A stretch of 38,500 bases of DNA from Treponema sp. GTDB taxonomy: Bacteria; Spirochaetota; Spirochaetia; Treponematales; Breznakiellaceae. Position 1 is the stretch's first letter. Every line of letters starts with the position of its first letter. Made by a program: the position numbers and the translations under genes. The stretch spans positions 1-38,500 of the forward strand of contig JAIRXT010000151.1 in NCBI GenBank assembly GCA_031268125.1. Reading direction: 5' to 3'. The notes beneath the pieces were generated by a model. That model was not told the DNA's origin. It worked only from the letters and a program-made list of their open reading frames with translations, and searched no databases. Below are positions 1-38,500 of the stretch, one piece after another.

Positions 1-55
1 GCGAAGCGCAACAAACTGCTATGGTACTAACGAATGATTCGGAAGGCTGCTTTAG

Positions 56-517
56 ATGAGGTGTCCCCATTGCGGGAATTTTGATGACAAGGTTGTTGAA
101 TCCCGTACTTTAGCCAACGGAGAAGCGATTCGCCGGCGGCGTGAGTGTAATAGCTGCGGTTACCGCTTTACCAGTTACGAGCGCATTGAAGACAAACAGT
201 TCATGGTCATCAAGCGGGACGGCCGCAGGGAGCCTTTTGACCGGCGGAAGATTGAGCGCGGGGTGGAACGGGCCTTGGAAAAGCGGCCCATATCCCCCAT
301 GATGATCGAAAGTTTGGTCAACCAGATCGAAGATCAGGCGGCAATTTTGGGCAGAGTGAACCACGAGATCGGCACGCCGGACATTGGGGATCTGGTGTTG
401 AAAAAACTGGGGGCTTTGGACAGGGTGGCCTATATCCGCTTCGCCTCCGTGTACCAGCATTTCGAGAACCTGGACGAATTCGTCCGGGAAATACAAAAAA
501 TAGGGGAGCATACGTGA
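56..517 (+). CDS. nrdR: Transcriptional repressor NrdR
   Basis: MRCPHCG...CNSCGYRFTSYERIE zinc ribbon followed by an ATP-cone; immediately upstream of nrdD. Confidence 0.96.
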   Translation: MRCPHCGNFDDKVVESRTLANGEAIRRRRECNSCGYRFTSYERIEDKQFMVIKRDGRREPFDRRKIERGVERALEKRPISPMMIESLVNQIEDQAAILGRVNHEIGTPDIGDLVLKKLGALDRVAYIRFASVYQHFENLDEFVREIQKIGEHT

Positions 518-2586
518 TAAAACAGGTAGTTAAACGCTCAGGGGCCCTTGAAGCCTACGACCGTTTCAAAATATTCAGCGCCGTAAGCCGGGCCTTTGAC
601 GCGGTGGGAAAGACGGCCGCGGGAGGAACCACCGCCCTTTCCCCGGAGGAACAGGACGAGCGGGTAGAGGCCGTAACAAAACAGGTGGAAAGCCTGGCGG
701 AAGATATGATGAGAGGCCGCCATCCCTCCTCTATTCCCGCTATCGAGGAAATTCAGGACCTGGTGGAAACCGCCCTTATCGAAAAGCAGGAAACCGCGGT
801 AGCCAAATCCTATATCCTCTACCGGGCCCGGCACGAGGCCAGACGGGACCTGAAAAAACTGATGCTGGACATCGATTCCACAATGGACGGCTACCTCCGG
901 CAGTCCGACTGGCGGGTCAATGAAAACGCCAACGTGAACTACTCGCTGGGGGGGCTTATCCTCCACAATTCGGGGACCATCACCGCCAACTACTGGCTCA
1001 AGAATATCTATCTCCCGGAGATTGCCGATGCCCACAGGGACGCGGATTTTCATATCCACGACCTTTCCATGTTTTCAGGCTACTGCGCCGGCTGGTCCCT
1101 GCGCCAGCTTATCTCCGAAGGGCTGGGGGGGGTGGCGGACAAGATCACCAGCAAGCCCGCAAAGCACCTTTCCACCCTGATGCAGCAGGCGGTGAATTTT
1201 CAGGGCTGCCTGCAGAACGAATGGGCCGGGGCCCAGGCCTTTAGTTCCTTCGACACCTATATCGCCCCCTTTGTAAAGGCCGACAAGATGAGCGACAAGG
1301 AGGTAAAGCAGTGCCTCCAGAGCTTTGTCTTTGGGGTGAATACCCCCAGCCGCTGGGGCAGCCAGGCGCCCTTTACCAACATCACCCTGGACTGGGTCTG
1401 CCCTGCGGATCTTAAAGATCGAAAAGCCGTAACCGGGGGGCAGGAAACGGAATTCAGCTACGGCGACTGCCAGGCGGAAATGGACCGGGTAAACCGTATC
1501 TTCATCGAGTTGATGCTGGAGGGGGATGCCAACGGCCGGGGTTTCCAGTACCCCATCCCCACGTACAACATAACCAGGGATTTTGACTGGGACAGCGATA
1601 ACGCGGGGCTCCTCTTCGAGATGACCGCCCGCTACGGCACCCCCTATTTCCAGAATTTTATCAACTCCGATCTGAATCCCGAGGACGTCAGGTCCATGTG
1701 CTGCCGCCTGCAGTTGGACAAGCGGGAACTGCGGAAACGGGGGGGCGGCCTCTTCGGCTCCGACGAGCTTACCGGTTCCGTGGGGGTAGTAACCGTCAAC
1801 CTTCCCCGGATCGCCTATCTGGCAAAAGACCGGGGGGATTTCTACCGCCGCCTTGAAAGACTCATGAACCTGGCGAAGGAAAGCCTTATCATCAAGCGCA
1901 AAACCATTACAAAACTGCTGGATGCGGGGCTTTTCCCCTATACCCGGCGCTATTTGAAGAATTTCAACAGCCATTTCAACACGATCGGCTTAGTGGGAAT
2001 GAACGAGGCCCTGCAGAATTTCCTGGGGAAGAACGTGAGCATCGCAACGCCCCAGGGCCGGTCCTTTGCCCTGGAGGTTCTGGGTTTTATGCGGGAGAAG
2101 CTTGCGGATTTCCAGGAGGAAACGGGGGAACTCTTTAACCTGGAGGCCACTCCCGCGGAATCAACCTCCTACCGTCTGGCAAAACACGACAAGGCCCGCT
2201 ATCCGGACATTATCACCGCGGGGACAACGGAGCCCTACTACACCAATTCCACCCAGCTCCCGGTGATGGAGACTGAAGACGTCTTCGACGCGCTGGACCA
2301 GCAGGAGGCCCTGCAAGCTGCCTACACCGGGGGCACGGTGTTTCATGTTTTCCTGGGGGAAGCCATCGAGGACCGGCGGAGCTGCCGGAATCTGGTGCGG
2401 ACCATTGCCCAAAATTACCGGATTCCCTATTACACCATCTCCCCCACCTTTTCGGTATGTCCGGTCCACGGCTACCTGCGGGGGGAACACTTCCACTGCC
2501 CCAAATGCCGGGAAGAACAGGAGGCGGAATTGCAGAATGAAATTAACGCCCTGGAACAGGAGCGGGAATATATTCTAAGGTCATAA
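514..2586 (+). CDS. nrdD: Anaerobic (class III) ribonucleoside-triphosphate reductase, catalytic part: ATP-cone, barrel and Cys/His zinc-finger; lacks the C-terminal glycyl-radical loop
   Basis: N-terminal ATP-cone; FSGYCAGW, MCCRL, TGSVGVVTVNLPRI motifs; ends CPVHGYLRGEHFHCPKCREEQEAELQNEINALEQEREYILRS with no VYSRxxGY segment. Confidence 0.95.
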   Translation: MIKQVVKRSGALEAYDRFKIFSAVSRAFDAVGKTAAGGTTALSPEEQDERVEAVTKQVESLAEDMMRGRHPSSIPAIEEIQDLVETALIEKQETAVAKSYILYRARHEARRDLKKLMLDIDSTMDGYLRQSDWRVNENANVNYSLGGLILHNSGTITANYWLKNIYLPEIADAHRDADFHIHDLSMFSGYCAGWSLRQLISEGLGGVADKITSKPAKHLSTLMQQAVNFQGCLQNEWAGAQAFSSFDTYIAPFVKADKMSDKEVKQCLQSFVFGVNTPSRWGSQAPFTNITLDWVCPADLKDRKAVTGGQETEFSYGDCQAEMDRVNRIFIELMLEGDANGRGFQYPIPTYNITRDFDWDSDNAGLLFEMTARYGTPYFQNFINSDLNPEDVRSMCCRLQLDKRELRKRGGGLFGSDELTGSVGVVTVNLPRIAYLAKDRGDFYRRLERLMNLAKESLIIKRKTITKLLDAGLFPYTRRYLKNFNSHFNTIGLVGMNEALQNFLGKNVSIATPQGRSFALEVLGFMREKLADFQEETGELFNLEATPAESTSYRLAKHDKARYPDIITAGTTEPYYTNSTQLPVMETEDVFDALDQQEALQAAYTGGTVFHVFLGEAIEDRRSCRNLVRTIAQNYRIPYYTISPTFSVCPVHGYLRGEHFHCPKCREEQEAELQNEINALEQEREYILRS

Positions 2587-2606
2587 AGACCAACGTTGAA
2601 ACGACT

Positions 2607-2633
2607 CCGGGGGCGGGGAATACCGCCCTGCGG
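2607..2633 (+). repeat. Intercistronic hairpin between nrdD and the glycyl-radical ORF
   Basis: CCG-g-GGGCGG-ggaata-CCGCCC-tg-CGG, followed by TTTTT at 2642-2646; folding energy not computed. Confidence 0.5.
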
Positions 2634-2665
2634 GAACAATATTTTTAAACGAGGAGCACAGTAAC

Positions 2666-3178
2666 ATGAGAACCCTTGAACAAGTAGAAAAGGATCTAAC
2701 CCAGGCCAAAGACGCCCTTTCATCGGTAGAAGGCACGCCCGCGGAGGTATACAGCCGTATCGTCGGGTATTACCGCTCGGTACGGAACTGGAACCGGGGT
2801 AAGCGGGAAGAATACGGCGAGCGGCGGCTCTACGATCTTTCCCGGCCGGAACATTCCGGGCGGAATCCGGCGGAAGCAACGGCGGCCGGCGGGGAACCGG
2901 CGGCAGTTACCGTCCCGGCTGCCGGCGCCGGGGGGACCAAAGTCCTCCTGTTCTGGCGCCAGTCCTGTCCTGCCTGCCCATCCGCAAAGGAAGCGGCGGG
3001 CCGGCTGGGAATTCCGGTAGACCTGGTAAACGCCGATACGGAGGCGGGATTTGCAGAAGCCCGGGAGCGGAACGTGCTTGCCACCCCCACGGCCATTTTC
3101 CTTTCGCCGTCGGGTACGGAGATCGGCAGGGCCCGGGATTCCCGGTCCATCGCCGCCTTCGGCAAAACCGTGGTGTAG
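2666..3178 (+). CDS. Stand-alone NrdD glycyl-radical domain fused to a thioredoxin/glutaredoxin-like domain
   Basis: EVYSRIVGYYRSVRNWNRGKREEYGERR matches the NrdD C-terminal glycyl-radical loop (candidate Gly34); then an Ala/Gly/Pro linker and KVLLFWRQSCPACPSAKE...VLATPTAIFLSPSG, a CPAC thioredoxin-like fold with ATPT cis-Pro motif. SD GAGGAG at 2651-2656. Confidence 0.88.
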   Translation: MRTLEQVEKDLTQAKDALSSVEGTPAEVYSRIVGYYRSVRNWNRGKREEYGERRLYDLSRPEHSGRNPAEATAAGGEPAAVTVPAAGAGGTKVLLFWRQSCPACPSAKEAAGRLGIPVDLVNADTEAGFAEARERNVLATPTAIFLSPSGTEIGRARDSRSIAAFGKTVV

Positions 3179-3189
3179 GGAAAGGCCTT

Positions 3190-3903
3190 ATGGTAAGGCT
3201 GCGTAAAACCAGCCTGGTTGATTACCCCGGCGGGATCGCATCGGTGCTCTTCCTGCCCGGCTGCAACCTTCGCTGCCCCTGGTGCCAAAACCGGGAACTG
3301 GTTCTGCAATCCGTACCGGAGGCCTTCATTCCCCTGGAAGAAGCTCTCGCTCTGATACGGAAACGCCGGAATCTGCTGGACGGGGTAGTTGTTTCCGGGG
3401 GAGAACCAAGCATATACCCCGCGCTGGGGGATCTGATCGCCGAACTACACGGCACCGGGCTTCCGGTAAAGCTTGATACCAACGGTATGAATCCCCGGGT
3501 GTTAAAAAAAATCTGCGGAGAAAAAAATTCCCGGCCCGATTATATCGCCCTGGACCTGAAACTGGCCCCCGGCCGCTACCGGGAGTTGCTGCCTTCCGCC
3601 GGCCCGGAGGAGAAAACCGGGCCGGCCTCTTTTGATCCCGCCGCCGCCCTTACCGAAAGCGCCGCGCTGGTCCGTGCTTCGGGAATTCCCCACGAGTACC
3701 GCAGCCTGGCCCTGCCGGGCGGATACTTCGGCGCCGGGGACGTTGAAGCCCTCTCCCCCCTGGCCGACGGCGGCCCCTGGTATTTCCGCCCTTTTTCACC
3801 GGGAAACTGCCTGGACCCCGCCTGGAATTCCCTCCCCCCCACAGGGGAAAAGGAAACGGCGGCGCTGGCGGAAACGGCGAAACCCCGCCTGCCGCAGACC
3901 TAG
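3190..3903 (+). CDS. nrdG: Anaerobic ribonucleoside-triphosphate reductase activating protein (radical SAM)
   Basis: FLPGCNLRCPWCQN CxxxCxxC cluster; VVSGGEPS; adjacent to nrdD. Confidence 0.93.
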   Translation: MVRLRKTSLVDYPGGIASVLFLPGCNLRCPWCQNRELVLQSVPEAFIPLEEALALIRKRRNLLDGVVVSGGEPSIYPALGDLIAELHGTGLPVKLDTNGMNPRVLKKICGEKNSRPDYIALDLKLAPGRYRELLPSAGPEEKTGPASFDPAAALTESAALVRASGIPHEYRSLALPGGYFGAGDVEALSPLADGGPWYFRPFSPGNCLDPAWNSLPPTGEKETAALAETAKPRLPQT

Positions 3904-3970
3904 CGGCCGTACATAAAAAACGGCCGCCGGGACAGCAATTTCAAATTCAAAAAAAATAGCAGTTCAACCT

Positions 3971-4038
3971 AAAAATGGTCAAAGGTACGGGCTTGTTATG
4001 CAGCATAAAACCGTACCGGCAGCCGTTTGACCATTTTT
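3971..4038. repeat. Long interrupted inverted repeat (intergenic)
   Basis: Left arm aaaaatggtcaaaggtacgg (3971-3990); right arm ccgtacc (4011-4017) + 8-nt bulge + tttgaccattttt (4026-4038). Confidence 0.8.
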
Positions 4039-4089
4039 TTACCTTGAAAACCCCTTGATAAGCCGGCAATTTTCAGTTTGGGAAGAGAT

Positions 4090-4201
4090 GAAAAGGCGCC
4101 CTGCCCAAAGCCGGGCGGGGTGTCAGGGGGAAAAACGAGGGGAAGGGGTCCCTGTTTTTCCCCCTGACAGGACCCCAAGGAAATTTTACCGGCGCCTTTT
4201 C
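4090..4201. repeat. Nested inverted repeat: outer 11-bp arms and inner perfect 16-bp arms
   Basis: Outer gaaaaggcgcc (4090-4100)/ggcgccttttc (4191-4201); inner tgtcagggggaaaaac (4121-4136)/gtttttccccctgaca (4154-4169). Confidence 0.85.
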
Positions 4202-4283
4202 GTTTTGGAATGGTTAAAATGAGAATTGCCGGGAGGCGACCCATTGCCCAAGGGACGATCTTTTGGGAAAATAGGCTTTAGTT

Positions 4284-5957
4284 ATGCAAAATTCCCGCGC
4301 CGCAAGAGATGTCCCTATGGATCCTCATTACCTGCCCTACCCTTCCGGAAGGCAGGTTATCTACGGCCGCCGGGGCCTGGTTGCCGCATCCCAGCCCCTG
4401 GCGGCCCAGGCGGGGCTCGATATCCTTAAACGGGGGGGCAATGCGTTTGACGCCGCAGTGGCCTGTGCGGCGGCCATGACGGTGCTGGAACCCTGTAGTA
4501 ACGGCCTGGGCGGGGATGCCTTTGCGATTCTCTGGCCGGCGAAGGAGGCCGTGTTGAGGGGGCTCAATTCCTCCGGCCCCGCCCCGGCCTTGATGAGCGG
4601 GGAAAATATCCGGGCCGGGGGTTATACCGCCATGCCCCGCCTGGGTCCCGCCTCCATCACCGTGCCGGGGATCCCCGCGGCCTGGGCGGCCGTCTCTTCA
4701 CGCTACGGACGCATCCCCCTGGACGAAACCCTGGAGGCAGCGGCGGTACTGGCGGAGGAAGGCTACCCTGCCTCCCCCCTCACCGCCCGGGGCTGGAAGC
4801 AGAGCCTGGAAAATTACCTGCAAGAGCGGCAGATTGCCGGCGGAAAGGGGGGCATCAAAGAGGGGCCGGAAGTCTTTGACGGCTGGTTCCGGGTCTTTGC
4901 ATCTGCCGGGGCCCCCGCCGCCGGGGACCTGGTCCGCCTGCCTGCCCTGGCGAAGACAATCCGGGAAATCGGCCGCACGGGGGCGGAATCCTATTACCGG
5001 GGAGAGATCGCCGCCGGCATCGACGCCTATATGAGGCGGATCGGCGGCTTTTTAAGGGCGGAGGATCTGGCGGCTTTCTCCCCCGAATGGGTGGAACCCC
5101 TCGGCGTCAACTACCGGGGTTACGACATCTGGGAAATTCCCCCCAACGGCCAGGGCATGACCGCCCTCATGGCCCTCAACATCCTTGAAAATTTCGACTT
5201 CCCCCAGGGGAAGGATCATCCCGGTACGATCCACAAACAGATAGAATCCCTAAAACTCGCCTTTGCCGATGCCCACGCCCATATCACCGATCCCCGGGTA
5301 ACGCCGGTCGATACGGCGGCCCTCCTCTCCAAGGACTACGCGGAAAAACGGAGCGCCCTGATCGGGGAGGAGGCCGGAGAACCGGTCTGCGGAAAACCGG
5401 AGGCCTCCGGGACGGTGTACCTCTGCGCCGTTGACGGGGAAGGAAACATGGCCTCCTATATCCAGAGCAACTACATGGGCTTCGGTTCCGGCGTAGTCCT
5501 CCCGGAATGGGGAATCGCCTTCCAGAACCGGGGATTCGGCTTTACCCTGGATAAAGGCAGCGTTAAGTACGTCCTCCCCGGCAAGCGACCCTTCCACACC
5601 ATCATCCCCGGCTTCATCACCAGGAACGGGGAAGCCCTGGGGCCCTTCGGCATCATGGGGGGAGCCATGCAGCCCCAGGCCCATTTGCAGGTATTGAGCG
5701 GCCTTATCGACTTCAGCCTGAACCCCCAGGCCGCCCTGGACGCCCCCCGCTGGCAGTGGACGGAGGGAAAGAAGGTCCTCCTGGAACAGGGATTCCCCCG
5801 CCATATCGCCGCTGCCCTGAACCGCCGGGGCCACCAGGTGTCCTTCGAACTTAACGAAGGGAGCTTCGGCCGGGGCCAGATTATCCTCCGGGCCCCCCAG
5901 GGCGGCTATATTGCCGGTACCGAACCCCGGGCCGATGGTTACATAGCGGTATGGTAG
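4284..5957 (+). CDS. Gamma-glutamyltransferase family protein (YwrD-like); start may be 4317
   Basis: GGNAFDAAVACAAAMTVLEPCSNGLGGDAF; SGTVYLCAVDGEGNMASYIQSNYMGFGSGVV around the expected Thr nucleophile; no obvious signal peptide. Confidence 0.9.
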   Translation: MQNSRAARDVPMDPHYLPYPSGRQVIYGRRGLVAASQPLAAQAGLDILKRGGNAFDAAVACAAAMTVLEPCSNGLGGDAFAILWPAKEAVLRGLNSSGPAPALMSGENIRAGGYTAMPRLGPASITVPGIPAAWAAVSSRYGRIPLDETLEAAAVLAEEGYPASPLTARGWKQSLENYLQERQIAGGKGGIKEGPEVFDGWFRVFASAGAPAAGDLVRLPALAKTIREIGRTGAESYYRGEIAAGIDAYMRRIGGFLRAEDLAAFSPEWVEPLGVNYRGYDIWEIPPNGQGMTALMALNILENFDFPQGKDHPGTIHKQIESLKLAFADAHAHITDPRVTPVDTAALLSKDYAEKRSALIGEEAGEPVCGKPEASGTVYLCAVDGEGNMASYIQSNYMGFGSGVVLPEWGIAFQNRGFGFTLDKGSVKYVLPGKRPFHTIIPGFITRNGEALGPFGIMGGAMQPQAHLQVLSGLIDFSLNPQAALDAPRWQWTEGKKVLLEQGFPRHIAAALNRRGHQVSFELNEGSFGRGQIILRAPQGGYIAGTEPRADGYIAVW

Positions 5958-6001
5958 CTCTATCAAAACCGGCGGGGGCCGGGAGAAGACGGCGCGGGGG
6001 A

Positions 6002-6030
6002 TTGTCCAAAGCGGCGGTTCCGGGTATAAT
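6002..6030 (+). promoter_or_regulatory. Sigma70-type promoter upstream of the TPR/GreA-fusion/VWA genes
   Basis: ttgtcc (6002-6007), 17-nt spacer, tataat (6025-6030). Confidence 0.65.
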
Positions 6031-6075
6031 CCAAAAAGTATATTTTGTATCTCAAGGTGAAAAGATATTCAAGCC

Positions 6076-7017
6076 ATGAGTTCGGAAGATACGGTTGGGG
6101 AACTTATCCAAAAGGCTTATAACAAGCTGGACGCCGCCGATGCGGAGGGCGCCCTGAAGCTTCTTGAAGAAGCTTTGCGGATAGATTTTGACCATCCGGA
6201 GGTAAAAGACGGTCTAAAATGCCTCACCTGGTGGATTGAGCATATCAAAAGGGCCGATGATTTTCGGGAAGCCTACGATAAGGGTGTTTTCATTCTATCC
6301 CAATGGAAGCCCTATTACAGCTTTCTGGATCGTTTTGACCGGCATTTTGATTCCTGCCAATTTGTCATCCGGCGCTATGTCTTTTCCGCCGCCCTGAGAT
6401 ATTTTTCCGGTGCGCTGGAGGACGGGACAAACGAGCACGATCCCTATCTGCTCCTCCTTGTGGGCCGCTGTTACAAGGGGGCCGGGAACTACGGGGAGTC
6501 TTTGAGATATCTGGAGCAGGCCGCCCGGTTTAAGCGGGACGATGCGGAGACTCTTTCGGAACTGGCAGATGTAAACGCCCTGCTGGCGGAAAACCGGGCC
6601 GCCAAGGCGCTGTTCCGGGAGGCTTTTTTTGTCGATCCCCAGAAAATCGACCTGCGATCCATGGAATCGGAGCTGATTATCCGCCTGCGGGACCGGGTAT
6701 TGAGCATGGGCTATGCCGGGCCCGAACTGGCGGAGTGGATCCCCGTATACGGGAACCTGTTCAGGGTGTTTTCGGTTAAAAGGGAATTAAAGCAATCGGA
6801 GTTAAGCAGGCTTAAACAGTCGGTATTCGCCCTGGAAAACGAGATAGGACATGCCGGCGGCGAGCAGAGCCGTCTGCTGAAGCCCCGGCTGATCAACCGT
6901 TATTTCTGGCTGATCGATCATTATGAAAATACCCGTGACGATCCGGGGGTAGTAGAGGATACGATGAGGAAGATCAAAATCATCGATACAACAATTTACG
7001 ATTGGTATATAAGATAA
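6076..7017 (+). CDS. TPR-like protein of unknown function
   Basis: Helical tetratrico-like repeats (AYNKLDAADAEGALKLLEEALRID; LLVGRCYKGAGNYGESLRYLEQAARF). Confidence 0.75.
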   Translation: MSSEDTVGELIQKAYNKLDAADAEGALKLLEEALRIDFDHPEVKDGLKCLTWWIEHIKRADDFREAYDKGVFILSQWKPYYSFLDRFDRHFDSCQFVIRRYVFSAALRYFSGALEDGTNEHDPYLLLLVGRCYKGAGNYGESLRYLEQAARFKRDDAETLSELADVNALLAENRAAKALFREAFFVDPQKIDLRSMESELIIRLRDRVLSMGYAGPELAEWIPVYGNLFRVFSVKRELKQSELSRLKQSVFALENEIGHAGGEQSRLLKPRLINRYFWLIDHYENTRDDPGVVEDTMRKIKIIDTTIYDWYIR

Positions 7018-7038
7018 GCCTTAGGGGCAAAGAGGAGT

Positions 7039-9756
7039 TTGGAAATGTCCGATGCTGAAGATGTTGTGGTAGAACTGCCTGCGCTGCTTAAAAATATGCA
7101 GGAAATGCTGAACGAGGAAAAATGGACCAGGGCAACGTTAAGCAACTATTCCGCCGCCCAGTTCAAGGAATTGGACGCGGTCTTAAAGGAATGCCAGGAA
7201 GCTCATCTGTATGAAGAACTAAAGACCCTGTGCGACGAACACCTTGTTCATACCAAAAACAGTATTATTGCGCTGTATATTTCCGGGATGATCGCCCTTT
7301 CCCGGCAGATTATCGACGACTCCGCAATTGTCAACCTGGTAAATATTTTTGTTGATAACCACAAGTGGGCCATTGTCAAATACCTGTGTGAAGGCATTCT
7401 GGACTACGGGGAATCAAAATTCGCCCTTCGTACTCTGGGGGACTGCTACCGGAGCGAGAACAACGAAGAAGACATTTACGGTATCTGGGAACGGCTGGTT
7501 AAGATTGACATTGAAGAAGCGGAACTGGCTAAGTCCCTGGCGGAACATTACGAAAAGCAGGGGGATGCCGCTGCGGCTGTTGATTATTACAAAAAGGCCC
7601 TCCACCGCTACATCAACAAGGGGTCCTACAAGGAAGTCAAGGATATATGGGAAAGGCTCCTGAACTATGTCCCGGAAGATCTGGACTTCTTTCTTAACGT
7701 ACAAAAGAAAATCGCCAAAAACATTGACAAGGAAAAGGCCGGCGTTCTTTTGAAAGACGTGTACGAGATCTGTAAAAAGCGGGACGACATAAGCAACTGT
7801 ATAATGATACTGAAGATTGTTTTGGACTACGATGACCGGGACAACCAGGCCCGCAGGGAAATTACCGAGTGTTACCGTAAAAACTACACCGGCCATAGCC
7901 AGCTGGAAGATTATATCCGGGTTTCCAGCCTTGCCCAGGGCCCCCGTAACGTGCGGGAAGCGATCATCGATTTTGAAAAACACATCGCCTTTGACCGGGG
8001 GAATTTTGTTTATCACCGGACCTGGGGGGTAGGCCGGATTGACAAGGTTCAGGGGGATGACATCGTTATTGATTTCGCAAAAAAACGCGGCCATTCCATG
8101 TCCCTTAAAATGGCGGTAAACGCCCTTCAAACCCTGTCAAAAAACCATATCTGGGTTCTCAAAGCGGTCTGGAAAAAGGAAAAACTCCACGAAAAGGTAA
8201 AAAACGACTATCAGTGGGCCCTGAAAACCGTGATTCGCAGTTTTGACAATTCCTGCGACATCAAACGGATCAAGGCGGAGCTGGTACCCCAGGTTCTCAG
8301 TCCCGGCGAATGGACCGGATGGAGTACCAAAGCCCGGGAGATTCTGAAATCGGACCCGAATTTCGGGGTAAGCCCGGAAAACATAGACCTGTTTACCGTC
8401 AGGGACCGGCCCATCAGCCTGGAAGAAAAACTCTACAACGAGTTCAAGGCTGAAAAAAGTTTCTTTGACCGGGCGGCTACAATCCGGGAATTTGTATCCC
8501 ACAAGGACATTGAACTTGATTCGGAGTATTTTACCGAAATGTTCGGCTATTTTACCGGGTATCTAAAATCCTACAGCCAGGTAACCGAACAAGTGGCGGC
8601 TTCTTACCTCCTGGTAAAAGACATGGCGGGCAAGTACCCCCACCTGGGGACCGGTTTTTCCCTGAACTTCAACGAAATTTTCAACGCCATTGAAGACGTA
8701 CCCTCTCTGTTTCTCAGCCTTAAGGACACCAAACTCAGGGAGACATTCCTCAGCCACGTCAAACTTTTTATTCCCAATTGGGCGGACGTGTATATCAACC
8801 TTTTCCCCTACGTTCTTTCCGCGGGTATTATCCAGCATTTGAAATCCGGCGGTTACGGGGACAAACTTACCGCCATGACCGCCGCCAGTTTTGAAAATTT
8901 CCGGGATTACCGGGAAGCGGCAGTCTGGCTTTTCAAAAATTGCAGCGGCGAAGAGTGGTACCAAAAGGCAAATATCCCCTACGAAAAACAGCTTATTATC
9001 CTTATCCACATACTGGATATAAGTTACCGGGAAATCGAAAACCACCGGGAAACTACCGAAAACCGCAAGATAAACAAACAGGTTTACAATATTCTTTTTG
9101 CCGACGGGACTCTGGACCGGTTTTTTGACGCGGCGGACGGTTATACCATTCTGCGGATCTACACTTTTATCAACGATGTAAAGGACCTTGACCCCGCGGA
9201 AAAAATCAGGCTGCGAAGCAGGATCCTTGAAAAGTTTCCGGACTTTAAATTCCTTGGGGAAGAGGAAAAGAAGGTTACCGTTCTTGGACTTATCGTTACT
9301 ATGGCGAAATACCAGGAAAAGCAAAGGCAGATGGCAAAGATTATCTCGGTGGATGTTCCGGCCAATTCCAAGGAAATTGAGTTCGCCAAGTCTCTGGGGG
9401 ATTTGCGGGAGAACGCCGAGTACAAGGCTGCCCTTGAAAAACAGGCCATCTTAAACGCCACCCTGGCGAAGCTAAACGATGAGATTGAACGGGCCCAGCT
9501 TTTCGATCCTTCCACGGTAAACACCTCCAAGGCCGGGTTCGGTACTACGGTTACCATAAAAAACAATACCAGCGGCCAGGAAGAGAGCTACACGCTGCTG
9601 GGACCCTGGGAGTCCGACCCGGATCACAATATCATTTCTTACCTGTCCCCCTTCGGCGGGACCCTGCTCAACAAGGTGGTGGGAGAACAGTTTGAATTCT
9701 CCGCAAACAATGAAAAAATCTCTTATGTGGTGGAAAAAATAAGCGCCGCCGTTTAG
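7039..9756 (+). CDS. Large protein with helical/TPR-like N-terminus, small beta domain and C-terminal GreA/GreB domain
   Basis: C-terminus contains the GreA coiled-coil tip motif FAKSLGDLRENAEYKAALEKQ and a GreA C-terminal FKBP-like segment (GTTVTIKNNTSGQEESYTLLGPWESDPDHNIISYLSPFG); central YHRTWGVGRIDKVQGDDIVIDF. Confidence 0.88.
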   Translation: MEMSDAEDVVVELPALLKNMQEMLNEEKWTRATLSNYSAAQFKELDAVLKECQEAHLYEELKTLCDEHLVHTKNSIIALYISGMIALSRQIIDDSAIVNLVNIFVDNHKWAIVKYLCEGILDYGESKFALRTLGDCYRSENNEEDIYGIWERLVKIDIEEAELAKSLAEHYEKQGDAAAAVDYYKKALHRYINKGSYKEVKDIWERLLNYVPEDLDFFLNVQKKIAKNIDKEKAGVLLKDVYEICKKRDDISNCIMILKIVLDYDDRDNQARREITECYRKNYTGHSQLEDYIRVSSLAQGPRNVREAIIDFEKHIAFDRGNFVYHRTWGVGRIDKVQGDDIVIDFAKKRGHSMSLKMAVNALQTLSKNHIWVLKAVWKKEKLHEKVKNDYQWALKTVIRSFDNSCDIKRIKAELVPQVLSPGEWTGWSTKAREILKSDPNFGVSPENIDLFTVRDRPISLEEKLYNEFKAEKSFFDRAATIREFVSHKDIELDSEYFTEMFGYFTGYLKSYSQVTEQVAASYLLVKDMAGKYPHLGTGFSLNFNEIFNAIEDVPSLFLSLKDTKLRETFLSHVKLFIPNWADVYINLFPYVLSAGIIQHLKSGGYGDKLTAMTAASFENFRDYREAAVWLFKNCSGEEWYQKANIPYEKQLIILIHILDISYREIENHRETTENRKINKQVYNILFADGTLDRFFDAADGYTILRIYTFINDVKDLDPAEKIRLRSRILEKFPDFKFLGEEEKKVTVLGLIVTMAKYQEKQRQMAKIISVDVPANSKEIEFAKSLGDLRENAEYKAALEKQAILNATLAKLNDEIERAQLFDPSTVNTSKAGFGTTVTIKNNTSGQEESYTLLGPWESDPDHNIISYLSPFGGTLLNKVVGEQFEFSANNEKISYVVEKISAAV

Positions 9757-9794
9757 AATTTGTCATAACACTGGGTAGTACAGGATATGTAAGA

Positions 9795-12008
9795 ATGTGG
9801 ATAAAATGGCCAAAAACAACGGTTCTGTTGTTTCTTATACTCGCCGGGGGGAACGTTTTTGGGCAGCAGCGTCCCCCCATCGATCTGGTACTGCTTCTGG
9901 ATACGTCTTCTGGTATGAGCGGTTACTACAGCCAAGTTAACCACTACCTTACCGGTTCATTTTTAAGCGATAATTTGCAGTTGGGTGATACTTTTCATCT
10001 TATCGCCTTTTCGGACAAACCCCGGATGGAGATTGCCCGCCGTGTTGAAAGTCAGGGGGACCTGGAGACCATCATCGGCCGTATGCTGCTGATGTACCCG
10101 CTGGAACCTCAGGCGGATATTCCCGCCGCCCTTTCTTTTGCGAAAACCTACACGGAAAATTTGAACCCTTCCCGGCAGCGGAAAATCGTTGTCCTGAGCC
10201 TTGGAGGGGGGACCGAGTCCTTCCCGCGTCTACTGGAAGAATCCCGGTTGCGAATGGGCGGCATTGGTCTTGAGCATATAAACCCTGCGGAACTTCCCCC
10301 TGCCCGTCCTGCCGCCCCTATAACAAGCCCCAGAACAGAGCCCCAGCCGGTGCCTCCAATTCCCCGGACGGAACCTCAACCGGCGTCTCCAGCCCCCAGG
10401 CAGGAGCCCCAGCCGGCGTCTCCTCCAGTCCCTAGGCAGGAACCTCAGCCGGCATCGCCAAGCCCCCGGACGGAACCCCAGCCGGCGTCCCCGCCACCAG
10501 CCTCCAGAACAGAGCCTCAGCCGGTATCCCCTCCAGTCGTCCCTAGGCAGGAACCCCAACCGGTGCCTCCAACTCCCAGGACGGAACTTCTGCCGACGTT
10601 TCCACCATCAGGCCCCAGGCCAATTCCCCGGCCGGTGTCTCCAGCCCCCACGGAACCTCAGCCGGCATCGCCAAGCCCCCAGCCGGCGTCCCCGCCGCCA
10701 GCCCCCAGGACAGAGCCTCAGCCGGTATCCCCTCCAGTCGTCCCTAGGCAGGAACCTCAGCCGGCATCGCCAAGCCCCAGGACGGAACCCCAGCCGGCGT
10801 CCCCGCCGCCAAGCCCCGGAACAGAGCCCCAGCCGGTATCCCCTCCAGTCCCTAGGCAGGAGCCTCAGCAGGTGCCTCCAGCTCCCAGGGCGGAACTTCT
10901 GCCGGCGTTTCCACCATCAGGTCCCCGGCCGATACCCCGGCCGGTGTCCCCAGTCCCCACAGAGCCTCAGCGGGCATCGCCAAGCCCCGGAACGGAGCCC
11001 CAGCCGGTGCCTCCAGCCCCCACGGAACCTCAGCCATCAGCTTTACCGCCAAACCCCGGAACAGCGCCTTCGGCCCCAGCAGCAAGCCCCAGGACGGAGC
11101 CTCAGCCGGTGCCTCCCAGACCGGAGCCGGAATTACTCCCAATCCCCGAACCGGCCTCAAATCCTGAATTCGAGTCTCCGCCGCCCGGACCGGAACCGTC
11201 GGCGGTTTCCGAATCCCCTCAGGCCTCTGAACCTGAGCCGCCGCGGGAATCCGTGACGGTTCCGCCCTCCCCCGTAACTCCGCGAACCGTTCCCCAAAGG
11301 GCCGGAAGACTTATACATGCGGACGGAGACAGGATAATTATTTTTATCTGTTTGGGACTCCTGGGTTTTGTGCTACTGGGCCTGGCGGCGTTCTTTGTAG
11401 TCCGCCGTCTCCACAAATCCCCCAACAGGGCGGTAGCCAAGGCGGCGCAAAACCACTCCGCCGGTTCTCCGGGTAAAACCCCTCAGAAGAATCCTCGAAT
11501 TCAGGCAAAAAAACCTCCCCGGAACACTGTTCCCGTTACCGCGGAACAGCCGCCCCCACGGACAGAGGAACCCTACCGGCCGCCCCGCAGGGAAAATCCC
11601 TATACGGACAAACCCGTTCAAAAACTCGAATACGGTTCACCTTTCATGATCAAGCTCTTCGTGGCGGATCAGAACACCCTTATCGGCAAACGGAATACCC
11701 ACCTGGTAAAGCCCGGTTTTACCTATACGGTGGGGGGCGGCAAATCGGATTTCCTCATCTTCCTGGTTCCCGTCCCCCCAAATCTGGGAGAACTGAAATA
11801 CGAAACATCGGGCTGTACGTTTTATCCCCGCAAGCCGGTCTACTTTCCCGATACCGGCAGCAACCCCGTGCATGACTGTATCGGGAAGACCATCAGGATT
11901 ATGTCGGACAAGGGTTATGAGCTTTTCATACGGCTGGAACTGCACGAGGATCCCCTGGTGGAACTGAACCAGCTTATGCTGTCTATCAATATTCCAAATT
12001 TATCCTAA
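9795..12008 (+). CDS. Membrane-anchored von Willebrand factor A-like protein with long proline-rich repeat region
   Basis: Signal peptide; IDLVLLLDTSSGMSG MIDAS-like motif; Pro-rich (EPQPASP-type) repeats; TM IIIFICLGLLGFVLLGLAAFFVV; C-terminal globular domain. Confidence 0.82.
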   Translation: MWIKWPKTTVLLFLILAGGNVFGQQRPPIDLVLLLDTSSGMSGYYSQVNHYLTGSFLSDNLQLGDTFHLIAFSDKPRMEIARRVESQGDLETIIGRMLLMYPLEPQADIPAALSFAKTYTENLNPSRQRKIVVLSLGGGTESFPRLLEESRLRMGGIGLEHINPAELPPARPAAPITSPRTEPQPVPPIPRTEPQPASPAPRQEPQPASPPVPRQEPQPASPSPRTEPQPASPPPASRTEPQPVSPPVVPRQEPQPVPPTPRTELLPTFPPSGPRPIPRPVSPAPTEPQPASPSPQPASPPPAPRTEPQPVSPPVVPRQEPQPASPSPRTEPQPASPPPSPGTEPQPVSPPVPRQEPQQVPPAPRAELLPAFPPSGPRPIPRPVSPVPTEPQRASPSPGTEPQPVPPAPTEPQPSALPPNPGTAPSAPAASPRTEPQPVPPRPEPELLPIPEPASNPEFESPPPGPEPSAVSESPQASEPEPPRESVTVPPSPVTPRTVPQRAGRLIHADGDRIIIFICLGLLGFVLLGLAAFFVVRRLHKSPNRAVAKAAQNHSAGSPGKTPQKNPRIQAKKPPRNTVPVTAEQPPPRTEEPYRPPRRENPYTDKPVQKLEYGSPFMIKLFVADQNTLIGKRNTHLVKPGFTYTVGGGKSDFLIFLVPVPPNLGELKYETSGCTFYPRKPVYFPDTGSNPVHDCIGKTIRIMSDKGYELFIRLELHEDPLVELNQLMLSINIPNLS
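10330..11140 (+). repeat. Degenerate in-frame tandem repeats encoding EPQPASP/EPQPVSP/EPQPVPP-type motifs
   Basis: Recurring cctaggcaggaacc(t/c)cagccgg, ccggacggaaccccagccggcgtc; higher-order unit ending R(T/A)ELLP(T/A)FPPSGPRPIPRPVSP occurs twice. Confidence 0.9.
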
Positions 12009-12040
12009 GGAAGCGCCGGTTTATCCGCAGCCCCCCTAAC

Positions 12041-12205
12041 CTAAACTTGACCCACAATTAAGCCCGGTTCTTTGCCGTTACGGCGAAGAACCGGGTGGTC
12101 AAATATCAAACGTAACACTTTGTAGATATCTCTTCCCTACGATAAAGCTAAATTTGACCCGTATCGTGTACCCGGCCCCGGCGGAACATTGTGGATCAAG
12201 TTTAG
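12041..12205. mobile_element. Putative MITE-like non-autonomous element with 18-bp TIRs and 8-bp target duplication
   Basis: TIRs ctaaacttgacccacaat (12041-12058) / attgtggatcaagtttag (12188-12205), one mismatch; flanked by identical cccctaac at 12033-12040 and 12206-12213; no coding capacity. Confidence 0.78.
12063..12095. repeat. Strong hairpin inside the MITE-like element
   Basis: cccggttctt-t-gccg-tta-cggc-g-aagaaccggg. Confidence 0.85.
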
Positions 12206-12208
12206 CCC

Positions 12209-14786
<2,578 letters not shown>

Positions 14787-14931
14787 TCAAAATTTCATGC
14801 CAAGATAGAAGCTTGGGCGGGGAACTATTCAAGCGATTGATTGACAATTTTGGGAGTGTGCCAGGGGCGACCAGTTCCCCTTGGAGAGAGGGGGCCTCCC
14901 TTTAATAAATTTCTGCTTGGCCATGCCCCGG

Positions 14932-16392
14932 CTAAAACGTATACTTCAACCGGGCTTGGATAAAACCGTTGTCCCGGTATTGGCCGAACTGCCCGCCCCG
15001 GTCCCCGGCAAAGAATCCGCCAGCCAGTCCCACCGTTACATCGTCCTCTGTCCAGCTTAACACCGGCATGATCAGGCAGTCCCTGTCTTCAACACCCCAT
15101 ATTGCCGCGGCGCTCACCTCAAGCCGGTCCATCAGGAATCTCTTCAGCAGCTTCACCGTTATCCGGGTGGAACTGGGATCGGATCCTGCCTCAATGTCCG
15201 GCAGGGGGTTCTTCCCTATCTCACCGTGCCGCAGGGTTATGGTTTCGGCGGCCTGAAGATTCAGGTTAACACCCCATACAAGATCCCGGTCAAAGCCAAG
15301 GGACCACAGGATGCGGGGATTGTACACTGCGCCGTCATTACCGGCCAAATCCCCGGTAAGATTTGCCGCCAGTTCTGCCCGCACGTTAAAACCGGCCACG
15401 ACCTGCGCGTAATCAAACCCGATCTGGTGATAGGGATTGTAGGCAATCTTCGGCGGGACCAGAAGCCCCAGGGCGGCGTCAACGTCAGCCTGGGATGCGG
15501 CAGCGGCAAGTATCGGGGCCGCCTCCGCAATACTTGCCAAAGTCCCTGCCGTAGAGACCGCCGGGGTAGTCAGGCGGCCGTAGTAATACTGCGCTCCCAG
15601 ATCCGCGCCGCCGATGCTGGTAGTAAAGCGCAGCCCCCCCTGGGCGTAGGCAAGGGTCGATGTATCGGGATAAGCAATAAGGCCGGGCAGTCTCTGCGAA
15701 AGGACTGCGGCGGCGTACTGCCGTTGGGACGGATTGGTCAGGCCCACGATCCGCCCTGCAAGCTGCCCCGGCAAAGCCGTTGTTTGAGCCGGGGCCCAGC
15801 GTCCGGCCGCGGCAAAGCGGGCGGGTTCAAAATTGGGAACAAAAACTCCTTCCAGTTTAGAGAAGGACCCGAAATTCCAGGCAAGGCGGACCAGGGGGCG
15901 GGCAATTTTCTGCGCCATGCCGTCGCTTAAGCCGTCAACCAGCAGGCTCAGGTCCGAAAAATCAAGGGGATTGATCACGTCCAGCGGTCCCATGCTGTCG
16001 GCCTTTCCCCAGGCCAGTTTTCGCAGCCCTCCCTCAACGTCGAAGTCCCCAAGGTAAAGGTGAAGGTACGCCTCGTCTATCGTTACCGGCGATCTATCGG
16101 GGCTGATATTCAAATTGATAACTCCCATAGCGCGGACATTCTCCGCGCTCAAGTTAAGTTTGCCGGAAAATACATTTCCAAGCTGCACGGAATCCGCTCC
16201 ATTCCCAAAATCGTCAATAAAACCCTTTAGTACCGCCCCCGCCTCTCCCTGTAGTAAAACAAAGGGAACAAAAGAAGAGCCGGGATGTTCGGTTTCCTCA
16301 TCACCAAAGCCGAAGTCCTGCGCGCCAAGCAGCGATACCGGCAGCAGAAAACAAATCAGGGCAAAACGCTTCATCACAATCAACCGATTCAC
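14932..16392 (-). CDS. Outer-membrane beta-barrel protein (probable), DUF1302-like
   Basis: Signal peptide MKRFALICFLLPVSLLGAQ; LHLYLGDFDVEGGLRKLAWGKADSMGPLDVINPLDF; C-terminal ARLKYTF aromatic terminus. Confidence 0.72.
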   Translation of the reverse strand: MNRLIVMKRFALICFLLPVSLLGAQDFGFGDEETEHPGSSFVPFVLLQGEAGAVLKGFIDDFGNGADSVQLGNVFSGKLNLSAENVRAMGVINLNISPDRSPVTIDEAYLHLYLGDFDVEGGLRKLAWGKADSMGPLDVINPLDFSDLSLLVDGLSDGMAQKIARPLVRLAWNFGSFSKLEGVFVPNFEPARFAAAGRWAPAQTTALPGQLAGRIVGLTNPSQRQYAAAVLSQRLPGLIAYPDTSTLAYAQGGLRFTTSIGGADLGAQYYYGRLTTPAVSTAGTLASIAEAAPILAAAASQADVDAALGLLVPPKIAYNPYHQIGFDYAQVVAGFNVRAELAANLTGDLAGNDGAVYNPRILWSLGFDRDLVWGVNLNLQAAETITLRHGEIGKNPLPDIEAGSDPSSTRITVKLLKRFLMDRLEVSAAAIWGVEDRDCLIMPVLSWTEDDVTVGLAGGFFAGDRGGQFGQYRDNGFIQARLKYTF

Positions 16393-17195
16393 CGCGCCCT
16401 CCCGGTCTCAAGATAGGCTGTCGTAAATACCCCATCCGGTATCGAATCGCCGTACTTAATAATGTCCGTATAAATGGTGGTGTACGTTCCGGCCGCCAGG
16501 GTGCTTACCTTTATTTCCGCCGGCGTAAGATAGCCCTGCACGTCATGGAAACCGGAGGATTCCATTGTCTTAACCAGAGTCCCCCGGCGGTCGTACATTT
16601 CGATCTTGTAGTTTACCAATGCCGCCTTGTCGATCCACAGGATCATCTTCCCGTACTGGTAGGACGAATCTTTCGGGATCGATTGGATGACATAACAGGG
16701 AGCGCCGCCGTACTGTTCTTCCCGCAGCAGCGTATGGGTGTCCTCGCCGGGCTTTCTGCTCTGGGCGCTCAGGTCGTCGTAAGACATATCGGTACCCATA
16801 AAGCCGCTGCTCCCTTCGGAAGCGGCAATGCGCCGGACTTTTCCCAAACCGGGCAGATAGATCCACTGGTCCTTATTACCGGCGGCCTTTTCCAGGGTAA
16901 GAAACCGGGTCCCCTTCACCGACGCGGGCTGCTGGAACACGATCATCAGGCGGTCGTTTCCCTGCGCGTCGTCTTTAGAATACTGGTCGATAACCCGCTC
17001 GGAGACGGATCCGTTTTTGGAGGTAATCACCATGCGGGAACGGGAAGATACGGTTGCCGCGTCAATCCTATCGCGGGAAGCCTGGACAATGGAAGCGGCA
17101 TCCTGAGCCGAAGCGCTCTGGGCGGATAGACTCTGGACGCATACCAAGGCGGCGCAGAACACCGCCGGTAAAACAAGCATTGTAAATCGTTTCAT
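16389..17195 (-). CDS. LolA-like outer membrane lipoprotein-sorting family protein; start taken at MKRFTM (ORF open to 17210)
   Basis: Signal peptide; ASRDRIDAATVSSRSRMVITSKNG...SKDDAQGNDRLMIVFQQPASVKGTRFLTLEKAAGNKDQWIYLPGLGKVRRIAASEGSSGFMGTDMSYDDL; SD ggag upstream of this ATG. Confidence 0.85.
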   Translation of the reverse strand: MKRFTMLVLPAVFCAALVCVQSLSAQSASAQDAASIVQASRDRIDAATVSSRSRMVITSKNGSVSERVIDQYSKDDAQGNDRLMIVFQQPASVKGTRFLTLEKAAGNKDQWIYLPGLGKVRRIAASEGSSGFMGTDMSYDDLSAQSRKPGEDTHTLLREEQYGGAPCYVIQSIPKDSSYQYGKMILWIDKAALVNYKIEMYDRRGTLVKTMESSGFHDVQGYLTPAEIKVSTLAAGTYTTIYTDIIKYGDSIPDGVFTTAYLETGRAR

Positions 17196-17216
17196 TTGTT
17201 TCTCCTTCAAAAAACC

Positions 17217-19826
17217 TCAGCGCAACGCGCCGGTTTGTCCATAGATAAACTTTGGTTTCATCATCCCAAGCAGCACCGGAATCACCGTAAGGCTTATCAG
17301 CGCGCTGGTGAACATCGTAAGGGTCATAAGCAGCCCCAGGCTGGCAAGAATAACAAAGCGGGAAAGGGCCAGCACCGCAAAACCTGCGCCCACGGAAACA
17401 GCGTTGATGATGATCGCCTTGCCGGACGTGGCAAAGGTCCGGCGAAGAAAATCGCCGCCCGCCAAATATTCCCGTTTATACGCGTCAATAAAATGAATGG
17501 CGTAATCAATGCCTATCCCTACGGAAACACTCGCCACCAGCGAAGTCCCCAGGTTAAGTTTTATTCCCAGAAAACCCATCACCGCAAAATTGATAAGGAT
17601 CGAAATGAAAAGGGGAAGAATCCCCACAAGCCCCGCGGTCAAAGACCGGTTGGAAAGGGCGATGATGGTAAAAACCATAAGGACAGAGACCGCCACAGAA
17701 ATAATTTGGGACTCAACCACCAGGGCGCTGAGGGAACTATCCACCAGAGCGGGCCCTCCAATACGCACTCTTACCGTGTCCGGAAAATTGGCGTCAACGT
17801 AATCGTTTATCTGCGCCAGCACAGCTTTTGTCTCTGCATCTCCGGTGGTCCTGACCTGCACTGTCGTCCGGATCGCCGTGGGTTCCAGGGCGTCGTTGGC
17901 GTAATCGCCTGTACTGCCGGAAAGCAGAACCAGGTAATTGGACACCAGGGTTGACAACTCCGCGTTCTCCGTTTTTCCGTAACGGGCCGGGTCGGCGGGG
18001 ATCTCGTAATAGGCGGCCCCCTCGTAGTTTGTCAGCCGTTTCGCCGCCCGCACCATATCCGCTGCGCTCATGTTGGGATTTTCCGCCGCCCTGTCAAGCA
18101 AAGCCATATCAATAGTTTGAGGGAAAAAATCCCGTATCGCAGGCGGCACCCCCCCGGCGTGAGACACAACGTTCCTGTCATTCACCGGTTCGTCAAAGCC
18201 GAAATCCCCAAAACCAAAATCATCACCCGGATCCTCGTTCACCCGTGTTACGCCGCGGATACCGCCGGGACTTTCGTCAATATTAAACACCTGGTTTGTC
18301 CGCTTCACCAGATCGGTAAATCCCATGACCTTGCCGACACCGGAAACCCGGCCTTGCAGATAGTTCTGTAAACCGTCCACCGCGGTCAGCACCTCCGGCA
18401 TGAGCAGGGCAGCCGAATCATCGGCCTCCACTACCACATTTATCACTTTTGATCCGCCGAATTTTTCACGGATAAAAACGTCGGACTGCCTTACGTCGGT
18501 ATTGTTCTTGAAGTATTCGACATACACATTGTCTATGACGAGCTTCGACAGGCCGTAAACGGAAACCGCCGCTGCCAGGCAGGTTGTAATAAGTACCATC
18601 CCTTTTTTCCGCGCCGTTCCCAGGAGGGCGCCGGTCAGGGATTCATTTAGGGAATCTGTGCCCCCGGCAGAATTTTCCGCCTGGTTTTTCATAGGTTTGG
18701 GCCCGCGGAGGATCAGCAGTGCGGGTATCAGTGTTACCGCCACAAGGAAACTGGCAACAACGCCGAAGCTCGAAAAATAGCCGAACTCCCGGATCGGCGG
18801 CACCGCGGTAAAACAAAACGAAACAAAACCGGCAAAGGTGGTAAGGGCGGCAAGCATCACGGGCTTCCCGATTTTGCGCAGCAGCGCAAAAACCAGTTCC
18901 CGGTGTTCCTCATCCGAAAAGGGAAAATCCCGTTTACCCAGGTCTTCCATATAGTGGGTAATAACATGGATACCGTAGGCGCTTCCCACGGCCACGAGAA
19001 TAACGGGCAGCACGGTGGAAAGGATCGATAATTTAACGCCAAAAAGCGGCATCGCCCCGATTGACCATATCACCGCGATAAGGACGGTAATAAGCGGCAG
19101 CAGCACCGCGGTCAAACGGCGGAATGAGAAAAAAAGGACCGCCAGAACCACAAGGACCACCAGCGGGATAAGATAGACAAGATCATCCGCGGTAGCTTCA
19201 TTGATGGTAGAACTTATCACCGGAAGGCCCGCCACATAGACCTTCGCTATATCGTCAAACATTTCATGGGCGCCGCCGCGGATAGTGCGGAAGGTGTCCG
19301 TTACCAGCTTGCTGCCCGCATCTTCGTTTTCAATCTTCAGCGGAATAAGAATCTGTGTGGAGCTAAAGTCGTCGGAGACAAGGGAACGGTCATACATTTC
19401 CCAGGAACGGAGCCTTCCCCGGAGCGCGGCAATTTCTTCCGGCGTCCCGGTAAAATCACCGGGCACAAGATTTTCCACCACGATGGAATCACCGGAAGCA
19501 GTAATATAATCCGTATCCATAATGGAACTGATATTCCCCGTAATTTCACATTCGTTTTCGATAAACGCAGTGTATTCTTTGATTCTTTTAAGAAATACCG
19601 GATCAAAGATGGTTTTGTATCTGTGTTCCAGCCCCACAAGGATAAAAAGAGAACTGCCAAAGGTATCGTCAATTTCTTCGGACACCAGCAGCGCCGGATC
19701 ATCGGCCGGTACAAAACGAATATTGTTATTGTTCATTTCCGCCTTTGGCAGTTGAAATCCAAAGAAAACGGTAATCGCCGCAATAACCGCCGCAATCAAA
19801 ACAGGATACCTAAAAAACCTCCGCAT
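17217..19826 (-). CDS. RND superfamily (MMPL/SSD-type) exporter
   Basis: About 12 hydrophobic segments with two RND halves; GSAYGIHVITHYMED and GIGIDYAIHFIDAYKRE motifs. Confidence 0.9.
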   Translation of the reverse strand: MRRFFRYPVLIAAVIAAITVFFGFQLPKAEMNNNNIRFVPADDPALLVSEEIDDTFGSSLFILVGLEHRYKTIFDPVFLKRIKEYTAFIENECEITGNISSIMDTDYITASGDSIVVENLVPGDFTGTPEEIAALRGRLRSWEMYDRSLVSDDFSSTQILIPLKIENEDAGSKLVTDTFRTIRGGAHEMFDDIAKVYVAGLPVISSTINEATADDLVYLIPLVVLVVLAVLFFSFRRLTAVLLPLITVLIAVIWSIGAMPLFGVKLSILSTVLPVILVAVGSAYGIHVITHYMEDLGKRDFPFSDEEHRELVFALLRKIGKPVMLAALTTFAGFVSFCFTAVPPIREFGYFSSFGVVASFLVAVTLIPALLILRGPKPMKNQAENSAGGTDSLNESLTGALLGTARKKGMVLITTCLAAAVSVYGLSKLVIDNVYVEYFKNNTDVRQSDVFIREKFGGSKVINVVVEADDSAALLMPEVLTAVDGLQNYLQGRVSGVGKVMGFTDLVKRTNQVFNIDESPGGIRGVTRVNEDPGDDFGFGDFGFDEPVNDRNVVSHAGGVPPAIRDFFPQTIDMALLDRAAENPNMSAADMVRAAKRLTNYEGAAYYEIPADPARYGKTENAELSTLVSNYLVLLSGSTGDYANDALEPTAIRTTVQVRTTGDAETKAVLAQINDYVDANFPDTVRVRIGGPALVDSSLSALVVESQIISVAVSVLMVFTIIALSNRSLTAGLVGILPLFISILINFAVMGFLGIKLNLGTSLVASVSVGIGIDYAIHFIDAYKREYLAGGDFLRRTFATSGKAIIINAVSVGAGFAVLALSRFVILASLGLLMTLTMFTSALISLTVIPVLLGMMKPKFIYGQTGALR

Positions 19827-19908
19827 GCAGCCTCCTCATTACTCTTGATACTTACCACAAATATAATTATACTAGAATTGAAGGATAACACCGGAACGGG
19901 CAGTTTAA

Positions 19909-19963
19909 TTTACATTATAGCTTGTCAATGTAAAGTTTTTTACAATTTTCCGTAAAATGTAAA
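19909..19963. promoter_or_regulatory. Cluster of TGTAAA half-sites; candidate TetR operator
   Basis: tttacatt (19909-19916)/aatgtaaa (19927-19934) inverted repeat, plus tttaca (19939-19944)/tgtaaa (19958-19963), in the divergent tetR-MMPL intergenic region. Confidence 0.55.
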
Positions 19964-19991
19964 GGCGCCGCGTACGACAGGATATTTTTTT

Positions 19992-20582
19992 ATGGAAAAC
20001 ACGAAAAAAACAAACCAAGCGCCAAAAAAGGAAAACCGGAAAACCAAACATACCCGGCAGGCCATCAGGGACAGTCTTATTGAGCTTATGGGAACACAAC
20101 CTGTTACCTGTATCACCATCAAGGAGATATGCGCCCTTGCCGGCATAAGCCGGCCTACATTCTACGCCCATTACCGGGATCAGTACGATCTGCTCAAAAC
20201 TATCGAAGATGAAATATCCGTATATTTTGAAAATGTTATTTTTGCCGATAAAGCGGAAGAGCACACCAAGCGGGAAATCAGGCAGAAAACCGAAGAAGCG
20301 TTACGGTATATCGAAAACAACAGTAATTCTATTCAGGTGCTCATCAGCGAAAACGCCGATGCAGGTTTCCGGAAAAGGTTTTTCCGCCGCTTTACCGAAT
20401 ACGTCCGGCATGCGGCAAAAAACTACCTTGAAAATAATGCGGTCCCGGAAATAAGTGAACTGTACTCCGTTTTTACCGTCCAGGGACTTATAGCCCTGGT
20501 GCAGCACTGGCTCAAAAACGGCATGAATCCCCCAAAAAAGGAACTGGCCGCCATAATTACGGAATTGATATGGACACATTAG
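19992..20582 (+). CDS. TetR/AcrR family transcriptional regulator
   Basis: N-terminal HTH KHTRQAIRDSLIELMGTQPVTCITIKEICALAGISRPTFYAHYRDQYDLLKTIEDE. Confidence 0.9.
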   Translation: MENTKKTNQAPKKENRKTKHTRQAIRDSLIELMGTQPVTCITIKEICALAGISRPTFYAHYRDQYDLLKTIEDEISVYFENVIFADKAEEHTKREIRQKTEEALRYIENNSNSIQVLISENADAGFRKRFFRRFTEYVRHAAKNYLENNAVPEISELYSVFTVQGLIALVQHWLKNGMNPPKKELAAIITELIWTH

Positions 20583-20586
20583 CGGA

Positions 20587-20619
20587 AGTTGTCCGATAAC
20601 TAAAAGTTATCGGACAACT
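20587..20619. terminator. Bidirectional hairpin between convergent tetR and rhaD
   Basis: Perfect 15-bp arms agttgtccgataact / agttatcggacaact with aaa loop; no clear T-run on either side. Confidence 0.75.
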
Positions 20620-21426
20620 CTAATCCAGAAAATCCTTCCGGTAATCAAGGCCGAAGGTCTCCGCCACCGCCTTAAGCTCGCTGTCGGTGATTGACTGAAG
20701 AATCTTACTGTTCATTATCTTGATGTAAATTTCCGCGGCCTTTTCCACGGTTTCAATAAGGCCGAAGGCTTCGTCAAGGCTTGCACCGGCGGCAAAGATG
20801 CCGTGCTGGGCCCAGATGCAGATCCGGTATTCCTTCATCTTTTCCGCCGTGGCCTGTCCGATTTCATCGTTGCCGCAGAGCATCCAGGGGAGTACCCCCA
20901 CCCCTTCGGGAAACACGACGATACATTCGGTAATCATCCGCCACAGGGTCCGGGTAAAGCTGCGGTCATCAAGGCTGTGGATAAAGGTCATGGCCAGCGT
21001 ATTGGCGGCATGGCAGTGGGTTACCACCCGGTGATTCTTGTCCTGCCGGAGCCGCACGATATGACTGCACAGGTGGCTGGACAGTTCCGATGTGGGCCTC
21101 CCCCCGCCGGAAAAACCCCAGAGCAGGGAAGCGCTTTTACCGTCCGGGTTTATTTTGATAATCCCCAGGTTGTGTTCGGGATCGGTTTCAACATTCTTAA
21201 AATAACTCCCCGTCCGGGTAACGGCAAAGATCCTGCCCGCCAGTTCCGATGCGTCAAACTGAAAATTGAAATTCCCCAGGGACACGGTGGTGTCCAGATA
21301 CCTGGCGGCCTCTTCCTGGTCGATGATAAGGCTGATGTTGCCGCCGTTCCGTTCGTTCCAACCCAGGCGGTACATATTGGAACAGGTTTTAATAAGTTCC
21401 CGCATAACGGGGGCCGTGTCGTTCAT
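20620..21426 (-). CDS. rhaD: Rhamnulose-1-phosphate aldolase
   Basis: Class II aldolase fold: RLGWNERNGGNISL, HRVVTHCHAANTLAMT, WAQHGIFAAG; next to rhaA/rhaB. Confidence 0.93.
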   Translation of the reverse strand: MNDTAPVMRELIKTCSNMYRLGWNERNGGNISLIIDQEEAARYLDTTVSLGNFNFQFDASELAGRIFAVTRTGSYFKNVETDPEHNLGIIKINPDGKSASLLWGFSGGGRPTSELSSHLCSHIVRLRQDKNHRVVTHCHAANTLAMTFIHSLDDRSFTRTLWRMITECIVVFPEGVGVLPWMLCGNDEIGQATAEKMKEYRICIWAQHGIFAAGASLDEAFGLIETVEKAAEIYIKIMNSKILQSITDSELKAVAETFGLDYRKDFLD

Positions 21427-22674
21427 TTAATTTCTCCTCTGTAATACATCGGTCTCGTATTTTTCCACCGCGGAAAACCACCGGTTCCCCGGACAGTTCT
21501 GGCGGCGCAGATATTCATCCCAGACCACCCCGAAGGGCAGAGTTTTAAGTTCCTCCTGCCATACCAGGAGTTGGGTAAAGCGAAAATCGTCCTGCATTTT
21601 TTTAAGTTCCCCGTGGGGCTGGAGCAGCGCGTAGAGCAGGGCCTTCTGCACGGTCCTGGCACCCGCCGCCCAGGCGGCGATACGGTTAATGCCGGCGTCA
21701 AAGTAGTCCAGCCCGATAAGGACCCGCTCCTCCCCATGACAGCGGATAATCTCCTTAGCTATTTCCTTTACTTCGTCCTCGAACAGGGGCACATGGTCGG
21801 AGTCCCAGCGCACCGGCCGGGTAATGTGGAGGGCCGCCTTGTCGAAAAGGGAAAGGACCGAAGATATTTTATCCGACACCAGTTCCGTGGGGTGGTAATG
21901 GCCGTTGTCGAGCAGGGGATAAAGGCCCCGCATGGCGGCGTAGCTTAGATAAAAATCCGCAGTGCCGGCGGTGTAGCTTTCCAGCCCGATGCCGAAGACC
22001 TTGCTTTCCAGCACATCAACGATAAAAGTTTTGTCGTAGGACACTGAAAAAATTTCATCCAGGGAGTCCCGAAGCCGCTCCCGGGGACCCAGCCGGTCGG
22101 CGGGCAGGTCCTTAAGGCCGTCGGGGATCCAGATGTTGTGGAGGCAGGGGCTCCCCTGCTTTTCCCCGATATACGCGGCGATTTTCCGGGTGGCCTTTAC
22201 ATGGCGAATCCAGAAATCCCGGACGGCCCGGTCGGGGTGGGAAAGGGTAAGGCCGGCGGCGGCCATAGGGTGGGAAAAAAGGGTGGGGTTAAAATCTATC
22301 CCGATGCCCCGGACCCGGGCCCAATCCAGCCAAGGATCAAAATGAACGCAGTCCACTTCGTCCCGCTTAATGGGTTTGCCGCTGATGCCGTAGATGGCGT
22401 GGAGGCTGAGCCGCTTTTTCCCGGGAATAAACGAGTAGGTGAATTCCAGGTCCTTGAACAGATCTTCCTTGCAGCGGGCCTTGCCGGGGTAGTTCCCCGT
22501 AACCTGTATGCCCCCGGAAAGGACGCCGGAGGGATTTTCAAAGCCCGTTACATCGTCCCCCTGCCAGCAGTGGAGGGACAGGGGAATTGCGGCACAGCGG
22601 GTCAGAGCGTCTTCCGTATCCACCCCCCAGTTTTGGTACTCAAGTTTTGCCTGGTTATAGGCTGTATTTTCCAT
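21427..22674 (-). CDS. rhaA: L-rhamnose isomerase
   Basis: IPLSLHCWQGDDVTGFEN; VDCVHFDPWLDWARVRGIGIDFNPTLFSHP; SPCLHNIWIPDGLKD. Confidence 0.96.
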   Translation of the reverse strand: MENTAYNQAKLEYQNWGVDTEDALTRCAAIPLSLHCWQGDDVTGFENPSGVLSGGIQVTGNYPGKARCKEDLFKDLEFTYSFIPGKKRLSLHAIYGISGKPIKRDEVDCVHFDPWLDWARVRGIGIDFNPTLFSHPMAAAGLTLSHPDRAVRDFWIRHVKATRKIAAYIGEKQGSPCLHNIWIPDGLKDLPADRLGPRERLRDSLDEIFSVSYDKTFIVDVLESKVFGIGLESYTAGTADFYLSYAAMRGLYPLLDNGHYHPTELVSDKISSVLSLFDKAALHITRPVRWDSDHVPLFEDEVKEIAKEIIRCHGEERVLIGLDYFDAGINRIAAWAAGARTVQKALLYALLQPHGELKKMQDDFRFTQLLVWQEELKTLPFGVVWDEYLRRQNCPGNRWFSAVEKYETDVLQRRN

Positions 22675-22689
22675 TGCCTTCTCCGTCCG

Positions 22690-24051
22690 TCAAAGTTTTA
22701 TTACCGTTTCCGCACATCCCCGCCGGGGCCGCCCTTCCCCCGCGTAGCGCATCTGCAAAAGAATGTTCCCGATGGCGGTTGCCTCGGCAGGTCCCGCGTG
22801 AACTTCTTTGCCGGTACAGCGGGCGGTAAGTTCGTTAAGGTAGCCGTCCTTACTGCCCCCGCCGATGATCGATATGGCCGGGTACTTCCGCCCGGTTATA
22901 TGCTCAAGATCATCCACAGCCTTTTTATAGCTTGAAGCAAGGCTTATATAAATACAATAGGCCAGATCGCCGGGACTTTCCGGGACCCGGCCGCCCCGGT
23001 ATTCGTCCTTAATTTCGCTTATCATGGAACCGGGGCTCAGGAACCGGGGGAGGTTGACATCAACGGGCCGGAAGTCTTCGGCTGCGGCGGCCCTGGCAAG
23101 GGATTCCAGTTCCGCAAAACTATAGGCATCCCCCAGTTCATGCCGGGTCTGCTGGAGGATCCACAGGCCCATGATGTTTTTCAGGAAACGGACCCGGCCG
23201 TTCAGGGCCCCCTCGTTGGTGTAGCCGGCGTCCCGGGCGGCCTCCGTCAAAATGGGGGAAGACTGGATGCCCAAAAGGCTCCAGGTACCGGAACTGATGT
23301 AAAGTTCCCGCTCATCGACAACGGAAACCGCGGAGGCGGTATCGTGGCTTGCCACCATCAGAACCTCCGCATTGCAGCCCGGCGCCAGTGTTTTATCGAT
23401 AAATCCCGCCGGATACGGGGGCTCCCGGGGAGGATCAAACAGGGCCGGGGGCAGGGCCAGCCGCTCGATGAGGGGACCGGCCCAGGATCGCTGCCGGGCG
23501 TCCAGAAGTCCCGATGTGGAGGCTATCGTATATTCGCTGTTTTTCTTTCCCCTAAAATCCCCGGTCAGGCGGTAGGCAAAGTACTCAGGCAGAAAGAACA
23601 GGGCCGCCGCATCATTCAGCCTTCCGGCCGCCTTGTCTGCCAAAAGCTGGTATACCGTGTTAAAGGGCTGGCGGGCCGTACCGGCGATACGGTAGAGTTC
23701 GTTAAAAGGGACGGAGGTATCGAAAAATGGCGCGGTACGGAGATCGCGGTAGGAATAGGCGGGTTCCAGGGCCTTTAAGCCCTTATCAACAAGAACATAA
23801 TCGACCCCCCAGGTATCAATGCCGATGTACCGGGGGGGCTTCCCCAGCGTAACACAGCGTTTAATGCCCGCGGCAATTTCGGTAAAGAGCCGTTCCGTAT
23901 CCCAGACAAGGGAACCGCCCCGGCGCAGCGGGGCGTTGGTAAAGCGGTGGACTTCCTCCAGGACAAGCTTTTCATCTTCCAGATGCCCCAGGATATGCCT
24001 GCCCCCGGAGGCGCCCATATCGACGGCAAGGTAATAATTTTCGCTTTTCAT
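22690..24051 (-). CDS. rhaB: Rhamnulokinase; start taken at MKSENYYLAVDMGASGG (ORF open to 24147)
   Basis: FGGY kinase: YLAVDMGASGGRHILG, GIDTWGVDYVLVD, SSGTWSLLGIQS; upstream SD ggaggg; longer ORF overlaps lptG. Confidence 0.93.
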   Translation of the reverse strand: MKSENYYLAVDMGASGGRHILGHLEDEKLVLEEVHRFTNAPLRRGGSLVWDTERLFTEIAAGIKRCVTLGKPPRYIGIDTWGVDYVLVDKGLKALEPAYSYRDLRTAPFFDTSVPFNELYRIAGTARQPFNTVYQLLADKAAGRLNDAAALFFLPEYFAYRLTGDFRGKKNSEYTIASTSGLLDARQRSWAGPLIERLALPPALFDPPREPPYPAGFIDKTLAPGCNAEVLMVASHDTASAVSVVDERELYISSGTWSLLGIQSSPILTEAARDAGYTNEGALNGRVRFLKNIMGLWILQQTRHELGDAYSFAELESLARAAAAEDFRPVDVNLPRFLSPGSMISEIKDEYRGGRVPESPGDLAYCIYISLASSYKKAVDDLEHITGRKYPAISIIGGGSKDGYLNELTARCTGKEVHAGPAEATAIGNILLQMRYAGEGRPRRGCAETVIKL

Positions 24052-24083
24052 TGCACCCTCCAAGGACGGAACGGCCTTGATTA

Positions 24084-25151
24084 TCAGGTCTTCGCACTGC
24101 CCAGCAGTACAAGTCCAATGATAATAAAGATTCCCACCGGAAACCATGCCCCCGCCAGAGGGGGAATATAGCCCAAACGGGCCAGCATCATGGAGATCAT
24201 CTCCATGACATAGAAGATCACCGCTGCGGAAAGGCTTGCCAAGAGACTCATCAGGAGGATGTTTTTCTTAAAACGGCCCCCCATCGAAATGGAAAGCACC
24301 ATTACCACCAGGCTTGCGGTGGGAAAAGAAAAACGATGGTAGTAATTCGCCAGAACCTGGATGGTCGGCAGCCCTGCGGTTCTAAGGTCCTCCACCAAGA
24401 GCCAGGCATCCCGGACGCGGAGTTCCTCCACATCCACGGAATTGCGGCGGAAGGTGTCGGGATGCTCCCGGTATATATCGGTCTCCTCCAGGAGCCGGGC
24501 CCGCAGCATATCTCCTTCCCATTCGTAAATTATCGGGGTAGAAAGAAGCCAGTATTCACCGGTCCAAACGGCCCGGGGAGAGCGGACCAGGGAAATAAAG
24601 GCCCCGGCGGAGTCCTGTTCCACGATGCTTATACCGTTAAGTATCAGCCCCTGGTAATCAAAATAATCAACAGAATAGACCAGATCCCCTCCCCTGGTCT
24701 TGACAACTACATCGGCGCTGCTTGCCTGCCGGTCCTCCTGGTGCAGATAATGCCGGGAAAGGGAATTTTTCAGCGCCAGAGTGGGAATGACCGCGGTATC
24801 ATCAAAAAAGAAGGCAAAAACCGAGGCAAAAATGCCCAGAACCACCAGGGACAGGGTAAAACGCCCAAAGGGGATACCGGAAATCAATATCGAGGTAAGC
24901 TCGTTCCGGGCATAAAGATCCCCCAGGGTATAGGCGGACGCGAAAAGAAGGGAAATTGGCAGGGCATAGGAAAAACATTTGGGCAGGTAATAAAGGCTTA
25001 TCCGCAGTATTTCCAGAACGGGTACCTGGTAGCTCAAATAGCGGAAGATATTGGCAAACAGATCGATAAGGACAAGAAGCAGCATAAACATGGAGATGGC
25101 AACAACAAAGATGGGAAAAAACTGCTTAAGCAGGTATCTGTCCAGAATCAT
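24084..25151 (-). CDS. lptG: LptF/LptG family permease (YjgP/YjgQ)
   Basis: ILDRYLLKQFFPIFVVAISMFMLLLVLIDLFANI plus C-terminal TM cluster; paired with a second family member. Confidence 0.8.
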   Translation of the reverse strand: MILDRYLLKQFFPIFVVAISMFMLLLVLIDLFANIFRYLSYQVPVLEILRISLYYLPKCFSYALPISLLFASAYTLGDLYARNELTSILISGIPFGRFTLSLVVLGIFASVFAFFFDDTAVIPTLALKNSLSRHYLHQEDRQASSADVVVKTRGGDLVYSVDYFDYQGLILNGISIVEQDSAGAFISLVRSPRAVWTGEYWLLSTPIIYEWEGDMLRARLLEETDIYREHPDTFRRNSVDVEELRVRDAWLLVEDLRTAGLPTIQVLANYYHRFSFPTASLVVMVLSISMGGRFKKNILLMSLLASLSAAVIFYVMEMISMMLARLGYIPPLAGAWFPVGIFIIIGLVLLGSAKT

Positions 25152-26416
25152 TTGCGAATCCTGACAATGCTAAGGATAACCCCCGCCGTAACGGCCAGGA
25201 TATTGGGAGTCCACATGGACCAAAAGGGGGAAAAACCCAGACGAATCCCCACCGTCTGCCCCCCTAATAGCAGGGCCCAGTACAGGACGGCGATGATAAG
25301 GCCCAGGATAAATCCCACGGTTTGTCCGCTCTTTTTTGTCATAAGTCCCAGGGCAACAGAAAGAAACACAAATGAAAACGCCCCCAGGGGAATGGAAAAT
25401 TTCCTGTAGTATTCCAAAAGGTAATACAACAGGGAACGGTCCTGCCGTATGGCCCGGTATTCCAAAATCTCCCGCTGCAGCTCCGCAAACTGGGAGGTCC
25501 GGCGGTTCCAGCTTTCGTTGTCCGGCCCCAAACGCAGGGTCCTTTCGGCCTCCAGGGCACGGAGGCCTATCTGGTTCAGCCGTTCTTCCAAAAGGCGGTT
25601 CAGGGCGGCCCGTTTCCCCCGTATTTCCGCCAGGACATCGGTGGAACTCATTTCCTTGGGAGTAATCGAAGAAACCGTCTGAATAAGATCTTCCTGGGGA
25701 ACCCAGTAGCGGAGAAAGGAGCTGGAAGCATAATCGTAATCGTAACGGGCCATTTCCTTTGAAGACTGGATAAAGGCCGCATTCAGATCCAGACTCAGCC
25801 CCTCACTGCCCCAGTCCCGCAGTCTCGCGTTCTTCGCCAGTATTACCCGCCGTTCCCCGTCCCCCGTCCGGTCCAGAATCAGAACATTCCCGATGGCGCC
25901 CCCTTCCACTTCTCCCGTTACGATGATCGTATCTTTGAAACGTTTAACCGAATTGGCCTCCAGTTCCAGGGCCGGGGTAGAAACCAGGATAGTACGGTGC
26001 AGCTTATTGAACTGTATGGTCCCCGCGGGGAGGAGCACATCGTTGGTCAGAAACGAAAAGATTGAAATAATGATCCCCACCACGAGGGCGGGAAGATAGA
26101 TGGTCCGGTATGAAAGCCCCGATGAGAGCATGACAAGAATTTCATTATCGCTGGACATACGGCCCACGGTCATCAGAGTGCCCACCATAGAGGCGAACGG
26201 GGCAGAAAGGGCAACCACCGAGGGCAGTGCATAGAGGACCAGCAGCGCAACCTGGCCGAAGGGCACCCGTTTGGTAAGAATTTCCTGAGCCAGAAGGAGA
26301 ATCTGATTGACAAAAAAGATAAAGAAAAAAAACAAAAAGGAAACAAAAAAAGAAAAAAGCGCTTCGGTAACGATGTAGCGGAACAGAGTCCAGGAAACGG
26401 AACGGGAATGATTCAT
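25148..26416 (-). CDS. lptF: LptF/LptG family permease (YjgP/YjgQ)
   Basis: TLFRYIVTEALFSFFVSFLFFFFIFFVNQI...SFVFLSVALGLMTKKSGQTVGFILGL. Confidence 0.82.
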   Translation of the reverse strand: MNHSRSVSWTLFRYIVTEALFSFFVSFLFFFFIFFVNQILLLAQEILTKRVPFGQVALLVLYALPSVVALSAPFASMVGTLMTVGRMSSDNEILVMLSSGLSYRTIYLPALVVGIIISIFSFLTNDVLLPAGTIQFNKLHRTILVSTPALELEANSVKRFKDTIIVTGEVEGGAIGNVLILDRTGDGERRVILAKNARLRDWGSEGLSLDLNAAFIQSSKEMARYDYDYASSSFLRYWVPQEDLIQTVSSITPKEMSSTDVLAEIRGKRAALNRLLEERLNQIGLRALEAERTLRLGPDNESWNRRTSQFAELQREILEYRAIRQDRSLLYYLLEYYRKFSIPLGAFSFVFLSVALGLMTKKSGQTVGFILGLIIAVLYWALLLGGQTVGIRLGFSPFWSMWTPNILAVTAGVILSIVRIRK

Positions 26417-26464
26417 GTGCAGCTCCGGCCCGCCTTTGGCAAAAAACGTTCTACCGGCTCCTAT

Positions 26465-26911
26465 TCAGCGTCCGGTAGAGCCGAAACCGCCGCCGCCCCG
26501 CTCCGTCCCGTCCAGCCTCTCCGCATCCTCAAGCGCCGCCTGAACCACCGGGGAAAAGACCAGTTGGGCAATCCGGTCCCCGTTCTCTATCGAACAGGGA
26601 CCGGAACCGAGATTAACCAGAATAACCTTGAGTTCCCCCCGGTAATCGGAATCGATGGTTCCCGGGGAATTGAGTACCGTGAGCCCCGATGCGGCGGCAA
26701 GTCCCGAGCGGGGCCGTACCTGGGCTTCATAACCGGCCGGAATTTCCAGCATAAGCCCCGTGGGAATCATCACACGCCCCAGGGGGGGAACGGTAAGGGT
26801 TTCCGGCAGCCGGGCGCGCAGATCCATCCCCGCCGCCCCCGGGCTCTCGTAGCGCGGGAGGGGAAGCGACGGGTCCTGTCTGCGGACCCTGACAACCGGC
26901 ATTCTATCCAT
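26465..26911 (-). CDS. dut: dUTP diphosphatase
   Basis: SPGAAGMDLRA, RPRSGLA, NSPGTIDSDYRGEL, GDRIAQLV, RGGGGFGSTG motifs. Confidence 0.96.
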   Translation of the reverse strand: MDRMPVVRVRRQDPSLPLPRYESPGAAGMDLRARLPETLTVPPLGRVMIPTGLMLEIPAGYEAQVRPRSGLAAASGLTVLNSPGTIDSDYRGELKVILVNLGSGPCSIENGDRIAQLVFSPVVQAALEDAERLDGTERGGGGFGSTGR

Positions 26912-26913
26912 AC

Positions 26914-29070
26914 CTAGAAACGGCGGCCGCAGCGGGGCCGCTCATCACGTTTATCCCCATGCTCCGCAGGAGCGCCGTCGGGATCGATGGCGTCAATATA
27001 GGAAAGGTTAAGGCGGCCCATCTTGTCGACTTCCAACAACTTAACAGGAATCTCCTGCCCTTCCTTGACCACATCGGTTACCTGGGCGATCCGCTGGCGG
27101 GAAAGTTTGCTGATATGCACCAAGCCTTCCTTACCGGGCAAAATCTCCACAAAGGCGCCAAAGTCCATGATCCGCTTGACCACACCGTTATAGACACGGC
27201 CGGTCTCCGGGTCCGAGACAATTCCCTGGACCGCCGCCTTGGCTTCCTCCGCGTCCCGGGCGTTTTTCCCGTAAATGGTTACGGTCCCGTCGTTTTCGGT
27301 ATTGATCGTAACACTGTACTGTTCGCAGAGGGCCTTGACGTTCTTGCCGCCGGGACCGATAAGGGCCCCTATTTTGTCCACCTCGATCTTCATCGTAACA
27401 ATCTTGGGGGCGAATTCGCTGATGGAAGCCGCCGGCTTGTTGAGGGTCCGGTTCATGATCGAAAGGATGTGAAGCCTCCCCCGCTTGGCCTGGTCCAGGG
27501 CCTTCCGCATAATCTCCGGGCTTACTCCGGCGATTTTAATGTCCATTTGGAAACCGGTGATCCCGTTTTCGGTCCCGGCAACCTTAAAGTCCATGTCTCC
27601 CAGGTGATCTTCCTCACCCAGAATATCTGAAAGCACCGCGTAGCGGCTGCCGGGCTGGTTGCTTTCGGTGATAAGGCCCATAGCGATCCCCGCCACCGGC
27701 TTTATCATGGGCACCCCGGCATGAAGCATGGCAAGGGTTCCCCCGCAGACCGTCGCCATAGAGGACGAACCGTTGGATTCCATGACCTCCGAGACCACCC
27801 GGACAGTGTAGGGGAATTCCTCTTTGCCGGGAACCATAGCCTCCAGGGAACGGCGGGCCAGGTTGCCGTGGCCGATCTCCCGGCGTCCGGTCCCCATACG
27901 TCCTACCTCTCCCACCGAATAGGGGGGGAAATTGTAATGAAGGATGAAATTCTCCCGCTTGTCCCCGTCAATATCATCGAAGATCTGCTCGTCAAACACG
28001 GTCCCCAGGGTCGTTACCACTAGGGCCTGGGTCTCACCGCGGGTAAACAGGGCCGAACCGTGGGTCCGGGGCAGAATTCCCACTTCGCAGCTAATGTCCC
28101 GGATATCTTCGGTCCCGCGGCCGTCCACACGCCGGCCCTTATCCAGGATGGAAGAACGGAGAATAGCGTATTCCATCTCCTCAAAAAGGGCGTTAAAGAG
28201 CTTTTTCTGGCTTTCATCCGCAAGCTGGGCGGCATATTCCGCCGCAAGGCCGGACTTTACCTTACCGATAGCCTCGCGGCGCTCCTGCTTTCCCTTGAGG
28301 AAACAGGCTTTTTCCAGTTCCGGGTAGGCGGCGGCACGGATAGCATCGGCATGTTCAAGGCTATAATCCGGCAGGATCAGGGGCAGTTTGGGCTTCCCCG
28401 CCAGTTCCCGCAGCTTTTCCTGGAGGGCGCAGAACTCTATGATCACCTGGTGGGCCTTTTCCAGGGCCTCCACCATCAGGTCCTCGCTTACTTCTTTGGC
28501 CCCGCCTTCCACCATCGTGATGCCGTCTTTCGTACCGGCTACCATGATCTCCAGCGTCGAGCGTTCAATGTCCTGATAGCTGGGATTTACCACCAAAAGA
28601 CCGTCTACCTGACAGATCCGCACCCCTGCGATGGGGCCGTTAAACGGAATGTCCGAGATATGGACCGCCGCGGAACTGGCGATAATGGCCAAGATGTCCG
28701 GGGGGTTTATCTGATCGGCGGAAAGCGTGGTGGGAACCACTTGGATTTCCCGGCCGAAGGCCTTGTCGAAGAGGGGCCGCATAGGCCGGTCGATGAGCCT
28801 GGATACCAGGATTTCCTTGTCCTTGGGACGGCCTTCCCGCTTGATAAAGCCGCCGGGAATCTTCCCCGCGGCATAGTATTTTTCGTTATAATCAACCGTC
28901 AGGGGCACATAGTCCAGCCCCTCTACAGCTTCACTTGAAGAACAAACGGTCGCAATAACCGCCGAACCCGCATATTGGGCAAAAACAGCGCCGTTTGCCT
29001 GCTTTGCTATCCTGCCGGTTTCCAGGATAAGATCCTTTCCGCCGATTTGTAATGTTACCTGTTGTGTCAT
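26914..29070 (-). CDS. pnp: Polyribonucleotide nucleotidyltransferase (PNPase)
   Basis: RNase PH domains, KH (GPGGKNVKAL) and S1 (GVVKRIMDFGAFVEILPGKEGLVHISKL) domains. Confidence 0.97.
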   Translation of the reverse strand: MTQQVTLQIGGKDLILETGRIAKQANGAVFAQYAGSAVIATVCSSSEAVEGLDYVPLTVDYNEKYYAAGKIPGGFIKREGRPKDKEILVSRLIDRPMRPLFDKAFGREIQVVPTTLSADQINPPDILAIIASSAAVHISDIPFNGPIAGVRICQVDGLLVVNPSYQDIERSTLEIMVAGTKDGITMVEGGAKEVSEDLMVEALEKAHQVIIEFCALQEKLRELAGKPKLPLILPDYSLEHADAIRAAAYPELEKACFLKGKQERREAIGKVKSGLAAEYAAQLADESQKKLFNALFEEMEYAILRSSILDKGRRVDGRGTEDIRDISCEVGILPRTHGSALFTRGETQALVVTTLGTVFDEQIFDDIDGDKRENFILHYNFPPYSVGEVGRMGTGRREIGHGNLARRSLEAMVPGKEEFPYTVRVVSEVMESNGSSSMATVCGGTLAMLHAGVPMIKPVAGIAMGLITESNQPGSRYAVLSDILGEEDHLGDMDFKVAGTENGITGFQMDIKIAGVSPEIMRKALDQAKRGRLHILSIMNRTLNKPAASISEFAPKIVTMKIEVDKIGALIGPGGKNVKALCEQYSVTINTENDGTVTIYGKNARDAEEAKAAVQGIVSDPETGRVYNGVVKRIMDFGAFVEILPGKEGLVHISKLSRQRIAQVTDVVKEGQEIPVKLLEVDKMGRLNLSYIDAIDPDGAPAEHGDKRDERPRCGRRF

Positions 29071-29340
29071 TTATTTACGCAGACCCAGATCCTTGATAAG
29101 AGAACGGTAGTTCTCCAGGTTGACCCGCTGGATATACTTCAAAAGCCTCCTGCGTTTTCCAACCAGAATAAGCAGACCCCGCTGACTGGACTTATCCTTC
29201 TTGAACTGCCTGCAATGCTCCGTAAGATGGTTGATCCGTCCGGTAAGCAGGGCAATCTGGACCTCCGTGGCGCCTGAATCCTTTTCGGATTTCCCATACT
29301 TGGAAACAACGGACGCCGATTCTTCTTTGCTTAAAGCCAT
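29071..29340 (-). CDS. rpsO: 30S ribosomal protein S15; start taken at MALSKEE (ORF open to 29376)
   Basis: GATEVQIALLTGRINHLTEHCRQFKKDKSSQRGLLILVGKRRRLLKYI. Confidence 0.97.
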   Translation of the reverse strand: MALSKEESASVVSKYGKSEKDSGATEVQIALLTGRINHLTEHCRQFKKDKSSQRGLLILVGKRRRLLKYIQRVNLENYRSLIKDLGLRK

Positions 29341-29353
29341 ATATATTACTCTC

Positions 29354-30226
29354 CTATTGGGAACTGCATAACTCAACGGCTAGTACGTTGAGGTCGGGGG
29401 GAGCCAGGAACAAGCGCCCGGAATCCAGGGTGACGACCGTCTCCCGCCCTGCCGGGGAACCGGCCGTATAGACCCTGGCGGCATAGCGCCCACCGGGGGG
29501 CAGGACCCGCCCTTCTTTCCCCAGGTCATAGAAACAAGCTTCCCCGGTTTTCTCCGGCTCCGGAGTTTCCAGATCCACCCGGAAGGGACGGCCCAGCAGG
29601 GCCGCCGCCCCGGCCAAATCCCCGGCCAGCAGGGCCTGCCGTATACGGCTTGAACTAACCGGCGCATCCCCCTCCCGCAACTGGCTTACCAGTTCGGTAT
29701 GGGTTCCAAAGGGCGCCGCCATATCCCGAATAGCCCGGGCGTCCGTATCCAGGCGGTAACCGCAGCGGAAACCATCACCTAATACCAGATAGGCAACCCG
29801 TTCAAGCCCTATACGAGTAACAAACTCTCCGCCAGTAATTTTACTAATATTCCCGGAAAAGTCAATAAGTACCACAAAACCGGCGCCCAGCGCCTCCAGG
29901 GTCTGAAGTTTTTGGGAGAGGCTGTAAATGTCTCCGGGATACTGTTCCGGGCAGAGAATCCTGCGGGGATTCTGAATAAACGTGATAAGCCCCCCCAGGG
30001 CCCCGTGTTCACCGGCGTAGTTCCGAATCTTTTCGATGAGCTTCTGATGCCCCCGGTGTACGCCGTCAAAGACCCCAATGCTCAGGGCCAGAGGTTGGGA
30101 AAATTCCGCCCGGATAAAACTATCCCAGTCAAAGACCTGCACGGGTCCCTCCTGTCCCGCAGTCCCCGGCGTAAACATAGCCGTAGTTCCAGCGCCCGTC
30201 CGCGGCCCGTTCCACGATACCGGCAA
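29354..30226 (-). CDS. ribF: Bifunctional riboflavin kinase/FAD synthetase family protein; true start probably internal
   Basis: LALSIGVFDGVHRGHQKLIEKI; ISKITGGEFV; SSSRIRQALLAGDLAGAAALLGRPF; between truB and rpsO. Confidence 0.88.
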   Translation of the reverse strand: MPVSWNGPRTGAGTTAMFTPGTAGQEGPVQVFDWDSFIRAEFSQPLALSIGVFDGVHRGHQKLIEKIRNYAGEHGALGGLITFIQNPRRILCPEQYPGDIYSLSQKLQTLEALGAGFVVLIDFSGNISKITGGEFVTRIGLERVAYLVLGDGFRCGYRLDTDARAIRDMAAPFGTHTELVSQLREGDAPVSSSRIRQALLAGDLAGAAALLGRPFRVDLETPEPEKTGEACFYDLGKEGRVLPPGGRYAARVYTAGSPAGRETVVTLDSGRLFLAPPDLNVLAVELCSSQ

Positions 30227-31121
30227 AACGATCCCCCGCGAAAACCGCCGCCGGGGCGCCTTCGCCGCAGAGCGCCCCCTCCGGAATCAGACCGGCCAGC
30301 AGGGAATCCAGCGGGCGGCCGTGAATCATGGGAAGCAGGACATCCGCCCCCGCTTCAAGGCGGGGGATTCCCAGGGCTTCAAACAGAGTCCGGTCCACGG
30401 GCCGCAGGGCCTCCCGATAAGCCCGGCTGACCCCTTCGCCCCCGGCGGCTTCCGGGCAAAGGGCGGCCTCCACGGAGAAGCCCGCCACCGCCAGCCTCCG
30501 CAGCTCCGCAAGGTGGGCCCGGGAACCGCAGGCCAGGGCAAGATCCCGGGCCAGAGAACGGATATAGGCGCCGCCGGAACAGCGAACGAGGATCCGGGCC
30601 AGCGGGGGCTCCCAGGAAACCAGGCGGAGTTCGTAGATCGTAACCGGCCGGGCCTTCATTTCCGGCTTCTCCCCGGCCCGGGCCAGTTCCGAAGCACGGC
30701 GGCCGTCCAGGTGAATCGCCGAATAGAGGGGCGGCGTCTGGAGAATGTTCCCCCGGAACCGGGGCAGAACTTCTTCAAACTGCTGCCGGGACGGAACGGG
30801 CCCCCGGGCGGCCGCGCTGCCCTCCGGGTCCAGGGTATCGGTTTCCGTGCCAAAGAAGATCGCCGCCAGGTAGGTTTTATCACAGTGGGAAATCCAGGGG
30901 CTTAACCGGGTTGCCCGCCCTGCCAGGACAATGAGCAAACCGGAGGCAAATTTATCCAGCGTCCCCGTATGGCCCACCTTGCCGGTCCCCAGGGCCTTTT
31001 TCACCGCCCATAAGGCTTCAAAAGAGGTTTGACCGGGGCTTTTATCCAGCAGCAGGAAGCCTGAAATTTCAGGACGGAGGGAAGAACCGGCCTCCCCGCC
31101 TCCGGGGACCGTTGTCTTCAT
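30129..31121 (-). CDS. truB: tRNA pseudouridine(55) synthase
   Basis: GFLLLDKSPGQTS...VGHTGTLDKFASGLLIVLAGRATRL; GAYIRSLARDLA. Confidence 0.95.
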   Translation of the reverse strand: MKTTVPGGGEAGSSLRPEISGFLLLDKSPGQTSFEALWAVKKALGTGKVGHTGTLDKFASGLLIVLAGRATRLSPWISHCDKTYLAAIFFGTETDTLDPEGSAAARGPVPSRQQFEEVLPRFRGNILQTPPLYSAIHLDGRRASELARAGEKPEMKARPVTIYELRLVSWEPPLARILVRCSGGAYIRSLARDLALACGSRAHLAELRRLAVAGFSVEAALCPEAAGGEGVSRAYREALRPVDRTLFEALGIPRLEAGADVLLPMIHGRPLDSLLAGLIPEGALCGEGAPAAVFAGDRFAGIVERAADGRWNYGYVYAGDCGTGGTRAGL

Positions 31122-31498
31122 CCGGCCGTATCGTCCCCGGAAACCCCGCCGCCCCCGGTGAGTTGTTCAATTTTTTTTACCAGATCGAAACCTTCCCGAA
31201 TCCCCGCATCCGCGTGAAAACGGAGGCGGGGCATCTTACGGATCCGCATAAAGGAGGCAAGCTCGGTCTGGATAAACCCGGCGGCGTTTTGCAGTCCTTC
31301 CACGGCCCTGGCAAGGCTGCCGTGTTCCCGGACATTGGAAACATACACATCCGCAAAGGCCAGGTCCCGGGAAACCCGGACCCGGGTAATGGACAGCAGG
31401 AAATGAACCCGCGGGTCTTTGATCCTGCCTTCAAGAATAAGGGCGCCGATCTTTTGCTGTATCTGGCGCCCTATGCGCTCTGTTCTAAATTCTCCCAT
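31118..31498 (-). CDS. rbfA: Ribosome-binding factor A
   Basis: RTERIGRQIQQKIGALILEGRIKDPRV...ADVYVSNV; between infB and truB. Confidence 0.93.
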   Translation of the reverse strand: MGEFRTERIGRQIQQKIGALILEGRIKDPRVHFLLSITRVRVSRDLAFADVYVSNVREHGSLARAVEGLQNAAGFIQTELASFMRIRKMPRLRFHADAGIREGFDLVKKIEQLTGGGGVSGDDTAG

Positions 31499-31524
31499 TG
31501 CCGCTTATTCCGTGGGGAGGGGAA

Positions 31525-34236
31525 CTATTCCCCCCCCTTCGATGCGGAAGACAGCTTCCGCGCCACTTCCACAATCTCCAAAATTTCCAGTTGATCACCC
31601 ACTTTAATATCGTGGTAATCCTCAATGCCGATACCGCACTCGTAACCGGCGGCCACTTCCCGGGCATCGTCTTTGAAACGTTTAAGGCTGGAGAGCTTAC
31701 CCCGGTGGATCACCGTGTCCTCCCGGATAACATTCACGCTGCAGGAACGCTTAACCGTACCGGTAAGAACATAGCACCCGGCGATGGTCCCCACCCGGGG
31801 AACAGAAAAGGTATTCCGCACCTCCACCGTGGCAATAACATCTTCCCGGGTAATGGGTTTAAGCATCCCCTCCATTGCCTGCTGTATCTCGTCCACCGCC
31901 TTGTAGATCACATTGTAGCGGCGGATATCTACTTTTTCCTGATCCGCCAGGGTCTTTGCCTTGGGGACCGGCCTTACATTAAAGCCGATGATAATGGCGT
32001 TGCTGGCAATGGCCAGGTCCACATCCCCTTCGTTGATGGCGCCGGGCAGAGCCTGGATCACGTGGAGCCGAACCTCTCCGGTGGAAAGTTTTTCCAGACT
32101 GGAGCGCAGGGCCTCGGCAGAACCCTGAACGTCGGACTTGATAATAACCTTGAGTTCCTGAATGGCCCCGTCGCTGATGGTCTCCCGCAAATTGTCCAGG
32201 GTTATTTTCTTGACGTTTTTGGCGTCCTCAAACCGCTTTAGTTCCTGCCGCTTGCTGGAAAAACCACGGGCAATCTTTTCATCGTCCACAACCTGCAGCG
32301 GGTCCCCGGCGTTGGGAATCCCCTCAAAACCCAGGACCTCAATGGGCATAGAGGGGCCGGCCTTCTCCAGCTTTTCCCCCTTGTCGTTGAATATGGCCCG
32401 CACCTTGCCGGGCCACACCCCGGCCACAAAGGAGTCCCCTACCGCAAGGGTCCCCTTTTCCACCAGAACCGTAGCCACAATGCCGCGGCCGTGGTCGATT
32501 CGGGATTCCAGCACCTTGCCTTCGGCGCTGCGGTCGTAGTTGGCCTTCAGCTCCAGTATATCCGCCTGCACGAGTATCGCCTCGATAAGCTTATCAATAC
32601 CCTTTTTTTGCAGGGCCGAAAGCTCGACAAATATGGTCTGCCCGCCCCAGTCCTCCGGCATAAGCCCCAGTTCTGAAAGCTGGCTTTTTACCCGGTCGGG
32701 GTTTGCCTCCGGCTTGTCAATCTTGTTTACCGCCACAATGATGGGGACATCCGCCTCCTTGGCGTGGTTAATCGCCTCCACCGTCTGGGGCATGACCCCG
32801 TCGTCGGCGGCCACCACCAGAACCACAATGTCCGTTACCTGGGCGCCCCTGGCCCTCATACGGGTAAAAGCCTCGTGGCCGGGGGTATCCAGAAACGTAA
32901 TGCTGCCCTGCCCGGCGCTGACCATATAAGCGCCGATATGCTGGGTAATGCCCCCAAATTCGCCGGACACCACATCGGTACTGCGGATGGCGTCCAGCAG
33001 CTTTGTCTTACCGTGATCGACATGGCCCATCACCGTTACCACCGGCGGCCGGGGCAGGAGTTTTGCCCCCGCGTCGGAGATGGTTTCTATCTGGGTCTCG
33101 TCGTACAGGCTGATGATCTTCACGTCGGTGCCGTATTCACCGGCCAGGATAGCCGCCGTATCCGCGTCTATCTGCTGGTTGATGGTAACCATCATCCCCA
33201 TGCTCATGAGTTTATGGATCAGCTCCGATGCCTTTAGATTCATCTTGCGGGCCAGTTCGGAAACCGACACGCCTTCCATAATTTCGATAGACTTCGGCAC
33301 CGGGTTGGCGATATGGGTGATCTTTTTCTTGGTCTGGAGGAGCTTCTCCTCCATTTCCAGTTCTTTTTCTTTCCGGTTGTAAACCGGCTTCTTTGCCTTA
33401 AAGGTCCGCTTAACTGCGGTCTTGCCCTCCGGCAGGGGGCCGGCGGCAGGGGCGCCGGGACGTCCGGGTCCGCCGGGGCGCGGCCCGCTAAAGGGCGGCC
33501 GGCCGAAACCGCCGGGACGGGGGCCCTGCCCCGGGGGGCCGAAGCGCCCACCGCCGGGACGGGGACCGGAAAAACCCTGCCCCGGAGGGCCGAAGCGCCC
33601 GCCGGAACCACCGGGACCGCCCGGCCCGGGGCGGCCTACGGGACGGCCCCCTACCCTGCCGGCGGCCCCCGCAGGACGGCCGGCAAAAGGAGCCCCGCCG
33701 CGGTTCCCATCGTCCCGGCGGCCCACGGGACGGCCCCCTACCCTGCCGGCGGCCCCCGCAGGACGCGCCGTTATCGAAAAGCCTTCGGTCCGTTCAGGCG
33801 GACGCTGGGGGCGGCGCTCCCCGGCGCCGGGATTGGTGGAAGTTCTGGCGGGCCCGGCCTTAAACGGCCCGCCTCTGTCGCTTTTAACCGCATCGTTTTT
33901 GACCACAGGGGGGGCGGCAGTTTTGACGGGCCTTTCGTCCTGTACCGGGACTTCGGCGGGGACCGGGACAGGCTTCGGCTCTTCCGCAACACCGTTTTCC
34001 GGCGGAGGCTTGACCGCGGCGGCCGGATGAGCGGCCACTACTACCTTCGGCTGAGGCTTTCTGCCCGCATTAAGCCCCTGGGGTTTCTTTTTCAGCACGA
34101 TAACCTTGCGCGGGGGTGTTTCCGGTCCGGCGTTCTGCCGTTCCCCCCCGCCGTTTCGTGAAGCCTCCCCCTCGTTCTGGGTACGCTTAATAAGTTCCGC
34201 CTTAGGTTTCCGGGTGTTTTCTATTTCCTCAGCCAT
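31525..34236 (-). CDS. infB: Translation initiation factor IF-2 with long Gly/Pro/Arg-rich N-terminus
   Basis: [53 protein letters not shown]. Confidence 0.97.
33638..33765 (-). repeat. In-frame direct repeat inside infB: 41-bp perfect copies, 87-bp period
   Basis: acgggacggccccctaccctgccggcggcccccgcaggacg at 33638-33678 and 33725-33765. Confidence 0.9.
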
Positions 34237-34287
34237 ATTCCACCTTTATTTATGTTCCCTTACGGCCCGCCTTATGGACAAGCCGGT

Positions 34288-35766
34288 TCATTCCTCATCT
34301 TCTTCGTATTCAAAACTCAAACCAATACCGCAATTGGGGCAGACCGTCATATCCACGGTGATCTTGGCCCCGCACTCAGGACATTCGTATTCTTCAAGCC
34401 CGGCCTCCTCTTCTTCGGAAACACCGGCGGCATCCTCTTCCTGTTCGGCCGCGGCATCTTCTTCTTCCTCGACAATTTCCACATTTTCTTCGATAAGTTT
34501 ACGCAGCACGTCGAATTGTTCCGCCCCGACCTCTTTGAATTCCTCAAGCTGGGCCGGAGTAAGGGCAAGAAAATCTTCGATGAACTCCACATTACCCGCT
34601 TTAAGGGCTTCAACCACGTCCGCCCTGACGCCGGGAAGCTCGGCAATACGGGAAAATTCCTCCCCGTACTCGTCGGCGTCCCCAAAAAGTTCGGAAACCG
34701 CCCGCCGGGATTCGGCAGCAATATCCATCTCCGCAAATTGGGCGTCGGTCTTTACATCGATATTCCAGTCCACTAGGCGGTTGGCAAGCCGGACGTTAAG
34801 CCCCTGTTTGCCGATAGCCAGGGAAAGCTGGGAATCGTTGACCACCGCCAGGGCCTGGTGCTTCCCCTCGTCCAGGATGATCACATCCCGTACCTCCGCG
34901 GGGGACAGTGCGTTCTTGATAAACCGCCGGGGGTCCGGGTCATATTTCAAAATATCGATCTTTTCCCCTTCCAGCTCCCGGATAACCGCCTGAATCCGCA
35001 CCCCTTTAAGGCCCACACAGGCCCCCACCGGGTCCACATCCTCCCGGTTGGAATAAACCGCCAGCTTGGTACGGTAGCCCGGCTCCCGGACAATCTTGTG
35101 GATCTCCACCGTTTTGTCGTAGACCTCCGGTACTTCCAGCTCAAAAATGGCCCGGACAAAATCCGTATGAGTCCGGGAAAGAATCACCTGGAACCCCGAC
35201 GCCGTCTTGTTGACCTCCGTAATCAGGGCCTTGATGCGGTCGTTGACATGGTAGGTCTCCCGGGGGGATTGAAATTTTTTGGGAAGTATCCCCTCGATCT
35301 TGCCCAAGTCCACGTAAATGGTGCCATTCCGCTCCCGCTGGTAGTAGCCAATGATAATTTCCCCCGCCTTGTCCCGGAATTCCGAGAAGAGGGTGTCCTT
35401 TTGTATCGCCCGAATGGACTGATGGGCGGTCTGTTTGGCGCTCTGGACCGCAACACGGTCAAAATCCTTGGGGTCCACCTCGATAAGGATCTCGTCCCCC
35501 ACCTCCGCCTCCGGGTTCAGTTCCCGGGCGTCTTCAATATCAATTTCCGAAACCGGGTCGTAAACACCTTCAACAATCTGCTTTTGGGCATAGATAGAAA
35601 CCTCCCGGTTGTCATCGCTAAAACGGACAATGGCGTTATCGGCATTGCCAAAGCGGCGCTTATAGGCGGCTATGAGGGTATTTTCTATGGTTTTGAGGAT
35701 AAGCTCCTCTGATATTCCCCGATCCTGACTGATCTGACGGATCGCATCGGACATATCGGTTGCCAC
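34288..35766 (-). CDS. nusA: Transcription termination/antitermination factor NusA with acidic linker and C-terminal zinc ribbon; start taken as GTG at 35766 (ORF open to 35784)
   Basis: DAIRQISQDRGISEELILKTIENTLIAAYKRRFGN; S1/KH domains (GACVGLKGVRIQAVIRELEGEKIDIL); SD gggaggt 6 nt before GTG; C-terminal YECPECGAKITVDMTVCPNCG. Confidence 0.94.
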   Translation of the reverse strand: MATDMSDAIRQISQDRGISEELILKTIENTLIAAYKRRFGNADNAIVRFSDDNREVSIYAQKQIVEGVYDPVSEIDIEDARELNPEAEVGDEILIEVDPKDFDRVAVQSAKQTAHQSIRAIQKDTLFSEFRDKAGEIIIGYYQRERNGTIYVDLGKIEGILPKKFQSPRETYHVNDRIKALITEVNKTASGFQVILSRTHTDFVRAIFELEVPEVYDKTVEIHKIVREPGYRTKLAVYSNREDVDPVGACVGLKGVRIQAVIRELEGEKIDILKYDPDPRRFIKNALSPAEVRDVIILDEGKHQALAVVNDSQLSLAIGKQGLNVRLANRLVDWNIDVKTDAQFAEMDIAAESRRAVSELFGDADEYGEEFSRIAELPGVRADVVEALKAGNVEFIEDFLALTPAQLEEFKEVGAEQFDVLRKLIEENVEIVEEEEDAAAEQEEDAAGVSEEEEAGLEEYECPECGAKITVDMTVCPNCGIGLSFEYEEDEE

Positions 35767-35784
35767 TCTGGTACCTCCCAACAT

Positions 35785-35815
35785 AAAAAAAGGGCCGTTT
35801 GAAACGCCCTTTTTT
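35785..35815 (-). terminator. Intrinsic terminator-like hairpin in the nusA leader
   Basis: Minus strand AAAAAAGGGC-GTTTCAAACG-GCCCTTTTTTT; 10-bp stem and 7-nt T-run ending about 5 nt before the nusA SD. Confidence 0.8.
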
Positions 35816-35841
35816 GTTATGGAATCTCAACTGTCGCTGTT

Positions 35842-35870
35842 ACTGTAAAGAAAACTGATGATCATGTCAA
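35842..35870 (-). promoter_or_regulatory. Sigma70-type promoter for the nusA operon
   Basis: Minus strand TTGACA (35870-35865), 17-nt spacer, TACAGT (35847-35842). Confidence 0.65.
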
Positions 35871-35906
35871 GCGGGTTCAGCAATTCCGAATTCAAAATTC
35901 CAAGTC

Positions 35907-35979
35907 CGAAAAGAGCCGTAAAAAATCATTGGCTTTCCTGCCGGCCGGACCCCATCTGCTTGTTTCGCCGCTCTTTTCG
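35907..35979. repeat. Intergenic inverted repeat
   Basis: cgaaaagagc (35907-35916) / gctcttttcg (35970-35979), perfect 10-bp arms. Confidence 0.65.
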
Positions 35980-36011
35980 CCATTATCCCATCGTGAATTA
36001 CCTTAAGCCAG

Positions 36012-36034
36012 GGGGTTTTCAAGGTAAAAAATGG
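36012..36034. repeat. Dispersed intergenic repeat, inverse copy of about 4031-4054
   Basis: ggggttttcaaggtaaaaaatgg is the reverse complement of ccattttttaccttgaaaacccc, apart from one extra T in the copy near 4031-4054. Confidence 0.7.
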
Positions 36035-36110
36035 TAAACCGGCCCCGTTCCATACTGAAGGGGAGCGGTCAAACAGCAAACCGGTAAAATACGGCGCACC
36101 GGCGCTAAAT

Positions 36111-36773
36111 TCAGGTATGATCCGCCCAGCGCCACCAGGCAAGGGAAGCCAAGAGCCCCCCAACGCCCATAACAGCCAGCATCACTATGTCAACCGGCTG
36201 CAGCGAATTTTCCTCCATCACGTACATGAGCGGAATAGCCCAGGGGATATACCGGGTAAAAGGCAGCCCGCTGCTGTCAATATTAACATACAGAATCACC
36301 GCAACCGAAACGGCAACAGGCAGAAAGTAGCCGCGGCTGCAGAGGCTTAAAAAGAATACCGGCATGCAAAGCGCCAGCAGCATGACCGTCAAAATACCCT
36401 GCCGGGCAAGATCCTGCGCAGCAGCTTCCCATGTACCCGTAATTACACAGGACAGAATAAAGTTACCGGCAGACAATATCAAAACACCCGCAGCAAGGGC
36501 AATAACCTTCGCAAAAACGACCGTTGACCGGGCCGCGGGAAACACCAATAATTCTGTCGAAGTCTTATGAACAAACTCCCAGCCGAATATCCATGCCGCA
36601 ATGATACTGAAACAAAAACTGCCCTCTATGTACAGCACATGCAGGGGAGAAAAACCAGGACCCAGAATCATGGACGGGGTAAAAATCGCAAAAACAAGCA
36701 GCGTTACCAGCGCTATTTTCGCCCTGAAAAATTTCACAAGCTCCACCCGTATACAAGCGTATAATGCGTTCAC
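36111..36773 (-). CDS. ABC-2 type transporter permease
   Basis: Six hydrophobic segments; overlaps the ATPase gene start by 4 nt arrangement. Confidence 0.8.
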   Translation of the reverse strand: MNALYACIRVELVKFFRAKIALVTLLVFAIFTPSMILGPGFSPLHVLYIEGSFCFSIIAAWIFGWEFVHKTSTELLVFPAARSTVVFAKVIALAAGVLILSAGNFILSCVITGTWEAAAQDLARQGILTVMLLALCMPVFFLSLCSRGYFLPVAVSVAVILYVNIDSSGLPFTRYIPWAIPLMYVMEENSLQPVDIVMLAVMGVGGLLASLAWWRWADHT

Positions 36774-37687
36774 TGTACTCCCCCTACGATTCTTAAAAAA
36801 TACCCTTCAAGGTCTTCTTCTTCCGTCTTTAACATGGTTAAGGAATGCCCGCTCTGTACCAGCAAAGCCGCTATTATTTCCGGTTTTGCCGCGGTTTTAC
36901 CGGTTACCACCAGGGCTTCTTTATCCGCGGAATACGATACCTCGTACCCCTTTTGTTCCAGCAAAAGGCGGGTATCCTCAAGGCCGCAGGTTTTTACCAG
37001 AAGCCGTTTTTGACTAAGTTCCTCAAGGCGGCTTGTTTGAATTTCCTGCAATATCCGTCCCTGATGGATAATCCCAATCCGGTCTGCAAGCCGGGAAATT
37101 TCGCTAAGGATATGGCTTGAAATAAACACAGTAACACCGTCATTCCGCGCCATGTCCAGGAGCAGCTGCCGGATTTCAACTATCCCGGCGGGGTCGAGCC
37201 CGTTTGACGGTTCATCCAACACAAGAATTTGCGGGTGATGTATGAACGCCTTGGCAAGCCCTAACCGCTGGACATTACCCAGCGACAGGGCCTTTGCCTT
37301 CCGGTCCCGGAACGGCGTCAGCCGCAGTTTTTCTATTACGCCGTTTACGGCCTTTGCATCATTTATCCTATGCATACGCCGGACAATCTCAAGGTTTTCG
37401 GCCACGGTCAAATCAGGATAGGCGCGGGCCGTTTCCACAAGACAACCGGCCTGTTCCCACAGCCGGTAATTCCCGGCATGGACCTTCTGGCCGTTGATAT
37501 ACGCCGCCCCGGTATCCGGTTTTATCATGGCCAGCAGCATCCGTATGGTAGTTGTTTTCCCCGCGCCGTTCAAACCCAAAAAGCCGTATATCTCCCCGCC
37601 CTTAATACTAAGGGAAACAGCTTCAACAGCCCGGACTTTACCGTAACGTTTCCCCAGCTTTTCAGTAATAATAACATCTGCCGCCAT
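36770..37687 (-). CDS. ABC transporter ATP-binding protein (BcrA/NatA-like)
   Basis: Walker A GLNGAGKTTTIRML; signature LSLGNVQRLGLAKAF; Walker B ILVLDEPSNGLDP. Confidence 0.94.
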   Translation of the reverse strand: MAADVIITEKLGKRYGKVRAVEAVSLSIKGGEIYGFLGLNGAGKTTTIRMLLAMIKPDTGAAYINGQKVHAGNYRLWEQAGCLVETARAYPDLTVAENLEIVRRMHRINDAKAVNGVIEKLRLTPFRDRKAKALSLGNVQRLGLAKAFIHHPQILVLDEPSNGLDPAGIVEIRQLLLDMARNDGVTVFISSHILSEISRLADRIGIIHQGRILQEIQTSRLEELSQKRLLVKTCGLEDTRLLLEQKGYEVSYSADKEALVVTGKTAAKPEIIAALLVQSGHSLTMLKTEEEDLEGYFLRIVGGVQ

Positions 37688-37767
37688 TGTTTTATCTCCA
37701 CCTATATATATGTTCTAAAATGCTAAACTGCCAGAGTACATTCAAACATCCCCAAGATTCAAGTCCA

Positions 37768-38493
37768 TTATTTTAGCTTTCGTATCGTTCCTAACCCGCC
37801 CCGGTTAAATTGTACATTCGGGTTTCCGCGGTACCTAATACTGCCAACGCCGCCAATACCCGCCGCTAAATTATCCACGGCCCAAACGTGTGCCCTGCCA
37901 ACGCCGCCGATATCAACAAAAACATTATTTGTACTAAATTCCCTGCCGTTAAACAGGCCGGCCCCGGAAATATTAATCAGTGCGGTTTTACTGCTTCCGG
38001 TTAATGCTACTTTCCCCGCCCCATAAACATTAACAGAAAGATACTCGCATTCTATATTACCGGATACTTCTCCGGCCCCGGATATTTCTATTGAAAATGA
38101 CGGAACAGTTATAGCATCGATTATTTCAACCTTTCCATTGCTGTCAATTGAAATACCCGATATGTCAGGGCTGTAAATATCAATAATAAAATCATGCCTC
38201 ATTTTTGTCGTTTTCTCAATATTTAATACGTTGTTAATTACATTAGTTTCAACATACCGGTTTAAATTTGAGTTAATCGCAACACTCAAACGGTTTTCTT
38301 TACCCGAATGGATACGAACTATGCTTTTCCCCTCAGAACCATAATGATTTGAAAAAGCTCCGGTTATTTGTATCTTTTCAAAGTCCGGCACAATTCTATC
38401 AAAGGTTTCCATCTTTCCCAGGCCATACCCTTTGCCGGAGGCGCAAGAAATACAGATCGCAAAAACGACACCCATAAAAACCGCATCAAACAA
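37768..38493 (-). CDS. DUF2807 (GIN-domain) family putative lipoprotein; possibly truncated at the window edge
   Basis: Lipobox-like AICISCASG; KIQITGAFSNHYGSEGKSIVRIHSG, ISGAGEVSGNIECEYLSVNVYGAGKVALTGSSKTALINISGAGLFNG repeats. Confidence 0.8.
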   Translation of the reverse strand: MFDAVFMGVVFAICISCASGKGYGLGKMETFDRIVPDFEKIQITGAFSNHYGSEGKSIVRIHSGKENRLSVAINSNLNRYVETNVINNVLNIEKTTKMRHDFIIDIYSPDISGISIDSNGKVEIIDAITVPSFSIEISGAGEVSGNIECEYLSVNVYGAGKVALTGSSKTALINISGAGLFNGREFSTNNVFVDIGGVGRAHVWAVDNLAAGIGGVGSIRYRGNPNVQFNRGGLGTIRKLK

Positions 38494-38500
38494 AAAAACC

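Follow-up and report, generated by a model that had tools for sequence, protein, structure and literature searches.

Two convergent genes in this Treponema genome are separated by a short stretch of DNA with an inverted repeat at each end, which raises the questions of whether it is a mobile element and what would have moved it. The window, the 38,500-nucleotide stretch analysed here, is all of one contig (C44) in an assembly of 282 contigs that totals 2.23 Mb and is 77% complete.

An element between two stop codons

The element spans positions 12041-12205 (165 bp) and begins with the left TIR CTAAACTTGACCCACAAT (12041-12058, plus strand), located by repeat finding and genome search. The right TIR (12188-12205, minus strand, on which it reads CTAAACTTGATCCACAAT; repeat finding) pairs with it in arms of 18 nt that are 94% complementary and contain one mismatch. 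Outside the TIRs lies the unstranded direct repeat CCCCTAAC, evident in the sequence and by repeat finding, whose 8-bp copies at 12033-12040 and 12206-12213 are 100% identical. A sequence-only reading of the locus had described TIRs and a perfect target-site duplication of just this kind, and our measurements agree with it. They agree as well on a strong interior hairpin at 12063-12095, the unstranded palindromic module P1 (CCCGGTTCTTTGCCGT/ACGGCGAAGAACCGGG), which is 33 bp overall with 16-nt arms (12063-12078 and 12080-12095) that match at 94%, and which is present in some copies of the element and missing from others. The same reading had given the interior as 165 bp long and free of ORFs; the second statement holds, as the ORF list has no frame of at least 60 aa inside the element, whereas the figure of 165 bp applies to the whole element, the stretch between the TIRs measuring 129 bp. 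That stretch also holds a core, ..AACACTTTGTAGATATCTCTTCCCTACGATAAAG (12104-12144, plus strand), which copy comparison shows to be common to most copies, and an internal TIR-like copy, CTAAATTTGACCCGTA (12148-12163, plus strand), oriented like the left TIR.

The element sits between the stop codons of the two convergent genes and leaves both reading frames unaltered. On the plus strand, the gene for a 737-aa von Willebrand factor A domain (vWA) protein (9795-12008) ends 24 bp ahead of the left duplication. On the minus strand, the gene for a 463-aa HEAT-repeat protein (12209-13600; ORF list and domain search) has an intact frame, and its stop TAG (CTA at 12209-12211) falls within the right duplication, so the earlier proposal that the insertion kept this stop was correct. 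The vWA protein itself contains a long tandem proline-rich stretch of PRTEPQPASPPP-like units.

Folded as single-stranded DNA, the element is much more stable than its dinucleotide shuffles (z = -7.75). This strong fold and the location between convergent genes would suit a structural RNA or terminator element that is retained there for its hairpin and is merely MITE-like, but no terminator with a T-run was found, no Rfam family matched, the element is missing beside the HEAT stop in readable same-genus orthologues, and other copies have duplications and related empty sites. Compensatory changes in P1 affect 2 pairs, a number reached in 91 of 500 shuffles; since this covariation is no more than that in shuffles, we claim no RNA function, and we regard such an origin as highly improbable.

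A family of copies in the same genome

Allowing up to 2 mismatches, the TIR matches 77 places in the 2.23-Mb assembly and none with a reversed control, and there are 20 exact occurrences of the left-TIR 18-mer (position 11 being C or T). The further end pairs that the sequence-only reading had suggested seeking are thus present in abundance, and no orthologous locus in distant relatives was found to carry the same sequence. A BLAST search with the window element returned 68 matches to its body in its own genome at 76-97% identity. From the 77 ends we estimate that there are some 50-60 related, modular copies. Contig ends cut through many of them, as would happen if the assembly breaks at repeats. 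Among complete copies, the one closest to the window copy shares 85% identity with it, which leaves current mobility unproven.

Perfect duplications of 8-10 bp that differ in sequence flank copies at seven sites in this genome, the window site included; the six others are AAGTAAGGG (contig C188), the 10-bp CGCAGAGCGG (C20), CTCCTAGGG (C202), GTTCAGAAT (C29), CTATAGCG (C173) and ATTTTACGG (C225). Over all sites found, the duplication is 8 bp long in 11/27, 9 bp in 10/27 and 10 bp in 6/27.

Copies of the element differ by the presence or absence of entire nested palindromes. Besides P1, there is a palindrome of about 105 bp, P2 (GGCCGGGAAAAAGGCCGGAAAAACATATGGAATTC...), which contains the smaller palindromes GGCGCC-ACA-GGCGCC and CGGCATATTGCCG and is matched 29 times in the genome, for the most part inside such elements. 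The internal end copy of the window element is the outer end of shorter elements of 158-170 bp at other loci. This nested palindrome structure is moderately supported, and palindromes may have been gained by replication slippage or by nested insertion. Many copies (loci L325, L329, L332 and L334) are themselves enclosed by another palindromic repeat, AAAAGGCGCC...GGCGCCTTTTCGTTTTGGAATGGTTAA, so that repeats are nested in repeats.

A Tn5-like insertion sequence with the same ends

The search for the parent covered more widely spaced pairs of these ends in relatives, and then the transposase family. Such pairs bound elements of 1450-1476 bp whose degraded ORFs match Tn5-type IS4 transposase models, and the family search found intact versions of the IS, also in relatives. 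The full-length IS that the sequence-only reading had called for therefore exists, and the transposase that it took to be implied by the 8-bp duplication has a counterpart in a Tn5-like IS. The intact IS at locus L137 (contig C203 of genome G074, positions 1259-2730) is 1472 bp long, has a single open frame of 449 aa, is identical to the window element in 16/16 terminal bases, and is flanked by the 9-bp duplication CGCAGAGCA; the IS at L125 has an 8-bp duplication. The 449-aa protein matches Tnp_DNA_bind, DDE_Tnp_1 and Dimer_Tnp_Tn5 (PF14706, PF01609 and PF02281) above cut-off and aligns over nearly its whole length with Tn5 transposase crystal structures in the PDB (E = 3.5e-31). The alignment places in it the Y-(2)-R-(3)-E-(6)-K motif, as YMQRWKIERFHYVLK, a motif defined for the IS4 family in the same work that gives the IS50 subgroup a length of 1350-1550 bp and a duplication of 8-9 bp (PMC2266710). 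By size, motif and duplication length, the putative parent is an IS of the IS50/Tn5 subgroup of the IS4 family. Its ends fit 6/7 specified positions of the IS50-subgroup consensus, CW------Y---CA-A--W-, with G rather than Y at position 9.

One could object that another enzyme, such as that of a different IS family, moves the repeat, and that the repeat's end matches IS50-like elements by coincidence. MITE and IS resemble each other in no more than the terminal 16-17 bases, too little to demonstrate that the MITE arose from the IS by simple internal deletion, and the end also fits 6/8 positions of the ISPepr1-subgroup consensus (PMC2266710, Table 1). Against coincidence, the identity at the end extends over 16 bp, duplications are alike in length (8-10 bp), exactly these ends bound several IS copies that have Tn5-type domains and lengths of 1450-1476 bp, and ends and transposase co-occur in the same bacterial family. 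A different enzyme is thus very unlikely, and the Tn5-like transposase is the mover that we prefer.

No parent transposase was detected in the assembly to which the window belongs, and its absence is weak evidence, as that assembly is only 77% complete; a Pfam search of the genome for the dimerisation domain was uninformative, its control having matched nothing anywhere. In G105, a genome of the same genus, a piece of the transposase with 82% identity to the intact enzyme lies beside an end of the same kind. Two stretches of the own genome were considered as full-length IS copies and rejected. One (C132:419-1558) has no transposase-like ORF, the longest being a 146-aa frame that overruns the element, and the other (C240:1176-3385, locus L082 of genome G000) has the reverse transcriptase of a group II intron inside it. 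This reverse transcriptase/maturase of 427 aa (ORF 1884-3167) is flanked by a MITE-like end at 1176 and by more ends at 3284 and 3369, an arrangement that suggests entry of the intron into a MITE.

Distribution of ends and bodies

The ends are present in 128/200 genomes of the bacterial family and the transposase family in 65/200. Among the matches listed for the exact 17-bp end, all but five are to assemblies of Treponema, Spirochaetaceae and related spirochaetes, whose isolate codes we take to denote termite-gut samples. Good matches to the MITE body were found only in its own genome, and elsewhere the ends alone match; the ends are therefore common to the bacterial family and the bodies species-specific. 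A near-identical element of 340-341 bp that shares these outer ends and is flanked by perfect 10-bp duplications occurs at three further loci, L203 (7367-7707), L312 (7153-7492) and L313 (7049-7389). The first is in Paenibacillus eucommiae, so this end sequence also exists outside the spirochaetes.

Empty sites

The sequence-only reading had also proposed looking for an uninterrupted version of the window site. No strict empty site was found among HEAT orthologues in the readable same-genus genomes, a set that leaves out the same-genus locus L200; these orthologues (66-76% identity) have no element directly after the stop and a different next gene, and it is this lack of conserved gene order that leaves the window copy without a strict empty site. 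Related empty sites were found for other members. The intact IS at L137 sits in one of the terminal hairpins of a 160-bp repeat; genome G076 has uninterrupted copies of this repeat with 95-96% identity across the IS junction. The MITE at C20:1415-1656 in the own genome splits the same repeat, of which contig C1 has an uninterrupted copy (AATGAAGAACCCCGCCGCAGAGCGGTCAGGGTATCTTCG). The sequence CGCAGAGCGG occurs once at C1 and twice at C20, as expected if the insertion duplicated 10 bp.

The 160-bp repeat, a landing site of the IS and of a MITE, is dispersed, has a GC-rich hairpin at each end (L337, 1501-1660; L006, about 2437-2569; L053, 1657-1804) and matched nothing in Rfam. We presume that it is perhaps an IS200/IS605-type derivative.

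Target choice

We aligned 24 perfect-duplication sites from several genomes of the bacterial family (the window site and 23 others), a sample selected for perfect duplications that comprises the 27 sites minus L203, L312 and L313, where 10-bp duplications flank a different element. The alignment gives the symmetric consensus CCCC-N2-[8-10 bp duplication]-N2-GGGG, with C at positions -6 to -3 in 62-79% of sites and G at +3 to +6 in 54-87%, counted outside the duplication. The fold of empty sites is better than that of flanks exchanged between sites (p = 0.012, 500 swaps), and in leave-one-out scoring 13/24 sites lie above the 99th percentile of window positions. The same scoring puts the window copy's own site near the background median, which rules out reading its CCCCCC..GGG as a consensus match. 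Reading frames are avoided as insertion sites: insertions lie within a frame of at least 100 aa at 7/19 sites, against 81% of positions, a control that counts spurious frames and gives meaning only to the contrast. In six genomes, exact CCCCGC-N8-10-GCGGGG palindromes were counted beside a reversed control and are the more numerous in most of them; the own genome has 12 to the control's 5 and G026 has 24 to 5, but G074 has 4 to 7. It is thus moderately supported that insertions favour palindromes, including the hairpins of other repeats, with the window site as an exception.

Discussion

The ends, the duplications, the copy family, the related empty sites of other members and the intact same-ended parent in a relative are direct observations, and we put at about 0.93 the probability that the window element is a MITE, non-autonomous and moved in trans by the IS4-family, IS50/Tn5-subgroup transposase of an IS with the same ends. 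The MITE-like character proposed from the sequence alone is likewise supported by copies in the same genome, their duplications and the same-ended IS in relatives. If the chemistry is that of Tn5, the transposase would bind both 18-bp ends and cut the element out, which would then be pasted into staggered cuts 8-10 bp apart, with repair making the duplications. Landing between the two convergent genes would have duplicated 8 bp containing the HEAT stop and left both proteins unchanged. The parent, acting in trans, may formerly have been in this species or may be missing from its assembly.

Tn5 has among the best-understood of bacterial transposases, and the outer end of IS50 is CTGACTCTTATACACAAGT. 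The L137 parent resembles IS50/Tn5 in its Tn5-type DNA-binding, DDE and dimerisation domains, its 1472-bp length, its 9-bp duplication and its ends, which start with CT and have CACAA at positions 13-17. It differs in that the ends here are CTAAACTTGACCCACAA, duplications at MITE sites reach 10 bp, the hosts are spirochaetes, and the consensus CCCC-N2-[8-10]-N2-GGGG contrasts with the looser preference of Tn5. Because Tn5 is well understood, the basis of this differing target preference is testable with existing structures.

Insertion of IS4-family elements into palindromes is known for ISRm22 and has been noted for Tn5 (PMC1525189). ISRm22, an IS4-family element that inserts in REP sequences (PMC1525189), likewise has copies in intergenic palindromes, but it belongs to subgroup IS4Sa (PMC2266710) and to another host; the preference seen here is common to MITEs and IS, takes in the hairpins of another dispersed repeat and is disobeyed by some copies. 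Our literature searches on IS231A target sites and on Treponema MITEs gave nothing usable. As described in a review (PMC10969869) and for MITEAba12 (PMC6382973), bacterial MITEs are short, non-coding, intergenic and hairpin-forming, with TIRs and duplications, as is the element here, which differs from them in its IS50-type ends and its modular gain and loss of nested palindromes. The text of that review names IS50 only as part of Tn5 and is silent on Treponema, and the present family is apparently undescribed so far.

An IS50-type transposase lineage of termite-gut spirochaetes could have come to prefer hairpin loops, those of other mobile repeats included, so that IS and MITEs build nested modular intergenic palindromes and spread with little harm to genes; we raise this tentatively, with the odds somewhat against it. 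What is now defined is a system that consists of a species-specific MITE family, a Tn5-type parent in relatives and a palindromic target consensus. The element in the window, one of dozens of copies in a spirochaete of termite-gut type, is a genuine genomic parasite of a rather common sort, and the wide spread of its ends through the bacterial family helps to explain the intergenic repeats, and possibly the contig breaks, of these metagenome assemblies.
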